A DNA stretch of 64,000 nucleotides from Planctomycetaceae bacterium. GTDB taxonomy: Bacteria > Planctomycetota > Planctomycetia > Pirellulales > Pirellulaceae. Location of the stretch: positions 1 to 64,000 of the forward strand of contig QIKY01000371.1 in the NCBI GenBank assembly GCA_003233175.1. Direction: 5' to 3'. Below are positions 1-64,000 of this stretch, piece by piece (positions within the stretch are counted from its first letter, which is position 1; each line of letters starts with the position of its first letter). The notes under the pieces were generated by a model. It did not search any database, was not told the origin of the DNA, and saw only the letters and a program-made list of their open reading frames with translations. The translations under genes were made by a program, and so were the position numbers.

Positions 1-340
1 AATTCGATCGACGACTCCTCGCTGCTCTAAAAATCGACTCGCTCTATTCCTTGTGAATCAAGCAGCCCGATATGCCGCACCCTTCTTGTGTTTCTTCCCT
101 TCTATCCGTGTTCATCCGTGGTATCCGTGGTTCGCCAATCTACTCGGGATGCACCTCAGGGGAATTTAACCACGGATGACACGGATGAACACGGATAAAT
201 TCGATCGACGACTCCTCGCTGAATCAAGCAGCCCGATATGCCGCACCCTTCTTGTGTGTCTTCTCCTTCTGTCCGTGGTATCCGTGGTTCGCCAATCTAC
301 TCGGGATGCACCTCAGGGGAATTTAACCACGGCAATAAAC
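1..340. repeat. Duplicated palindromic repeat block
   Basis: A segment carrying the words GCAGCCCGATATGCCGCAC and CTACTCGGGATGCACCTCAG occurs twice, at about 54-175 and 222-333, and a short lead sequence is repeated at 1-24 and 198-222. Positions 104-132 and 168-196 form a 29-bp inverted repeat with about two mismatches around a 35-nt loop. No convincing gene lies here. The block sits downstream of the minus-strand transglutaminase gene. It resembles in style the palindromes around the GxxExxY gene near 58.1-58.7 kb, but the sequence differs. Confidence 0.85.
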
Positions 341-342
341 GG

Positions 343-2772
343 TTACGTTTTTTTCGCCAACTCGTCGCGGCGCGATTCGAGCTTGTTTTCGAGGGTCGTG
401 AGCGACTGGCCGATGTTGCTTTTTTCGGTTTCGCTGAGCGTGGCGCCGCCGAATCGAACGCGGTAATAGCTTGCCGCAATTTCATGCAGGGCGGCGGCGG
501 ACCGCTCGGAGCCGATCCAGACCGCCACCTCTTGCGTCAACTCTTGAATCGTTTGGGAAGGCTTGCGACAAAAATGGAAACGGGTCAGAAGTGATTCCAA
601 ATCGTGAAAAAAATCAATTCTTTTTCGAGCCACCCGCCGACGGGCCCGTAATTTTCGCCGCTGCTGCAAACGCACGCGCGTCGGCAAGCGAAATACATTC
701 ACCAAGGCGACACACACGCCGCCCGCCACGCTGATCACCAACGCCGCCGACCAATCGAACCAGCGGCTGCCCCACCAGTTGCGAGTATCGACTCCCACGG
801 TGCGCGTGGTTTCATTGAAAAATTCGCTCCAGGCCCGCTCATCAACCGACTTATTAAACAACCCGCTAATATTCTTCCCCAACGGCTCGTAGATTGCTCG
901 CCGTTGTTGGTCGGAATCGAGATTGAGCACATAGTCGTTCCAAAGCGCCTCCATGTAGTCGAACGTATCGGTGGCTTTTTGCGTCACCCCCAATCGCTGG
1001 GAATCAGTCCTGCTCGATGAAGGAGTTGGGTCGAGCCGCAACCACGCGCCATGGCGAGTATCGTTGTTCGTATTCAGATGCTCGGGAACACTCCGGGGCG
1101 GCAGGTACGCCTCCACCCAGGCGTGCGCATGAAGATCTCGCACTTGGTAGAATTTGCCGATGGAGTTGAAATCGCCTCCGTGATACCCCACCACCACCCG
1201 CGACGGTATGCCCATCGACCGCAGCATCAAGGCCAGCGAAGTGGCGAAGTATTCGCAATGCCCTTGGCGATGGTTGGCAACGAAATGCTCGACCAAATTC
1301 ATGCCCGCCGGCGGCGGCGGAAGCTGCGTTTGGTCGAGCGTGTAGGTGTAGAGGTCGGAATTCCAAAAGTGCATTTCGAGTGCGCGAGCGACCTGGAAAA
1401 TATCGTTACGGTCGACTTCTCTATCGTCAACGACGGCGTTCGCAATGCGGCGAAGGTTCGGGAACTGGCTGGCTTCGAATCCTAGGAACGCCGGGTTCGT
1501 CGCGGCGTTCTCCGCCGCCGGCGTGATCGCGGATTGCCAACTGTTTTTGATGGAATTCGCACCCAACACGTATCGAAACGGTTGTTGATCGAAAGAAAAA
1601 GCGGGAGTCGTGCGGACCAACTTTTCCTGGTCGGTGTTATAGCGAACGGCATCGGGCGTTTGTTCCAGCGCCAGCGGCGGGTAAACGCCAAAGAGCGTCC
1701 TTCGTCCAGACGGCTGGATGACGAATTCCTGCCGGACGAGATGATCCGAGGATTGCGGCGGCGGCAATTTCGCCAGCGGAGGCCGATGTCGTCGGCGGGG
1801 ATTGCGCCAAGAGATCGAACGGCCGTGGATATCGAAGTGCGTCAGCACGGCGCCGCGGAGGTAAGGCCCGCCTGAAAGGAAGAGAGGCTTGCCGGTTTTT
1901 ACATCCACCAGACGAACCCGCAAGGCGACTTTACTAGAGAGCAAGGCCTCGCCGATTTCGCCCAGCGTGATTTCCTCGGCGAAGCCGACCATGGCGTCTG
2001 GCGATTTCTTTCCTCGCCACCACGCTTGCCCGGGACGCGGCGCCGCCAGAAACACCGAGACGGCAATCGTGAGAGTGGCGGCGCTAAATGCGGCGACGCG
2101 TCGAACCAGCGCCCAACCGAGATAGAGCCTCTGCCCGATTTTTCGGTCGAGCAATTGAAAGGCGACCGGCGGAGCGTCGATCGACCATTGCAGAACGGCT
2201 CCGCCTCGGCCATCGCTGTCGCGCGTGGTGCTGGTCTTCCAGCGAATAGCCTCGTTTGCGTGGGACGTCCTTCCCAGCCGCAACAGTTCCTGATGCAAAT
2301 ACGCGAGTGTCATGGCGGCAATCGCGATGACGAGGTAAATCGCGAGCAGTATTCCAAATTGGACGCCCAAATTTAGAGCCGCGGAAACCACCACTTGCAG
2401 CAAGCTGAGCACGATCAATTGCCAATACAAACGAACGTTTTTCTTTTGATAGAGCAGCACGAATTGCAGGTAGATGAGCAAATTGGCGATGGCGAAAAGT
2501 TGGGCGCGGCTGTCGCTCCCGACGTAAAAGTCGTTCCCGCAAAGCAACAGCGCGAGTACGGCGGCGGCGTTCGCCAAATGACGGTGCAAGCGGAACCAAC
2601 CCAGGTAATCGCTAAAATAGACGGCGGTCGCGGCGGCAAAGATCGCCATCACGGGAAGCGTAGCGCTGCGTTGGCCAAACCCCAAAATAATGGTTCCCAC
2701 GGCTGCCAACAGCGCCACGCTGATTTGTAAATACCGTTCGACCGGCGTTGTTTTTGGACGCGTTATCGCCAT
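343..2772 (-). CDS. Membrane-anchored transglutaminase-like protein (DUF3488/TgpA type)
   Basis: About 809 residues. The N-terminal 230 residues contain several hydrophobic membrane segments as in DUF3488. A transglutaminase-like core follows, with Cys near 505 (GHCEYFA), His near 549 (HAHAWVEA) and Asp near 580 (LDPTP), so the papain-like triad is complete. A further membrane segment and a DUF4129-like tail end the protein. The ATG at 2772 overlaps the stop of the upstream DUF58 gene by 10 bp; the reading frame is open further upstream, but that part lies inside the DUF58 gene and is not protein-like. MoxR, DUF58 and transglutaminase genes commonly form one operon. The role is probably envelope protein processing or crosslinking, and the substrate is unknown. 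Confidence 0.9.
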   Translation of the reverse strand: MAITRPKTTPVERYLQISVALLAAVGTIILGFGQRSATLPVMAIFAAATAVYFSDYLGWFRLHRHLANAAAVLALLLCGNDFYVGSDSRAQLFAIANLLIYLQFVLLYQKKNVRLYWQLIVLSLLQVVVSAALNLGVQFGILLAIYLVIAIAAMTLAYLHQELLRLGRTSHANEAIRWKTSTTRDSDGRGGAVLQWSIDAPPVAFQLLDRKIGQRLYLGWALVRRVAAFSAATLTIAVSVFLAAPRPGQAWWRGKKSPDAMVGFAEEITLGEIGEALLSSKVALRVRLVDVKTGKPLFLSGGPYLRGAVLTHFDIHGRSISWRNPRRRHRPPLAKLPPPQSSDHLVRQEFVIQPSGRRTLFGVYPPLALEQTPDAVRYNTDQEKLVRTTPAFSFDQQPFRYVLGANSIKNSWQSAITPAAENAATNPAFLGFEASQFPNLRRIANAVVDDREVDRNDIFQVARALEMHFWNSDLYTYTLDQTQLPPPPAGMNLVEHFVANHRQGHCEYFATSLALMLRSMGIPSRVVVGYHGGDFNSIGKFYQVRDLHAHAWVEAYLPPRSVPEHLNTNNDTRHGAWLRLDPTPSSSRTDSQRLGVTQKATDTFDYMEALWNDYVLNLDSDQQRRAIYEPLGKNISGLFNKSVDERAWSEFFNETTRTVGVDTRNWWGSRWFDWSAALVISVAGGVCVALVNVFRLPTRVRLQQRRKLRARRRVARKRIDFFHDLESLLTRFHFCRKPSQTIQELTQEVAVWIGSERSAAALHEIAASYYRVRFGGATLSETEKSNIGQSLTTLENKLESRRDELAKKT

Positions 2773-4094
2773 TGGAAATACCTTTTCCATTGTTCGCCGC
2801 CGCAATCGATCCAGGTGGTGCTGGCTAAATCGGCCATGCTTCCGAGGGCGGCTTCGCCCACTACCTCTCGCCCCGCCCCTTCCCGCAAGGCGCCTTCCTG
2901 AAACATCTGTTCCCGCGCCGGCCCTTCCAGCAACGCCGACAGCGTTTCTTCGGTGCGCGTGCTGATGACCACCAGTTCCGCGCCGGGCGGCGTGCGGCGT
3001 TGCATTTCCGCGAGCACCAGGGGAAACTGGTTTTCGCGACTCGGCTCGTGAGTCGCGAGCCATTGCAGCCACTCCCACATCAGCGTGGGCGACGCCGCCG
3101 CCAGCCGGACCAGGTGTTTTTCCGCCGCCGCTCCGGCCAGCAGCCGGCCCGCGTTTTGGCTGCATGCCTCCGAGATAACCGTGGCGAAAAAACTGACGGC
3201 TCGTTCCACGACTTTTTGCTGCTCGGGGCCATAGCGGTCGCCTCGCCAGAGGTCCAAGAGGACGACCGTCTCGCGGCTGTCGCGCTGTTCAAACTGCCGC
3301 ACCGCCAACTCATTGAGTCGGGCGGTGGCTCGCCAGTGGATCCAACGCTGGGCGTCGCCGGAGCGCCATTCCCGAATTCCGTAATAATCGCCATCGTTCC
3401 AGCCTCGCCGTTGGCCGGCAAAATCTTCGCCAGCAAGCTGCGACTTCATTTTTTGATCCCATTGAGGCGTCAGACGCCCCAATCGAGGATAAACCACCAG
3501 TTCGTCCACACCACTGACCCGGCGCCTGCCTCGCACCAAGCCAAAGGGAAAGCCCGACGAGATTTCCAACGGGCCGACCGAATAACGCCCGCGATGAGGA
3601 AGCATACAGCGGTACGAAGCACGCTGCGTTTCTTGAGGATTGACGCGCATCACGAAGGAATCGACGTGCGTCGCCTGGGCAAGGCTTCGCGGTCGCGCGG
3701 CCCGGGCGAGCCGATCGCGGATGGTGATCGTCCAGACCGCGACGCGCCGGCGAGCATTCGAAATGCTGACTTCCATCGTGAAGGGCTCGCCGGCAAAAAT
3801 GTGCTTCGGCGGATGGCGGCGGACTTCCAGGCGGCGCGGCGTCGTGAACGCAAACACGGCGTTGGTGAGAAAAACGCCAATCATCATGCTGGCCAGCGCC
3901 ACGAGTAAATTGACCTCTCGCAACGACGCCCCGCCAACAATGAACGCCAGCACCAACAGATAATGCCAGCCTTCGCTGCTGATCGCGATACGGCGGCGGC
4001 GAAACAGGCGCCATCGCAAACGACTCAGGAAACGATTGTGTAGCTTCTTCTCTAACAAATCGATTTTCTCCGCGGGCGAACGACGTGGCGTCAA
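2763..4094 (-). CDS. DUF58 domain protein
   Basis: 443 residues. A basic N-terminus is followed by two hydrophobic segments (about residues 42-85). The DUF58 signature lies near the middle, with a tract resembling GDYYGIREWRSGDAQRWIHW, then a VWA-like region (VVLLDLWRG). The family is a partner of MoxR-type AAA chaperones. The best start is a TTG at 4094 whose last two bases overlap the MoxR stop codon, the usual coupling in these operons; no ATG fits better. The C-terminus overlaps the start of the transglutaminase gene. The function is inferred from context as a MoxR-dependent assembly or maturation factor in the membrane. Confidence 0.88.
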   Translation of the reverse strand: MTPRRSPAEKIDLLEKKLHNRFLSRLRWRLFRRRRIAISSEGWHYLLVLAFIVGGASLREVNLLVALASMMIGVFLTNAVFAFTTPRRLEVRRHPPKHIFAGEPFTMEVSISNARRRVAVWTITIRDRLARAARPRSLAQATHVDSFVMRVNPQETQRASYRCMLPHRGRYSVGPLEISSGFPFGLVRGRRRVSGVDELVVYPRLGRLTPQWDQKMKSQLAGEDFAGQRRGWNDGDYYGIREWRSGDAQRWIHWRATARLNELAVRQFEQRDSRETVVLLDLWRGDRYGPEQQKVVERAVSFFATVISEACSQNAGRLLAGAAAEKHLVRLAAASPTLMWEWLQWLATHEPSRENQFPLVLAEMQRRTPPGAELVVISTRTEETLSALLEGPAREQMFQEGALREGAGREVVGEAALGSMADLASTTWIDCGGEQWKRYFQWR

Positions 4095-5032
4095 TCGGGA
4101 ACGGGAATCGTGTCCAGCAATCTGGCGATGAGCAATTCCGACGCCTCCCGTTGGCGATCGTGGGCGTATCCTTTGAGGACCACGCGATGCGAAAAAACCG
4201 GCGCCGCCAGTTGTTTGATGTCGTCGGGCACGACATAGGTTCGTCCTTCGACAACCGCGAACGCTTGCGCCGCCCGATACAAACAGAGCGAACCCCGCGT
4301 GCTGACGCCCACATGCAATTCATCGCTCTGGCGGGTGGCGTCCACCAAATCGAGCAAGTATTCGCTGATGGAACTGTCAACCGATACTTCACGAACCTGC
4401 TGCTGAAGCTCCAATACCTGCGCCACCCCAACGGCGGCTTGGAGATGATCGACCGGTTCGCCCGCGCGATGTGTCGATAAAACACGCAGTTCCTCGCTGC
4501 GGTCGGGGTAGCCCATCGAGATGCGCATCAGAAATCGGTCGAGCTGACTCTCGGGCAAGGGGTACGTTCCCGCAAATTCGTAAGGGTTTTGCGTGGCGAT
4601 CACCATGAACGGCCTGGGCAAACGGTGGGTTTGCCCATCGGCGGAAACCTGTTGATCGCTCATTGCCTCCAACAGCGCGCTTTGCGTGCGCGGCGGGGCG
4701 CGATTGATTTCGTCGGCCAGCACGATATTGACAAAAATCGGACCTTGCTTGTAAACAAACTCAGATGTTTTGGCGTCGAAAACACTGCTGCCGATGATAT
4801 CGCTGGGCAATAGGTCGGGTGTGAATTGCAAACGGGCGAAATCACCCGAGACACTCCTGGCGAGCGCTTTGCCGACCAGGGTTTTGCCGACGCCCGGCAC
4901 GTCTTCGAGCAAAATGTGCTCGCCCGCCAAAAGCGCGACCAAACACATCTTCACGACACGAGGTTTCCCCAAAACAACACTCGACATGCTTGCTTCAAGG
5001 TCGGTCACCATGCTTCGCGACTCAGTCGCCAT
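4091..5032 (-). CDS. MoxR-family AAA+ ATPase
   Basis: About 313 residues. Walker A is DVPGVGKT near residues 44-51 and Walker B is VLADEIN near 104-110, followed by ATQNPYEFAGTYPLPESQLDRF-type sensor motifs characteristic of MoxR. The start at 5032 is chosen because a GGGAG ribosome-binding site lies 6-7 nt upstream; an in-frame ATG at 5038 is too close to it. The frame stays open to 5239, but that extension is not family-like. This is the first gene of a three-gene overlapping operon with DUF58 and transglutaminase. MoxR proteins act as cytosolic chaperones that activate or assemble partner complexes. A second, independent MoxR gene lies at 38756-39766. Confidence 0.93.
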   Translation of the reverse strand: MATESRSMVTDLEASMSSVVLGKPRVVKMCLVALLAGEHILLEDVPGVGKTLVGKALARSVSGDFARLQFTPDLLPSDIIGSSVFDAKTSEFVYKQGPIFVNIVLADEINRAPPRTQSALLEAMSDQQVSADGQTHRLPRPFMVIATQNPYEFAGTYPLPESQLDRFLMRISMGYPDRSEELRVLSTHRAGEPVDHLQAAVGVAQVLELQQQVREVSVDSSISEYLLDLVDATRQSDELHVGVSTRGSLCLYRAAQAFAVVEGRTYVVPDDIKQLAAPVFSHRVVLKGYAHDRQREASELLIARLLDTIPVPD

Positions 5033-5460
5033 AGGCATCTCCCAAGTTGAGGCGACAAAAGTTGTCAGAATCGCTAAAAGAACGTATAAAAAGCAAAATA
5101 TCCTTACCCTGTTTATACCCGCTCTCGCTTCGCGCAGAAAGTCAGTTGAGGGCGGGCCGATCAAAAACCGGGCCAAGTGCGGCAGCGCACTTTTCCGCCC
5201 ACCGTTGGAGTGTACGCCTGAGGAATCGTCCCGAAACAAGTTCCATATTTCATTTTGACCGAGCGAGGCGATAGCCCAGGTTATTCATGAACAGGTCAGA
5301 ACCCCTCATGACATCCCCCCGAAAAAGTGGTTACGTCGATCTTACCAAAAACACTGCGCCAATCAGCCGGAACGCGCTCGCGTCCGGTTCTCCGAGAATG
5401 CTGTGAACCGTGAGCTAGTGCTCATCGGCTGATGAATGAATGCTGTAAACTAGGCGGCTG
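5033..5460. other. Intergenic gap, no gene seen
   Basis: This stretch separates the MoxR operon from the 3' end of the sigma-54 activator gene, both on the minus strand. It should contain the MoxR operon promoter. I see no clear terminator, repeat or conserved small ORF in it. Confidence 0.5.
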
Positions 5461-6825
5461 TCACGAAGAACCAGAGACCAGTTCCGAATCTTGGATCTGA
5501 AACTTCTCCACCAGCCGATAGAGTTTTCGCCGATCAATACCAAGCACGCGCGCCGCGCGCGACTTATTTCCCGCTTCCCGCCGCAGAACTTCCACGACTT
5601 TCGCGCGTTCCAACGTGGAAAGGTCGTCGGTGTCGAGCAAGCCGCCGGCGTTCTCAGCCAGTTCGCTCCGCATGAGGTCTTTGGGAAGATCGGCCTTGCG
5701 AATGATGTTGTCTTCGGAGAGGATTTTTCCTCGCTCAATGGCATTGATGAGTTGCCGCACATTGCCCGGCCAATGATACCGATTCATGCATTCGTCCGCT
5801 TCGGCGTCGAGTTCCCAACCGGGGCCGAGAAAATGCGAGATCAGCAGCGGAAGGTCGCCGGTGCGGTCGCGCAGCGGCGGCAACTCCAACGACAGAACGT
5901 TGATCCGATAATAAAGGTCTTCGCGAAAACGCCCCTCGCGAACTTCTTCGGATAAATCTCGATTGGTGGCCACCAGCAAACGCACATGCACCTTGCGCTC
6001 TTTCACCGAGCCGACCCTGCGCAGGGAACCGTCTTCCAGCACCCGCAACAGCTTCGCCTGAACCGACCCCGGCATCTCACCGATTTCATCAATGAAGAGC
6101 GTGCCTCGGTCGGCGACTTCGAAGAGTCCTGGCTTGGTGTTGATCGCGCCGGTGAAGGCGCCTTTTTCGTGGCCGAACAACTCGCTTTCCAGCAAGGTTT
6201 CGGTAAGCGCCGCGCAGTTGATCACGACCATCGGTTTGTTGGCTCGCGAGCTGGCTCGATGCAGCGCCAGCGCCACCAGTTCTTTTCCCGTACCGCTTTC
6301 GCCTTGAATCAAGATGGCTTTGTCGCTGGGGCCGGCGCGTCCTATCAGACGCTGCACTTCCAGCATTTCCGGAGATTGCCCCACCATTTCAAACGCCGGC
6401 TGGTTGCGTTCGAGAAAGGCTCGCAATTGCCGGTTCTCGCGCCGCAATTGCCGGCGTTCGCCCGCCCGCAAGACCACGGCTTCCAGTTCCTTCAGAGGAA
6501 ACGGCTTGGCGAGGTAGTCGAACGCCTCAAGTTTCATCGCTTCCACGGCGGTGGCCACGGTTCCCTGACCGGTGAGGAAAATGACCTCGCATTCGACATT
6601 CGACTCCTTGAATTTTTTCAATAACTCCAGGCCGGAAAGACCGGGCATCATCATGTCGACCACCGCGACATCAAAATCCCGGCGCGTGGCGAGGTCGAGC
6701 GCCTGTTGGCCATCCGACGCATGGTCGACATTAAAACCGCAGCGTCGGAAGCGTCGCACGAGCGTGTCGAGAAATTCCTCATCGTCGTCGACCAATAAAA
6801 GCTCGACTCCCTGTGATTCCGTCAT
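5461..6825 (-). CDS. Sigma-54-dependent response regulator, NtrC family
   Basis: About 454 residues with three domains. The receiver domain spans about 1-120 with the phospho-acceptor Asp57 (VVDMMMPG). The AAA+ sigma-54 interaction domain follows, with Walker A GESGTGKE at 175-182, an intact GAFTGA loop at 222-227 and Walker B FIDEIGE near 244-250. A Fis-type helix-turn-helix sits at the C-terminus (about 420-443). The ATG at 6825 has GAGGAA 8 nt upstream. No sensor kinase gene is adjacent, so this is an orphan regulator in the window. The intact GAFTGA shows it should activate RNA polymerase-sigma54. A matching promoter lies about 2.1 kb away at 8931-8946, although the link is only inferred. 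Confidence 0.95.
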   Translation of the reverse strand: MTESQGVELLLVDDDEEFLDTLVRRFRRCGFNVDHASDGQQALDLATRRDFDVAVVDMMMPGLSGLELLKKFKESNVECEVIFLTGQGTVATAVEAMKLEAFDYLAKPFPLKELEAVVLRAGERRQLRRENRQLRAFLERNQPAFEMVGQSPEMLEVQRLIGRAGPSDKAILIQGESGTGKELVALALHRASSRANKPMVVINCAALTETLLESELFGHEKGAFTGAINTKPGLFEVADRGTLFIDEIGEMPGSVQAKLLRVLEDGSLRRVGSVKERKVHVRLLVATNRDLSEEVREGRFREDLYYRINVLSLELPPLRDRTGDLPLLISHFLGPGWELDAEADECMNRYHWPGNVRQLINAIERGKILSEDNIIRKADLPKDLMRSELAENAGGLLDTDDLSTLERAKVVEVLRREAGNKSRAARVLGIDRRKLYRLVEKFQIQDSELVSGSS

Positions 6826-6965
6826 GGGCGATTTCCTCGATAGTAAGTGTGTCGTGTTGTCTCGGTCTGTGCGAAACCGCGCGCCTTGGAACGACATCGC
6901 CCGGCTGGCGGAAAACGCAGGCTCATTTTAGGAGGAAGGAAAAGGCGGGCGGAACGCCACTGAAT

Positions 6966-6991
6966 ATACAGCACGGGCCCCTGCTGTGTAT
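6966..6991. promoter_or_regulatory. Palindrome between divergent genes
   Basis: ATACAGCA at 6966-6973 is mirrored by TGCTGTGTAT at 6982-6991 around a GC-rich centre. It lies between the start of the sigma-54 activator gene (minus) and the kinase gene (plus). It could be an operator or simply a hairpin; no regulator is identified. Confidence 0.35.
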
Positions 6992-7112
6992 CACCTCTTT
7001 GCGGCCCCGCGTCAAGTGATTTGGCGCGTGAATTGCACGGTGTTTTCTCAATGACACCAGCCTTTTGCCACCAAACGCGAGTATTCACGTTTCTCTCTTG
7101 AAGTGCTTTTTC

Positions 7113-8831
7113 ATGACTGCACCTCCTTTACCGGGAATTCAAGACGCCACGCCCGCGGAGAAAAACGAGCTGACCGCCGGGCGTTTGAAATCGCTGGTTT
7201 CCTGGTTGCGAAAACGGGCCTCCTACCCGCAGGCCGCCAAACACGTGGCGGTGATCGAAACCCATATTTCGTGGTTGTTTCTCACCGATCAGTTCGTCTA
7301 CAAATTGAAGAAACCGGTGCGGTTTGAGTTCCTTGATTTTAGCACGCCCGAGTTTCGGCGCGCCGCCTGCCTGGAAGAAGTTCGGCTGAACAGACGACTA
7401 GCGCCGGACGTCTATCTGGAAGTGGTTCCGGTGCTGCAAGACAGCCCCGGCCGGTTTCGGCTGGGCGGGCGGCAAAGCAAAGCCGGCGCCGGCGGTTTGG
7501 AAAGCACGCCCGGCGGGGAACGCGCCATCGATTGGCTGGTGAAAATGCGGCGCCTGCCCGCCGACCGAGCACTCGACCGCCTCATTCGCGACAAGAAAAT
7601 TGATGCCTCCGACCTCGACAATCTCGCGGAGTATCTGGCGTACTTTTATACCGCGTTGCCCCCGTTGACCGTAAAGACAGAAGATTATCGTCGCAAAATA
7701 AAATCGCATGTGTTGGCAAATCGGCAAGATTTGCTCGGCGCGCTCCCCGAAGATTGGAGCTTGCGGGTGGCGCGCGTCCACGATGCGCAATTACGTTTTT
7801 TGTACTTGGCCGACGATTTGCTCAACACGCGCGTTCTCAACGGCCGGATTGTTGATGGCCATGGAGACCTGCGACCAGAACACATCTATCTTTGTCAGCG
7901 GCCGACGATCATCGATTGCATCGAGTTTTCGCAGGATTTGAGGCAAATCGATGTGCTCGACGAACTGGCGTTCCTGTGCATGGAGTGCGATTTACTGGGC
8001 GATACGCATATCGGCCGCTTTTTACTTGAACGTTACCGCCAAAACTGTGGCGACGATTTCCCCACTTCGCTGCTCTCCTTTTACCAATGTTACCGAGCCT
8101 GCGTGCGGGCGAAAGTACACGCCTTGCGGGCGTCGCAACTGGGCTGCGTCCCCAACGAAGACGGCGGCCCCAACGAAACTGGCTTGGCGGAGGTGAAACG
8201 CTATCTGGGATTGGCCGATCATTACGCAGCGTTACTCGGCCCGCCGTGTTTGATCGTCGTGCATGGACTTTCTGGAACGGGAAAGTCGACGCTCGCCAAG
8301 GCAATTTCCGATTCGCTCGCCATGACCTTGCTCCAAACCGATGTGCTGCGCGGCGAATTATTTTCTCCAACCGACGCCGCTCCCGGCTATTCGCAGGGGC
8401 GATATGCGGCGGAGCAGCGGGAGCAGGTCTACCTGCTGATGCTCCAGCGGGCGGAGGAATTACTCCAGAAGGGGTGCTCCGTCGTGCTAGACGGTTCCTT
8501 TCTCTCGACGCAAACTCGGCAAGCCGCCGCGTTGCTGGCCCAACGATTCAAGGCATTCCCCCTTTTCCTGCGATGTGCCTGCCCGTTGCCTGTTGCCCGG
8601 CAACGCGTTGTTGAACGGCGTAAAAAGGGCGAGCGTGAATCGGAAATCGTTAGTGGATGGTTGGAACTGCAACGCCAAGCCGACGAACCCGATCCGACAA
8701 ACCTCCACGTGGTCACGCTCGATACCACTCGGCCCTCGCTCGAACTCCTGGAGGTCGTCTGCAAGTATTTGCGTGACTCAGGTTGGGCTTCCACGAATTC
8801 TCCAGCCGACCAGCCGAAAAAGGTGTTCTGA
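7113..8831 (+). CDS. Phosphotransferase-kinase fusion (aminoglycoside phosphotransferase-like + P-loop kinase)
   Basis: About 572 residues. The N-terminal half resembles the COG2187 aminoglycoside-phosphotransferase-like family, with the catalytic tract DGHGDLRPEHIYL near 246-258. The C-terminal part is a COG0645-type P-loop kinase with Walker A GLSGTGKST near 384-392. Such two-domain proteins are widespread, and the substrate is not established. The ATG at 7113 is preferred to an upstream TTG at 7065 because homologous sequence begins only after it. A short dyad (8840-8862) follows the stop. The gene stands alone and shows no truncation. Confidence 0.85.
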   Translation: MTAPPLPGIQDATPAEKNELTAGRLKSLVSWLRKRASYPQAAKHVAVIETHISWLFLTDQFVYKLKKPVRFEFLDFSTPEFRRAACLEEVRLNRRLAPDVYLEVVPVLQDSPGRFRLGGRQSKAGAGGLESTPGGERAIDWLVKMRRLPADRALDRLIRDKKIDASDLDNLAEYLAYFYTALPPLTVKTEDYRRKIKSHVLANRQDLLGALPEDWSLRVARVHDAQLRFLYLADDLLNTRVLNGRIVDGHGDLRPEHIYLCQRPTIIDCIEFSQDLRQIDVLDELAFLCMECDLLGDTHIGRFLLERYRQNCGDDFPTSLLSFYQCYRACVRAKVHALRASQLGCVPNEDGGPNETGLAEVKRYLGLADHYAALLGPPCLIVVHGLSGTGKSTLAKAISDSLAMTLLQTDVLRGELFSPTDAAPGYSQGRYAAEQREQVYLLMLQRAEELLQKGCSVVLDGSFLSTQTRQAAALLAQRFKAFPLFLRCACPLPVARQRVVERRKKGERESEIVSGWLELQRQADEPDPTNLHVVTLDTTRPSLELLEVVCKYLRDSGWASTNSPADQPKKVF

Positions 8832-8839
8832 GCAGCGTG

Positions 8840-8862
8840 TTCTGAGTCATTAACGCTCAGAA
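8840..8862 (+). terminator. Weak hairpin after kinase gene
   Basis: TTCTGAG at 8840-8846 pairs with CTCAGAA at 8856-8862 around a 9-nt loop, just past the stop at 8831. No T-run follows, so termination here is uncertain. Confidence 0.35.
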
Positions 8863-8930
8863 ACTATCCGAACTGCGCGAATACGCACATCGGTGTTTCG
8901 ATAATCGCGGCAAATATTCGCCGGACTAAT

Positions 8931-8946
8931 TGGCATAAAAATTGCA
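8931..8946 (+). promoter_or_regulatory. Sigma-54 (-24/-12) promoter
   Basis: TGGCAT, a 5-nt A-rich spacer, then TTGCA matches the RpoN consensus TGGCAC-N5-TTGCA in all invariant bases (GG and GC) with the correct spacing. Transcription would start near 8958, leaving a leader of about 150 nt before the UspA gene at 9112. The 100 bp upstream have room for activator sites. The promoter probably drives the UspA / hemerythrin / cytochrome operon under a NtrC-type activator. Confidence 0.75.
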
Positions 8947-9111
8947 ACTAGAAACTCCTGGAAGCGAGAGTTGAGTCGGCGGTTTTTCTTCCAATGGAAG
9001 TACGTGCCGCTGATTGACTTTTCGCAGTAGGCGGCTAGAGGCGGCGATGGGTTCGGTGCTTCGTTTCAGGCCGCCGCGTGGCGTGCGACTTATACGCGAA
9101 AGGAGAGAGTC

Positions 9112-9573
9112 ATGAATGCCAAAAAAATCCTTTTCCCCACAGATTTCTCACACACGGGCGATGCCGCCATTGCGATGGCCACTTCATTGGCTCGCGATAC
9201 CGGCGCGAAACTGATCGTTGTGCATGTGGAAGAGCCGCCGGTCGCCTATGGCGCCGGAGAAATGTACTACGGAATTCCCAACCCCGCCACCGACGACCTC
9301 AAGCACATGTTGGAAAAGGTAAAACCGACCGACCCAGCCGTGCCTTACGAGCATCATCTGCTCACGGGAGATCCGGCGGCGGCTATTGGCCGATTTGCCG
9401 ACGACGAAAATATCGATCTGATCGTATTGGGAACCCACGGACGCACCGGATTCTCTCGTCTGATCATGGGCAGTGTGGCCGAGGGAATTGTCCGCCGGGC
9501 GAATTGCCCAGTTCTAACATGCAAACATCCTGAAGAAAAAGCGGCGAAAACCAAGCCGTTAGCGGCCACCTAA
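9112..9573 (+). CDS. Universal stress protein (UspA family)
   Basis: 153 residues, the full length of a single Usp domain. The N-terminus KKILFPTDFS and the ATP-binding loop GTHGRTGFSRLIMGSVAEG followed by RRANCPVL are canonical for ATP-binding Usp proteins. AGGAGAGAG lies just upstream of the ATG as a strong ribosome-binding site. It is the first gene after a sigma-54 promoter and is followed by a hemerythrin-like and a cytochrome-like gene, which suggests an oxygen, redox or nitrosative stress role in the cytoplasm. This assignment by context is inference. Confidence 0.95.
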   Translation: MNAKKILFPTDFSHTGDAAIAMATSLARDTGAKLIVVHVEEPPVAYGAGEMYYGIPNPATDDLKHMLEKVKPTDPAVPYEHHLLTGDPAAAIGRFADDENIDLIVLGTHGRTGFSRLIMGSVAEGIVRRANCPVLTCKHPEEKAAKTKPLAAT

Positions 9574-9644
9574 ACACGATGGATAGGCAGCCCGTTGAAT
9601 GAGCGCCGCCCCCGCGTTGCGAGGTCGGCCGAAAGGAGGGCGTC

Positions 9645-10235
9645 ATGCGAGATTTTGAAGAAAGCCAACCATTCGTCGACCACATTTTTTCTGAACATCG
9701 GCGTCTGGCGCAATTATTGATTCAAGTTCAATCGTTGTTTGTCGAGAGCAACGTTCCTCAGCGGAAAGGCAAGCTGTTGGATGGCCTTCAGGCCTTGAAG
9801 AAAGAACTTGCAAACCACTTTCGTGAAGAAGAAGAGGGCGGCTGTCTGGACGAGGCCGTTGCGCATTGCCCCGGACTAGGGGCCGAATCCGACGCCATCC
9901 TCAAGGAACACGCCGACCTCCTGAACCGAATTGGCGAAGTAGTGGATAAGTTGGCGGAACACACAGGCGCCGAAGGCTGCGAAGAAGCCGCCACTGATTT
10001 TCATGTGCTCGTGGAACACATTTTGAGCCATGAGGACCGTGAAAATAAAGTGATGGCCAAGGCCTTTGGAACGGCGTTGGCAAATGAAAACGGCGGGGCT
10101 TGCCGCCCAAACTGGCGAAGAGCTAAAAAAGGTGAAGGCCATGACGAAAATAACAGCACTGGTGCTAGTGGTTTTAGCGGCGGCCATTGCGGGAGCGTTG
10201 TTGACTCAAAACATAGCGGCCCAAAACACGGTTGA
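9645..10235 (+). CDS. Hemerythrin-like domain protein
   Basis: 196 residues as read. Histidines and acidic residues spaced as in hemerythrin HHE domains occur at H13/H18, H58 with an E-rich stretch, H89, and H125/H129-E130. The family binds a di-iron centre and senses or binds oxygen, NO or iron. GAAAGGAGG upstream of the ATG is a strong ribosome-binding site. The last 30 or so residues overlap the next gene by 95 bp and look like out-of-frame translation of it. A neighbouring frame has a stop near 10125, so a recent single-base change may have lengthened the protein. It is co-transcribed with UspA. Confidence 0.8.
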   Translation: MRDFEESQPFVDHIFSEHRRLAQLLIQVQSLFVESNVPQRKGKLLDGLQALKKELANHFREEEEGGCLDEAVAHCPGLGAESDAILKEHADLLNRIGEVVDKLAEHTGAEGCEEAATDFHVLVEHILSHEDRENKVMAKAFGTALANENGGACRPNWRRAKKGEGHDENNSTGASGFSGGHCGSVVDSKHSGPKHG

Positions 10236-10629
10236 AGCTGAGAGGTTGTCGAAGTTCATGCGGGTGAAGTTGATGCATTCGCAGAAAGTGCTCGAAGGCC
10301 TCACGACCGAGAATTTCGACCTGATCGCGAAGCACGCTCAAGATTTGACCTTACTGAGCCAAGATGCTTCTTGGAGAGTTCTGATGACGGGCGAATACGC
10401 CGAACGCAGCATCGATTTTCGCCGCGCCACGCTAGAACTTACCAAGGCGGGCAAGGAAAAAAATCTGGACGGCGCCACCTTGGCGTATGTGAACGTCACG
10501 TTGAAGTGCGTCGAATGCCACAAATACGTGCGCAGCGTGAGGCAGGTGCGTTGGGCGCCGTTGGAAACGAATCCAGGAATCGGCGGCGTCCCGCCCGGTT
10601 CGGCGGTTGTTGCGAGCAGCGCGGATTAG
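10141..10629 (+). CDS. Cytochrome c'-like exported heme protein
   Basis: About 162 residues. An N-terminal signal sequence (about 1-27, ending IAAQ) is followed by a helical domain with a tract like KLMHSQKVLEGL, and a single heme c attachment motif CVECH at 123-127 near the C-terminus followed by KYVR. This arrangement (helices, then C-x-x-C-H near the end) resembles class II cytochrome c'. Such proteins bind NO or other gases or carry electrons in the periplasm. The ATG at 10141 is chosen because the signal peptide begins there. The gene overlaps the hemerythrin reading frame by 95 bp and ends the operon, followed by a strong terminator hairpin. Confidence 0.75.
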   Translation: MTKITALVLVVLAAAIAGALLTQNIAAQNTVEAERLSKFMRVKLMHSQKVLEGLTTENFDLIAKHAQDLTLLSQDASWRVLMTGEYAERSIDFRRATLELTKAGKEKNLDGATLAYVNVTLKCVECHKYVRSVRQVRWAPLETNPGIGGVPPGSAVVASSAD

Positions 10630-10632
10630 ATT

Positions 10633-10666
10633 AAAAGCCCGGCATTTTCAAAATGCCGGGCTTTTT
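10633..10666 (+). terminator. Rho-independent terminator, recurrent hairpin family copy 1
   Basis: A 16-bp stem AAAAGCCCGGCATTTT with a 1-nt loop and a T-run lies 4 bp after the cytochrome stop. It is nearly identical to hairpins at 13004, 20247, 45750 and 55324. Confidence 0.9.
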
Positions 10667-10701
10667 CGCTGGGCAACCGGCAGTTTATTCCGCGGCGGTT
10701 G

Positions 10702-10755
10702 TTACTTTCTTGCCACGGAATTTGCGATAGGAATTTGCGATCCGACTTCGGCGGG
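10702..10755 (-). pseudogene. Relic of a sulfatase C-terminus
   Basis: Read on the minus strand this stretch encodes PAEVGSQIPIANSVARK then TAA. The intact sulfatase at 13073-14530 ends RAEVGAQMPSVNSAARK then TAA. The flanking non-coding DNA, including the terminator hairpin (10633-10666 versus 13004-13036) and its tail, is also alike. About 125 bp at 10633-10757 therefore corresponds to 13004-13127. The rest of the relic gene is gone. Differences in the peptide suggest an old duplication or a different paralogue. Confidence 0.8.
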
Positions 10756-10797
10756 TGAAAATTATTGTAACGGTCTTGGCCAGAGCCGCGCGTAAAA

Positions 10798-10854
10798 AAC
10801 CCGAAGCGTAAACGAGACGTACACACACAGACGTCGTCGTTCACACTTCGGGTT
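10798..10854 (-). terminator. Terminator for the chemoreceptor gene
   Basis: AACCCGAAG (10798-10806) pairs with CTTCGGGTT (10846-10854). On the minus strand the stem is followed by a run of T (10793-10799). It lies 44 bp past the stop of the minus-strand chemoreceptor. The 39-nt loop is long and contains a smaller dyad (GACGT..ACGTC). Confidence 0.65.
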
Positions 10855-10897
10855 CCGCTTGGTTCAGGCTATGCCCGTTCAAGCGAACAGACTTGGG

Positions 10898-12149
10898 TTA
10901 GCCGCCGTTTTGGAAACTCTCCACCAAGTTGTCCAGTGTTGATGCTTGCGCGCCTAACTCCTCGGCGCTGGAGGCCAACTCTTCGCTGGCGGCGGCGGCT
11001 TGCTCCGTGACCTGCGAGACTTGTTGGATCGCGTTGGCCACTTCGTTGGCGTTTTGCGACTGTTCGACCGTGGCGGTCGCGATCTCCGAGATTTTATTCG
11101 CCGTGGACGCCACTCCCTGGATAATCTTTGCCAACGCGGCGTCGGTCTGTTCGCTCAAATTCGCACCATCGTCGACACGTTGCGTCGATTCCTTGATAAG
11201 CGACGATATTTCCTTGGTCGCTTCGCTCGAACGCTCGGCAAGTTTGCGAACTTCATCGGCCACGACGGCGAATCCTAGGCCGTGTTCGCCGGCTCGCGCG
11301 GCTTCAATGGCTGCATTGAGGGCCAAGAGGTTGGTCTGGCTCGCGATCTCGGAAATGACCTGTACGATCTCGCTGATTTGCTCCGACGAGTTCTTGATCA
11401 AGCTCATTGCCTCGATCGATTTCTGCACCGCCTTGCCGCCTTCTTCAGCCATTCGGCTGGTCTCGGTGGCGACATCATTGGCGCTGCCGGAATTTTCCTT
11501 GACCGCGTTAATGCTCTGTGTAAGTTCTTCGATCGACGCGCTCATTTCCTCGACCGACGCGCTTTGCGTCTGAGCTCCATGAGCCAAACTCTGCGAGCTT
11601 TCCGAAATCGAACCCGCTCCCTCCTTGAACTGTGAGGCCGAGTCAATGACTTGGGCGATGAGCTCTCGCACGGCGGTGACATCGGTGGCGTACTTGACCA
11701 CCTTATAGGGTTTGCCGTTCAGGTCGAAAATCGGATTATAAGAGGCTTGGATCCAAACTTCCTTGCCGCCCTTGCCGATCCGCTTGTATTCCTTGGCCTG
11801 ATACTCGCCTCGGTTGAGCTTCGCCCAGAACTCCTTGTACTCCGAACTCCTGCTAAAGCTATCTTCGACGAACATCCTATGGTGTTGCCCCAAAACGATC
11901 TTCGACGAACATCCTATGATGTTGCCCCTGAATTTCACCCAGCGTATAGCCCAGGGCGTTGAGGAAGTTGTCGTTGGCGGAAAGGACCGTGCCGTCCATT
12001 TCAAATTCGATCACCGCCTGCGCCTTGCCGATGGCCGCGATCTCTGCTTTGAGAATCTCTAATTCGCTTTGCAGCGCGTTGTAGTCGCGTTCGCTATCGA
12101 ACTCATTTACAGTTGATTCAGGTCGGTCGAGTGTTGCTGAAGTGTTCAT
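10898..12149 (-). pseudogene. PAS-domain methyl-accepting chemotaxis protein, frameshifted
   Basis: The N-terminal part (12149-11877) starts MNTSATLDRPES and carries the first half of a PAS domain; the downstream frame, ending at 10898, carries the rest of the PAS domain and a cytoplasmic MCP signalling domain with the conserved hairpin tip ([20 protein letters not shown] and EVRKLAERS). The two frames are separated by a 37-bp tandem duplication at 11861-11928 that introduces a stop. Removing one unit restores one frame of 404 residues. There is no membrane segment, so the parent protein was a soluble Aer-like receptor. CheW lies directly upstream, and the pair is the only chemotaxis material here. 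The gene is broken unless the frame is recovered by slippage. Confidence 0.88.
11861..11928. repeat. 37-bp tandem duplication inside the chemoreceptor gene
   Basis: Copy 1 at 11861-11897 and copy 2 from 11898 to about 11928 both begin ATCTTCGACGAACATCCTAT and continue into TTGCCCC, with one mismatch (GGTG versus GATG) before they diverge. The 37-bp period is not a multiple of three. Confidence 0.9.
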
Positions 12150-12240
12150 GCAAATTTCCCCAGGTTTTGTACGGTGGTCGAAATGGTTACGTGTTTTTTA
12201 CGGACGAAAATAGTGTCACGGCCGAGGCCATGAAGAGGGT

Positions 12241-12774
12241 TTAGTCACAGCAACTCGACAGCGACTCAACGGTGGCGGCCTCGCAGGCAACGCCGCTATC
12301 CGCGCGAAGCACCTTGCTAATATCCAACAAGATCAACATTGATTGTTCGAGCAGAGCCAAGCCGATTATGTAGTCTTTGCCGAGCCCCGCCACCGTCGGC
12401 GGCGGCGGTGATATCGAGTCGCGAGAAATCTTGAGAACTTCAGATACCGCGTCAACAATAATGCCGATCATCGCGGTTCCGACGTTCACCACCATAATGC
12501 GAGATTCTTCGGTGGGCGTTGCCTTGGGGAAGCCAAACCGACTTCGCATGTCGATGATCGGAACCACCGAATTGCGTAGGTTGATCACGCCTTCCATGTG
12601 TTCCGACGCATCCGGCAACGATGTGATTTCACACATCAGGATGATCTCGCGGATGTTGCTGATTTCAATTCCGTACTCCTCTTTGCCGAGTCGGAATCCT
12701 ACGATTTGGTGCATCCCCAAGTCGTTGGCGCCGGCAAGGTCTTCAGCGGCCGGCGTTTCAATGAGAGTGGGCAT
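12241..12774 (-). CDS. cheW: CheW-type chemotaxis coupling protein
   Basis: About 177 residues. The CheW fold is recognisable from QIVGFRLGKEEYGIEISNIR, the GVINLRNSVVPIIDMRSRFG tract and VVNVGTAMIGIIVDAVSEVL. The ATG at 12774 has GGAG 8 nt upstream. It would bridge chemoreceptors and CheA in the cytoplasm. It sits about 90 bp upstream of the broken PAS chemoreceptor on the same strand, so the two form a unit; no CheA is present. The unusual Cys-rich end (LSSCCD) has no known meaning. Confidence 0.93.
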   Translation of the reverse strand: MPTLIETPAAEDLAGANDLGMHQIVGFRLGKEEYGIEISNIREIILMCEITSLPDASEHMEGVINLRNSVVPIIDMRSRFGFPKATPTEESRIMVVNVGTAMIGIIVDAVSEVLKISRDSISPPPPTVAGLGKDYIIGLALLEQSMLILLDISKVLRADSGVACEAATVESLSSCCD

Positions 12775-13003
12775 TGTCTTTTCTCCATAGACGCGACGTC
12801 TCGGCGCCTTCGGCAAGGTCTTCACGATCACACCTTGCGGAACACTCGAGTCGCGTCAGCCATATAGCGATAATTGGATTTCGTACAACTGCCCTAACGG
12901 ACCGCCGCCCGCTGTGGAAACCCTACGTTTGCTGTGGAAAACTGCAAGTGAGAAGTGGAAAAAATCCAGACACGCAACTCTAGAAATGAGTTTTGGAAAA
13001 ATT

Positions 13004-13036
13004 AAAAGCCCGGCATTTTGAAAATGCCGGGCTTTT
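13004..13036 (-). terminator. Rho-independent terminator, recurrent hairpin family copy 2
   Basis: AAAAGCCCGGCATTTT and its complement with a 1-nt loop lie 36 bp past the stop of the minus-strand sulfatase. The symmetric A and T flanks would let it work on both strands. The tail on the right side (GGGTAACCGGTAACTTATTCC) recurs near copy 1. Confidence 0.85.
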
Positions 13037-13072
13037 TCGCTGGGTAACCGGTAACTTATTCCTCGGCGGTTG

Positions 13073-14530
13073 TTACTTCCTTGCCGCGGAATTCACGCTA
13101 GGCATTTGCGCTCCGACTTCGGCGCGCCAGTCGTGAAGCAGGTGGACGAGGCGTCGCTTTTCTTTGGGCCGCGTTTCGGCCAGATTGTGCTGTTCACCTA
13201 GATCATCGGCGAGATTATAAAGTTCGACGCGCCGGCCTTCGTGGTATTCCAGGAGTTTCCAATCGCCTGCGCGCACCGCGCTCACGGGCGCCGTTGTGGG
13301 ATAATAATGCGGGTAATGAAAATACAGCGCTTCGCGGTCGAGCGCGGCGGCGGGATTCAGCAACAAGGGCGTGATGTCTTGCCCTTCGATTTGCTTGTTG
13401 TATTGTGCGTCGCCCGCCACGCCGGCCATCCGGCAAATCGTGGGATAAAAATCGGTCGTGATCACGGGCTCCTGGCAAACACCGCCGGCGACTGTTTTAC
13501 CGGGCCATTTCACAATCAAGGGAACGCGCACGCCGCCTTCGTAAAGCGAACCTTTTCCCGAACGCAGCGGGGCGTTGGAAGTCACTTGCCGGCCTTTGTA
13601 GTCGTTCACGTAACCGCCATTGTCGGACGTCAGCAACACGATAGTGTTCTCCGCGATGCCGCGCTCTTGCAAGCGAGCGAGTAAACGGCCAATGTTTTCA
13701 TCCAGCCGGTGGTGCATGGCGGCGTAATTCGCGTTGTCATGGTCTAGGCGTTTGTTTTGGGCGTTGTCTGTTCGTTTCTTGATTTTCCGACGATAATAGT
13801 CGACCAAATCCGGCGGCCCTTCAATCGGCGTATGCACCGTGTAGTACCACAGGTTGAGATAGAACGGCTGCTCGCCGGCGCGGTCGATAATGGCCAGCGC
13901 TTCGTCGGTCAGACGGTCGGTAAGGTATTCTCCTTTTTTCCCCTGCGAGAGTCCCGGCACGTAACGCATTTCTTTTTGGCCGCCGAAGGGCCCCCGGTAA
14001 GGATAAAAAAACGTCGCCGGGCAACCCCAAAACGTGCCGCCCACGTTTACGTCGAAACCGTGATTCTCCGGATAATTGGCGGCGTCGCCCAAATGCCATT
14101 TGCCAATATGGGCGGTAAGATATCCCTCGGCGCGCAGCGCTTCGGCCAAGGTGAAATCGTCTTGCGATAGATTTTTCTCCGTCGTGGGCGGCACAAGTTT
14201 TTGCCGCATCCAGGCCGGCGGTTCTCCCGCCGATTCATGCCACACCGTGATATGCAGCCGCGCCGGCGACTTACCGGTCATGATCGAGGCGCGGGTTGGC
14301 GAACACACCGGCGCTGCGGCGTAGGCGTTGGTAAAACGCACGCCCGCCGACGCCAGCCGGTCGATGTGCGGCGTTTCGTGCAAGTCGCTACCGTAGCTGC
14401 TCAGTCCGGTCCAACCCATGTCGTCGACCACGATCATGACGACATTCGGTTTGCCCGCCGCCGCCTGCCGCGGAGCACACAAGCAGAGCGCGAGCAGGAA
14501 AAGTCTCCCGAAAAAATAAAATCGTGTCAT
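13073..14530 (-). CDS. Secreted arylsulfatase-type sulfatase
   Basis: 485 residues. A signal peptide (about 1-25, ending QAAAG) is followed by PNVVMIVVDDMGW, the metal-binding start of the alkaline phosphatase/sulfatase fold. Cys76 in CSPTRAS fits the C-x-P-x-R sequence converted to formylglycine. Further conserved tracts are GKWHLG and TSDNGG. It hydrolyses sulfate esters outside the cytoplasm, probably of polysaccharides; the substrate cannot be read from sequence. Planctomycetes carry many such genes. It is monocistronic, and a relic of a similar 3' end lies at 10702-10755. Confidence 0.95.
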   Translation of the reverse strand: MTRFYFFGRLFLLALCLCAPRQAAAGKPNVVMIVVDDMGWTGLSSYGSDLHETPHIDRLASAGVRFTNAYAAAPVCSPTRASIMTGKSPARLHITVWHESAGEPPAWMRQKLVPPTTEKNLSQDDFTLAEALRAEGYLTAHIGKWHLGDAANYPENHGFDVNVGGTFWGCPATFFYPYRGPFGGQKEMRYVPGLSQGKKGEYLTDRLTDEALAIIDRAGEQPFYLNLWYYTVHTPIEGPPDLVDYYRRKIKKRTDNAQNKRLDHDNANYAAMHHRLDENIGRLLARLQERGIAENTIVLLTSDNGGYVNDYKGRQVTSNAPLRSGKGSLYEGGVRVPLIVKWPGKTVAGGVCQEPVITTDFYPTICRMAGVAGDAQYNKQIEGQDITPLLLNPAAALDREALYFHYPHYYPTTAPVSAVRAGDWKLLEYHEGRRVELYNLADDLGEQHNLAETRPKEKRRLVHLLHDWRAEVGAQMPSVNSAARK

Positions 14531-14548
14531 CTGAATTCCTTAGAGCTC

Positions 14549-14613
14549 CTAACATAACCCCTGTTGGGCGTTTCAAACACGGAGTTTGATGCTGACTCAC
14601 AAAGTTGTGTTAG
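14549..14613 (+). repeat. 65-bp TIR element, copy 1
   Basis: The left terminus CTAACATAAC and right terminus GTTGTGTTAG are inverted repeats. An internal stem TCAAAC/GTTTGA surrounds ACACGGA. Three other 65-bp copies occur at 23042, 42788 and 45971 (inverted). Similarity continues a few bases outward (CTC on the left, AAGGTAT on the right). This copy lies upstream of the sulfatase gene. Confidence 0.88.
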
Positions 14614-14664
14614 AAGGTATTAGTGTTCGGCCCTGTTGTTTATACACAAATGCCCAGAGACAAC

Positions 14665-14738
14665 GTACGATGGCCTTCCAAGGCCGTCGATCTGTTCCCC
14701 GAATATCCTGTTTCGACGGCCTTGGAAGGCCATCGTAC
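14665..14738. repeat. Palindromic repeat (GTACGATGG family), copy 1
   Basis: A perfect 26-bp inverted repeat, left arm 14665-14690 starting GTACGATGGCCTTCC and right arm 14713-14738, encloses a 22-nt loop. The loop is the reverse complement of the asymmetric loop in copies at about 53268 and 59694. Confidence 0.9.
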
Positions 14739-14741
14739 AAC

Positions 14742-15192
14742 TTGCGTAACATAACAAGTTTCGGGAAAATACTCTTCTCCAGACCCGCCAAACGATCTAA
14801 AGCACGTCTGTTTTCAGCCGCTGGCAACCGCGAGCATCCTTGCTCGAACATCTCGACCCCTTACCGGCGTTATTTTCTGGTCCAACGCAACATGAGCGGG
14901 AGTGGGGGTTTATGGAAACTTGAACGGTATCGCCGTTCGACGAGGAATGTGCCATTTTCAGCCGTAAGCGGTATCGGGACGCACTCGCGGGGATATTCTG
15001 ACAGAATGTCGGGAAACCTATCTCGAATTGGAGCGGAAAAAGCCCCTGGCGTTTCGCCGGCATTCCTTGACAAATCGAAACAACTCGGCTATCTAAAATT
15101 GATGCAGGGGGGCGACGCTTGGCGCGGCACACGGGTTTGCCAAATCGGCGTCGCGTTCTCCTCGCTTCCCACGACTCCCATTGCGACAGAAA
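14742..15192. other. Intergenic DNA, no gene seen
   Basis: Reading frames here cross the palindromic repeat or have no protein-like composition. The stretch must contain the promoter for the acidic protein/TPR/radical SAM genes. No terminator or clear promoter was found. Confidence 0.45.
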
Positions 15193-15468
15193 GTGTCTAC
15201 TGTGTTAATAGAAGAATTGCTCGACGGTTCCGACGCCAGCCATGCCGAACCGGTTGATCTTCACATTCCCCGGAACGTCGGCGTCCATGCATCTTCTGGA
15301 GAACCGGACGACGATTTAGAAAGCTTTGATGAAGATGATTTCGACGATGATTTCGACGATGACTTTGAAGAAGAGCTGGAAGATGAATATGATACAGACG
15401 CCGACTTCGGTGAAGACGACGGCATTCCCAAGCCTGAAGGCACGCACGAAAATAAGTCGGATGAATAA
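15193..15468 (+). CDS. Small strongly acidic protein
   Basis: About 91 residues if the GTG at 15193 is used; a TTG at 15181 is also possible. The N-terminal half (STVLIEELLDGSDASHAEPV) is ordinary. The second half is dominated by Asp/Glu with a FDDD repeat (residues about 45-75). It has no cysteines and no membrane segment. I do not recognise a family. It lies 15 bp before a TPR gene and upstream of a radical SAM/phosphoesterase pair on the same strand. The acidic tract could be a disordered metal- or protein-binding tail. Codon use looks normal, and the reading frame is open throughout. Confidence 0.6.
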   Translation: MSTVLIEELLDGSDASHAEPVDLHIPRNVGVHASSGEPDDDLESFDEDDFDDDFDDDFEEELEDEYDTDADFGEDDGIPKPEGTHENKSDE

Positions 15469-15483
15469 AACGAGGACCAACCC

Positions 15484-15897
15484 ATGAGTCCCTTTGTTCC
15501 GCGATCTGGTCTGAAGGTTGAATCCGACGACTTTTTCAACGTAGACGATACGCAGGTTGAATTCGAGATAAAATTCTTCGCCAGAATTTTGGAGCGGCGC
15601 CCTCTCGATATCGAACTGCTTCGCCGCCAAGCCGAACTCCTGTCTTTTCAAGGTCGTCATGAAGAATGCTTGGTGATTGTGCTTCGGCTTCGTGTGTTGG
15701 CGCCGGAGGATGGAATTGTGCGGTATAATCTGGCCTGTACGTTGTCGATGCTCGAACGTGCGGAGGAAGCCGTGGCGGCTTTGCGCGAGGCCTTGGAGCT
15801 TGGCTATCACGACTTCGCCCACCTCGAATCCGACCCCGATCTGGACAGCCTCCGCAGCTTGGCGTCTTATCGCAAAACGATTGCGCAATTGCTCTGA
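15484..15897 (+). CDS. Small TPR-repeat protein
   Basis: 137 residues. At least two tetratricopeptide-like helical pairs are visible, for example PLDIELLRRQAELLSFQGRH and the tract DGIVRYNLACTLSMLERAEE, followed by AVAALREALELGYHDFAHLE. The end (DPDLDSLRSLASYRKTIAQL) is the common closing pattern of TPR proteins. No signal peptide is seen, so it should be cytoplasmic. It follows the acidic protein by 15 bp and is probably co-transcribed; a 155-bp gap separates it from the radical SAM gene. It is likely a protein-interaction adaptor, with unknown partners. Confidence 0.82.
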   Translation: MSPFVPRSGLKVESDDFFNVDDTQVEFEIKFFARILERRPLDIELLRRQAELLSFQGRHEECLVIVLRLRVLAPEDGIVRYNLACTLSMLERAEEAVAALREALELGYHDFAHLESDPDLDSLRSLASYRKTIAQLL

Positions 15898-16052
15898 CGC
15901 ATGTATTCCCACAACACTCGCTTGAGGTGCGCCGTTGGGTCGTTGCTGGCAGTCGCCCATTGGCCGTAAATGCGAGCTGTTTGATCATTGGTGGTTGCCA
16001 GCAATCGCCCTACGGCAAGGAAACCCCCAGTGCTTCTTTCTAAAGTTTGTCG

Positions 16053-16949
16053 ATGACATCGCCCGCCCCCAGCGTTCCGCTTTCACACCTAGACGACCTC
16101 TGGTTTCAAGTCGGCGGCACGCTTTGTAATTTGACCTGCAATCACTGTTTTATCAGTTGCAGCCCTAAGAATGACTCGTTCGGTTTTCTCTCGCTCGACG
16201 ACGTCAAAAAACGGCTGCTGGAGTCGGTCGCACTGGGCGTGCGAGAATACTACTTCACTGGAGGCGAGCCGTTTTTGAATCGTGAGATGGTCGCGATTCT
16301 GGTCGAAACGCTCAAGTTCGGCCCGGCGACGGTGCTCACCAACGCCACGGTGCTCAAAGACGAATGGTTGGCGGACCTTCAGGCGGCCTATTCCAAGAGC
16401 CGGTATTCGCTGGAATTTCGCGTTTCCATCGATGGATTCTCTCCCCAAACCAACGATCCGATTCGCGGCGAAGGCACGTTCGCCCGCGCGATGGGCGGTG
16501 TGCAAAAGTTGGTCCAGCACGGCTTCCTGCCGATTATTACCGCCGCCCGCACTTGGTCGGATGAACGCGAATTGGAGGTGGTTCAGAAGTTTGTGGCGAT
16601 GTTGCGGGAAGCAGGGTACGCACGACCCCGTTTGAAAATTCTGCCCACGTTGCAACTTGGCGCCGAAGAGCAACGCAGTTGCGGCTACCATGAATTGGAC
16701 CGCGTCACGCCGGATATGCTGGCCGATTACGATGCCTCGCTCTTGGTTTGCGAACATAGTCGGATCGTCACCGACCGCGGCGTGCATGTGTGTCCGATAC
16801 TGATCGAGAGCGCCGATTCCCTGCTGGGTCAGTCGTTGGCGGAATCGGGCGTCTCGTTTCCCTTGAGCCACGGCGCCTGTTTTACCTGTTACCAGTACGG
16901 CGCCATTTGTTCCAACGCTTCCTCAGGACGCAGCCGCGCCAAGGCATGA
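16053..16949 (+). CDS. Radical SAM enzyme with C-terminal cysteines
   Basis: About 298 residues. The [4Fe-4S]/SAM motif C-x3-C-x2-C is C25-x3-C29-x2-C32 (CNLTCNHC). The glycine-rich motif YYFTGGEPFLN, the strand TVLTNATVL and RVSIDGFS follow as in SPASM/twitch-type enzymes. C-terminal cysteines (CPILIE and HGACFTCYQYGAIC) could bind an auxiliary cluster. The ATG at 16053 is chosen; a TTG two codons upstream is possible, and no clear ribosome-binding site helps. The stop is 3 bp before a phosphoesterase gene, so the two are translationally linked. The substrate is unknown; peptide or cofactor modification is possible. Confidence 0.88.
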   Translation: MTSPAPSVPLSHLDDLWFQVGGTLCNLTCNHCFISCSPKNDSFGFLSLDDVKKRLLESVALGVREYYFTGGEPFLNREMVAILVETLKFGPATVLTNATVLKDEWLADLQAAYSKSRYSLEFRVSIDGFSPQTNDPIRGEGTFARAMGGVQKLVQHGFLPIITAARTWSDERELEVVQKFVAMLREAGYARPRLKILPTLQLGAEEQRSCGYHELDRVTPDMLADYDASLLVCEHSRIVTDRGVHVCPILIESADSLLGQSLAESGVSFPLSHGACFTCYQYGAICSNASSGRSRAKA

Positions 16950-16952
16950 TCC

Positions 16953-17756
16953 ATGACAGCAACGGTTTTGAAAACACGAATCGCGCTGCTGGGAGGAATT
17001 TACAGCAACTACCTGGCTTTGGGCGAAGCGCTCCTCGATATCAAGCAACTTGGCGTCGATGCTATTTATTGCCTGGGCGACATGGGCGCCTTCGGCCCTT
17101 ATCCGAATCGCACATTTCCCTTGCTGCGCGAGAACAACGTGCTTTGCCTGCAAGGCAATTACGACGACTCCATCGGCAATCAGCTCGACGATTGCCAATG
17201 CGGCTACACCGACCCGCGCGACAACCACTTCGCCCAAATCAGTTACGACTACACGCTGGCCAATACATCGGCGGAGAATCGTCGCTTTCTGCGCGGCCTG
17301 CCCACCGAAATTCGTTTTGAATTGGGCGCCCTGCGCGTGCTGTTGTGCCATGGCAGTCCTCGAAAAACGAACGAATTTCTGTGGGAATCGGCCACGTCGT
17401 CGCACTTTCTCGAATATCTGGCCGACGAACATTCCTCCGACGCGACGTTCGCCACGCATACGGGCGTCAAGTGGCGTCGGGAACTTTCCGGCGGGCGGCA
17501 GTTCGTCAATGTAGGTGTTTTAGGACGGCCGGAGAACGATGGCCGGCAATGTGTGTGGTACACGCTGTTGGAGTGGTCGGCGGCGGCGGGGCTTGCGATC
17601 ACTTTTCGACCGCTGGACTACGATTTCCGCCGGCTGGCCCAGGAAATACGCCAGGAAGGATTACCGGAAGAGTTTGCCCAAACGGTCGAAACCGGGTGGT
17701 GGACCACCTGCCTGGAAATTCTTCCGGGAAAAGAACGTAGCCAAGGCAAACATTAA
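16953..17756 (+). CDS. Metallophosphoesterase-fold protein with altered metal motifs
   Basis: 267 residues. The calcineurin-like fold is recognisable: LGDMGAFGPYP (Asp43), QGNYDD (Asn69), CHGSP (His133), and NVGVLGRPENDGR where relatives have NPGSVGQPRDGD. Motif I reads LLGGIYSN (14-19) instead of ISDIHGN, so the usual Asp and His are Gly and Tyr. The usual GHTH reads THTG (168-171). Two or three metal ligands are therefore missing or moved. The gene follows the radical SAM gene by 3 bp. The rest of the protein is well formed, which suggests a distinct subfamily and not a decaying gene. A nuclease, phosphatase or non-catalytic role cannot be distinguished. Confidence 0.82.
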   Translation: MTATVLKTRIALLGGIYSNYLALGEALLDIKQLGVDAIYCLGDMGAFGPYPNRTFPLLRENNVLCLQGNYDDSIGNQLDDCQCGYTDPRDNHFAQISYDYTLANTSAENRRFLRGLPTEIRFELGALRVLLCHGSPRKTNEFLWESATSSHFLEYLADEHSSDATFATHTGVKWRRELSGGRQFVNVGVLGRPENDGRQCVWYTLLEWSAAAGLAITFRPLDYDFRRLAQEIRQEGLPEEFAQTVETGWWTTCLEILPGKERSQGKH

Positions 17757-17929
17757 CGCCGCTGCGCCCGTACTAAAGGCGGCGCAAGAGTCGCAAACGC
17801 CTCGATCGGTCCGTTTTTCCCAGACCTTTCTCTTGCTACTTTTTTGGCACAGATTCCCTGGTGCGTAAAGGCCGTCTTCACGATAACATGTAGATATCTC
17901 GGCAACCTTCAACCCTAGGACTTTCCCCG

Positions 17930-18712
17930 ATGCATAAGCCGTTTTTTCTGGCGGCGCTGATTTTTTTCGTTGTTCCGATGGCGCCGTTGCGGGCGGCTGA
18001 AATCCAGCCATCTGTTTCCCAAACGCCTGTTTCCCAAATACAGGGCCACACTCCCTCCGACTCGCAAAACCGCTGGTTTGCCGTGGCGTTGCGTTTGGGC
18101 GCGGAGAGTTTCAACGAACGGCGATCCGCTCGGCGGGAGCTTGAGGCAGCCGGGGCTGGTGCGTCGTCGGCGTTGGCGGGCGCCGTGCTCCATGGAAATC
18201 GAGAAGCGGCGCGCGTTGCCTATGCGTTACTTTTGTCGCGGCTGCAAAGTGCGTCGCCCGAATTGCAAACGTCATCGAAGTCGGCGCTGCGTACGATTGC
18301 CCGCGCCAAACACTCCATCTATTCGAGGCGCGCCCTGGCGCTTCTCGAAGCGGAAAAAGAGGTGGAGCGACAAATGTCGCAACCGATAGGGGAGTTGCCG
18401 GATTTTTTACGCGGGGTCGATGCGATCGCCTTTGAGGTGCGCAATGGAATCCAGGAACTGCGTATCGATGAAGCCGCGCGGCGCGTGACGATCAGCCGAT
18501 CATCCAGCGGAGTTTTGACGATTCATGTCGCCGCCACGGGTGGCGCCGCCGAAAAACCTCTCTCCGTTTCGGCGAAAAACCCCGCCGCCCTGCGAACCTC
18601 CGCTCCTCAAATGTACGCCCTTTATCGTCGTTACGCTCGACTTTTGAGCGGTCGTCCGGCATGGGCGCGGGGCGCCGGTTCCGAAGTCGCGACACAAAAA
18701 GGCGACCATTAA
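17930..18712 (+). CDS. Exported protein of unknown function
   Basis: 260 residues. An N-terminal signal peptide (about 1-22, ending PLRAA) is clear. Residues 45-150 are Ala/Leu/Arg-rich helices that resemble HEAT- or armadillo-like repeats (FNERRSARRELEAAGAGASS; REAARVAYALLLSRL). A compact C-terminal part contains VRNGIQELRIDEAARRVTIS, which looks like beta strands. I do not recognise a named family. The gene stands alone, 173 bp after the phosphoesterase gene, and is followed by a palindrome. It probably acts in the periplasm. Confidence 0.75.
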   Translation: MHKPFFLAALIFFVVPMAPLRAAEIQPSVSQTPVSQIQGHTPSDSQNRWFAVALRLGAESFNERRSARRELEAAGAGASSALAGAVLHGNREAARVAYALLLSRLQSASPELQTSSKSALRTIARAKHSIYSRRALALLEAEKEVERQMSQPIGELPDFLRGVDAIAFEVRNGIQELRIDEAARRVTISRSSSGVLTIHVAATGGAAEKPLSVSAKNPAALRTSAPQMYALYRRYARLLSGRPAWARGAGSEVATQKGDH

Positions 18713-18766
18713 GGCGAGCGGCGGATGAAAATTTGCCACGTTATACTTCACGCGGCTGGCAATGGC

Positions 18767-18859
18767 TCGTTTAACGGCAAGCCGCAGGCGACTGTGTTTT
18801 CTGTTCTGCCCGAACGCGTGGGTTCAAAACGCAGCCGCCTGCGGCTCGCCGTTAAACGA
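18767..18859. repeat. 24-bp-arm palindrome
   Basis: The left arm 18767-18790 begins TCGTTTAACGGC and pairs with 18836-18859 with one mismatch. The spacer is 45 nt. It is a single copy in this window and lies between two plus-strand genes. Confidence 0.8.
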
Positions 18860-18905
18860 AAAACGCGGATGGTAAATCCTCATCTGTCGCAAGCCTAATC
18901 ATTGA

Positions 18906-19718
18906 ATGGCTTTAACCGTGCCGGAGCAAGATAATTTCCCGCCCCGAAAAGGAAAGCAAGGCGTCTCTCCGCCAGAATTGCAGGCGGGCGAAGTCTCGGT
19001 GGCCGCCGTTGCGTTAGACGCCTACTCAAACAACATCGCGTCGGCGGGCGCGGAAAAAACATCGCCCGAAGCTGCATCTCTTCTCTCCGACGACGAACAA
19101 GAACGCGCTTCTCGATTCCTCTTCGACCGCGACCGGCGGCGTTTCACACACTGCCGCGCCGCGCTGCGGCGAATCGTGGGCGCGTATCTCGACGTTCCGC
19201 CGCAGTCGCTACAGTTTGGCTACCAAGGGCTGGGCAAGCCGTTTGTACTCTCGCCCCATCGGCGGAAGTTGCATTTTAATGTCAGCCATTCGCACGAGCA
19301 GGCGTTGATCGCGGTTTCTCATGATTTCGAGATCGGCGTCGATATAGAATATTTGGCGCGTCGAACCAAGTCGGTGCTGGCCTTGGCGGAACGGTATTTT
19401 TCAGAGGCGGAGCGCGGCGAAATTGAAGCCGCGCCGGCGGAAACACAGCGGCGCCTCTTCTTCCGTTGCTGGACGCGCAAGGAGGCTTTTCTCAAGGCCA
19501 CGGGAACCGGGCTCACTTTCCCACTCGACCAATTCTGCGTCTCTCTTGAGGCAAGCGGCGAGCGGCTGCTGTGTTCGATTCGCGACGATACGCGAGCCGC
19601 CAGGCGTTGGTCGCTGGTGCATCTCGACGCAACGCCAGGATATTTGGCGGCTTTGGCGTCGGAACAGACGATCGGCCATGTGCGCCAATGGCGGTTTCCT
19701 TCCAGCCTTTCCAGTTGA
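18906..19718 (+). CDS. 4'-phosphopantetheinyl transferase, Sfp type
   Basis: 270 residues. Conserved Sfp-family motifs are present: KLHFNVSHS, IGVDIE (metal-binding Asp and Glu) and FFRCWTRKEAFLKATGTGL, the W-x-x-KE-x3-K motif. It transfers phosphopantetheine from CoA to carrier-protein serines. The first 50 residues are poorly conserved, and the start ATG at 18906 lacks an obvious ribosome-binding site, so the true start could be internal. No polyketide, peptide or fatty acid synthase gene is nearby, so the carrier-protein partner must be elsewhere. It ends convergently with a TadE-like gene across a bidirectional hairpin. Confidence 0.92.
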   Translation: MALTVPEQDNFPPRKGKQGVSPPELQAGEVSVAAVALDAYSNNIASAGAEKTSPEAASLLSDDEQERASRFLFDRDRRRFTHCRAALRRIVGAYLDVPPQSLQFGYQGLGKPFVLSPHRRKLHFNVSHSHEQALIAVSHDFEIGVDIEYLARRTKSVLALAERYFSEAERGEIEAAPAETQRRLFFRCWTRKEAFLKATGTGLTFPLDQFCVSLEASGERLLCSIRDDTRAARRWSLVHLDATPGYLAALASEQTIGHVRQWRFPSSLSS

Positions 19719-19724
19719 CGCGTG

Positions 19725-19757
19725 AGCAGCCCGGCTTTTTCAAAAATCCGGGCTGCT
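19725..19757. terminator. Bidirectional terminator hairpin between convergent genes
   Basis: AGCAGCCCGG and its complement with a TTTTT/AAAAA inner stem lie between the stops of the transferase gene (plus) and the TadE-like gene (minus). It is a divergent member of the recurrent GCCCGGC family. Confidence 0.75.
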
Positions 19758-19785
19758 GAGCCGGACCCCGTTTTTTTTCGCTCGC

Positions 19786-20196
19786 TTAAAACCCGGTGTA
19801 TTCGCGGTTCAAGGTGCAACTGGCTTGGAGATTTTGGCCCGAGAGAAAAAACGGCGCCAGATAGCTGTTGGCGTCGAACGGAATCGAGATATCCACCGTG
19901 ACGATCGTGTCGGTGTCTTGGATCACGGCCGGCGTGACGGTAACCGTTCCGCTGACGCCCACCACCGCCAGCGTATTCTCCGCGGTTTGCTGCACGGTTG
20001 CCGCGTTGGCGCCCGGAATAATGCCGGCCCGAGCGCCCTCGTAGGCCGCATTCATCGCCGTGTGCCGAATCATGTTGGCCCGCCCAAATTCGATCGCCGC
20101 GAAAACAAACATGAATAAGATCGGCAGCGTGAGCGCCAGTTCGACGGTCGTCGAACCTCGGCGAAGAGATCGTGTTTTTCGGCGACGTGTATTCAT
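19786..20196 (-). CDS. TadE-like pilus/secretion protein
   Basis: 136 residues. The basic N-terminus RRGSTTVELALTLPILFMF followed by a single membrane helix and AAIEFGRANMIRHTAMNAAYEGARAG is the TadE signature (PF07811-type): a type IV pilin-like processing segment with the conserved Glu, then a predicted periplasmic domain. It is the last of three same-strand genes (TadE, VWA/TadG, TadE) between 21994 and 19786. These are minor pseudopilin-like parts of Flp/Tad systems. No Tad ATPase or secretin lies in the window, so the machine is encoded elsewhere. Confidence 0.88.
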   Translation of the reverse strand: MNTRRRKTRSLRRGSTTVELALTLPILFMFVFAAIEFGRANMIRHTAMNAAYEGARAGIIPGANAATVQQTAENTLAVVGVSGTVTVTPAVIQDTDTIVTVDISIPFDANSYLAPFFLSGQNLQASCTLNREYTGF

Positions 20197-20246
20197 CGGT
20201 TGATACCTTAAGGAATAGTCCTGAAATAAGTTACCGGTTGTCGATC

Positions 20247-20281
20247 AAAAAAGCCCGGCATTTTCAAAACGCCGGGCTTTT
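20247..20281 (-). terminator. Terminator hairpin family copy after TadG-like gene
   Basis: AAAAAAGCCCGGCATTTT and a complementary arm with one change (AACGCC) and a 1-nt loop. It lies between the TadG-like gene stop (20400) and the TadE gene start (20196), so it may end the upstream transcript and give the last TadE gene its own promoter. Confidence 0.75.
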
Positions 20282-20399
20282 AATTCGGCATGTAAATTCA
20301 GGACTGTTCCTAAGCGGCTGAAAATGTGACATGCGCATTAAATCGGATGCAATTTTGTCAATCCTTGCCGGGCGGAGTAGAGGGCCCTGTTCTTTTGCA

Positions 20400-21557
20400 T
20401 CAGTCGGTGAGTACGACCGGAAGCGTCAACGCGATCTGGCGGAAGGCGTCTTTCAGCGCCTGCGCGTCGGGCGCGTGGTAATGATTTCCGCCTGTCGCGG
20501 CGGCTACGTCGATCATTTGTTGCTGGTCGGCGCCGTCGCTGAACGTGACGGTATGAATCGTGATATTGAGCGCGTTGGCGTCGATGGCCGCTTCCAGCGG
20601 CGAGCGGCCGGAATTATGCACGCCATCGGTCAAGAGGACGACCGTCTTGGCGGCCAGCGGACGTACGGCCGATCCGGTAAGGATCGTGACGGCGTCGTCT
20701 ATTCCGGCGGAAATACTTGTTCCTCCCGGTATGGGTTGGGTCGATCGCGCGGCCATGGCGGAACGCACGGAATTGTAATTATCTGTCAGACCGATTTCGA
20801 TGTCGGAGGCGTGGTAGTGGCCATCGCACCAATTTCCGGCGGAGGCGAACGTCACGAGCGAAAGGTGTTCATCTTGATCGGTGCCTTCAAGTTCGACGAT
20901 AAAAGCCTCGTGCGCCACGGCGGCGGCCGCCCAGCGGCTCAACGTGGGATGCGGCGCCAGGCAATATCCATCGGGGTAGTCCGGTATGCCGGTCGGGTAG
21001 CTCCAGTCGGTTCCAGACAGATCCCAGGCCATGGATCCGGAGCGATCCAACACCAGGCAAATATCTCGGTCGAGTTGCGACGCCGTCGAAACCCGCACCG
21101 GCGCGAACGAATCGACATTCAGCAACGGGCCAAAAAAGAGGGCCACTTCTCCCGATTGCGAGGTCGCCGAACGATTCCCGGAAACGCGAACCGCCGTAAA
21201 AGGCTGGGCCCCGGCGGTGAACAACCAGGTGCCATCCGGCTGCAAGGTCGAGGCGCCTAGCACGACGTCTTCGCTGGTGAGCAGTAAGGGAACGCCCGCC
21301 GTTACGTTTCTCGCGGCGGCGTCGATCGCGGCTTGCACCGCCGCGCTGCCGCTTTGAGTTCGAGAAAGCGCTTCCGCTCCAGCACGAGCAGAGGCGTCGG
21401 TGGCGGCTCGCAGTTCGGTGCGCACCAGTTGCATCCTGGCCACATCGACCGAGAAAGCGGCCATCGCGACAAAAACAACGAGCAACACGGCCACGAGTAC
21501 GGCCATTGCGGCGCGACGATCTTTTTTCCTCAGATGCTTCAATGTTGTGCTAGTCAT
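20400..21557 (-). CDS. TadG-like protein with VWA domain
   Basis: 385 residues. A basic N-terminus is followed by one membrane helix (about 17-40) and DVARMQLVRTELRAATDASARAGAEAL, the TadG (Flp pilus-assembly) N-terminal signature. From residue about 165 a von Willebrand factor A domain begins with the MIDAS motif DRSGSM and later GGTSISAGI and LLTDGVHNSG. It is anchored in the inner membrane with the VWA domain outside. It lies 38 bp after a TadE-like gene and 200 bp before another, so the three form a Tad-type cluster. VWA-TadG fusions are common in planctomycetes. Length is typical. Confidence 0.9.
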   Translation of the reverse strand: MTSTTLKHLRKKDRRAAMAVLVAVLLVVFVAMAAFSVDVARMQLVRTELRAATDASARAGAEALSRTQSGSAAVQAAIDAAARNVTAGVPLLLTSEDVVLGASTLQPDGTWLFTAGAQPFTAVRVSGNRSATSQSGEVALFFGPLLNVDSFAPVRVSTASQLDRDICLVLDRSGSMAWDLSGTDWSYPTGIPDYPDGYCLAPHPTLSRWAAAAVAHEAFIVELEGTDQDEHLSLVTFASAGNWCDGHYHASDIEIGLTDNYNSVRSAMAARSTQPIPGGTSISAGIDDAVTILTGSAVRPLAAKTVVLLTDGVHNSGRSPLEAAIDANALNITIHTVTFSDGADQQQMIDVAAATGGNHYHAPDAQALKDAFRQIALTLPVVLTD

Positions 21558-21595
21558 GGCTGAGTCGCTTCTACTGGTGTGAAAACTCGTTACAA

Positions 21596-21994
21596 CTACT
21601 CTTTGACCATGTTGGTCGTGGCTGACATGTTTGTTGTGTTAATATTGAGAATGGGAATAATTGAAAACGTGTCCGCGGGAACCGTGACCGTCACCGCGAT
21701 CGGAGTTCCCCTGGCCGTGTTTTCGACGTCCGCCGGATTGAACACGATCGTCGCGTTGGTGATCCCCCGACCCGCCAGCACTTGCTGAGCCCGCGCATCG
21801 GCGTCGGCGGTCGTGGCGTTGTTTTGAATCGCCACCCGCGCCGCTTCGTAGGTCGTGGAAACGAGCGCCTGCCGCAAAAAAATAAGATTACACGTTTCTA
21901 TCGCGCCGAACGTGAACGCCACCAGAATGGGCAATGTCAACGCCAATTCGACCGCCGCGACTCCGCGCCGAGGTACATCACGTTTGGTCTTCAT
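21596..21994 (-). CDS. TadE-like pilus/secretion protein
   Basis: 132 residues with the TadE pattern: RRGVAAVELALTLPILVAF, a membrane helix, then AIETCNLIFLRQALVSTTYEAARVA. The C-terminal predicted periplasmic domain is beta-rich. It is the first gene of the three-gene Tad-like cluster and probably carries its promoter upstream of 21994. It shares the same architecture as the TadE-like protein at 19786-20196 but the sequences are only moderately alike. Confidence 0.87.
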   Translation of the reverse strand: MKTKRDVPRRGVAAVELALTLPILVAFTFGAIETCNLIFLRQALVSTTYEAARVAIQNNATTADADARAQQVLAGRGITNATIVFNPADVENTARGTPIAVTVTVPADTFSIIPILNINTTNMSATTNMVKE

Positions 21995-22317
21995 GGCGGA
22001 TTCCTCGACATAACCTCACAATGGAAGGCGGCCGATGCACGCCGGCTGAAAAATTCAGCACAACGGTGAGGCAAAAACGCAACCTTCCAACACTCAAGAC
22101 GGCGCATGGCGAAAGAGCACATTGCCGACTGTCGAAAGCCTACCTTACAAACCGCCGGCGTGACGCCGTAAACTTTGAAATAACGGCTGGTAAGCCTCCG
22201 GCTTGATGAGAATTCCATAACACCATTGCACAGAATAGATCTTGGACAGGTGCTTCGTTGGGCAACGCCACTTTTGACTGTTTAGCCTGGAAAGCAGGGT
22301 GTTTGTTGGTTTCAAGG
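21995..22317. other. Intergenic DNA between Tad cluster and transposase relic
   Basis: No supported gene. Part of it probably derives from the decayed transposase 3' end, because frames resembling that end continue to about 22260. The minus-strand Tad promoter should lie close to 22000. Confidence 0.45.
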
Positions 22318-22994
22318 TCATGTGATGCAGGATTTGATTTTATCGACGTCGATTCCAAGATTGAGATAGAACTTGGTGCGCGTTTTCGTGTGCGACTTTT
22401 TCGTTTTGACATTCGATTTCATCGAGGATGTAGTCTTTTTCAGCATGCAGGATCGTTGGCCCTGCTCTTCCGGCAGATAAAGTTGACTAACGAGGAGAGT
22501 GTGAAATTCCGGCGTCGAGTAACCCAAATGAACGCCCACGATGCAGTTCTCAACTTTGCCCCGGTTGCCATGGTATTGACGAACGGCTCCGGCCGTACTG
22601 GAGCCGCTCTTGGCGATTCCTGATTCATCCACCGTGCCAATGTTTCGGCGTGTGCATGGTCGCGAGCGATGATTTGTCGGCGGCGATTTCGCGATCTCGC
22701 ATTTGCTCCTCATTCCACTTGATCGATTCGAGAAAACGTTGTAGCGTTCTGGGAGCACGGCCCAACTTCAAGGCAATCGCCTCGCAGCTCTTTCGTTGCA
22801 TGTCCGATAATTGGCCCTTCGCGTAACCGCTTCACATAAACACTTAACAAACGTCGGCCGGCAAAACAGTCGGCGAACATCGCCAGAAACAGAAACAGAA
22901 ACAGAAACAGAAACAGAAACAGAAACAGAAACAGAAACAGAAACAGAAACAATGTCAACTGTCGACCGAGGTTCTTGATCTCGCTAAATGTCAT
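22318..22994 (-). pseudogene. IS701-type transposase, frameshifted relic
   Basis: Read on the minus strand, an N-terminus MTFSEIKNLGRQLTL (start 22994) runs into LAMFADCFAGRRLLSVYVKRL, then after a frame change FLESIKWNEEQMRDR, and in a third frame GTVDESGIAKSGSSTAGAVR, then QYHGNRGKVENCIVGVHLGY and TLLVSQLYLPE. These are characteristic IS701-family tracts, including the catalytic-region VDE. At least two frameshifts and a shortened C-terminus mean it is dead. A hexanucleotide expansion interrupts the N-terminus. No flanking inverted repeats of a complete IS were found. Confidence 0.82.
22885..22950. repeat. (AGAAAC)11 microsatellite
   Basis: Eleven perfect copies of AGAAAC in 66 bp. On the minus strand they encode an alternating Leu-Phe run within the N-terminal part of the transposase relic. 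Confidence 0.95.
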
Positions 22995-23041
22995 CGTGGC
23001 GGATCCTAATAGAAGACCAATTCCAGCAACTACTTGAGATC

Positions 23042-23106
23042 CTAACGCAACCCCTGTTTGGCGTTTCAAACGCGGAGTTTGATGCTAACCCACCAAGTTG
23101 TGTTAG
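23042..23106 (+). repeat. 65-bp TIR element, copy 2
   Basis: The termini CTAACGCAAC and GTTGTGTTAG match copy 1 in length and layout, with the internal TCAAAC/GTTTGA stem. It lies just upstream of the transposase relic start. Confidence 0.88.
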
Positions 23107-23169
23107 AAGGTATTAGCACAAAAGTGGCGCTGCCCAATTAAGGAGCGTTCGAGAAATAGTTCTCGTATA

Positions 23170-23216
23170 GTCGCCTTTCGCTGCGAAAGAACCGTACTTT
23201 CGCAGCGAAAGGCGAC
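23170..23216. repeat. 20-bp-arm palindrome (CGCTGCGAAAG family), copy 1
   Basis: GTCGCCTTTCGCTGCGAAAG at 23170-23189 is repeated inverted and perfect at 23197-23216 with a 7-nt loop. A related copy is at 53158-53240; both are preceded by GGAGCGTTCGAG about 25 bp before. It lies 30 bp upstream of the phosphoesterase gene. Confidence 0.88.
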
Positions 23217-23245
23217 GCTCATTGCCCGAACGGTCCTGAATCACC

Positions 23246-24046
23246 ATGCTGCGTATTGTTTGGCTAACGGATGTGCATCTCAATTTTGTTGAGGTTGAGG
23301 ATCGCAGTGCGTTTTTTGCCAGCGTTTGCCAAGAATCGCCAGACGCCGTATTGCTCACCGGCGATGTTGCCGAAGGGCCCGATATTGTTTCTCACCTGCG
23401 AGCCATGGCGCGAGAAATTTCGGCGCCGATCTATTTCGTGCTCGGCAATCACGACTTCTACCGCGATTCCATCGTTGAGGTGCGCCGCCGCATGAGCCGC
23501 TTGTGTGAAGAGACGCCCTCGCTGGTTTATTTGACGGCCGAGGAGGTCGTGCCGCTTACTCCGAGCATTGGTCTGATTGGCCACGATGGCTGGGCCGACG
23601 CCCGCCTCGGCGACTACGAACATTCGCTCGTCATGATGCACGACAACCATCTGATCAAGGAGTTGATCGGCTACAACAAACAGCAACGCTGGGATGTTCT
23701 GAAACGTCTCGGCGATCAGGCCGCGGCGCATATTCGCCGCGTGCTTCCACTGGCTCTCGGCCAGTTCCCCGAAGTGATTTTGGCCACGCACGTGCCGCCG
23801 CTGCGCGAAGCGTGTTGGCATGAAGGGCAAATTTCCGACAACCAATGGGCGCCGCATTTCACCTGCAAAGCCATCGGCGACGCCATTCTCGACATCATGC
23901 AATCGCACCCCGACCAGCGGCTCACCGTCTATTGCGGACACACCCACGGCCAAGGCCGCTGCCAGCCGCTGGAGAATGTCGAAATTTTCACAGGCGGCGC
24001 CCAGTACGGCGAACCCGCGATCGTGAGCACGTTCACCATCGAGTAG
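23246..24046 (+). CDS. Calcineurin-like metallophosphoesterase
   Basis: 266 residues with all five metal motifs: TDVHLNF (D-x-H), LLTGDVAEG, VLGNHDFYR, ATHVPPL and CGHTHGQ. The fold should therefore be catalytically competent, unlike the protein at 16953-17756. Substrate and partners are unknown. It is monocistronic, with a palindromic repeat immediately upstream. No signal peptide is visible, so it should be cytoplasmic. Neighbouring genes do not indicate a pathway. Confidence 0.92.
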   Translation: MLRIVWLTDVHLNFVEVEDRSAFFASVCQESPDAVLLTGDVAEGPDIVSHLRAMAREISAPIYFVLGNHDFYRDSIVEVRRRMSRLCEETPSLVYLTAEEVVPLTPSIGLIGHDGWADARLGDYEHSLVMMHDNHLIKELIGYNKQQRWDVLKRLGDQAAAHIRRVLPLALGQFPEVILATHVPPLREACWHEGQISDNQWAPHFTCKAIGDAILDIMQSHPDQRLTVYCGHTHGQGRCQPLENVEIFTGGAQYGEPAIVSTFTIE

Positions 24047-24369
24047 GAAGCGTGAAACAATGCGTTCGCGAATTCGCGAATTCGCGTGTGAGAAGCCCGG
24101 CTTTTGCAGGTCGGTGCGGCTCACAAGGCCGCCCTCGCGCCCTAGAATTGAAACAAAAAGACGGCGTCGGTCCTTGAACGCCAACACAAGGTCGGCCAGC
24201 GCTGCTGAATAAGGAGTATTTGTCGCCAGTTTCGGCGTATTTACGGCGGAAATCGGCCTGAAATGTGCCGAAAAACGGGTTTTAAGTCAATTACTCGCGG
24301 TATACTTGCGGCAGCGGCGGTTGTGGCCGAAACTGTGAGCCAGGCGCATTTTTTTCCAGAGACGAGCCG
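24047..24369. other. Intergenic DNA upstream of defence-like pair
   Basis: No gene is supported. A perfect 20-bp palindrome (CGCGAATTCG doubled) occurs at 24067-24086, and a truncated GCCCGGCTTTT word follows. The AAA ATPase gene promoter should lie in the last 150 bp. Confidence 0.45.
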
Positions 24370-25617
24370 ATGTTGATCGAATTTCGAGTTGAAAACCACC
24401 GGTCGCTACGAGATGAACAATCGCTCACGTTGGAAGCCGCGCCGATTGGTGAAGCTTCCGACCCACGACCGCGTAGCGCTCTAGGGCATGACAAAAAGCT
24501 ACTGCCGGCAGCCGTGATCTATGGCGCCAATGCCAGCGGCAAGAGCAATGTGCTGGACGCTCTCGCCTTCATGCGCGACGCCGTTATCTTTTCACACCGA
24601 ATGTGGGAGCCTGAGGGCGGCACTCCGCGAACTGCGTTTGCCTGGGGAGGGCGACGCAATGAACCGTCGTTGTTTGAAGTCACTTTTTTGGTTGCTGGAA
24701 CCAAGTACGTCTACGGTTTTACGGTAGACGACGAAGCCGTTCAAGAAGAGTGGCTCTTCGCTTGGCCGAACAACCGCAAACAAGTATGGTTCGAGCGGGA
24801 AGGCGACCAGTTTCAGTTTGGTGAGCATTTGGCCGGGCCGAATGACGTCGTTGAAGAAGTCACTCGTTCGAACGCGCTGTTTCTCTCCGCCGCCGCTCAG
24901 CACGGACATAAACAGCTTATGCCGATTTTCATGTGGTTCGATGGGATCACCAGTGTAAATTTACAAAGTCGCAGGCATTCGATGCTCCGCTGGAGTTTTC
25001 CGTCTGAAGCCATCTTTTCGTATGACAATAAGCAGCTTTTACTTTTCCCAGAACTCGATCGAACTACGCGTATTCGGCAGCTACTGAAAGCGGCGGATTT
25101 TGGTATTGTTGACGTAAAGAGCGTTGAAATTGAAAAAGACTACCTAGGTCGTACGCAATGGCGAACGCTGTTGCAACACCAAGCCGGAGACGAAAACTCC
25201 TGGCTCGATTTGGAGGAGGAGTCGGCGGGAACGAAGACCCTCTTTCGCATGTCGCCTTCCGTTTTTCGAGCGCTCGAATTTGGTGGGCTCTTGCTGATCG
25301 ACGAATTGGAATCCAGCCTGCATCCTTTGCTGGGTTTGGCTATTTTGAAGATGTTTAACTGTCCCCAGACAAACCCCAACAATGCGCAGATCGTGTTCAC
25401 AACCCACGACACAAACCTGCTGGGCGCGACGCTTGGCGAACCGCCGCTGCGGCGCGATCAGATTTGGTTCACCGAGAAAGACAACGAAGGCGCCTCGAAG
25501 CTTTATCCGCTTACAGACTACAAACCTCGTAAGTCGGAAAATTTGGAGCGAGGTTATTTGCAGGGAAGATATGGCGCCATTCCGTTTCTGGGCGACATCG
25601 CATGGATAACGGAGTAA
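24370..25617 (+). CDS. AAA-family ATPase, RloA/AbiLi-like
   Basis: 415 residues. Walker A GANASGKSN (near 52-60) follows an N-terminal FRVENHRSLRDEQSLTLEA tract typical of OLD/RecF-like ABC ATPases that open with a beta-strand and 'N-F/H-R-S'. Walker B LLLIDELESSLHP is near 312-324, followed by FTTHDTNLL. This family is the ATPase half of RloAB/AbiL-type phage defence. The gene is followed by an RloB-like TOPRIM gene whose ATG at 25602 overlaps its last codons by 16 bp. The role in defence is inferred from family and pairing. Confidence 0.88.
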   Translation: MLIEFRVENHRSLRDEQSLTLEAAPIGEASDPRPRSALGHDKKLLPAAVIYGANASGKSNVLDALAFMRDAVIFSHRMWEPEGGTPRTAFAWGGRRNEPSLFEVTFLVAGTKYVYGFTVDDEAVQEEWLFAWPNNRKQVWFEREGDQFQFGEHLAGPNDVVEEVTRSNALFLSAAAQHGHKQLMPIFMWFDGITSVNLQSRRHSMLRWSFPSEAIFSYDNKQLLLFPELDRTTRIRQLLKAADFGIVDVKSVEIEKDYLGRTQWRTLLQHQAGDENSWLDLEEESAGTKTLFRMSPSVFRALEFGGLLLIDELESSLHPLLGLAILKMFNCPQTNPNNAQIVFTTHDTNLLGATLGEPPLRRDQIWFTEKDNEGASKLYPLTDYKPRKSENLERGYLQGRYGAIPFLGDIAWITE

Positions 25618-26247
25618 TTCGTCGTAGGAAAGAGAAACCGCAAGCGGCGCCCCGCCAGACAAGATCCTTATAAAAAACCCAAGCCGATCATTTTAATCGT
25701 TACCGAGGGCGAAGTCACGGAACCGGAATATCTCGAAGGTCTGAAAAGAGCTGTTAAGAATCCGCGAGTCGAAATCAAAGTGTTCGGCGGCATTGGTGTT
25801 CCGAGGACGCTGGTTGCATCGGCGAAAGAACGCAAGAAAGCAGCAGAGAAGCGAGCCCGGCGTGAGAAAGACGACAATCTTCTCTTCGATGAAGTGTGGT
25901 GTGTTTTTGATGTGGACGAGCATCCAAATATCCCCGACGCCACGCAAATGGCGGAAGACAACGACATTCAACTGGCAATTTCAAACCCGTGTTTTGAGCT
26001 TTGGCTGTACCTGCATTTTGCCGAGCAACCGGGGCTGAGGCATCGTCACGACTTACAACGCATGTTGAAAAAACACCTTCCGACATATGACAAGCACGTC
26101 GTATACTCCGACTACGCCGCAGGATATGGTGAAGCCGTAAAGCGGGCGACGCGATTGGAGGAGAACGCCAAGGCGAACAACGACGAAGGAAAAAATCCAA
26201 CAACGGGCGTCTGGCGGCTGACCGAGAGTATTCGCTCCGACGGCTAA
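25602..26247 (+). CDS. RloB/AbiLii-like TOPRIM protein, apparent +1 frameshift
   Basis: The main frame (from 25627) reads GKRNRKRRPARQDPYKKPKP, then ILIVTEGEVTEPEYLEGLK with the TOPRIM Glu, then CVFDVDEHPN with the D-x-D, and ends at 26247. This frame has no ATG, GTG or TTG between the ATPase stop (25617) and a GTG at 25780, which is after the catalytic Glu. An ATG at 25602 overlapping the ATPase gene reads MDNGVIRR and joins the RloB frame perfectly if one A near 25626 is skipped, giving about 214 residues. Either a frameshift mutation, an assembly error or a programmed +1 shift explains this. RloB proteins are predicted nucleases in AbiL-like defence. Confidence 0.78.
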
Positions 26248-26317
26248 TTCGCTTGAAATCCTTTTGCAGAAAAACTCTCGCTTCGGCGCCTTTCGGGAAA
26301 CAATCGCGGTGGACGCT

Positions 26318-29300
26318 TCACTGGCTTCCACTCGGCTTTCGCGTTTGAATCGTGAGCCGCTTGAGAACGACGTCGACGCGGGCGGTTGCATGTGAGGCAG
26401 CGCATTGGATGATGATCTCCTTGATCGGGGCTTCGCCCACCGGCCATGTTTCGAGCAGGCGAAAGTCATTGGAATTCGGCTCCGCGAACCAAGCCGAAAT
26501 CGTTGAGCCCTGGCGAACCAAACGTAGGCGACCGGCGGCGATGGAAATCGGCCAATGGCGGCTCTCATGGCTGGCCTTGCCGGCGAGCGTTTTGTGTCCG
26601 CGAACGGAGCGAACGTTCGTATTGCCGTTTTGGTCCACGCCGAGCGATGTTTCGACTCCCGGATTGGAAGCGGTATCTACCGCCGCTCGCAACACCAGAT
26701 AGGCGCCCCACCCTTCTTTCGGTTTCTGGATTTTGAAGCCTTCGAAGTCGAGCGTGATCACGCAATCTTCGCTGATCGGTTGGCGTAAATGAAGACGCGG
26801 CCGCTTCGCGTAGCCATCGGCGTTTTGCAGTAATAACCGCGTCCCACCTTCGACCGACGTAATTCCCGATACAGCGCCGCCCGGCTCCAGCCCCTTCGCT
26901 TGGAGTTTGCTGATCGGTTCGGTGAAGTCGAACGCCTGCAACTCAGGCCAGGCGGCGAATTGATTTTCGGCCGACGCCCGAGCCAGTTGCTGATCCTCGA
27001 CCGCCGGCAGTGTTTTCGGCCACTCTCCCCGATAAACAAGATTGCGAACGCGGCACTTTGTTTTATTTGAGTAGCGGAATAAGCCGAAATAGCGCTGCGC
27101 CGCCAGTTCGGTCAAGGTGACCGTGGCGACATCCTCACCGTTGACGGCGATTGTGAGTTGATCGCCTTTTAGGGAAAGCCGGTATCGATTCCAATCCCGC
27201 TGCTTGAGGGCGATCTTTTTCGCCGCGCCTTCGATCGGCGCGGAGTTGCCTGGCGCGAGGCCGTTCGTTTCGAATTGCGCGTCTGTCAGTAGATGCTTCT
27301 TTACTCCATCGGTGGAAATGAGTAACGCCGTGCGGCCAACGGCAGGATGGACCTCGGATTCTCCCGGAATGTAGTACGACTCGAACTCGATCACGCCGTC
27401 TTCCAACATCGGACGCTGATACATCAGCAAGCTCTGGCGGGGCGCGGCCAAAACGTTCTCGCGAAGCCGGCCTTGAATCTCACCGTCGGCCTTCTTCCAC
27501 GGAGCCGATTCGTTGTCCGCGTCTAAGGAAAGAGAATCGCCATACATGTCGGCTCGCCACGCGCCCCAACTGGCGAAATTGATGAGGTCGAGTTGGTCGG
27601 GAATCTTCGGGTTTCCGCTAATGCGAAGATTGCGAATGGAAGATTGGAAGCCCGCGTTATAAGCTTGCAGCACAAGCCATGGGTCGGGACGCTGCGAAAA
27701 CGATTCTTCATGAATTTGGGTTCCATTGACGAACGTTCTGACTTTGTTGTTTTTCACCACGATACGAAAGTCGGCCAGCCAGTTGCCCTGATTGGGAATC
27801 GTGATCTTGCCCGGCTCATCCTTGACGGCGTGCATGAGGTTGACCACGCGCGTGGCTTTGAAGTCGTAGCGGGGTTCGGCGGAGTGCATGCCGTAGGTGA
27901 TCGCGGCTTCACGGTATCCATGCATCGTACGTTGGACGTTTATTTCGAAGTCGCCTTCCAACGGCGACTGAAAAAAGAGTTGCCCCCAGGTTCCGCCGGG
28001 AATATGGTCGACCACGCCCGGCGAGTACTCCCACTCCGTATGCCGCAGCCCATTTTTGTGCATATCTGGCTTGTAATACGGAACATTCGCCCACTGCGTC
28101 AAACGCGGTTTGTTTGAGGTGGGCTGCGAACTCAGCCGCATGGCCTCATCGATATGGCCGCCGAGCATATTGGCCCACTTGTCCCACTTCCCGTCTTTCG
28201 CCTTGGTTTTGGCGTCGCGTTGTTTCAAGAGCAGTTGCTGCGACAGATCGAACGCGGCAAATTGCAATTCGGGATGCTTTGCTGCTTGCCAGGCAACCAC
28301 GAATTCGCTCGCTCGTTCATGAGGGCTCATGCTCTGCGGGAAGCCTTTCGCGGCCAATGCGTTGAGTTGCGCCATGCCTTGCCTCGCCGCGACAAAATCT
28401 TGCCGCTGCATCGCGAGCAGCGCCAAAAGCCCAATTTTGTTTCGCTGGCCGCTCTCGCTTGGCATATCGATTGCGGTAATTTGTGCGGCCAACTCAGCCA
28501 GCTTCCCTGTCTGCTGGGCAACCGACATCAGCTCCGTTGCCGGGCAGATTATCTGTTGCCGGGCCGAACCGGCGGACGAGACAAATTCAAAATACAGACG
28601 ATGATTCGCATGGTCGGGCGAAGCCAACACCCACGCGCGCAGTTCGTCGTAGGCCTGCTGTTCGGGTAATTGCCGAGCACGCGCTACAAGCGGCGCGGCA
28701 TCCTGAATAAAGAACCGCTCGCCGAGAATGTCGTGAAGCAAGCGACGATCGGCTGGCGTGTACTGTTTGTTGGAAGCCAGCATGTTATTGCGAATTTCCG
28801 CCGTGAGCGTTTCGGGCCAAAGGCCCGCCAACTTCAATTCGCGGACTCGCAACGACCGCCCTTTCCCGCGATAGAGCCCAACCTGCAAATCAATTTCCGG
28901 TTCAACGGTTCGTTCGTAAACCAGATCGCCGTTTAACACGACGCGAAGCGTACGCCCGGCGAGCGTCAACCCGACGCGGTTCCAATCGTCGGGCTTGAGC
29001 GGAAGCTTTTTTGGGCCGCGGCGCGCCGCAGGATTGGCCAGCCGGTTATCGTCGACGATGCCAAGCACCGGTTCATCCCAATCAGGGCGCGTCAGCCAAT
29101 GTTCGTCAACGCCAGCGGGTTCCAGCAGCAAGGCGATGCGGCCAATCGTGGGATGCGCCACCGATTCGCCAGGAGTATAAAAGAACTCATAGTGAAACGA
29201 TTCCTGGTCGCGAAGCGGCCGCTGGTAGTAGGCCCAACTTTGTGTTCGCGTACTTTTTCGGCCGACGAGCGCTCCGTCGGCGGCTTGCCAATCGAACGCG

Positions 29301-32300
29301 CTCGGCTCCGCTTGCTGCTGGCGAAGTTGAGAGTCGTACTGGTTTTCACTTTCAATCTTTAACGCCATCAAACGATGATGCGGCTGCGATTCGCCAAAGA
29401 AAGAAGTGTTCCAACCGTCCATTCGATCGCCGTTGATGAGCGACACTTCACGCGGAATCGTTGGGTTGCCGGTAATTCGCGGATTGCGGAACGTGGTGGC
29501 GCGGGCGTAGTCGGTGAAGAGCGTCAGCCAGGGGCTGGTGTCGCTGACTTCCTCTTCATAGACCAGGGCGTTGTTGAGGTACTGTCGCATTTTACCATCG
29601 GCAACTTGGATTTTGAGCGTCGTGAACCTCTCTAGCATGCCGCGAAGAGCCGCTGGCAAGTAGAGCGATTCATGGCCGCCGATCGACCAAAGAGGCATGC
29701 GCGAACCCCACTTTTGAGCTTCCACCACCGCTCCGCCGTAGCCAAAGTCGGCTTCGGCCCAGGAACCATAATACGCCTCGACGGTGAATTCGAAGTCGCC
29801 CGTCAGCGGATACGCGAAGCTGAGAAAATCTGAACCAGCGCCGCTAAGATGCGCGATCTGGCCTTCGTGAACCTCCCACCAAGGCTGGGTTCCGCCAGCG
29901 GTTATTTTCTTCGTACTGAACACCTGCCAATGCGCCAGTTGGGGATCGTCGCCGGGGCGGATCGTGGGCGGGTCGGTCTGGAATTCGCGCAGGGCAAGAT
30001 CGATCGGCAAATGTCCCAACACTCGGGCGTTGAGGGTGTTCCGAAACGCTTGATGCACCGAGACCAGATTTGCCCGGTAAAGCGGCGAGAATTGCGCCGA
30101 CTGCATACAAGCCCGGTAGACCAGATAATCGCTCATGCCGTCTGGCCGGGATTGACCCGGTTGCGGTTTCAATCGTTTGACGATGGTCGCGACAAGCGGT
30201 TCGATCACTTCCTTGCCGCGCTGGAAATCCCCCGTTTTTGCCAGCAGAATCGCGAACAGGAACGCTGCATTTTCCAGTTTCTTTTCGTAGGCGTCCTCGG
30301 CGAGGCCGCGCAATTCCTCAAGTCGTCCACTCTCCTCGGCGGCGGCCGCCAGTTCCGTGAAATTGCTCAACAGGTCGGTGGCATGGAGTTGGCCGTCACG
30401 CTTGCCAAGCTTCAAAAACGCTTGCGGCGCCCGCACCGGCTCGACCCAATCGGCGGTGAATCGAACGGTTTGCCGCCCCTTGGCGGGCAGCGTCCAATTG
30501 CGCCACGCCTCGTACCGTTGCTCGGCTGGAAGGCGGCTCATTTCTCGATAAATCACCGCCATCGCGATAGCGGTGCTTGGTCTTGAATAACGCGAAATCG
30601 AGAGATCGGCCACGCGGGCCATGTAGTCCAAGGCAATATGTGGCAAGCCGGTTTTGGCTGCTTCTTCGGCGATCGCGGCCAAGTCTTGCCGTTGCAGATG
30701 CTGCCGGTACGATCCACTGTGACTCGCATAGCGCGATTGCCGGCCAATAAGATATTTCTCGAAGAACTCGCTCACCTGTTGGGGGTCGGTGGCCAAGTGG
30801 CGATTCACTTTCGAGACCAAACGGCCCAGAGAAAGCTGGCCGTTGTTTGAACTGGCTGCCGCGGATTGCACGTTCATGTTGATCGCCGCTTGGAGGATTT
30901 CAAACGCCGGCTTCGCCAAACTTTCATGCTCCGACGCCGGCAACGCCGCATGGCAGGCCAGTTGCACAATCGGCGGCAAGCCGCGTTGCTTGACCTCTTT
31001 GGCCAACTCCACCAGAGCGGTTTTGGCGTCATCCAGTTTGTTCTGGGAAAGCGCCATTTGCGTTTGCAGGACCAACGCCGCTATTTTCGCGCGCGAGTTC
31101 TTCTTTCGCGCTTCGAGTTCCGCCGAAAGTTGTTCCGACTGGTCGGACCGCAGCGCCCATTGGACCAGCACTTCGCCCAGGCTGCTGACTTGCGCCTCGG
31201 AAAACAACTTCGAGGAATCGCCATACATGAGAATTTCGCCGGAACGATTTTCCGGCAGGACGATCGGCCGCAGCAGCGCATAAACCTCTTTCGCCGGATA
31301 AGCATCGCCTTGCCATTGGGCGATCACCTTGCGGAGCGACGTCGCGACTTCGGTTTCCAATTTTGCGAGGTTGGATTCCGCCGAGGTAGATCCGCCAAAA
31401 GCCGAGAATACGATCACGCCGCGGCCGCTGTTGGATGACGATTTCGCCACATCCTTTACCGGCATCCCGCCCCGCATCGCGGCTTGCACCGCCTTACGCG
31501 ACAGAGCCGGCATCTCGTTTTCCGCCGAGGCATGCCCGATATTGATCGCGAGGCGGAACTTGGAGAGCGTCAGCGGCGGAATGCGATGCGTTTTGGAGGG
31601 CGTTTTGCTCTTGGCGCCGCTTTGCGCCGCAACCGCCAACAGTTCCGCCCATTTCGCTTCGGCTTGTGGGCGGTCGTTGCGCTCCAGAGCGTTGTTGGCC
31701 CATTCGTGGAGGATGGCGGCGGTGTGTTGATTGTCAATCTGGCGGCGGGCCGCCTGAAGCGCGCGGGCGGCGAACGCCTCGCCGATTTCTTGCCGCTCTT
31801 TGGCGGCTAGGCATTCGCGGGCGATCAGCCAGAGCGGAACTTGCGCCAGCGCTTCTCGACGCTGGCGAGAGTTGGGGCGGCGCCCCGTTTTGATTGTTTC
31901 CAAAGGTTGCGATTCCAACGCCGCCAGCAACGCTCGCAGTGAATCGGGCGCCTGTTCGTGCTCAATGCGGAGCAGAAATGCGGCTTCCACGATACGCACC
32001 GAGAGGTCGGCGGGGTGCTCCGCTTGCAAAACGGCCAGCCGCTGGCGGATGCCGTCGACGACGGTCTTCTCTTTCGAAATCGCGACGAGCAAGTCGACCA
32101 GCGGACTCTCCATCGGCTTGGTTCGCGCGTCGTTGATCGAGGGAACGATCAGCAACAGGTCCAAGATCGGGGCGCCCTTGGCGAGTTTCTTCGGAACCGC
32201 CAAGAGTTGCGCCATCGCTTCGGGGGCATTGGCGGCATCGAGTGCGGCGAGCGCATCGTTCAGCCCCTTCGTAACTTGGTTCTTGAAATAATCTGGCTGA

Positions 32301-35300
32301 TTGCGTTGCCATTGGCCGGCCTGTTCGACAGCCTCGTCTTGCGAGAGCTCACGGAAAATGCGCACGGCGTCGACGGGGCTATCCAACTTCAACAACTGCC
32401 GCCCGGCCCAAACGGAGTTCTCGACTCGTTGGTAGGAAGAGTAAAACGGGTCGAAAGCATTTTCGCTCGGGCTGCGAAGTTGCTTCAGTAAAAGGTTTCG
32501 CGCTTCGTCGCTGCGCCCCATGTCGTCGTACAACTTGATCAGCTTCGCAACGGGCGAGTATTGCATCTGCTGCATCGAGTTGCCTTTTTTAATCGCCGCT
32601 TCGAGCAGTGTGATTGCCAGGGGGCGCGTCTCTGCAAACTGATCGAGTTCCTGGCCGATGATCCAACAGGCGGCAGACGGCATCGCCTTCAATGTTTCCT
32701 CATTGGAAACCAGCTTTTCGAGCCGCCGCCGGGCTTGTTGCTTTTGGTTTTCTTTTAGTTCGATCAAGCCCAGCATCGCTTCGCCGCCCAGCCACTGAGG
32801 CGCCTCTTGCAAACGCGTTTCGATCGCTTTACGAAAGTCGGGCAGGTTGTCGGTTCCATGCACTCCCTCAAGCACTTGGTGGAACTGAACGTTTACCTTC
32901 CCACCCTGGCTGTAGGACGAAATCTGAGTCAGCCCGTACCAGGGCGTCGTGGCGGCTTCGTTCACCGAGGGAACGACCGCACGCTTGCCAAGTTGGTAAA
33001 CCCGATCGAGCTTCCAGAGCTTAGGATTACTCAAGTTCGACATCATGTTGTTACGGTATTGCGGGAAAGCCTCGAACGCTTTCTCAAACAAGTTGAGCGC
33101 AAGCGTCATCTCGGCTTCGCTCGGCTCGCCGCGCCGGCCTCGCATGAGGTTCGTCACGAGGTTGATGACGTAATACGGCTGGCTGAACTGCTTCAAATTG
33201 ATTTTTTCAAACGCCTGGACCAAATCGAGAGAACGTTTGGCTTGCTCAAAGACTCGGCCGATTTGATACAGTTCTTCCGCAACCCATTGCGGTTTCTGTT
33301 TCAATAATTCCAGATACTGATCACAAGCTTCATCGTGTTTCCCCGTCGCGACAAAATGTTTGGCGAGTTGGTATCGAAAAACAACGGCGTCGGGGCGCGC
33401 CGCGACCGCCTTCACCAGCAGTGCTTCGACCTTCTCCCGATTGTTCGAAGATTCGTAATACTCGATCAACTTGGCGTAGAGTTGCGGCGAATTGGGGGAG
33501 CGTTCAAGCTGGCTTTCCAGCTTCGCGATCAACTCCTTCAACGCACCGGTGCGGTGGAGCAACTGCAGCGCCTGGGTTCGCATCTGGGAGTTGTTGCTGG
33601 TCCCGTATCGGAACGGATTTCGACCCGACGCGTTCATGTTCGATAACGGCGATTTCGTCCGGCGGAGAATCGTATGCGCCAACTGCCGGGCCAATTCGAT
33701 CTTGCCCTGCCCTTGATACAAGGTCATGAGCGAAGCCAGCGACGCGAGATCGTTGCTGGAGCGCCGTCGCACGCGCGACACCATCGCCTCGGCCATTTCG
33801 TGCATGCCCAGCCGACGCATCTGCTCGATTAAGGCCGACTGCGTTTTCGAGGCCAGCCGCAGGCCGAACAACCGTTCGGCCGCCTGGCGAGCCCGCTCGA
33901 CATCGCCCAATCGTTCGGCCAGATCCAGCACCAGAAGCTCGCGCCGCTGCACCAGTTTTTGGTCGCGCGGCGCGATCGCCTCGACGATTTCGAGGGCGTC
34001 TTCAAAGTTTCCCATCGCTTGATGCAGCGAAGCGATTTCCAGTCGAAATGCGAGGTCGTCGTTGCGCAACGCTCCCGCCGCCGACAACAACTCCAAGGCC
34101 TCGTCCTTCTCTTCCAGCCACCAGCGTGAATATGCCAGCATGAGAGTGGCGTATAGTTTGTCATCGTCGCCGGCGGCTAGCAACCGCTTCGCCAGATGTT
34201 CGGGCAGATCGTCGAGCACGTCGTTCCGTTTGAAGACTTCATACACTTCGCGGAGCAACATCAACGACGACGGGTCGACGTATTCGTTCGGCTGCGGGTA
34301 CTGAATCTGAGCTTGAATGTTTTCCTGCCCGTACTTGAGTTGAAAATACGTGCTGCGGCTGGTCGTGTTGGTTGCACTCCTCTTCCGCTTCTGTTGGCTC
34401 TGTTCAGCCCTTCTTTGCCGGGCGACTTCGGCGCCGATTTCGAGCGCGTGATCGAGCAGCGAGAGGATTTTCGCGTTTTCTTCCTGCGGCCCCAGATGCG
34501 CCATCCAATTCATCAATAAGTTCGCAGCGGGCGCGAGGGGATCAACCACTTTCGAGGCCCCGCCCGTTCGGCCAGCGGCGAGCGTCGAATTGTTCGGTCC
34601 CTTGGCGATATCCGCGTGGGCGGCTTCCAGCCATTTCGGAAACAGTTCGTCGATGCGGTCGTATTCTTCGTTCGCCAGGAAAAAATTCATGACGGCGGCG
34701 AGTTGCGCCGACGAGTCGGCGGCGTCGATCTGTTTTTGCAGCATTTGCCCGGCTTGCTCCGTGCGACCGGCGAGTTTCAGCTCTTCAATGACCGTGCCGG
34801 TAAACGCGCCGCCGGCAAGCACGTTGGATATTGGCGTCCAACTTCCACCGATTTGTACGTAGGTCTGCCCGCGAGAAATAATCACTCGGCCAAACGCCGC
34901 CGGGGTTGCTGTGCTGTCGGCCTCGGAAGTGAGTGCTTTGTAGCAGGCGAGCATCAGTTCGAGGTCATCTTCGGCGAGCGGCTTCTTTTGCGGTTTGGCG
35001 TTTCCTTGTTGGGCGACGAGTGCATTTTTTTGGTTGACGCCGCGCGTCATGAGCGACTGCAGGAAGAACTGTTGCGATTCGCGCCCGCCGGCTTTCGCCA
35101 ATCGACGGGCGACGGCGAAGATCGAATCCAAATTTCCGCGAAGTTGTTCGACGTACATCCAGTCGTAAATCGTCTCGCGGTTGGCGTCATCCGCCGTAGC
35201 GGCGGCGCTGATTTTCTGCAAACGATCCTCCCAGGCGTTGTTTTCGTCGACCGTGTTGTTTTCGTCGGCCTTCGTTTCTTGGCGGTTCTCCCGCTCCTGT

Positions 35301-38300
35301 TCGATACGCATCAGCCAGGCGTACGCCGCCATACGCGCTTCGCCGAAGGCGTTGGGCGTCCACACCGAAGTGGCGCCGCGCGAACCGCCGAAGTTGTTGT
35401 TTGTGTCAAGCCCCGCGGCGCGTCGGATTTGAGCAGACGAACCGAGCATGGCCAGCGGCGAGCGGCGCGTGGGTAGTCGCGACGAGACGCCCTGCCGGTT
35501 CTTCGAGCGGGCCTTGGAACGCGCCTGTTTGAACTTCTCCGCCGCCACGATGCCCATCGTTTCATGAACGGCATTGACTGCCAGCAAACGTTCGAAATGA
35601 ACCCGCGCCTCGGCGAATTTATCGAGCGACGCCCAAGCCACCGCCTCGCGATAGCGCAGCTCCCAATCGTCGCGCTGTTCGCTCAGCAACTGCTCGGTCA
35701 GGGAAATGACATTTTCATACGCCCCCTGCTTGAGTAGGGAATCGAGGTTTCGCAACCGCCGAATCGGATTTTCCTCGCGCTGCATCAGCTGCAATAAAAT
35801 CTCGCTGGCTTCATCGTGCAGGCCGCCCTCTTGAAGAAGCTTGGAGAGCCGAAACTCGGTTTCATGGCCCGGCGCGATCGCGGCGAGTTGCCGTTGGTAG
35901 TTGGTTGCCGCGTCGAGATCGGAGCCGGCTTCGCAAAGCTTCGAGAGTTGCTGGAGCAGGTTCGTGTCGCGCGTGTCGTCACTGAGCAGGCTTTCCAACT
36001 CTTGCCGGGCCGTTCCGTAATCGCCCGACGTCTGATGGGCCTGCGCCAGGCAAATGGTCATTGCTCGCCGCTTGTCTTCGCTGCGGCGGTCTCGTTTCAA
36101 ACGATCGAGCAGCTTGTCGAACTGATTGAGTTGCAGGTAGAGTTCGGTCAGTTTGACCGTCAAACTCGTTTGATCGTCTAGTTCGTCGGTCTTTTCGAAC
36201 GCCCGCCAATAAACTTCAATCGCCTCGTCGGTGCGGAATTGCCGCGAAAGGGCCGCCCCCAACGACATAATCAAATACGGTTCGGTAGGATTGATGCGCA
36301 CCGCCTTGCGGAGCGTTTTGACGCCTTCCTCCGCCTTGCCCAACTGAAAACAAAGCTGTGCATAGAACTCGTAGTTGTCGGTATTGCCCGGCGCCGACAC
36401 AATCAACTCGCGCGCGGCTTGCAACGCTTCGTCGGCTCGCCCCAACTGCGCCTCCAACCGCGCAACGTTCATCAGGTGGTCGCCCCGCGAGCGACGATCC
36501 ACAACCGCCAACCGCCGGTTCATCGCGGCGGCGCGGGCGAAATCGCCCGACAGTTCGGCAATGTGAGCGGCGGTCGACAGCGCAGAAATCGACTTGGGGT
36601 CTTTTTTCAAAGCGGTATCGATCGCTTCGGCGGCATCGGCCCAACGGTTGTCCGCCTGATAGTATCGGGCCAGCGTGCGCCATTGACTCGACGCCGCGTT
36701 TTTATCTTTTAGCACAACCGCCGCCAGCGCCGTGATTTCTTCATCCAAACTTCGGCTCGCGCGGAAGACTTCAATGCGTTGCGTGATCACCGACTCTTGT
36801 TCATCGGCCGTGGCGGCGAGTTTGTTGGCATGGTCGATGAAAGCCAGGGCTTGTTTGTACTCGCCACTGCGGGCGTGATAGTCGGCGGCTTTCAACTGGA
36901 GGGAAAAATCCTTGGGGTCGAGCCGGCAGGCGTCCGCGATTTGCGAGGCGGCTTCGTCGAGGTAGCCGAAACTGTTGTAAATTTCGGCCAGTCGGGCAAC
37001 GTTGCCAGCGGTATGGCGTTCGCCTTCGGCGATGGCGGTCCAGGTGGCGAGGGCGTCTTCGGGCCGCTTGAGAATGTGATAAAACTCGCCCAAATACTCG
37101 CGGTATTGCGGCTGATTCGGCGCCTGCGCCACCGCCTGTTGGTAGAGCGACAGCGCTTGGTCGTTCATGTTCGATTGGCGAAACAGGTCGGCAACCTGCG
37201 CGATCGTGATTGCATCGTCGGTGCGCGCGGCGAGAATTTTTTTCCAGATGCGAGTCGCTTCGGCTTGGCGTTTTTCAGGTGTTAGCTCCTTGTTTTTAAG
37301 AACGAGCTTTCCCCAATCCCGCAGAAAGTCGACGTTGCCCGGCGCCGACGCCAGCAGCAATTCGTATTGTTTGATCGCGTCGGGGTAACGTTGGTCGTCG
37401 ACCAGTTGATCGATGAACGCCTTCCGCAATTCCGAGCGCGTCGGCGCCAGTTTGAGCGCCTTTCGCATCCACTCGGCTGCTTCCGGCACACGCGCCGACG
37501 ACGCCAGGTATTTCGCCGCGCGAGCCATCGCGTCAACATCTTCAGGATGCGACGCGATCCACTTCTCGTAATATTCGACCAGCCCATCCTGATTCCCGTC
37601 GCGAACGAACACGTCTTCAATCCGCCGCCGCACATCGCGAAACAACCAGCCTTCAGGATTCAAATCGGCGATTAGTTTTTCGAAATCGGCGAGCCCTCCC
37701 TGGCGATCATTCTCGCGAATTTTCAACTCCGCGACTTCCATGCGAAACATCGTTCGCCGATAGTCGTCTTGAACGAGCTCGGCCAGCTTTTGATAGCGGG
37801 GCAAGGCTAGGGCGAATTCTCCTTCCTCCACCAACGTGATCGCGATTTGTTCCAACACGCGAGCGTCGTTGGGGAAGAGTGCTTCGAGGCGTTGCCAAAC
37901 CTGGAGGGCTTCCTCGGTTCGCTGCGCCCGCTGGTGGACGCGGCCCAACTGTTGAAAAATTTCGAGCAGATCGGTTCTTCGCGGCTGGCGTTCGATGGCC
38001 CGATTAAACGCGGCAACCGCTTTTTCGGGTTGGCCCAGCAGTAGTTGTGATTGCCCCAGGTAATAACTGGCCAGGGCGTCCTGGGGACGCAGCCGTTCGG
38101 CGTTTTGGAACGCCAGGATGGCGTCTGCGTCTTCGCCTCGGTGGGCGTCGAACAGACCCAGCAGCATCCAACCGACGCCATCTTGCGGAGAATCCTGGAC
38201 ATTTTTTCGTAATTTCCCCAAGAATGCATCCAGCGTGCCGAACTCAACGTGATGGCCATAGATACGATCCAGCGCCGTTCCGCGGCGAGGGTTCCGCTGG

Positions 38301-38476
38301 AGCACGGTCAGAAACCGTTCGGCAATTTTTATCTGTCTAAGTTCATCTTCAGACAGTTTGTCGAGATTCGTAGTTTGCGCGGTAGATTGCGTTGGCATAC
38401 CGGCCGCCACAACGAACAGAAACACTGGCGTTAGATGTACAAAAACAGCGAGAAACGCCGAGCGAAAACGCAACAT
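26318..38476 (-). CDS. Giant secreted TPR protein with C-terminal LamG/DUF1583-like modules
   Basis: 4,052 residues. The ATG at 38476 has GGGAGG 8 nt upstream and opens a signal peptide (MLRFRSAFLAVFVHL, about 1-33). Residues 40 to about 2800 are tens of TPR-like helical pairs, for example DALASYYLGQSQLLLGQPEK and NTDNYEFYAQLCFQLGKAEE. From about 2860 two beta-rich modules follow, each with WWEVHEG- or GVVDHIPGG-type openings, a 'GDFE.. V/I' strand and a 'GNP.IP' linker to a 'LI..' segment, near 3009 and 3629; a last module ends the protein. I recall this module as DUF1583-like, not verified. It is probably periplasmic or surface-located and binds proteins. It diverges from the second MoxR operon across 279 bp. 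No frameshift is seen over 12 kb. Confidence 0.9.
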   Translation of the reverse strand: MLRFRSAFLAVFVHLTPVFLFVVAAGMPTQSTAQTTNLDKLSEDELRQIKIAERFLTVLQRNPRRGTALDRIYGHHVEFGTLDAFLGKLRKNVQDSPQDGVGWMLLGLFDAHRGEDADAILAFQNAERLRPQDALASYYLGQSQLLLGQPEKAVAAFNRAIERQPRRTDLLEIFQQLGRVHQRAQRTEEALQVWQRLEALFPNDARVLEQIAITLVEEGEFALALPRYQKLAELVQDDYRRTMFRMEVAELKIRENDRQGGLADFEKLIADLNPEGWLFRDVRRRIEDVFVRDGNQDGLVEYYEKWIASHPEDVDAMARAAKYLASSARVPEAAEWMRKALKLAPTRSELRKAFIDQLVDDQRYPDAIKQYELLLASAPGNVDFLRDWGKLVLKNKELTPEKRQAEATRIWKKILAARTDDAITIAQVADLFRQSNMNDQALSLYQQAVAQAPNQPQYREYLGEFYHILKRPEDALATWTAIAEGERHTAGNVARLAEIYNSFGYLDEAASQIADACRLDPKDFSLQLKAADYHARSGEYKQALAFIDHANKLAATADEQESVITQRIEVFRASRSLDEEITALAAVVLKDKNAASSQWRTLARYYQADNRWADAAEAIDTALKKDPKSISALSTAAHIAELSGDFARAAAMNRRLAVVDRRSRGDHLMNVARLEAQLGRADEALQAARELIVSAPGNTDNYEFYAQLCFQLGKAEEGVKTLRKAVRINPTEPYLIMSLGAALSRQFRTDEAIEVYWRAFEKTDELDDQTSLTVKLTELYLQLNQFDKLLDRLKRDRRSEDKRRAMTICLAQAHQTSGDYGTARQELESLLSDDTRDTNLLQQLSKLCEAGSDLDAATNYQRQLAAIAPGHETEFRLSKLLQEGGLHDEASEILLQLMQREENPIRRLRNLDSLLKQGAYENVISLTEQLLSEQRDDWELRYREAVAWASLDKFAEARVHFERLLAVNAVHETMGIVAAEKFKQARSKARSKNRQGVSSRLPTRRSPLAMLGSSAQIRRAAGLDTNNNFGGSRGATSVWTPNAFGEARMAAYAWLMRIEQERENRQETKADENNTVDENNAWEDRLQKISAAATADDANRETIYDWMYVEQLRGNLDSIFAVARRLAKAGGRESQQFFLQSLMTRGVNQKNALVAQQGNAKPQKKPLAEDDLELMLACYKALTSEADSTATPAAFGRVIISRGQTYVQIGGSWTPISNVLAGGAFTGTVIEELKLAGRTEQAGQMLQKQIDAADSSAQLAAVMNFFLANEEYDRIDELFPKWLEAAHADIAKGPNNSTLAAGRTGGASKVVDPLAPAANLLMNWMAHLGPQEENAKILSLLDHALEIGAEVARQRRAEQSQQKRKRSATNTTSRSTYFQLKYGQENIQAQIQYPQPNEYVDPSSLMLLREVYEVFKRNDVLDDLPEHLAKRLLAAGDDDKLYATLMLAYSRWWLEEKDEALELLSAAGALRNDDLAFRLEIASLHQAMGNFEDALEIVEAIAPRDQKLVQRRELLVLDLAERLGDVERARQAAERLFGLRLASKTQSALIEQMRRLGMHEMAEAMVSRVRRRSSNDLASLASLMTLYQGQGKIELARQLAHTILRRTKSPLSNMNASGRNPFRYGTSNNSQMRTQALQLLHRTGALKELIAKLESQLERSPNSPQLYAKLIEYYESSNNREKVEALLVKAVAARPDAVVFRYQLAKHFVATGKHDEACDQYLELLKQKPQWVAEELYQIGRVFEQAKRSLDLVQAFEKINLKQFSQPYYVINLVTNLMRGRRGEPSEAEMTLALNLFEKAFEAFPQYRNNMMSNLSNPKLWKLDRVYQLGKRAVVPSVNEAATTPWYGLTQISSYSQGGKVNVQFHQVLEGVHGTDNLPDFRKAIETRLQEAPQWLGGEAMLGLIELKENQKQQARRRLEKLVSNEETLKAMPSAACWIIGQELDQFAETRPLAITLLEAAIKKGNSMQQMQYSPVAKLIKLYDDMGRSDEARNLLLKQLRSPSENAFDPFYSSYQRVENSVWAGRQLLKLDSPVDAVRIFRELSQDEAVEQAGQWQRNQPDYFKNQVTKGLNDALAALDAANAPEAMAQLLAVPKKLAKGAPILDLLLIVPSINDARTKPMESPLVDLLVAISKEKTVVDGIRQRLAVLQAEHPADLSVRIVEAAFLLRIEHEQAPDSLRALLAALESQPLETIKTGRRPNSRQRREALAQVPLWLIARECLAAKERQEIGEAFAARALQAARRQIDNQHTAAILHEWANNALERNDRPQAEAKWAELLAVAAQSGAKSKTPSKTHRIPPLTLSKFRLAINIGHASAENEMPALSRKAVQAAMRGGMPVKDVAKSSSNSGRGVIVFSAFGGSTSAESNLAKLETEVATSLRKVIAQWQGDAYPAKEVYALLRPIVLPENRSGEILMYGDSSKLFSEAQVSSLGEVLVQWALRSDQSEQLSAELEARKKNSRAKIAALVLQTQMALSQNKLDDAKTALVELAKEVKQRGLPPIVQLACHAALPASEHESLAKPAFEILQAAINMNVQSAAASSNNGQLSLGRLVSKVNRHLATDPQQVSEFFEKYLIGRQSRYASHSGSYRQHLQRQDLAAIAEEAAKTGLPHIALDYMARVADLSISRYSRPSTAIAMAVIYREMSRLPAEQRYEAWRNWTLPAKGRQTVRFTADWVEPVRAPQAFLKLGKRDGQLHATDLLSNFTELAAAAEESGRLEELRGLAEDAYEKKLENAAFLFAILLAKTGDFQRGKEVIEPLVATIVKRLKPQPGQSRPDGMSDYLVYRACMQSAQFSPLYRANLVSVHQAFRNTLNARVLGHLPIDLALREFQTDPPTIRPGDDPQLAHWQVFSTKKITAGGTQPWWEVHEGQIAHLSGAGSDFLSFAYPLTGDFEFTVEAYYGSWAEADFGYGGAVVEAQKWGSRMPLWSIGGHESLYLPAALRGMLERFTTLKIQVADGKMRQYLNNALVYEEEVSDTSPWLTLFTDYARATTFRNPRITGNPTIPREVSLINGDRMDGWNTSFFGESQPHHRLMALKIESENQYDSQLRQQQAEPSAFDWQAADGALVGRKSTRTQSWAYYQRPLRDQESFHYEFFYTPGESVAHPTIGRIALLLEPAGVDEHWLTRPDWDEPVLGIVDDNRLANPAARRGPKKLPLKPDDWNRVGLTLAGRTLRVVLNGDLVYERTVEPEIDLQVGLYRGKGRSLRVRELKLAGLWPETLTAEIRNNMLASNKQYTPADRRLLHDILGERFFIQDAAPLVARARQLPEQQAYDELRAWVLASPDHANHRLYFEFVSSAGSARQQIICPATELMSVAQQTGKLAELAAQITAIDMPSESGQRNKIGLLALLAMQRQDFVAARQGMAQLNALAAKGFPQSMSPHERASEFVVAWQAAKHPELQFAAFDLSQQLLLKQRDAKTKAKDGKWDKWANMLGGHIDEAMRLSSQPTSNKPRLTQWANVPYYKPDMHKNGLRHTEWEYSPGVVDHIPGGTWGQLFFQSPLEGDFEINVQRTMHGYREAAITYGMHSAEPRYDFKATRVVNLMHAVKDEPGKITIPNQGNWLADFRIVVKNNKVRTFVNGTQIHEESFSQRPDPWLVLQAYNAGFQSSIRNLRISGNPKIPDQLDLINFASWGAWRADMYGDSLSLDADNESAPWKKADGEIQGRLRENVLAAPRQSLLMYQRPMLEDGVIEFESYYIPGESEVHPAVGRTALLISTDGVKKHLLTDAQFETNGLAPGNSAPIEGAAKKIALKQRDWNRYRLSLKGDQLTIAVNGEDVATVTLTELAAQRYFGLFRYSNKTKCRVRNLVYRGEWPKTLPAVEDQQLARASAENQFAAWPELQAFDFTEPISKLQAKGLEPGGAVSGITSVEGGTRLLLQNADGYAKRPRLHLRQPISEDCVITLDFEGFKIQKPKEGWGAYLVLRAAVDTASNPGVETSLGVDQNGNTNVRSVRGHKTLAGKASHESRHWPISIAAGRLRLVRQGSTISAWFAEPNSNDFRLLETWPVGEAPIKEIIIQCAASHATARVDVVLKRLTIQTRKPSGSQ

Positions 38477-38755
38477 GCGAGAAACCTCCCGTGGGCGATG
38501 ATATCCAGCAGAGAAAAGGTGGCATTTGCTGATCATTACACATTCGTCGCCATTGTGCAAATATTGCATTTCGTTTTTTCGCCCAACGCCACACGCCGGT
38601 TCAAAATGGCGAGCGGGCCAAACACGGCTCCCACACCAGTTGATACATTTTCGAGGAGTTCGCTGGACAAAAGGATCGCGGCATGCGCACAATCCTTAAC
38701 AGCGGACTCTTCAACAGGGGACTCTTCACATCTCTCTTCCAAGTAAGGGCTTTCC

Positions 38756-39766
38756 ATGAGCGAGACGGATCAACTGCGGCAAGAACTGGAGGAGTTCCGA
38801 AACGACTTCGAGCGATTGCGAGCCGAAATTGGGAAAGTGATCGTCGGCCAACGTGAAATTTTGGAAGACACCCTCTTGGCGTTGATCGCGGGCGGGCATG
38901 TGCTGTTGGAAGGAGTGCCGGGGCTAGGCAAAACGTTGACCGTGCGAACGCTGGCCGAAGCGTTGCATTTGTCGTTCCATCGCATTCAGTTCACGCCCGA
39001 TTTAATGCCCGCCGACTTGATCGGCACAAACATGGTCGTGGAGAACGCCGACGGTAAGAAGGCCTTTGAATTCCAAAAGGGGCCGCTGTTCGCCAACGTG
39101 GTGTTGGCCGATGAAATCAACCGGGCGACGCCCAAGACGCAGTCGGCGTTGTTGGAGTCGATGCAGGAACACAGTGTCACGGTGGCTGGAATCACGCATG
39201 TGCTGAGCGAGCCGTTCTTTGTGATGGCCACGCAAAACCCGCTCGAAATGGAAGGCACGTATCCGCTGCCCGAAGCACAACTCGACCGCTTCTTTTGCAA
39301 GCTGATCGTGACCTATCCCGACGTGAGTGAGTTGGAAATGATTCTTGATCGAACCACCGAAATGCAGAACCCCCAGGCCGAAGCGGTGCTGTCGGGGGAG
39401 CGAATTTTGGAGATGTCGCGACTCGCTCGAAAGATTCCCATCTCGCAGGAAGTCCGCCGTTACGGCATCGCGATCGTGCTCGCGACCCATCCTGAAAACG
39501 AACTCGCCTCGGCCGCCACCAAGCAATACGTGCGTTACGGCGCCAGCCCCCGCGCCCTACAAGCGATGATTCTCGGCGCGAAAATCAAAGCCATTCTCGA
39601 CAACCGTTATCATGTCGCGCGAGACGACCTGCGCGCCATGGCGCTGCCTGTTCTGCGGCACCGCATGATTCTCAACTTTGAAGGCCAAGCCGAGGGGATC
39701 AGCACCGACGATGTGATCGGTAAGATTATCCAACAGGCGCCTGAAGACGCACTCGTCGCCGGTTAA
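38756..39766 (+). CDS. MoxR-family AAA+ ATPase
   Basis: 336 residues. Walker A GVPGLGKT lies near 54-61 and Walker B VVLADEINRA near 119-128, with the MoxR tract ATQNPLEMEGTYPLPEAQLD following. It is the first gene of a plus-strand operon continuing with DUF58, a membrane VWA protein and a large VWA protein, the usual Bat (Bacteroides aerotolerance-like) order. It should act as a cytosolic chaperone for that membrane complex. It is clearly a different paralogue from the MoxR gene at 4091-5032, being closer to the MoxR-DUF58-VWA type. Confidence 0.95.
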   Translation: MSETDQLRQELEEFRNDFERLRAEIGKVIVGQREILEDTLLALIAGGHVLLEGVPGLGKTLTVRTLAEALHLSFHRIQFTPDLMPADLIGTNMVVENADGKKAFEFQKGPLFANVVLADEINRATPKTQSALLESMQEHSVTVAGITHVLSEPFFVMATQNPLEMEGTYPLPEAQLDRFFCKLIVTYPDVSELEMILDRTTEMQNPQAEAVLSGERILEMSRLARKIPISQEVRRYGIAIVLATHPENELASAATKQYVRYGASPRALQAMILGAKIKAILDNRYHVARDDLRAMALPVLRHRMILNFEGQAEGISTDDVIGKIIQQAPEDALVAG

Positions 39767-39826
39767 TAATTACCTGCCAAGAATTACTTTGCTGATCGTC
39801 CTCCACTTGCCATTCGACGCGCCCTC

Positions 39827-40705
39827 ATGTCTCTTTTTGAGCCCGACTTCCTGACACGCCTCGAATACCTTTCGATCATTTCGAAACGGGTGTTTCGCGG
39901 TTCGCTGTTGGCGCAGCGCCGAACGATGCAGTTGGGTTCGGGCATCGAATTTTCCGACCATCGGGAGTATACGCCCGGCGACGACATTCGTTATCTGGAC
40001 TGGAATGTGTACGCCCGCCATGGCGACTTATTGCTGAAGCGGTTCCAAGAGGAGCAAGATCTGCATATTTATTTGCTGCTCGATTGCTCGCGGAGCATGG
40101 GCTTCGGCGATTCGCCCAAGTTCGATCTTGCGCGGCGTTTGATCGCGGCCCTGGCTTACATCGCGCTGGCGGGTTTGGATCGAATCTGCGTGCTCTCGTT
40201 TGCCGATGGCGTGGTCGACGAATTCCCCTTGACGCGCGGCAAGGCCCGCATTCTCTCGTTGATGAAATTCCTTGAATCGCAGCAGGTCAGCGGCAGCGAT
40301 ACGAACCTCGGCCGGGCGATGCAAGGCGTGTTGCAACGCAGCCGGCGAAACGGCATTGCCGTCGTGGTGAGCGACCTGTTCGACGAACATGGTTTTCAAC
40401 CCGGCCTCGACCAACTCCGCTACCGGCAATTCGACGGCCATGTATTGCAGTTGCACGACGCTCGCGAAGCCGACCCGGCGCTGCTCGGCGATGTCGAATT
40501 ATTGGATATTGAAACGGAATCGCTGCGCAAGGTGACGGTCACGGAAAAGAATCTGCGGGCTTACAAAGAGTTGTTCCAGAATCATCAGCGGGCCGTGCGA
40601 GAATATTGCCGCAACCATGGGTTGGGCTGCACGCAGTCGGACGCCACGACGCCGTTCGACGAGTTGATTCTCCGAATGATGCGAGAAGTAGGAATGGGAG
40701 GCTAA
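39827..40705 (+). CDS. DUF58/VWA-like protein
   Basis: 292 residues. The DUF58 signature SDHREYTPGDDIRYLDWNVY lies near 45-64 and a VWA-like strand YLLLDCSRSMGFGDS near 83-97 keeps the D-x-S-x-S-type MIDAS sequence. No membrane segment is seen, so it is soluble and probably docks on the membrane partners. It starts 60 bp after the MoxR stop and ends 3 bp before the next start. The function is inferred as part of a MoxR-dependent envelope complex. Confidence 0.93.
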   Translation: MSLFEPDFLTRLEYLSIISKRVFRGSLLAQRRTMQLGSGIEFSDHREYTPGDDIRYLDWNVYARHGDLLLKRFQEEQDLHIYLLLDCSRSMGFGDSPKFDLARRLIAALAYIALAGLDRICVLSFADGVVDEFPLTRGKARILSLMKFLESQQVSGSDTNLGRAMQGVLQRSRRNGIAVVVSDLFDEHGFQPGLDQLRYRQFDGHVLQLHDAREADPALLGDVELLDIETESLRKVTVTEKNLRAYKELFQNHQRAVREYCRNHGLGCTQSDATTPFDELILRMMREVGMGG

Positions 40706-40708
40706 TGC

Positions 40709-42781
40709 ATGAGTCTTGCAGCGCCACTTGCACTCGCCCTGACCGCGCTGGCGATACCGATCATCATTTTCTACATTCTCAAGGTTCGTCTGCGGCGCGT
40801 GCCGATTTCCACGAACCTGTTTTGGAGGCAGTTGTACGACGAAAAGCCGCCCCGATCGATCTGGCAGTACTTGCGGCATCTGCTGTCGCTTTTGGTCCAA
40901 CTGCTGTTCATTGCCTTGTTGGTGTTGGCGGTCGCCGATCCTTCATTCTCTTGGCAACTGCTGCAAGCCCGCCGAATCGTGGTCGTGATCGACAACTCGG
41001 CCAGCATGAGAGCCGCCGACGTATTGCCTTCGCGTTTTGAGGCCGCTATTGAAAATGCGCTGGCAACCGCCGACGGCCTTCGTTTTCGCGACGAAATGGC
41101 GATCGTATTGGCGGGGCCGGAGCCGGAAGTTGTCATCGGCATGAGCGGACACATACCCACGCTGAAACGCGCCCTGCGCTCGATCAACATTTCCGATAAT
41201 CCAACCAAGCTGCGCCCCGCGATCGAATTCGCCCAGCAGTTGGTGGGTGAACATCCACACGGCGAAGTGCTGGTGTTCACCGACGGCTGCTCGAAAGAGG
41301 AGAGACCAGGCAGCGGAGCCGAGAGCCTGGAGAGCGGAGCCGAGAGCCTGGAGAGCGGAGCCGAGAGCCCAGATCCGGGCGATAAAGGTTCTGATTCCTC
41401 TTCCCCAGTTCCGCCTTCATCCGTGCGGCCTTCAATTTTGCATCGCCGTATTTTTGGATCTGCCGAGGCTGGGAATATTGGCATCACACAGTTTCAGGTT
41501 CGTCGCAGCTTGATCGATCCGCTGGGTTACGAAGTGTTGGTGCGTGTTCACAATGCGTCGGAAAATGCGGTGAAAGCGCGGTTGGAATTAGAGTTGGACG
41601 GCGCACCGGTCGATGTGCTGCCGTTAGACTTGGCGCCCGATGGCGTTTTCACGCGGGCGTTGGAGAAAACTTCGCTCGCAGGCGGAACGCTCATCGCCCG
41701 CCTCACCGAAATTCCCGCCGACAACAACAGTCTAAAAACCGACGACACAGCATGGGCTATTTTGCCGCCTCGCGAAATTCAAAACGTCTTGATCGTTTCG
41801 AACAATCTGTTCCTGCGAAAAGTGTTTGAAGCGAATCCGCTGGTTCGCGTCTCGGTTGTGGAGGAGTTTCCCGACACCTGGCCGACCAGCGGAATCATTG
41901 TGCTGCATCGCGATGTTCCCCAGAAACTTCCGCCGGGTAATCTGCTTGTTGTCGATCCTCAGAACGACTCCGACCTCTGGACCGTTGGTGAATCGCTGGT
42001 CAATCCGATCATCATCAAGCAAGACGCTGCTTCGCCGTTAATGACCTACGTTCGGCTGGATAACGTCATCATGCCGCAAGCGAAGCAACTGCATTTCACC
42101 GCCGCGCCGCATGTTTTGGCGGGTTCGCTCTCGGGCGATCCTGTTTATGCCGAAGTCAAACGAACCAGTGGGAAGTGCCTCGTGCTGAGTGTGAACATTA
42201 ACGAAGGCGACCTCGCATTTCGCACGGCCTTTCCCATCATGATGACCAATTCACTTGGCTGGTTCGCGGGGCGCCAAGGCGAACTGCGGCCGGCGTTGCA
42301 AACCGGCGCCGTTACGGAAGTCGATCTTGTTGACGCGAATGTTCGCGCCGCCGAAGTATTGCAACTGCGTTCGCCAGTTGGTGAGTTGCAACCGCTCGTC
42401 GTGCGCGGAAACCGCGGCCAAGAGAATCAAGAGCAACCAGATTCAATCGGCGCGACTCCCTCGGTTTCACTGCCGCCGCTCGACGCGGTTGGATTGTGGA
42501 GCGTGGTCCGAAAAAGTGACGCTGTCCGGAAAAGTGACGCTGTCCGGAAAAGTGACGCTGTCCGGAAAAGTGACGCTCGGCCGCTGGCGGAAATCGCGGT
42601 GAATTTGTCGGACGTTTCGGAATCGGATTTGCGCACGCCTGTCGAACTGCTGCCGAAAAACAAACCAGCCATATTGGCGGCAAGTTGGCTCTCGCGGCCG
42701 CTCTGGTTTTATCTGGCGGTGGTGGCTTGTTTGCTGACGGTTGTCGAATGGTGGTTGCACCAGCGAAGGATGATTGCCTAA
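40709..42781 (+). CDS. BatA-like membrane VWA protein with in-frame minisatellites
   Basis: 690 residues. An N-terminal BatA/DUF1550-like start with two membrane segments (about 5-25, 58-78) is followed by a VWA domain with MIDAS DNSASM near 94-99, and a final membrane helix near 665-685. GGGAGG precedes the ATG at 40709, 3 bp after the DUF58 stop. Two in-frame repeats are unusual: a 21-bp unit (GAESLES, about 3 copies) at 41312-41373, and an 18-bp unit (RKSDAV, 4 copies) at 42506-42577. They lie in linkers, so copy-number change would not break the fold. The next gene is separated by a 65-bp TIR element. Confidence 0.9.
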   Translation: MSLAAPLALALTALAIPIIIFYILKVRLRRVPISTNLFWRQLYDEKPPRSIWQYLRHLLSLLVQLLFIALLVLAVADPSFSWQLLQARRIVVVIDNSASMRAADVLPSRFEAAIENALATADGLRFRDEMAIVLAGPEPEVVIGMSGHIPTLKRALRSINISDNPTKLRPAIEFAQQLVGEHPHGEVLVFTDGCSKEERPGSGAESLESGAESLESGAESPDPGDKGSDSSSPVPPSSVRPSILHRRIFGSAEAGNIGITQFQVRRSLIDPLGYEVLVRVHNASENAVKARLELELDGAPVDVLPLDLAPDGVFTRALEKTSLAGGTLIARLTEIPADNNSLKTDDTAWAILPPREIQNVLIVSNNLFLRKVFEANPLVRVSVVEEFPDTWPTSGIIVLHRDVPQKLPPGNLLVVDPQNDSDLWTVGESLVNPIIIKQDAASPLMTYVRLDNVIMPQAKQLHFTAAPHVLAGSLSGDPVYAEVKRTSGKCLVLSVNINEGDLAFRTAFPIMMTNSLGWFAGRQGELRPALQTGAVTEVDLVDANVRAAEVLQLRSPVGELQPLVVRGNRGQENQEQPDSIGATPSVSLPPLDAVGLWSVVRKSDAVRKSDAVRKSDAVRKSDARPLAEIAVNLSDVSESDLRTPVELLPKNKPAILAASWLSRPLWFYLAVVACLLTVVEWWLHQRRMIA
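41312..41373. repeat. 21-bp minisatellite in VWA gene
   Basis: Three tandem units starting AGCGGAGCCGAGAGCC at 41312, 41333 and 41354; the third is shortened. It encodes GAESLES repeats in frame. Confidence 0.9.
42506..42577. repeat. 18-bp minisatellite in VWA gene
   Basis: Four tandem units of GTCCGGAAAAGTGACGCT (the first has one change) at 42506, 42524, 42542 and 42560. They encode VRKSDA repeats in frame. Confidence 0.93.
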
Positions 42782-42787
42782 GAGCTC

Positions 42788-42852
42788 CTATCATAGCCCC
42801 AATTGGGCGTTTCAAACACGGAGTTTAATGCTAATCCACCAAGCTGTGTTAG
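42788..42852 (+). repeat. 65-bp TIR element, copy 3, inside an operon
   Basis: The termini CTATCATAGC and GCTGTGTTAG are more diverged, but the length and internal stem are kept. It fills the gap between two VWA genes of one operon, ending 12 bp before the downstream ATG (42865). Confidence 0.82.
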
Positions 42853-42864
42853 AAGGTCTAAACA

Positions 42865-45513
42865 ATGTTTGAATTGATTCGCCCTTGGCTGCTGTGCTTA
42901 CTGATACCAGCGTTGCCGGTGTTGGTCTGGTTTTTTGTGCGTTCGCTGAGCGACTTCCCACGCCGCCAACGGATCGTCTCGCTTATTATTCGTACTTCGA
43001 TCGTATTGTTGTTGGTGCTGGCGTTATCTGGACTGACATGGCTGCACGCCACTGGCCAACAGTTCGTGATTTTCCTGATCGATAAGAGCTTGAGCGTGGG
43101 CGAAAACGGCGCCGCATTCGCCGACAAATTCCTTGACGATGCGCTGCAAGGCCGGTCGGATCACAAAGTCGCGTTTCTGCCTTTCGCCCATCGGGCGCTC
43201 TCGATTCAAGAAGAGCGCGCACCTCGCAATGGTTCTTCTTCCGCTGGGCCTGCTTCCAACGAACCTGCTTCGGTAGATAAAGCGACTGAAAAAGCGCGGC
43301 CCGATGAGAAACAAGGCAAGCAGCAAGACGAAAAATCGAAATCATTGGAGCAACTGCGCGACGGAACCGATCTTGCCGCGGCAATCAAGGCGGCGTCCGG
43401 CTATGTGCCGCCGGGCTATGTGCCGCAGTTCGTTTTACTGACCGATGGCAACCAAACCACGGGCGATGCGTTAGCCGTTGCGGCGCGAAGCCGCGTTCCG
43501 ATCTCGACGGTTCCGCTGCCGGCGCGAGCGGAGCCGGAAGTACAAGTTTCCGAAGTTCGTGTTCCGGCGGAAGTGCGCGAGGGCGAACCGTTTTATGTCG
43601 AGGTGATTGTCCACGCCAACCATGAAGATGAAGGGCTGGTCGAGGTTTATCGCGGAGATCATAAAGTGATCAGCGAATCTCGCAAATTGAAAACGGGCGA
43701 AAATTCTTTTCGCTTCCAGCAGTCGATCGAACGCGATCGGTTGGTCGTGTTCAGTGCGAGAATTTCCCACCTGAAACAAGACACGCTGCTCGACAACAAC
43801 ATGGATTCCGGCCTCGTTTTCGCCGCCGGAAAGCCGCGCGTGTTGATCATCGAGAGCGATCCCAGCCTGATTCGCGAACTGGCGTACGCCTTGGAGGATG
43901 AAGGCGTGCAGGTTGATGTTCGTCCGCCGCAAGGCATGCCCGATTCCCTCTCCGACCTCCAGAACTACGAGCTCCTGATGCTCTCCAACGTGCCCGCGAC
44001 GGCTCTTTCCGGGCAGCAGATGGAGATTGCCAGAACCTACGTGCAGGACCTCGGCGGCGGGCTGATTATGCTCGGCGGCGAGCAATCGTTTGGGCTGGGC
44101 GGCTACTACAAAAGTACGCTGGAGGAAATCCTGCCCGTGCGCAGCGACTTCGAGAAAGAGCAGGAGAAGCCCTCGCTGGGCATGGTGCTCGTGATCGATA
44201 AATCAGGTTCGATGGGCGGCGACAAAATAGAAATGGCCAAGTCGGCGGCGCGCAGCGCAACGGAGTTGCTCGGCCGGCGCGACAAAGTGGCGGTGCTCGC
44301 CTTCGATGGCGATACGTACGTCATTAGCGAAATGCAATCGGCCAACAACAAGGGAAAAATCAGCGGCGAGATCGGCAGGATTGAAGCCGGCGGCGGCACC
44401 ACGATGTATCCGGCCATGGAAATGGCGTTCGAGGCATTGCTCGCGACCAGCGCCAAGCTCAAGCATGTGATCCTGCTGACCGATGGCGTGTCGTCGCCGG
44501 GCGACTTTGAAGGCATGGCGCAGCAGATGGTTTCCGCCAAGATGACCGTCTCGACGGTGGCGGTCGGCGAGGGCTCCGACACCGACCTCCTCGAAGCAAT
44601 CGCTCGCGTGGGAAAAGGTCGCTACTATTTCACCACCGACCCGGCGCAGGTGCCGCAAATTTTCGCCAAGGAAACCGTCACGGCGAGTAAATCGGCCATC
44701 GACGAGCAGCCGTTTGTTCCGCAAGTCATAAGAACCACCCATGCACTCAAGGCGATCGACATCGAAGCCGCGCCGTTCCTCTTGGGTTATGTGATGACGC
44801 GTCCCAAGCCGACCAGCGAAGTGATTCTAGCCACCGAAAAAGGCGACCCGCTGTTGTCTTGGTGGCGGTATGGACTCGGCATGAGCGCCGCCTTTACGAG
44901 CGATGCGAAGAGCCGTTGGGCCGCCGAGTGGATGACATGGCCGGAGTTCGGCAAGTTTTGGACACAAATCATTCGCCACATTATGCGCAAAAGCGACGCC
45001 CGCGGGATGCAAATTCAAACCGCTCGCCGTGGCCGGCAAGTTGCGCTGAGCGTCGACGCCGTCGACGACTTTGGCCGGTTCCTGAACGAAGCCGACATCG
45101 CCCTGACGTTAATCGGACCGCAACTCGGCCAGCAGCATTCAGTTCTGAAGCAATCGGCGCCGGGCCGATACGTGGCGGAATTCGAGACGCCGAAATCCGG
45201 CGCGTATCATCTGGAAGTGGCCTTGGAGCAGAACGGGCAAGTTCTCTATCGCCAATCACGTGGTTTGATGGTCGGCTACAGCGACGAACTGCGCATTCGC
45301 CCGCCCAATGAATCGCTGCTGCGCTCGATCGCGGAAACGTCCGGCGGGCGTTATGACGTCGCCCCGGAAAACGTGTTCGACCTTCCCCGCCAAACGGCCA
45401 ACCGGCCCACGCCGCTTTGGCCCTACTTACTCACAGCCGCATTGCTCTTGTTCGTGGCGGACGTCGCGCTCCGCAGGATCGATTTCAGCTTGCATTGGCG
45501 GCGGCCCGCTTAG
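42865..45513 (+). CDS. Large VWA/glutamine-amidotransferase-fold membrane protein
   Basis: 882 residues. Two N-terminal membrane helices (about 7-28, 40-60) are followed by a degenerate first VWA region (IFLIDKSLSVG near 72) and a glutamine-amidotransferase-like fold without an obvious catalytic triad (DLGGGLIMLGGEQSFGLGGY near 390-410). The second VWA domain begins LVIDKSGSMGGDKIE near 440 with an intact MIDAS and later HVILLTDGVSSPGDFEG. A last membrane helix lies near 850. Proteins of this architecture usually close MoxR-DUF58-VWA operons in planctomycetes. A GCCCGC/GGCGGGC hairpin overlaps the stop codon. It probably acts in envelope stress or assembly. Confidence 0.92.
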   Translation: MFELIRPWLLCLLIPALPVLVWFFVRSLSDFPRRQRIVSLIIRTSIVLLLVLALSGLTWLHATGQQFVIFLIDKSLSVGENGAAFADKFLDDALQGRSDHKVAFLPFAHRALSIQEERAPRNGSSSAGPASNEPASVDKATEKARPDEKQGKQQDEKSKSLEQLRDGTDLAAAIKAASGYVPPGYVPQFVLLTDGNQTTGDALAVAARSRVPISTVPLPARAEPEVQVSEVRVPAEVREGEPFYVEVIVHANHEDEGLVEVYRGDHKVISESRKLKTGENSFRFQQSIERDRLVVFSARISHLKQDTLLDNNMDSGLVFAAGKPRVLIIESDPSLIRELAYALEDEGVQVDVRPPQGMPDSLSDLQNYELLMLSNVPATALSGQQMEIARTYVQDLGGGLIMLGGEQSFGLGGYYKSTLEEILPVRSDFEKEQEKPSLGMVLVIDKSGSMGGDKIEMAKSAARSATELLGRRDKVAVLAFDGDTYVISEMQSANNKGKISGEIGRIEAGGGTTMYPAMEMAFEALLATSAKLKHVILLTDGVSSPGDFEGMAQQMVSAKMTVSTVAVGEGSDTDLLEAIARVGKGRYYFTTDPAQVPQIFAKETVTASKSAIDEQPFVPQVIRTTHALKAIDIEAAPFLLGYVMTRPKPTSEVILATEKGDPLLSWWRYGLGMSAAFTSDAKSRWAAEWMTWPEFGKFWTQIIRHIMRKSDARGMQIQTARRGRQVALSVDAVDDFGRFLNEADIALTLIGPQLGQQHSVLKQSAPGRYVAEFETPKSGAYHLEVALEQNGQVLYRQSRGLMVGYSDELRIRPPNESLLRSIAETSGGRYDVAPENVFDLPRQTANRPTPLWPYLLTAALLLFVADVALRRIDFSLHWRRPA

Positions 45514-45749
45514 GCGGGCGGCAACTGAAACAGCGGCAGCAGTCTGTCTGACGGCAAGTAATCCATCACCGGTCGCGCCGAAGGGAAACGCAGAGGGCCG
45601 CCGAGAAGAAAGTAGGGAAAGAAATAGGGAGCGAATGGCAAAAGGAACGAATAACTAATTCGGCGCCTCGCGAGAAAAAATAGCACGCGAAGCCGCGAAG
45701 GAAGATGCTGGGCGCCGGTGCTCTGGAACAGTCAGGTACATATCGAATT

Positions 45750-45782
45750 AAAAGCCCGGCATTTTGAAAATGCCGGGCTTTT
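45750..45782. terminator. Rho-independent terminator hairpin family copy
   Basis: AAAAGCCCGGCATTTT and its complement with a 1-nt loop, between convergent genes. Its symmetric A/T ends would serve both strands. It lies 236 bp past the VWA stop, which is far for a dedicated terminator. Confidence 0.75.
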
Positions 45783-45970
45783 TCGAGCTACAACCGGGAA
45801 TTTTTATGGGGCCTGTTCCTCTGCGGCCCTCAGCGTCTTTGCGTTCTCTGCGTTGAAATGTTCACCTGGAAGCCGCCGAGCAATGTCAGGACTTCGGTCG
45901 GCGGCGTGTGAAAATGCGATAGCAGTCTATTTCTCGGCGCCCTCCGTGGCGGGGGAGCGTTTATACCTTC

Positions 45971-46035
45971 TAACACAACTTGGTGGGTCAGCATCAAACT
46001 CCGTGTTTGAAACGCCCAACAGGGGTTATGTTAGG
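45971..46035 (-). repeat. 65-bp TIR element, copy 4 (inverted)
   Basis: CTAACACAAC and GTTATGTTAG form the ends; the sequence is the reverse complement of copies 1-3 and has exactly the same length. It lies 70 bp downstream of the minus-strand membrane protein stop. Confidence 0.88.
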
Positions 46036-46104
46036 AGCGTTTAGGGAACAACGGTCCTACAAACCTTTTTTGGTCATTCGCTCGCGTTTCGTGGATAATT
46101 CCGC

Positions 46105-47610
46105 CTATCGTTGATCAGGAGTTTGGCTGCGGAACACTTCGTCGGTTTCACTGTTTTGCGGGCGAATCATCTTGAAATAACGGCGGATCGTTTCCCGATG
46201 GCCGAGGGGAATCGGTTCGGAATCAAGCACCGACTCACTGATCTGCTCGTATTTGTCGACTTTTTTGCGGTATCTCCGAACGGCTTCTTGTTGCTGTTCG
46301 GGGGAAGTCATGGTTTCGATATCGACGTCGCCGCTTGCCGATTCGACGCCCGTAATTTTCATTTCGGGGCCGGTCTTGAGTTTCAGCGTCTGATCGCCGG
46401 GCTCGTTGCCGCTACGGCCGAGCCCCCAATTCTTGCCGCCTTTTTTCTTGCTGTCGGCCGTACTCTTGCAAGCACTCTCGCATTTCGACTTACACTCCGA
46501 CAAGCTGCGGCATTGCTTACGAAGCAGATCGGAAAGCCTCTTGCGGCGGCCCTGTTTCTTACACGCACCGGCCAGCCCTTTCATGCCGTCTTTGAATTTG
46601 CCGCGATCTCCTTGTGAGAGCCCCGCGGCGATTTGGCTGGCTGCTTCGCGTATCTTTCTCTGGGCGGCTTGCGCGGAATTTTGTTGTGCTTGTTGGAGTT
46701 TCTCGGTCAAGGCGCGCTCCGTTTGGCGATCGAGTTTCGGCATATCGAGCTTGGCCAGTTCCTCCGCCGCCTTCTCCATTTTGCCTTCCGACATCGCCTC
46801 GCCCGCCGCTTGAAACGGTTCGGCCAACGAGAGGGCTTCGCCGATTTCCTGAAGAGCCGCCGCGCTGCTGGGGTCGGCCAAGCGTTCCTGCTGCGTCTGT
46901 AACACCGCCTCCATTTCGGAGAGCTTGGCAAGCGCTTCCTTAGGATCGACTCCCGGCAGTTTCAACTCTTCGATCTTCTGGAACAACTCCTTCAACATTT
47001 CTTCGATTTCGGGATCGTGGGCTTCCTTGTTGAACTGCTCCAATTCCTCCAGCCCGTCGGCGGCGCGGTCGGCCTGATTCCGCACGACGTCGTTTTGCAC
47101 GACAGCCGCGATGGCTTCGTCGCGCGGCGCCGACAAAACCCCCACAACCAATGCGGTCACTGAAAGCAACACTCCCCAACTCCACGACCGAGGCGTTTTC
47201 AATGGCGCCACTCGGGCCGGATCGATCGTCGCGACATGTAATTGGGCGTCGGCTATTTGAAGTTGTTCCAACGGAGTTGGATCCGCCGAGCGACGCATGA
47301 AATTAAACGCCGTCGCGATCCGATCCTTGAAGCGATAAACGCGGTCGATCGATACCGCCGCCTTGTGCGCACGTGTTCGAACGGCGAACCCAAACGCAAC
47401 GCCCGCCAGCGGGCAGGCAACGATCACGCCGCCAATCCAGTACAGCGAAAACGCGTCCACGCCAAACATGCGCGCCCCAATGATCTGCGATAAAGCCAAA
47501 CCGCAACCGATCGCCCCTCCGACAACCAACCCGATCGAAGCGGTTTGCCAAAGCCACTGCTTCTGTTGCCGACTGCGAACCGCTTCCACTCGATCATGAA
47601 TTTGTTGCAT
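46105..47610 (-). CDS. DUF4175-like coiled-coil membrane protein
   Basis: About 501 residues. Two N-terminal membrane helices (about 20-45 and 58-80) and a third near 148-165 are followed by a long Glu/Lys/Gln-rich helical region (about 190-360) predicted as coiled coil, then a Cys-rich stretch (CKSKCESACKS). The architecture resembles DUF4175-type proteins often linked to Bat-like VWA operons, and this gene faces such an operon. The ATG at 47610 (MQQIHDRVEAVRS) is chosen over the upstream 47682 TTG. Function is unknown; it may interact with the VWA membrane complex. Confidence 0.75.
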   Translation of the reverse strand: MQQIHDRVEAVRSRQQKQWLWQTASIGLVVGGAIGCGLALSQIIGARMFGVDAFSLYWIGGVIVACPLAGVAFGFAVRTRAHKAAVSIDRVYRFKDRIATAFNFMRRSADPTPLEQLQIADAQLHVATIDPARVAPLKTPRSWSWGVLLSVTALVVGVLSAPRDEAIAAVVQNDVVRNQADRAADGLEELEQFNKEAHDPEIEEMLKELFQKIEELKLPGVDPKEALAKLSEMEAVLQTQQERLADPSSAAALQEIGEALSLAEPFQAAGEAMSEGKMEKAAEELAKLDMPKLDRQTERALTEKLQQAQQNSAQAAQRKIREAASQIAAGLSQGDRGKFKDGMKGLAGACKKQGRRKRLSDLLRKQCRSLSECKSKCESACKSTADSKKKGGKNWGLGRSGNEPGDQTLKLKTGPEMKITGVESASGDVDIETMTSPEQQQEAVRRYRKKVDKYEQISESVLDSEPIPLGHRETIRRYFKMIRPQNSETDEVFRSQTPDQR

Positions 47611-47796
47611 GGCGAACACTCCAAAACTGGGGGCGAATTCCGTACGGGCTTCATCATACCGAATTCGGGCGAAATACACCACATATTTTACCTCAATCGG
47701 CTAGAAATGTGATCTTCACCCACCGGTGCGGCTCGCGCCAAACCGCCCCAGGCCCATCGCACGTTGTCTAGTGCATTTGCGCAAAAAAACGACACG

Positions 47797-48426
47797 CTAA
47801 CGCGTGGATTCCGACTCGTCGGTGAATTCTTGGAGCATCGTTTCCAGCCGCTCCATCGGCAGCCCCACGACATTCGACGCGCTGCCTTCGATAATTTGGA
47901 GCCAGCCCAGACCGTCTTGATAGCCGAAAGCGCCGGCCTTGCCTTCCCACAGGCCGGTGGCCAGATACTCTTCACGCTGTTGGGGCGAGATGTTGTCCAT
48001 TTTTAATCGCGTGACTTCCACGGCGATTGCTTTATGGTCGTCGGGGCGTCGCCAAAGGCAAAGCCCCGAATAGACGGCGTGTTCGGCGCCGTTGAGAAAT
48101 TCGAGCATTTCGCGGGCGTGCTCCAGAGTCGCGGGCTTTCCCAGAATGCGGCCCCGGCATTCAGCAACCGTATCGGCGCCGAGCACCACGCCGCTCGTGC
48201 ATCGTCGGGCGACGTCTTTCGTTTTTTGAAACGCCAAACGCGCCACTAACTCAGGAGGCAATTCCCGGCTGCAAACACCGCATTCGGCCGAGTCAGCGGG
48301 CGGACGCACCTCAAATTCGTATCCTGCCTGGGCCAGCAATTCCCTTCTTCGCGGCGAATGACTAGCCAAAATCAGTTTCCAGGGCAACCGATGGCGTTCA
48401 CGTGGGTTTTGGCGGGCGTCTGGCAT
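47797..48426 (-). CDS. maf: Maf-like nucleoside triphosphate pyrophosphatase
   Basis: 209 residues. The start of the fold LILASHSPRRRELLAQAGYEF is the Maf signature, followed by GADTVAECRGRILGKP and GLWEGKAGAFGYQDG, then GSASNVVGLPMERL. It hydrolyses non-canonical or modified nucleotides (for example m5UTP, dTTP) in the cytoplasm as house-cleaning. The ATG at 48426 makes a 16-residue basic leader before the domain; a shorter start is possible. It diverges from a pseudouridine synthase gene; the two starts are 84 bp apart. Confidence 0.93.
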   Translation of the reverse strand: MPDARQNPRERHRLPWKLILASHSPRRRELLAQAGYEFEVRPPADSAECGVCSRELPPELVARLAFQKTKDVARRCTSGVVLGADTVAECRGRILGKPATLEHAREMLEFLNGAEHAVYSGLCLWRRPDDHKAIAVEVTRLKMDNISPQQREEYLATGLWEGKAGAFGYQDGLGWLQIIEGSASNVVGLPMERLETMLQEFTDESESTR

Positions 48427-48510
48427 GGGGGCGGCAACTTCCGGGAAACAAACTGGAATGGCGTGGTTGGCGGGCCGAAGGAATCATTGTTTACTGGAAT
48501 TGTTTACCAG

Positions 48511-49239
48511 ATGGCGCGCAGTGGGAAGAGCATGCGGAAAGGTAAGGATTTCGTGCGATTGCAAGTTCTGTTTGAAGATAACCACCTGTTGGCGGTTGTG
48601 AAACCCGCGCTCCTGCCCACCATGGGCGTGGCGGCGGGCGAGCCTTCCCTGCTGGACGAAGCCAAAAAATACATCAAGCGAAAATATAACAAGCCGGGAA
48701 ATGTTTACTTGGGAATCGTGAGCCGGCTCGACGCCCCCGTGACCGGCGTTTTGCTGATCGCCCGCACTTCCAAAGCCGCCAAACGGTTGAACGAGCAGTT
48801 TCGCGCCCGAGACGTCGACAAAACCTATTGGGCCGTCGTGGAAGGCCGGTTGCGGCCCGAGAGCGGCGTCTGCATCGACTGGCTGCGGAAAGACGAACGC
48901 CATCGCCGCGTGCATGTCGCGAGCGCCAGCCAAAAAGACGCCTCCGAAGCCCGCCTTTCCTATCGGACGCTCGACGCCAAAATGCAACAGAGCTTGTTGG
49001 AGGTCAAACTAGAAACCGGCCGCAAACATCAGATTCGCGTGCAACTGGCGCATTGCGGGCATCCGATCATTGGCGACCGCAAATACGGCTCCCGACGCCC
49101 CTTCGAGCCGGGCATTGCGTTGCATGCGCGTTCCATCGGCTTCATGCATCCGGTGGGCGGCGAACCGATGGAGTTGGTCGCGCCGGCGCCAAAATCGTGG
49201 CGGACGCTCTCCGTTTTACTCCCTGGAGCATTGGGCTGA
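48511..49239 (+). CDS. RluA-family pseudouridine synthase
   Basis: About 242 residues. The catalytic Asp lies in IVSRLDAPVTGVLLIARTSKAA (RLD motif with Asp near 75-77), followed by KTYWAVVEG, LETGRKHQIRVQLAHCGHPI and GDRKYG, all RluA-family tracts. It isomerises uridine in rRNA or tRNA. The N-terminal S4 domain is absent, which fits the RluA-like (not RluD-like) subgroup. The ATG at 48511 is chosen over 48358, which lies over the maf gene. The His usually preceding RLD is Ser here; that variant occurs in the family. Confidence 0.92.
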   Translation: MARSGKSMRKGKDFVRLQVLFEDNHLLAVVKPALLPTMGVAAGEPSLLDEAKKYIKRKYNKPGNVYLGIVSRLDAPVTGVLLIARTSKAAKRLNEQFRARDVDKTYWAVVEGRLRPESGVCIDWLRKDERHRRVHVASASQKDASEARLSYRTLDAKMQQSLLEVKLETGRKHQIRVQLAHCGHPIIGDRKYGSRRPFEPGIALHARSIGFMHPVGGEPMELVAPAPKSWRTLSVLLPGALG

Positions 49240-49512
49240 AGGAAGCGTGGGAAATCTACTTCCCGGTTCAGAAGCCCGGCTTCTCCGGCGCCAATTCGCG
49301 ATCTACACCTGTTCAAGATATGTTCCGTGCATTGGTGTTATGAAATCCCCGCCAAGCCGGAGGCTTGCCAGCCATTAGCCGGTGGTCGAGCGCAGCGAAC
49401 ACCACATACGCATCCACTTAACTTCCAAAAAGTGTAAAATTGGAACTTAGGCGAAGCACGATTCTTTTTCACGACATTGAAAGAACCCAAAAGAAGAAAG
49501 GCTCCGTAACCG

Positions 49513-50124
49513 ATGCGATACTCGCCCGAACGGGCGCGGCAGGCGGTGGCGCATTTGCGCAGATCGGACAGCGTGCTTCGCCCAGTGATTGACAACGTCG
49601 GCCCGTTTCGTTTGCGCCTGAAACGCGACCGATTTCACATGCTGGCTCGGGCAATTATTTCACAGCAAATTTCCACCGCCGCCGCCCGCACCATCCAAAA
49701 ACGATTCGTTGCATTGCTGGCGCCCGAACCGGTGTCGGCCGCGGCGTTGTTAATGATTCCGTCCGAGCAATTGCAGGCGGTCGGCGTTTCGAAACAGAAA
49801 GCGGGTTATCTTCGCAGCTTGGCGGAGCATGTTGCTCGCGGCGACGCGCCACTGCGTACGATTGGCCGACTCGACGACGAAGCCATCATCGCCACGCTCA
49901 CGCAAATCAAGGGCGTCGGCCGTTGGACCGCGCAAATGTTCCTCATCTTTTCCCTGGGCCGGCTCGATGTGTTGCCGCACGACGACCTCGGCGTCCGCAA
50001 CGCGATTCGCCGCCTCTACGGCTTGAATGAACTGCCCGGCAAGCAGGAATGCTTCGACATCGCCGAACCTTGGCGGCCCTATGCTTCGGTGGCCGCGTGG
50101 TATTGTTGGCGAAGTTTGGAGTGA
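49513..50124 (+). CDS. DNA-3-methyladenine glycosylase II-like (HhH-GPD)
   Basis: 203 residues. A helix-hairpin-helix IKGVGRWTAQMFLIFSLGRLD is followed by VLPHDDLGV with the catalytic Asp, the HhH-GPD signature of AlkA-like glycosylases. ISQQISTAAARTI lies in the N-terminal helices. No iron-sulfur cysteines are present, which fits AlkA/MAG and not EndoIII. It excises alkylated bases from DNA. It stands alone and convergent with the MscS gene 50 bp downstream. Confidence 0.93.
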   Translation: MRYSPERARQAVAHLRRSDSVLRPVIDNVGPFRLRLKRDRFHMLARAIISQQISTAAARTIQKRFVALLAPEPVSAAALLMIPSEQLQAVGVSKQKAGYLRSLAEHVARGDAPLRTIGRLDDEAIIATLTQIKGVGRWTAQMFLIFSLGRLDVLPHDDLGVRNAIRRLYGLNELPGKQECFDIAEPWRPYASVAAWYCWRSLE

Positions 50125-50174
50125 GCCGCAAGACGTTCAAGCCTACGCTCCAACGGCCTCAAATCCCGCTCGGC

Positions 50175-50690
50175 TTACGCCTGCTTGGCCGTCTCGACGA
50201 TGACGGCATTGTTGAAGAGCATGGAATTCGGTATGAAAATTATTTGGTCGTCGGCCGCCAGTTCAGTATATCGCAGCGATGTTTTCACGACCACGCCGGC
50301 GAACGACGACACCTTCACGTGGTCGCCCACTTCAAACGGTTCATAGAGCAGAAGCAATACACCAGAAAGAGCGTTGGAAATGACATCCTTCAGGGCGAAA
50401 CCCAAGGCGAAGCCGGTCAGGCCCAGGCTGGCCACCAACGCCGTGACATCCACCCCCAAGGTGCCCAGTCCGCAGACCGCTCCCAGAATAATGCAGGCCG
50501 TGGAAACGCTTTTGGCCAACACGTTCAAAAGGTCTTCATTAAGATGCCGCGATTTCCCCAGTTTGCGTACGAACGCGGCGGCCAGATTCCCCGCCAGCCA
50601 CAACCCGGCGAAGAGCAACGCGCCGCCGAACAGGCGGGGAGCGAAAGGCAACATCATTTCCACAAATATTTTGTTGAGCGTATCCATCAT
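50175..50690 (-). CDS. Small mechanosensitive channel (MscS type)
   Basis: 171 residues. Two or three membrane helices are followed by the MscS pore and beta domain: LVASLGLTGFALGFALKDVI, SNALSGVLLLLYEPFEVGDH, then FIPNSMLFNNAVIV. It ends right after the beta domain, so the C-terminal alpha/beta cage of E. coli MscS (286 residues) is absent. Short forms of this kind are common. It would release solutes under osmotic downshift. It is convergent with the glycosylase gene and divergent from the oligopeptidase gene. ATGs at 50690 and 50687 are both possible. Confidence 0.92.
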   Translation of the reverse strand: MMDTLNKIFVEMMLPFAPRLFGGALLFAGLWLAGNLAAAFVRKLGKSRHLNEDLLNVLAKSVSTACIILGAVCGLGTLGVDVTALVASLGLTGFALGFALKDVISNALSGVLLLLYEPFEVGDHVKVSSFAGVVVKTSLRYTELAADDQIIFIPNSMLFNNAVIVETAKQA

Positions 50691-50867
50691 TGCGTCGTCC
50701 TTTGAGAGTGGTCAGAATGGGGCTTTATGAATAACCGGGTTTGAGGCAAACGAAGGTAATCGCTCGCCAGATGCAAGTAAACCATATGCCGCCGTTTGCC
50801 GCACTCTCATGGCGGACGCAACTCTCCCACTGAACCAGTACAAGCCCTTGCATTTGGATATCCATTG

Positions 50868-53123
50868 ATGAAGACGTTTCAACCTTGCCTGTCGGCCGGA
50901 CGCCGGTTGTTTCCCAGGGCCTTCGGCAATCGGCCGTGGCAATTGCCGTGGGCGGCCATGGCCGTATTATGTTTCTCGACATTATATTGCTCGGCATATT
51001 GCTCAATGGCCGCCGCCGCTGAACCCTCGCCGCAAGCAAATAAAACCCCAGCGAAAAAAACATTGAAACGCAACTATCCTGCAACCCGCCGAAGCAACCA
51101 CGTCGATGTGTATCATGGCGTCAAGGTCGGCGACCCTTACCGCTGGCTGGAAGACCCCGACAGTAAAGAAACAAGCGATTGGGTGGCGGCCGAAAACAAA
51201 CTCACGTTCGCCTATCTTGACAACCTGCCGCTGCAAGACACCTTCCGAAAGCGAATCACAAAACTCTGGAATTATGAACGTTTCGGCCAGCCTCGCAAAC
51301 GGCATGCACGCTATTTTTACGAGTACAACAACGGTCTGCAAAACCAGAGCGTGCTGTATGTGGAAGATGGTCCTGGCGCGAAACCTCGTGTCTTGATCGA
51401 TCCTAACACGCTCTCCGACGATGGCGCCGTGGCGCTTTCTTCCTGGCGCGCCAGCGACGACGGAAAACTATTGGCGTACGGCATTTCGACCGCCGGCTCC
51501 GACTGGAAGGAGTGGCGCATTCGCGATGTGGCCACCGGGAAAGATCTCCCCGACCGCCTCGAATGGGTGAAGTTTTCGGGCGTCTCTTGGTTGCCCGACG
51601 GCAGCGGGCTGTATTACAGCCGCTACGATGCGCCGAAGGAGGGTGAAGAGTTCACCGGCGCCAATTACCACCAGAAATTGTTCCTGCACGCCATCGGCCA
51701 GCCGCAATCGGCAGACGCCTTGATCTACCAGCGGAAAGACGAAAAGGAATGGGGCTTCGATGGCGAAGTCAGCGAAGACGGGCGTTACCTCATCATCTCG
51801 GTGTGGCGGGGCACCGAGCGTAAGAATCAGATTTTCTACCAAGACTTGCAAACGCCCCAGGCGGCGGTTGTCGAACTATTGAGCGGGTTCGAGTCGGAAT
51901 ATCAGATGTTGGGAAACGTGGGCCCCGTTTTTTGGCTGCTCACCGACGAACACGCGCCGCGCAAACGCGTCATCGCCATTGATACGCGCCAGCCAGCCCG
52001 CGACCAATGGCGGGAGATCATCGCCCAGCAGGACGATGTGCTGACCAGCGTCAGCATGATTGGCGGACGCCTCTGTGTTACGTCTTTGCACGACGCCCAT
52101 TCAGTAGTCAACATTTATGATTTGGATGGGCGGCGCGTGCGCGAGGTGGAGTTGCCCGCGCTCGGCTCCGTTTCAGGATTCGGCGGCCGGAACGATGACT
52201 CCGAAACGTTCTTTTCCTTCACGAACTTCACCACGCCGGCCACGATTTATCGTTACGACGTCGCCAGCGGCAAGGCGACGGTGTTTCGCCAGCCCCAGGT
52301 CGATTTTCAACCGTCCGACTACGAAACGCGGCAGGTGTTTGTGAAAAGCACCGACGGCACGCGCATTCCGATGTACATCACGGGCAAGAAGGGCTATCGG
52401 CTGGATGGCGCCAACCCCACCATTCTGTACGGCTACGGCGGTTTTAATATCTCCCTGACGCCGGGTTTTTCGGTTACGAACTTGGTTTGGATGGAGCAAG
52501 GCGGGCTGTACGCCGTTCCCAACCTGCGCGGCGGCGGCGAATACGGGCGGCTCTGGCATGAAGCCGGCATGAAGAAAAACAAGCAAAACGTGTTCGACGA
52601 TTTTATCGCCGCGGCCGAGTGGCTGATAACCAACAAATACACCAACTCCCAGCGGCTGGCGATTCGAGGCGGCAGCAACGGCGGTTTGCTGGTGGGCGCC
52701 GCCATGACCCAGCGTCCTGAACTATTTGCCGCCGCCAACCCGGCCGTCGGCGTACTGGATATGCTCCGTTATCATGAATTCACTATCGGTTGGGCCTGGG
52801 TTTCCGAATACGGTTCTTCGGCCGACCCCGACGAATTCCGCACGCTGCTGGCCTACTCACCGCTGCATAACCTGGAAAAAGGGCGTTCGTATCCGGCCAC
52901 GTTGATCACGACCGGCGACCACGACGACCGCGTCGTTCCGGCCCACAGCTTCAAGTTCGCGGCCACGTTGCAAGCCGCCCAAGGCGGCGCCGTGCCGGTG
53001 CTGATTCGCATTGAAACCCGCGCCGGACACGGCGCCGGCAAACCGACCTCGAAACGCATCGCCGAAGCAGCCGATGTTTTGGCCTTTATTGCCGATGCGC
53101 TCGGCATGCAGCCACAAAAATAG
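50868..53123 (+). CDS. Prolyl oligopeptidase, S9A family
   Basis: About 751 residues. An N-terminal signal-like hydrophobic segment (residues about 27-52) is followed by a beta-propeller (VDVYHGVKVGDPYRWLEDPD) and the alpha/beta hydrolase part. The catalytic Ser is in RGGSNGGLLVG near 603, Asp in GDHDDRVVPAH near 688 and His in RAGHGAG near 720, so the triad is complete. It cleaves short peptides after proline. The ATG at 50868 is chosen (an upstream GTG-type start at 50796 is less likely). The signal suggests periplasmic location. Length is typical for S9A plus a leader. Confidence 0.94.
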   Translation: MKTFQPCLSAGRRLFPRAFGNRPWQLPWAAMAVLCFSTLYCSAYCSMAAAAEPSPQANKTPAKKTLKRNYPATRRSNHVDVYHGVKVGDPYRWLEDPDSKETSDWVAAENKLTFAYLDNLPLQDTFRKRITKLWNYERFGQPRKRHARYFYEYNNGLQNQSVLYVEDGPGAKPRVLIDPNTLSDDGAVALSSWRASDDGKLLAYGISTAGSDWKEWRIRDVATGKDLPDRLEWVKFSGVSWLPDGSGLYYSRYDAPKEGEEFTGANYHQKLFLHAIGQPQSADALIYQRKDEKEWGFDGEVSEDGRYLIISVWRGTERKNQIFYQDLQTPQAAVVELLSGFESEYQMLGNVGPVFWLLTDEHAPRKRVIAIDTRQPARDQWREIIAQQDDVLTSVSMIGGRLCVTSLHDAHSVVNIYDLDGRRVREVELPALGSVSGFGGRNDDSETFFSFTNFTTPATIYRYDVASGKATVFRQPQVDFQPSDYETRQVFVKSTDGTRIPMYITGKKGYRLDGANPTILYGYGGFNISLTPGFSVTNLVWMEQGGLYAVPNLRGGGEYGRLWHEAGMKKNKQNVFDDFIAAAEWLITNKYTNSQRLAIRGGSNGGLLVGAAMTQRPELFAAANPAVGVLDMLRYHEFTIGWAWVSEYGSSADPDEFRTLLAYSPLHNLEKGRSYPATLITTGDHDDRVVPAHSFKFAATLQAAQGGAVPVLIRIETRAGHGAGKPTSKRIAEAADVLAFIADALGMQPQK

Positions 53124-53157
53124 CCGCCGCGCCGGCGAGAGAGGATTTCACAACGGA

Positions 53158-53240
53158 AGGAGCGTTCGAGGAACAGAGGAATATTTGTCGTATAGCCGTC
53201 TTTCGCTGCGAAAGGCGACGCTGAATTCCGAACGCCCTTA
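53158..53240. repeat. CGCTGCGAAAG palindrome, copy 2
   Basis: Similar to 23143-23240: it opens GGAGCGTTCGAG, continues TATTTGTCGTATAG, then one hairpin GTCTTTCGCTGCGAAAGGCGAC. The palindrome is shorter than in copy 1, so one arm has been lost. It starts 35 bp after the oligopeptidase stop. Confidence 0.8.
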
Positions 53241-53267
53241 GGCCTGTTGTTCATACATATGTTGTGC

Positions 53268-53334
53268 GTTGGCCTTCCAAGGCCGTCGAAACAGGATATT
53301 CCGGGAACAGACCGACGGCATTTGCAGGCCGTGG
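53268..53334. repeat. GTACGATGG palindrome, copy 2 (degenerate)
   Basis: GTTGGCCTTCCAAGGCCGTCG at 53268-53288 and an eroded right arm at 53313-53334, with the conserved loop AAACAGGATATTCCGGGAAC between. Confidence 0.8.
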
Positions 53335-53534
53335 AGTTGGCGACCGCCGCGTCCGGCCAAAAGTGGGGCGCAGATTACTGCTATGAAATCGCCTAATTTC
53401 CGCTCCGCCGGCTGCGGGCGAAGATATCATTTGCCAATGGTGGGGTAGGGTGCTACCATGTAGGCTATTATATCTCGCTCGGTAAGGCTTGACGCGATCG
53501 CATCCTACTTAGGATCGTTCGATCAATTACTACC

Positions 53535-53596
53535 GTACGATGGCCTTCCAAGGTCGTCGGCTCGCTGGATTCGACGGCCTTGGAAGGCCATCGTAC
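53535..53596. repeat. GTACGATGG palindrome, copy 3
   Basis: Arms 53535-53559 and 53572-53596 match with one difference (GGTCG versus GGCCG). The spacer is only 12 nt and the long loop of the other copies is missing. Confidence 0.88.
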
Positions 53597-53658
53597 AAGT
53601 AAAATCGGACAATTATTTCTCGAACGATCCTTAACGCGAATGCCCGGTTTTCAACCGC

Positions 53659-53690
53659 TTGACATATAGTGCTTGGTAAAGGTTAAGATT
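53659..53690 (+). promoter_or_regulatory. Possible sigma-70-like promoter for DUF1559 gene
   Basis: TTGACA at 53659-53664 is followed after about 18 nt by TTAAGATT. The -35 is perfect and the -10 is only fair. It would give a leader of about 150 nt. Confidence 0.4.
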
Positions 53691-53752
53691 TGAGAGTGGG
53701 GCGAATATCGCAAACCGCCATTTTTTGCGCTGCGGGTTTGTTGTATTCACCC

Positions 53753-53800
53753 CGAAGGTGTTTCGTTTTTCTTACTGGGTGAGAAAGTAAGACACCTTCG
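53753..53800 (+). promoter_or_regulatory. Leader hairpin upstream of DUF1559 gene
   Basis: CGAAGGTGT at 53753-53761 pairs with ACACCTTCG at 53792-53800, and an inner stem CTTACT (53771-53776) pairs with AGTAAG (53786-53791). A smaller dyad lies near 53710-53740. The structure is in the untranslated leader about 40 bp before the start; a short T-rich tract follows, so an attenuator is possible. Confidence 0.45.
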
Positions 53801-53843
53801 ACCGGCTTTATTTTTTTATAGCTTTTTTGGGGGGATGTTTGAC

Positions 53844-54953
53844 ATGTGCCATTCTCGGAATTCTCGCCGCGACGGCTTCACGCTCGTCGAACTGCTGGTC
53901 GTGATTACCATCATTGGGATTCTTGTCGCGATGCTTCTGCCGGCGGTCCAGCAGGCTCGCGAAGCGGCTCGCCGGGTATCGTGTAGCAACAATATGAAGC
54001 AAATTGGGCTTGCGTTACATAACTACTTTAACACCAATAAGAGTTTCCCGTATTCGGTTTCCCACAGCGGCTCGATCAGCAACACATCGTTGGTTTCAAA
54101 CGCCAGGCCCGGTCCACAGGGAGGGGTCGACGGCCAGGGTAATCCTGGCGGTGCGCTGAACCACCGCGGTTGGTTGCTCTTGCTCCCCTATTTGGAACAG
54201 CAAACCTTGCAAGACCGTTTGAACCTCAACTTGGCCACCGGCGGTTATGTTCGAGGCGCCAACACCTTGCGGTCGCTGCTGCCGCCGGGCGCCGCCGGCA
54301 ACCGCAACGACCTCATCGTGAGCCAGTCGCTTCCGGCGTTTCTGTGTCCGTCGGACCCCAACCCAACGAGTTACGTCAGAACAGACGTCGCGCTTTACTC
54401 AATTTCTCCTGGAAACACGATCCGAGAGGGCGCCTTCACCAACTACGACTTCAGCACCAGGAGAACTTCGAGTTTCGCTCGCACCTGGGACCGGGAGTCG
54501 CTGCTTACCCGGCGTATGTTCGGCCACAATACAACCGCCAAGTTTCGCGACCTTGTCGATGGCACCACCAATACCGTGGCCGTCTGCGAAACGCTTCGCT
54601 CCACTTGGAATGGCGTTGCGCAAACGTGGGGCTATGCAAAATGGATTGGCCACGGCGTGGATTTGGCCTACATTCCGCTATCCAACGTCACCACCACGCT
54701 CAACAATAATATCAACTACGGCTCGGGCATGAACTTCAATCTGTGTTGTTCGTGGGACAGCCCTCCGTTCGCACGAACCCCCATACTAACCTCTCGGCTG
54801 GGCGATTGGTCGACCACCGGAAGCATGCATCCTCAAGGCGCGAATTTCACCATGGGCGATGGCTCCGTGAAGTTTGTGTCGGAAGTCACGGACCGATTTG
54901 TTCTCCAGCGGATGGCCTACATTTCTGACGGGCAACCGCTCGAACTCAAATGA
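53844..54953 (+). CDS. DUF1559 pilin-like protein
   Basis: About 369 residues. The N-terminus [20 protein letters not shown] has the type IV prepilin cleavage/methylation motif with Glu at +5, followed by [20 protein letters not shown] and the C-terminal [14 protein letters not shown] (DUF1559 signature). This is a planctomycete-amplified family of pseudopilin-like surface proteins. The ATG at 53844 has GGGGGG 9 nt upstream; the ATG at 53835 would have no spacing. It is followed by a small lipoprotein gene, a common pairing for this family. The exact function is unknown. Confidence 0.92.
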
Positions 54954-55022
54954 TTCTCGTTGTAGAGCGACAGTACTATTTTTTGGCCTGGGATTAGGTC
55001 GAGTGTTCTAAAGGAGACGACA

Positions 55023-55247
55023 ATGAAAAAGGCCTTCCAAGTGGGGGGGGTGCTGGTTTGCTTGGCGTTTTTTGGCGGCTGCCAGCCGAAAGTAGCGACA
55101 GAAGAGGATTCTACTTTCCAAGGTGCTGACCTCGAGGCGCAGATGAAAGCGATGATAGACGTCGGCGAAGGCGAAGAAACTGCGGCGACTCCAGGAAACG
55201 ACGACGCGCCGGAGGAAGGTGCCGCGCCGAAGGAAGAAAAAAAATAG
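55023..55247 (+). CDS. Small acidic lipoprotein
   Basis: 74 residues. A signal peptide ends in the lipobox FGGC (Cys near 20), so it should be lipidated and membrane-anchored. The rest is Glu/Asp/Ala-rich with a Pro-Lys tail and looks disordered. AAAGGAGACGACA precedes the ATG, a strong ribosome-binding site. It follows the DUF1559 gene by 69 bp and is probably co-transcribed. Small lipoproteins of this kind often accompany DUF1559 genes. No function is known. Confidence 0.85.
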   Translation: MKKAFQVGGVLVCLAFFGGCQPKVATEEDSTFQGADLEAQMKAMIDVGEGEETAATPGNDDAPEEGAAPKEEKK

Positions 55248-55323
55248 CTGGTTTTTGACGACATTTCACGAAGTCGGGAAGAACCCAGGCGTTGCGGAAG
55301 CATTAGTTACCGGTCGTTCAGCG

Positions 55324-55357
55324 AAAAAGCCCGGCATTTTCAAAATGCCGGGCTTTT
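55324..55357 (+). terminator. Rho-independent terminator hairpin family copy
   Basis: AAAAAGCCCGGCATTTT and complement with a 1-nt loop lie about 75 bp after the lipoprotein stop, ending the DUF1559 operon. AGTTACCGGT precedes it by about 20 bp, as near the copy at 20247. Confidence 0.9.
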
Positions 55358-55476
55358 GGCGTTAAAATCAGCGGTGAATGAGCGCCGCCCGCCTTGCGAT
55401 TTTCGCCCCGAGCGCTACAATTGACGAATTCTCGTTTCAATAGTTCTTAGGCTCTCTCGACTGATCTGGGGTGTCC

Positions 55477-56103
55477 ATGTCGCCCGCGATTTCTTCTTCC
55501 TTGGGAATTGTCGCTTACTTGACGTTGTTTGCGTTGGTAGGCGTCGTTTTTCTGTTCGTGAACCTCCTCATCGGGCGTTTTGTGCGGCCCAACAACCCGG
55601 AAGCGGAAAAGTCTGAAATTTACGAATGCGGAGAACCGGCGATTGGCTCGAGTTTTGTGCAGTTCGATCTTCGCTTCTACGTGGTGGCGCTGCTCTTCAT
55701 TATTTTCGACGTGGAAGTCGCCTTTTTCTTTCCCTGGGCTGCGGTGTTCGGCAAAGCCACCAACCTTTCAGACCCGAACTTCGCGGTGGTGGAATCGGGC
55801 CAATTGACCGATTCGGCAATCCACCTGTATCGTGAAATCGGCGTGAGAAACCCGCAAGTTGATCCTCGCGACCCGGAGCAAGACGTTCGCGCCGGCGCCA
55901 GCAAGTTGGCCTGGGTTTCACTGGCCGATATCGGCGTCTTCTTTGCCGTGCTGCTGGTCGGTTTCGCCTATGTTTGGAAACGCGGCGATCTTGACTGGGT
56001 GCGTGCGGTGGCTGATGAAAAATCGGCTCGCGGCGACCCAACAAGTCGAGCCAGACATGGGTCTGGGAAGCCAGGCCCAACGGTGTCGGTGCTTTCCGCG
56101 TAA
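55477..56103 (+). CDS. nuoA: NADH-quinone oxidoreductase subunit A
   Basis: About 208 residues with three membrane helices (about 8-32, 75-100, 145-170). The conserved tract SEIYECGEPAIGSS and FDLRFYVVALLFIIFDVEVA are diagnostic of NuoA. The family is usually 120-150 residues; the extra length is an insertion between helices 2 and 3 and a long C-terminal tail. It forms part of the membrane arm of complex I. ATG at 55477 is used; a GTG at 55471 is possible. nuoB, which normally follows, is absent: nuoC begins 71 bp downstream. Confidence 0.93.
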   Translation: MSPAISSSLGIVAYLTLFALVGVVFLFVNLLIGRFVRPNNPEAEKSEIYECGEPAIGSSFVQFDLRFYVVALLFIIFDVEVAFFFPWAAVFGKATNLSDPNFAVVESGQLTDSAIHLYREIGVRNPQVDPRDPEQDVRAGASKLAWVSLADIGVFFAVLLVGFAYVWKRGDLDWVRAVADEKSARGDPTSRARHGSGKPGPTVSVLSA

Positions 56104-56174
56104 TTCATTCCACTGGGTAAGCCAGCAGCGCACGTTGTTTTTCAGCGACTGCGGGCGGTCTTTAGGACAGGGCC

Positions 56175-56705
56175 ATGACAGGACAAGACTTTCTCGCCAC
56201 GCTGAAAAAACAGTTCGGCGACAAAATCGCGGGCGCTAACTTCGAAGCGATCGATCCTTGGGTGGAAATCACCCCAGACGGCATTGTCGAAGTCTGTTGC
56301 TTCCTGCGAGACGACCCTAACTTCCGGTTCAACATGTTGAACTGCATATCGGGCGTCGACTTTTTCGAGCCCGACGCTAAAAAAGCGGCTAAAAAAGACT
56401 GGGCGCCGCATACCGAGGTGGTCTACCACCTTTCCAGCACCATAAAAAAACACACGCTGGTGCTCAAAGTGATCTTGCCCCGCTGGAAAGACGACAGCCC
56501 CGGAACGCTGCCCGAAGTTCCCAGCGTGGCTGGCGTTTGGAGCACCGCCGATTGGCATGAGCGAGAGGTGTTCGACCTTTCCGGCGTATTGTTTACCGGC
56601 CATCCCGACATGCGGCGCATTCTGTGTCCTGAAGATTGGCAAGGCCACCCGCTGCGAAAAGACTACGAATTTCCACAGGAATACCACGGCATTCGCGGTC
56701 GTTGA
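56175..56705 (+). CDS. nuoC: NADH-quinone oxidoreductase subunit C
   Basis: 176 residues. The 30-kDa subunit signature ADWHEREVFDLSGVLFTGHPD with RRILCPEDWQGHPLRKDY is intact near the C-terminus. The peripheral arm of complex I contains NuoC together with NuoD. It lies 71 bp after nuoA and 62 bp before nuoD in one direction, so they form one operon. A 13-bp unit is repeated three times at 56701-56739 across its stop codon. Length fits stand-alone NuoC, not the fused NuoCD. Confidence 0.95.
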   Translation: MTGQDFLATLKKQFGDKIAGANFEAIDPWVEITPDGIVEVCCFLRDDPNFRFNMLNCISGVDFFEPDAKKAAKKDWAPHTEVVYHLSSTIKKHTLVLKVILPRWKDDSPGTLPEVPSVAGVWSTADWHEREVFDLSGVLFTGHPDMRRILCPEDWQGHPLRKDYEFPQEYHGIRGR

Positions 56706-56739
56706 ACATCGGCGTTGAACATCGGCGTTGAACACCGGC
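56701..56739. repeat. 13-bp triple repeat before nuoD
   Basis: GTTGAACATCGGC occurs at 56701-56713 and 56714-56726 and with one change (CACC) at 56727-56739. The first copy covers the nuoC stop codon. The nuoD start is 29 bp further. Confidence 0.92.
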
Positions 56740-56767
56740 GGGCGAACGAACTTACAGCGAGACAATC

Positions 56768-57976
56768 ATGGCTGCCACCCACGTTGACGATCCTCGAATT
56801 GTCGAATTCGACGTTCGCACCGACGAAATGCTCATCAATATGGGCCCCCAGCATCCCAGCACGCACGGCGTGTTGCGGCTTGTGCTTAGAACCGACGGCG
56901 AAATCGTCTCGGAAGTCGAGCCGCATATCGGGTATTTGCATCGTTGCGCGGAAAAAATTGGTGAGAACCTCACGCCCCGGCAATGGATTCCCTACACCGA
57001 CCGTATGGACTACCTCGCCGCGATGAACATGAATCTCGGCTGGTCGTTGACGGTGGAAAAGCTGCTCAAATACAAACTGCCCGAAAAGGCTCGCCATTTG
57101 CGAGTGATCATCGCGGAAATGGGCCGCATCGCCAGCCACTTGGTCGGCATGGGCGCCTATGGACTCGATTTGGGCACGTTCAGTCCGTTCCTGTACGCCT
57201 TTCGTGAACGCGAGAAAATCCTCGATCTGTTCGAGGAGGCCTGCGGCGCCCGACTGACCTACAGTTACATCACGCCCGGCGGCGCCACCTCCGACTTGCC
57301 CAACGGCTGGCTGCAAACCTGCGACGCCTTCCTCGAACAACTGCTGCCGATCATTCAGGAATACCACGCGCTGCTGACCACCAACGCCATTTTCGTCAAG
57401 CGAACCGCCGCCATTGGCGTGATGCCCGCCGAACAGGCGATCGACTTCGGTTGCACCGGTCCGGTGTTGCGCGGCAGCGGCGTCGACTACGACCTTCGCC
57501 GCGATGGCGAAGAACGATACACCGAAATGTACGATGGCTACGCCTTCGAGGTCATCGTGGAAAAAGACGGCCACTATCCCCGCGATCACGAATACCCCGC
57601 CGTGCCCCGCGAAGCCGTGCTGGGCGACTGCTGGCATCGGTTTTATGTCCGCATGTTGGAAGTCATCCAAGCCATCGACCTAACGCGACAAGCCATCGAG
57701 AAATACAGCACGGCGTCTGGCGATTGGGGCCAGCCAATCAAGCTGACGCAAAAACTGCCCAAGGGCGAAGTCTACTTGGAAACCGAATCGCCGCGAGGCC
57801 AAATGGGCTTCTATTTGGTCAGCCATGGCGATTCCATACCCTACCGCGTTCGCGCCCGCAGCAGTTGCTTCTGCAACCTCTCGGTGACAGCCGAACTTTG
57901 CCGCAACTGCCTGATCGCCGACATTCCCGCGATCGTCGGTTCGCTTGATATCGTGATGGGTGAAATCGACCGCTAG
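56768..57976 (+). CDS. nuoD: NADH-quinone oxidoreductase subunit D
   Basis: 402 residues, typical length. MLINMGPQHPSTHGVLRLVL opens the 49-kDa subunit, and YTDRMDYLAAM, GAYGLDLGTFSPF and the C-terminal EIDR end are conserved. The protein helps form the quinone-binding site with NuoB. It is the last complex I gene here: nuoE and later genes do not follow, and a repeat/GxxExxY region starts within 70 bp of its stop. The operon may be split by that insertion. Confidence 0.96.
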   Translation: MAATHVDDPRIVEFDVRTDEMLINMGPQHPSTHGVLRLVLRTDGEIVSEVEPHIGYLHRCAEKIGENLTPRQWIPYTDRMDYLAAMNMNLGWSLTVEKLLKYKLPEKARHLRVIIAEMGRIASHLVGMGAYGLDLGTFSPFLYAFREREKILDLFEEACGARLTYSYITPGGATSDLPNGWLQTCDAFLEQLLPIIQEYHALLTTNAIFVKRTAAIGVMPAEQAIDFGCTGPVLRGSGVDYDLRRDGEERYTEMYDGYAFEVIVEKDGHYPRDHEYPAVPREAVLGDCWHRFYVRMLEVIQAIDLTRQAIEKYSTASGDWGQPIKLTQKLPKGEVYLETESPRGQMGFYLVSHGDSIPYRVRARSSCFCNLSVTAELCRNCLIADIPAIVGSLDIVMGEIDR

Positions 57977-58088
57977 CCGGCGTGCAGCAACCAAACCCCC
58001 CGACGTATTCACGATGCTCCCGCTAAATTCCCCGAAGAAACCCTGTTCGGAACCACGAATAGACGCCAAATAATACGGTGGTCCGCGT

Positions 58089-58166
58089 CGGAACCACGAA
58101 TGGACGCCAATAAACACGAATGCTGCGGGTTGGAAAATTCGTGTTAATTGGCGTCCATTCGTGGTT
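58089..58166. repeat. 78-bp palindromic repeat, left flank of GxxExxY gene
   Basis: Arms of about 30 bp, starting AACCACGAATGGACGCCAAT, with a 15-nt loop (GCTGCGGGTTGGAAA). It matches the copy at 58619-58696 at about 76 of 78 positions in the same orientation. A truncated third copy (AACCACGAATAGACGCCAAA) lies at 58049-58080. Confidence 0.92.
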
Positions 58167-58217
58167 GCACCTGAGCTGGCCCCCGTTGTTTGAGCAACCA
58201 ACGGGTTGCCGCCTCAA

Positions 58218-58598
58218 TCAAAGCACCACTCGTTTCCATTCCAATTTTGCCCGTTTGAAATTGAGCAGCAAGCCGACTCTCAATCCGGTAATTTTCAAAT
58301 AGTTCAACATCTGACCAAGTTCATGGTCGCCGATGCAATCGATCGTTTTCGTATCGACCACGATCTGGCCAAAGCAGATAAGATCGGGAACGTACTCACC
58401 GACTTTGACCTGCTTGTAGATCCCATCGAATTTTCTCTGTTGCTGGCAAGCGATGCCCTGCAATCCAAACTCAACCACCAATGCGTTCTCGTACGGTTTC
58501 TCCAGCAGACCGTGCCCCAGCGTATTCAGCACTTCCATCGCACAGCCGACGACGCGGTGGACTTCGTCTTTCAGCAACAACTTTGTCTGATTGCCCAT
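58218..58598 (-). CDS. GxxExxY protein, PD-(D/E)XK-like
   Basis: About 126 residues. GHGLLEKPYENALVVEF contains the GxxExxY motif (GLLEKPY), followed by a nuclease-like core VPDLICFGQIVVDTKTID (PD..x..VDxK in place of the usual ELK) and GLRVGLLLNFKRAKLEWKR. It belongs to the family named TIGR04256/PF13366. No biochemical function is established; the fold suggests a nuclease. The ATG at 58598 is used, since the frame upstream is repeat-derived. The gene is bracketed by 78-bp palindromic direct repeats, and a deleted relative lies at 62537-62743. Confidence 0.9.
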   Translation of the reverse strand: MGNQTKLLLKDEVHRVVGCAMEVLNTLGHGLLEKPYENALVVEFGLQGIACQQQRKFDGIYKQVKVGEYVPDLICFGQIVVDTKTIDCIGDHELGQMLNYLKITGLRVGLLLNFKRAKLEWKRVVL

Positions 58599-58618
58599 TG
58601 CTCTGTTTGCCTCGTTTG

Positions 58619-58696
58619 CGGAACCACGAATGGACACCAATAAACACGAATGCTGCGGGTTGGAAAATTCGTGTTAATTGGTGTCCATTCGTGGTT
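58619..58696. repeat. 78-bp palindromic repeat, right flank of GxxExxY gene
   Basis: Same sequence and orientation as 58089-58166 apart from two substitutions (GGACACC and GGTGTCC). The two substitutions are paired, so the stem is preserved. It lies 21 bp upstream of the gene start. Confidence 0.92.
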
Positions 58697-58774
58697 CCCT
58701 CTCTTTTTCCGTTTTTCCATCCGTTTCAACTCTTCAAGTGATTGCTCAAAAAACAGGTTACCCCTTGTGGCGCG

Positions 58775-58809
58775 AAAAACGCCCGGCTTTTTGAAAAAGC
58801 CGGGCTTTT
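58775..58809 (-). terminator. Terminator hairpin after superoxide dismutase gene
   Basis: AAAAACGCCCGGCTTTTT and a complementary arm with one change and a T-run on either side, 34 bp past the stop of the minus-strand dismutase gene. It is a variant of the recurrent GCCCGGC family. Confidence 0.88.
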
Positions 58810-58842
58810 AGCGAGTTGATTTTTTTGTGTTCTGGGCGTTTG

Positions 58843-59448
58843 CTAACTCTTCGCCGCGGCGTAACGCCGGGCCACTTCGTCCCAGTTGATTACGTTAAAA
58901 AACGCTGACACATAGTCAGGACGACGATTCTGGTAGTTCAGATAATACGCGTGCTCCCAGACGTCCAGCCCTAGAATCGGGGTTCTGCCAGCCGTTAAAG
59001 GGCTGTCTTGGTTCGGCGTGCTTTCGACGACCAGCTTTCCAGCGTCGACGCTCAGCCAAGCCCAACCGCTGCCGAACCGCGTTGCGGCGGCTGTGCTGAA
59101 GGCGGCTTTGAAGGAATCGAAGCCGCCTAAATCGGCGGTCAGGGCGGCTGCTAAATCTCCGCTGGGGGCGCCGCCGCCAGGCGCCATCACGGTCCAAAAT
59201 AAAGAGTGATTTGCATGGCCGCCGCCATTATTTCGGACCGCGCCGCGCACGGCTTCGGGAACGTCGTTCAAGCCCGCGACCAACTCTTCGATGGTCTTGC
59301 TTTCGAGTTCGGAGCCTTTGATCGCATCGTTGACTTTATTGATATACGCCTGATGGTGCTTCGTATGATGGATTTCCATCGTACGGGCGTCGATATGCGG
59401 CTCAAGAGCATCATAAGCGTAGGGCAATTTTGGAAGCGTGTAGGCCAT
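58843..59448 (-). CDS. sodA: Superoxide dismutase, Mn type
   Basis: 201 residues. [20 protein letters not shown] opens the Fe/Mn family, with ligand His near 27 (MEIHHTKHH), [13 protein letters not shown], and [19 protein letters not shown]. The Gly-Gly-His-Ala and the TPNQD Gln (in place of the Fe-type pattern) favour manganese. The ATG at 59448 has AGGAAAGG about 8 nt upstream. The upstream frame to 59601 is out of family. It is cytosolic, removing superoxide, and monocistronic with a strong terminator. Confidence 0.96.
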
Positions 59449-59840
59449 GGGGGCGCCTTTCCTGCAAAGTGAAGGGGGGATCGCTAACGTAACGGGAAAA
59501 CAACACCGCAAGCCGGCCGACAAAGGAAAGCCTTGTGTCGCGAGAGTGCGGCAAGAATGGTCGAATTTCGGCAGCATACCGGATGATTCGGCCGGGCACA
59601 ATTGGCCATTGCGGATAACGCAGCATTGCGTTCTCGTTTTGCTTGCCGCCTACTTCAAGACCTGCTGGAGAGATTGCGTGGAAAATGACTGCTGTACGAT
59701 GGCCTTCCAAGGCCGTCGAAATAGGATATTCCTGGAGTAGACCGACGGCTTTGGAAAGCCATCGTACAACAAGGTATCAACAAACAGACTCCAACCGCGA
59801 ATTCCAACGCCGCGTAAAAAGTGCGATTCCGCACTCAGTT
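59449..59840. other. Intergenic DNA between sod and HD/GGDEF genes
   Basis: Contains one GTACGATGG palindrome (59694-59767). The sod promoter is expected near 59460-59600. No gene is supported. Confidence 0.6.
59694..59767. repeat. GTACGATGG palindrome, copy 4
   Basis: Arms 59694-59718 and 59743-59767 (two differences) enclose the conserved asymmetric loop AAATAGGATATTCC and CTGGAGTAGACC. Confidence 0.9.
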
Positions 59841-62072
59841 TCAATCGTCGGCGTCGGCGCCGGGAATTTGTCCGCCGGCGACTTCGTAGGCCATCAGATA
59901 CGACTTAATGCTCACCAACAACTGGCGGGCGCGATCGGTGGTTTCCTCTCGGCGTCGGCTGCGGTTTCTCTTTGGCCGAATCGCGACCTGGATGCGGGTT
60001 CCGCCATTTTCGGCGCTGGCGGAGTGGTTCTCCGAGAACTGCAACTCCAGAGCAAACGCCACCGCGCGTTCGTTGCTCCGCCGCATGGTTGACGATTGCC
60101 GAACGTCGACGCTCAGAATCACTCGGTTTTCCTCAATGGAAACAATTTCGGCGTGATGGTCGGCGATGAATCCTCGCAGCTTTTCAGTGGCCACTTGCAA
60201 GGGGACCATCGTGATGAGCTGTCGATCGAGCAGCAGTTTTTTGGGAGATTGGCGGAACCATGAAAGCCAACCCGCGGCGGGGGTCGCGGTGGCTTGTCCG
60301 GGGAGTCCTCCGCCAAGTTGGACGACCATATTTCGTCCAGAATCCTTGGCTTGCAGCAATGCGCGGTCGGCCCGGCGGAGCATGGTTTCGGCGGTGTCTC
60401 CGGGTTGTATTTCAGTCACTCCGAAACTGGCCGTAATAGGACGGTTGCCCAATTCGGGATGCATAATCGAGGAAATTTCGCCGCGAATGGCTTCGGCTCG
60501 TTGCGTTGCGGTGGCGTTATCGCAATCGGCGCACAAGATCACGAACTCTTCTCCGCCGTATCGGGCGACCAAATCGCCGGGCCGCCACAACTGTTTGAGC
60601 ACTCCGGCGAAGCTCACGATTACGGAGTCTCCGGCGGGGTGCCCGTAGGTGTCGTTGACCTGTTTGAAATGGTCGATATCGCAGATAATGAGCGCACAAG
60701 GCCGCTTCTGTTGGGAATGTGAGGTCACGAACAGCGCCAGCACGCGATCGAATTCCGCACGATTGCCCAGTTGGGTGAGCGGGTCGCGGGTGGCTTTTCG
60801 ATGCAGTTGTTGTACGCGCTCCTCCAAACTAATTTGAGAAGAAGCGTCGTGCATGAGCAACGTAGCGCCGACCGCCGAGCCATCTTTTCCAAACACGGGA
60901 ACCACTTGGGCGTCGACCGCGATCTCATTGCCGCCGCGCGCCCGCAGCGTCAGACGCTGAAGCGTTTGAACGCCCGACTCAATCGCATAAGCCAGAGGGC
61001 AGTCGTTGTCTGAAATGGTCGAACCATGCTCCTCCCGCAAGTCAATCAACGAAGGAGACCACAGTTTGTTCACGACCGTCGATTCCGGCATGCCGGTGAG
61101 CCTCTCGGCGGCGCGATTCCACATCAGCACCTGCTGCCGCCGGTCGACGAAAATGACGGCGTCGTGCATGCTCTGCAACAGTTTTTCATGGAACACGTCT
61201 TCGATCGTGCAGACGCGCGTCTGGTGGTTGTCGTTCTGCGTCAGCCCCCACAGCCGGTTCGTCTCTTCCGACGGCAAATTCGCCAACCAGCTTCGCGCCG
61301 CGTCGGCGTGGGCGGAGAAGCTATCGGCGTTTAGCTCACGATGGAATTGCGCAACCAGACGAGGGTCGAACTGCGAACCCGCGTGACGAAACAGTTCCGC
61401 CAGGGCGCGCTCCCGAGACATCGCCCGCCGATAGACGTGGTCGGTCGTCATGGCGTCAAACGCGTCGGCGATGACCAACATTCTGGCGCCCAACGGTATT
61501 GCATCACCCTGTTTCTCGAACCCCGAGAAACTGCCGTCGTACCAGGCGCGGCTGTATCGCACCGTGTCGAGAAGATCGGCGTTGGAGCAACACGCACTTA
61601 GTATTTGCAGACCCATTTCATGATGGCCAGACATCTCGAGGTATTCATCGTTGGTGAGCCGCCCGGGCTTTCGCAAAATGTCGTCGGGAATGCCGATCTT
61701 GCCGACATCGTGAAGCAACGCCGCTGTTTCAAGAACGTCGCGTTGTTGGTCCGACAAGCCGATTGCCGCCGCCCAGGAAGAGCAACCCAACGCAACCCGC
61801 AGGCAGTGCGACGCCGTAGCAGCGTGCTTGGCCCGAAGCGATGCAAAAAGCGCGCTCGCGATTCCCAGTCGAACCTGAACCAAGTGGTTCTCATGCGCGG
61901 TTTCCCGCCGCAATTCCGGCGACGCGCCAGCCGCTTCATCCAGGCCGCTCAATAGCGATGCGACCACATGCAGGCCATCGTCGCCTTCCATTCCTAGAGG
62001 CAGTGGGGCGGGGTTCGAGGTAGGTTGTTGGTTTTCCATAAATCGGCCGCTGCGAGCAGGCCCCACTTTCAT
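59841..62072 (-). CDS. HD (GYP-like) / PAS / GGDEF signalling protein
   Basis: About 743 residues. An HD domain near 85-235 keeps ALLHDVGKIGIPDD (HD near 121-122), HHEMG and DAFDAMT. The usual GYP region reads RAWYDGSFSGF, so the HHE and GYP motifs are not kept. A PAS domain follows (about 300-420), then GGDEF: the active-site YGGEEF is intact and RPGD five residues before it is a complete I-site for c-di-GMP inhibition. A C-terminal region after about 590 is unknown. The protein should make c-di-GMP; the phosphodiesterase half may be inactive. The ATG at 62072 is used; 62039 is an alternative. Confidence 0.92.
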   Translation of the reverse strand: MKVGPARSGRFMENQQPTSNPAPLPLGMEGDDGLHVVASLLSGLDEAAGASPELRRETAHENHLVQVRLGIASALFASLRAKHAATASHCLRVALGCSSWAAAIGLSDQQRDVLETAALLHDVGKIGIPDDILRKPGRLTNDEYLEMSGHHEMGLQILSACCSNADLLDTVRYSRAWYDGSFSGFEKQGDAIPLGARMLVIADAFDAMTTDHVYRRAMSRERALAELFRHAGSQFDPRLVAQFHRELNADSFSAHADAARSWLANLPSEETNRLWGLTQNDNHQTRVCTIEDVFHEKLLQSMHDAVIFVDRRQQVLMWNRAAERLTGMPESTVVNKLWSPSLIDLREEHGSTISDNDCPLAYAIESGVQTLQRLTLRARGGNEIAVDAQVVPVFGKDGSAVGATLLMHDASSQISLEERVQQLHRKATRDPLTQLGNRAEFDRVLALFVTSHSQQKRPCALIICDIDHFKQVNDTYGHPAGDSVIVSFAGVLKQLWRPGDLVARYGGEEFVILCADCDNATATQRAEAIRGEISSIMHPELGNRPITASFGVTEIQPGDTAETMLRRADRALLQAKDSGRNMVVQLGGGLPGQATATPAAGWLSWFRQSPKKLLLDRQLITMVPLQVATEKLRGFIADHHAEIVSIEENRVILSVDVRQSSTMRRSNERAVAFALELQFSENHSASAENGGTRIQVAIRPKRNRSRRREETTDRARQLLVSIKSYLMAYEVAGGQIPGADADD

Positions 62073-62509
62073 GACGGCCAACGCAACGAAACAAGCCGTA
62101 GTTCCGCCGTGTTGACCGTGTTAGACGTCGTTGAAATGCTAGGTCATCGCTTCGAGTTGTCAAGTCGTAACCGCGAATCCGGCAATGGGGGCTATCGTGG
62201 AGCGCAACTCGCCATTCCCTCGGCGTTTACGTCTCGCGCCGCGTTGAGAAGAATTCTCCACAATCGGCCGACATGAAGCTCGCCTCCGCCATGCCGCGGC
62301 GCTGCGAACCGGCAACATCGTTTTAATCGCCGCCAACAGTCCAGACGTCGCCGTTGCTCGACTGGCGGCGGCAACCAATTTCGTGGCCGTTCACGGAGTT
62401 TGATTGGAACGTTCATCGTTACGCTGGCATGATTTCACAGGAGGGAACGGAGAGAACAGAGAATCCTGTTTGTTTCTTCGTTTCCTCCGCATAAAAGGGA
62501 TTTCGATGC
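62073..62509. other. Intergenic gap, no gene seen
   Basis: Between the HD/GGDEF gene start and the GxxExxY relic. One 50-codon open stretch near 62252-62403 has protein-like composition (GNIVLIAANSPDVAVARL) but no start codon, so it may be another eroded gene. The left arm of the relic's inverted repeat begins at 62439. Confidence 0.45.
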
Positions 62510-62799
62510 ATGCTTTGTTTTCCTCCGCAAACAGTTATGACGCACGATGTGATTGGCTCCGCCATCGAAGTTCATAAGGACAAAGGGCCCGGTTTACTGG
62601 AGTCCATTTATGAATGGTGCTTGACGATGGAACTCCTCGATATTCCGCTGGGGCTGATTATCAACTTTAATGCTTCGAAATTGACGGACAGCGTTTCCAG
62701 GGCAGCGTTTCCAGGGCAGCGTTTCCAGATTGATCCTGCCTAGCGCCAACACCGAATGATTCCGCACTTTTCTCTGTTTCCTCCGTTCTCTCCTGTTCC
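62439..62799. repeat. Inverted repeat bracketing the GxxExxY relic
   Basis: AGGAGGGAACGGAGAGAACAGA at 62439-62460 is inverted, with a few changes, at about 62771-62799 (starts TCTCTGTTTCCTCCG). The relic coding stretch lies between the arms. Confidence 0.75.
62537..62743 (+). pseudogene. GxxExxY protein, internally deleted relic
   Basis: The sequence reads MTHDVIGSAIEVHKDKGPGL then LESIYEWCLTMEL, matching the family N-terminus with GxxExxY (GLLESIY), then jumps to DIPLGLIINFNASKLTDSVSR, which is the family C-terminus (GLLINF). The central nuclease-like region of about 60 residues is missing, and no frame of it is nearby. The deletion is in frame, so a short peptide is still encoded. It is bracketed by an inverted repeat. 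Confidence 0.82.
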
Positions 62800-62927
62800 A
62801 TAATTTTAATGGCCACATCCGGAAGATCGCCTCATGCCCACTTCAGTTTGGACGCGAGCAGGGCAACGCCGCTTTGACTTTGCCCAAGAAAAAACCCCGA
62901 AACAAGTTCCCGGTGGTGGCTCGGAAC

Positions 62928-62954
62928 AGCCCGGCTTTTTGAAAAAGCCAGGCT
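62928..62954. terminator. Hairpin of the GCCCGGC family after helicase gene
   Basis: AGCCCGGCTTTTT and AAAAAGCCAGGCT with a 1-nt loop, one mismatch in the stem. It lies 32 bp past the stop of the minus-strand helicase and is the least conserved copy. Confidence 0.7.
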
Positions 62955-62985
62955 TCTGAACCGGGAAGTAGTTTTTCCACGCTTT

Positions 62986-64000
62986 CTAAGCGCTTTCGCG
63001 GCGCGAGGCGGCGGGCGGAGGCAGCTTGAACAGCCCAAAGATTTCCTGCCGCGAGAGTCCCAAACGGGAGGGCGTACTCGTTTGCGAGAAGATGATGTCG
63101 AATAGCTCCCGTTTTTCCCGCAGAATTTGGTCGATGCGTTCCTCAATCGTGTTGCGGGTGAGGAAACGCGTCACCGTGACCGGTCCGCTGACGCCGATGC
63201 GGTGCGCGCGGTTGATGGCTTGATCTTCCACGGCGGGATTCCACCAGCGGTCAAAGAGAAACACGTAGCCGCAGAATTGCAGGTTCAGGCCCACGCTGCC
63301 GGCGCCGTAACTCATCAAGATGACATGCTTGGCGGGGTCGTTGCGGAAGTTTTCAATGACCGCGTCGCGCCGCGAACTGGGAGTGCCGCCATGGTATTCC
63401 ACCGGTCCGAAACGTTGCAACTTGTCTCGCAAGGTGGTGAGCGTTTTGACCCACTGACTAAAAACAATGGCCTTCCGCCCGCTCGCGACCACCTCTTCCA
63501 AGTCGGCCTCCAATCGCTCCATTTTCGCGCTTTCACCCGTGGCGGGATCGAAATTACAGATTTGTTTCAGACGCAACACGAGCTCAAATACATGCTGGAT
63601 GGCGGCGGAATCGCCCAGCCGATTCAATCGCACCACGCCTTCCTCCTCAGCCACGCGGTAGCTTTCGGCTTGTTCGCCGGTCAGATCAAGATTGGCGTCG
63701 CGATACAACTTGGGAGGCAAGTCGGTGAGCACTTTGTCCTTGGTGCGGCGCAGAATGTAGTCGCCCACGGCGGCGCCAATACGTTGGGCCGACATTTGCG
63801 AATGCAGGTAGCTGGGCGAGAGGAATTCAAAAATACCCACCAGGTCTTCAGGACTATTTTCCACCGGCGTTCCGGTGAGCGCCCAACTGCGGCTGCGGGG
63901 AATCGCCCGTACGACCTGGCTGGTGGCGCTGGAGCGATTCTTGATGCGTTGCGCTTCGTCGAGCACGACCAAATCGAAATGCAATTTTCCATTCGCAATT
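62986..64000 (-). CDS. SNF2-family helicase, C-terminal part (5' end outside window)
   Basis: 338 residues are visible and the frame is open at the window edge. Motif II reads VVLDEAQRIKN (DEAQ, not DEAH), motif III ALTGTPVEN, motif IV FSQW, motif V SYGAGSVGLNLQ and motif VI AINRAHRIG. These are bacterial RapA/SNF2-type motifs. The domain order continues to the left end of the gene, with an IEERI/ILREK tail. It translocates on duplex DNA and remodels DNA-protein complexes. The N-terminal part, including Walker A, lies beyond 64000. Confidence 0.94.
   Translation of the reverse strand, partial: IANGKLHFDLVVLDEAQRIKNRSSATSQVVRAIPRSRSWALTGTPVENSPEDLVGIFEFLSPSYLHSQMSAQRIGAAVGDYILRRTKDKVLTDLPPKLYRDANLDLTGEQAESYRVAEEEGVVRLNRLGDSAAIQHVFELVLRLKQICNFDPATGESAKMERLEADLEEVVASGRKAIVFSQWVKTLTTLRDKLQRFGPVEYHGGTPSSRRDAVIENFRNDPAKHVILMSYGAGSVGLNLQFCGYVFLFDRWWNPAVEDQAINRAHRIGVSGPVTVTRFLTRNTIEERIDQILREKRELFDIIFSQTSTPSRLGLSRQEIFGLFKLPPPAASRRESA

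Follow-up and report, generated by a model that had tools for sequence, protein, structure and literature searches.

GxxExxY nuclease-like genes between inverted arrays of a seven-nucleotide word: a paired-hairpin copy beside nuoD in a Planctomycetaceae genome and its relatives across many phyla

Introduction

The closest described parallel to the locus analysed here is the REP/REPIN system with its RAYT protein (TnpA-REP, a Y1 HUH enzyme). In the excerpts available of two papers on it (PMC3116915, PMC8266576), a single nuclease gene lies between palindromic repeats in inverted orientation, short non-autonomous derivatives bearing the same ends are numerous, and repeat and protein are matched to one another. 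A second point of reference are the Rpn (YhgA-like) PD-(D/E)XK proteins, which were first connected with recombination and, in later work, with defence, according to the accessible parts of PMC5350276 and PMC10327210. For the GxxExxY family, the open-access papers that name it or its Pfam number do not mention bracketing words in the parts that were available, the context in which the family is named being unrelated to repeats, and no prior description of a unit made of a GxxExxY gene and word-bearing arms was found in the open-access literature searched.

The DNA studied is a stretch of 64,000 nucleotides (positions 1 to 64,000 of contig QIKY01000371.1, from a Planctomycetaceae bacterium), here called the window. 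A first-pass annotation, made from the sequence by itself, had pointed out a GxxExxY nuclease-like gene between two matched 78-bp palindromes. We argue, with a probability of roughly 60%, that gene and arms together form a two-part selfish unit, in which a PD-(D/E)XK nuclease is paired with its own word-bearing inverted arms in a manner like that of REPIN and RAYT.

Materials and Methods

The sample comprised 93 GxxExxY loci of a single phylum, another 80 obtained by scanning bacteria and archaea with one genome per species, and four plasmid loci; these are best-scoring matches, many of them from draft genomes, and related loci are not independent of each other. The bracket test searched 350 bp outwards on each side for an inverted repeat scoring at least 14. 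Words were extracted with a regular expression; more divergent ones, for instance of the CAGGAG or GGGAA type that visual inspection showed, escape it. The history of the words was followed on a tree of 91 GxxExxY proteins, on which changes were counted and compared with 200 shuffles. Loci with stop codons were left out of the alignments used for folding.

Results

Two 78-nt palindromes in the same orientation, 97% identical (two differences), lie one on either side of the GxxExxY reading frame, which is open (Table 1). Their arms of 30-32 nt are about 97% complementary and enclose a loop of 15 nt. The G/A and C/T differences between the two palindromes face one another in the stem and are thus compensatory, leaving both stems intact. 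On the matched palindromes, the compensatory substitutions and a third, partial copy at the left side, the first-pass annotation was correct, and the palindromes are confirmed as a real feature of the locus.

Table 1. Features of the window around the GxxExxY unit, and copies of a MITE elsewhere in the same genome
Feature	Position	Strand	Arms	Details
nuoD	56768-57976	+		Upstream neighbour of the unit; NF008974/TIGR01962
Partial extra arm	58049-58077 (from 58047 as partial third copy)	+		Abuts the left hairpin; words CACGAAT, CGCCAAA
Left 78-bp hairpin	58089-58166		58092-58121 and 58137-58166	Words CACGAAT, CGCCAAT, CACGAAT; period 10
GxxExxY / PDDEXK_3 nuclease-like gene	58218-58598	-		126 aa; TIGR04256, PF13366, AlphaFold2, Foldseek
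Right 78-bp hairpin	58619-58696 (arm end to 58698)		58620-58651 and 58667-58698	Words CACGAAT, CACCAAT, CACGAAT
Flank TTTTTCCATCCGTTTCAACTCTTCAAGTGAT	58706-58745			Also beside solo hairpins elsewhere in the genome (L006, L007, L008, L011)
Second GxxExxY unit (L042)	62383-62801	+		Remnant with central deletion; other word family, GGAACGGAGAGAACAGAGAA / inverse
MITE copies				L005, L010, L013, L014, L016, L018, L021, L024, L026, L028, L029

The placement of the unit directly after nuoD, at a likely break in the operon, was also borne out. A superoxide dismutase gene is located on the minus strand downstream of the unit (nuoD-to-dismutase stretch, 56768-59451), and in 28 further genomes of the family neither the unit nor the dismutase gene was found over up to 1.5 kb after nuoD, which places the unit where the common gene order is interrupted. 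In the only congener found (G001, nuoD 99% identical) the unit is present, its left hairpin is shortened, and the contig stops before the unit is complete. Target-site duplication, which the first-pass annotation proposed to look for at the outer edges, was not seen at the nuoD site. The second unit in the window, a remnant, has at least nine other copies as relatives in the same genome.

Two other hairpins were observed in the window. One (CCCGGCTTTTTGAAAAAGCCGGGCTTTT, 58777-58809) has similar copies near 62.8 kb and in L050, and some of the MITE copies described below appear inserted into it; the other (TGTACGATGGCCTTCCAAGGC...GCCATCGTACA, 59690-59770) has a similar counterpart in L051. An Rfam search for a known RNA at the 78-bp hairpin gave chance microRNA-like matches only.

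Bracketing by inverted arms is a general property of GxxExxY genes. In the one phylum, such arms were found around 67 of 88 loci (76%), against 1/169 shifted and 1/440 shuffled controls; in about 15 named phyla the figures were 50/76 loci (66%) and 4/256 shifted positions, with shuffles at about 1 in 400. A 7-nt word, C(A/G)CNNA(G/T/A), usually occurs three times in an arm, at a spacing of 1-3 nt and with the CCAC end outward; L120, for example, has six perfect CACAGAG words. The pair of whole hairpins described earlier as the brackets is true of the window locus but a special case, the usual form being one arm per side. Strict word triplets occurred on both sides of 57 of the 177 GxxExxY loci, and at 0/446 shifted positions, 0/28 RAYT genes and 0/28 nuoD genes. 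Under a looser rule a word was obtained from 99 loci, and 93 of them have an equal period in both arms (8 in 42 loci, 9 in 34 and 10 in 17).

Different units carry different words. In the genome of the window, the other intact GxxExxY genes have arms of the CACGGAT type (L033) and of the CGCGAAG type (L031), and the GxxExxY remnants L037, L045, L047 and L048 have the CACGAAG type. No pair of units with the same word and period was found in any of the genomes with at least two worded units (11/11), a count that near-identical copies collapsed in drafts would escape.

The words have changed together with the proteins. On the tree, the last letter of the word changed 8 times, against a shuffled mean of 23.2 (lowest 17), the period 20 times against 39.3, letters 4-5 33 times against 43.4, and the whole word 49 times against 64.2; in each case 0/200 shuffles were as low. 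At an orthologous site beside groEL (named by eye from its C-terminus) in two congeners, with 85% DNA identity, the words are of the CGCAGAG type in one species and of the CGCGAAG type in the other, a difference seen in each of the three words on both sides. We regard it as nearly certain, as a joint claim, that the arms bracket the gene and share one word and one spacing and that word and protein have evolved in concert. A threonine at the start of helix 1 is present in 51 of 65 units with G as letter 5 and in 0 of 23 with A, and it is possible that a Thr/Ser at this position reads letter 5. The phylogenetically independent supported pairs, all of which go in the predicted direction or show no change, number three to four, and for this reason the tie between Thr/Ser and letter 5 is given as a lead, not as a result.

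Some side observations concern the arms and their neighbours. In L093, L120, L183, L185, L187, L189 and L227 the reading frame of the gene continues through the upstream arm, yielding peptides such as NHRDTEAQR, so the annotated start codons of GxxExxY genes may often fall inside the arm. Between ruvC and hemW of one Flavobacterium, a gene for a four-helix-bundle protein (S23p-like, by eye; L259:1433-1762 and flanks) is flanked on both sides by AGTGTTCAGT words in inverted orientation, and no such reading frame is present between the two genes in the related L258. A unit of this type thus seems to exist for a second gene family; when it was sought in the genome of the window no match was obtained, and the controls were silent as well. 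In that genome, the RAYT (PF01797) genes L049, L051, L052 and L053 are bracketed by long REP-type inverted repeats of their own.

Arms are also found away from any GxxExxY gene. A half-arm pattern with up to three mismatches had 55 matches in the genome of the window and 0 when reversed, and the strict word-triplet pattern had 116 matches there, against 0 for its control, so the repeats are no product of chance. The triplet pattern reached 596 matches in a single genome (G103), with 0 or 1 per genome for the control. Two or more arrays were present in 34/52 genomes with GxxExxY and in 11/67 without it (p=5e-8). The 78-bp hairpins of the window are members of a family of solo hairpins in the same genome, with related loops, and gene-free copies, for which the first-pass annotation proposed a search, are present; among the solo hairpins read, no target-site duplication was found. 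Many gene-free elements of G103 start with the first 24 nt of the GxxExxY unit L098 unchanged, a match that extends past the words. A further hairpin family of that genome has sharp ends (ACGATC/GATCGT), unrelated flanks and no duplication. Among arrays chosen regardless of GxxExxY there are units whose gene has an internal deletion (L279/L360, L288, L291). Three genomes have many arrays (G098, 67; G110, 85; G107, 13) and no GxxExxY match at E<=0.001, possibly because the partner gene is a different one or has been lost.

Larger elements can contain these sequences. In the genome of the window, a MITE of 202-236 bp with the terminal inverted repeat (TIR) GTAACTAYTCAGCGA and no gene carries CACGAAT-type arms; it has 11 copies, with 8-bp target-site duplications (TSDs) in 5/11. 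Its TIR resembles that of a larger element of the same genome which holds the GxxExxY family L034-L046, and a classical transposase could move the TIR elements that hold this one unit family and many of the palindromes. In two Bacteroidetes, a GxxExxY unit lies within an element of 650 bp whose outer ends are GGCTACTCTTT (L195:2754-3406 and L196:2754-3403), the two copies being 87% alike with different flanks. Carriage of this kind, together with the genomes that have arrays and no GxxExxY gene, is what favours an explanation in which something else, a RAYT or a MITE transposase, spreads the palindromes, and GxxExxY is a passenger trapped between two copies. We consider this unlikely, since in the same phylum the REPs around RAYT genes are of another kind, with words on both sides in 0/28, and since a passenger would be expected neither to share its phylogeny with the word nor to come from one gene family throughout the phyla.

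The sites of insertion provide information on how units are placed. In G145 a unit fills the gap between sucA and sucB (genes named by eye), which measures 28 bp in two congeners, and no target-site duplication is visible. Because these 28 bp are themselves repeat-like, gain of the unit is favoured there, with loss still possible. Loci without the whole unit, which the first-pass annotation proposed to look for, were found both at nuoD and at sucA-sucB. Other units split fabD from fabG and batD from batE, or separate radA from its neighbour, and sites common to related species (L142/L156, L094/L103) indicate that units are often inherited in place. Among the 76 units located between genes of the same direction, 66 are sense and 10 antisense to both neighbours (p=3e-11), a bias that the RAYT genes of the same phylum do not have (7 vs 4).

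Sense placement inside operons, the complementarity and fixed orientation of the arms and their compensatory changes would also be expected if the arms acted in RNA. The arms of the sense transcript would then pair and leave the reading frame in a stem-loop, to be processed or to control its own expression in the manner of an intervening sequence, and the nuclease might cut the stem. This is quite unlikely, as pairing alone leaves unexplained the likeness and joint change of the three words in each arm, the spacing of 8, 9 or 10 kept in concert, and the hundreds of dispersed gene-free hairpins.

The window protein scores 125.7 bits against TIGR04256 (cut-off 35) and 119 bits against PF13366; its GxxExxY motif reads GHGLLEKPY, and it belongs to TIGR04256. 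It matches PF13366 only and not the Y1 HUH transposase family PF01797, and there is no transposase gene within the unit, although one acting on its ends in trans is possible. The PD-(D/E)XK residues D72, D82 and K84 are in place, D replacing the usual E of the family. In the AlphaFold2 model (pLDDT 89, pTM 0.81), the closest structures by Foldseek were lambda exonuclease, LHK-exonuclease, Cas4 (SSO0001) and the archaeal Holliday junction resolvase Hje, with TM about 0.5 and all at E>0.001; a sequence search for a known structure gave none that was convincing. By its modelled core fold and its D...(D/E)xK residues the protein fits the PD-(D/E)XK superfamily, with a predicted role as a nuclease. 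A phage origin was considered, and no relative was present among 50,697 phage records. GxxExxY genes are rare on plasmids.

GxxExxY might instead be a defence nuclease resembling toxins or restriction enzymes, with arms that serve as operators for self-repression. This recalls the PD-(D/E)XK Rpn proteins, once called transposases and reported, in the part of PMC10327210 available, as phage-defence toxin-antitoxin systems, but it is highly improbable: the window protein had no match among the PADLOC defence families, a related protein matched Cas4 models only weakly, PHROG gave no match, and one would expect neither operators on the downstream side nor dispersed copies that lack the gene.

Discussion

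The first-pass annotation had read the PD-(D/E)XK protein within its palindromes as a repeat-propagating unit without a transposase. The association across phyla, the solo palindromes and the empty site of another unit speak for this part of the claim; movement by the protein itself is something that we infer, and many palindromes of the genome ride a MITE with 8-bp TSDs. As a two-part selfish unit, the system would work as follows. The arm words would be the sequence recognised by the GxxExxY protein of that copy, which would bind them on both sides, in duplex form or when extruded as a hairpin, and nick or cut there; the break or the freed hairpin would then be copied into new sites. Full units would represent the autonomous form and hairpins the non-autonomous one, as in RAYT and REPIN. 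Units settle in operon gaps in the sense direction, where the host operon probably transcribes them. The window unit is a CACGAAT-word copy with two whole hairpins, placed between nuoD and the superoxide dismutase gene.

Outside help is suggested by the palindromes and the one unit family that sit in larger TIR elements, and by the three genomes that have 13-85 arrays and no recognisable GxxExxY. Because of these facts, and because some units are inherited in place, the mechanism is one that we infer. A broader proposal is that GxxExxY units are a separate class of mobile elements spanning phyla, whose whole mobility machinery would be a single PD-(D/E)XK nuclease that reads a 7-nt word repeated three-fold in inverted arms, and that the code for the word would lie partly at the start of helix 1 of the protein; we put it forward tentatively, as somewhat less probable than its converse.

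The GxxExxY family occurs in many phyla and its function is unassigned; each copy now gains a predicted DNA target, predicted hairpin partners and a built-in test of specificity by word swap. The units would also mean that the REPIN/RAYT lifestyle arose independently a second time, and they would help to explain the CACAGAG/CACGGAG-type repeats that are dispersed in many environmental genomes.

Among the known systems, Rpn and GxxExxY proteins are both small PD-(D/E)XK nucleases but belong to different families, and brackets of word arrays are not mentioned in the available parts of the Rpn literature. Like MITEs and insertion sequences, GxxExxY units have inverted ends and give rise to derivatives with internal deletions; they differ in having no transposase gene inside, no TSD seen (at sucA-sucB and in solo hairpins) and ends that are word arrays. 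A homing endonuclease cuts the empty site and repair copies it in; for the GxxExxY units, an empty orthologous site was found at sucA-sucB.

The REP/RAYT system shares with the GxxExxY units a gene bracketed by inverted palindromic repeats and dispersed solo copies. It differs in the enzyme, which has the HUH fold in RAYT and is of the PD-(D/E)XK type in GxxExxY, in the repeat, which is a GC-rich tagged hairpin in REP and an arm of three 7-nt words at a period of 8-10 in GxxExxY, and in the sense placement of GxxExxY units in operon gaps. In the positive control, 21 of 28 RAYT genes of the same phylum were bracketed by inverted repeats, these being GC-rich REPs, and 0/28 had word arrays on both sides, indicating that GxxExxY units have the REP/RAYT layout, while neither their nuclease nor their repeat is related to those of REP/RAYT.
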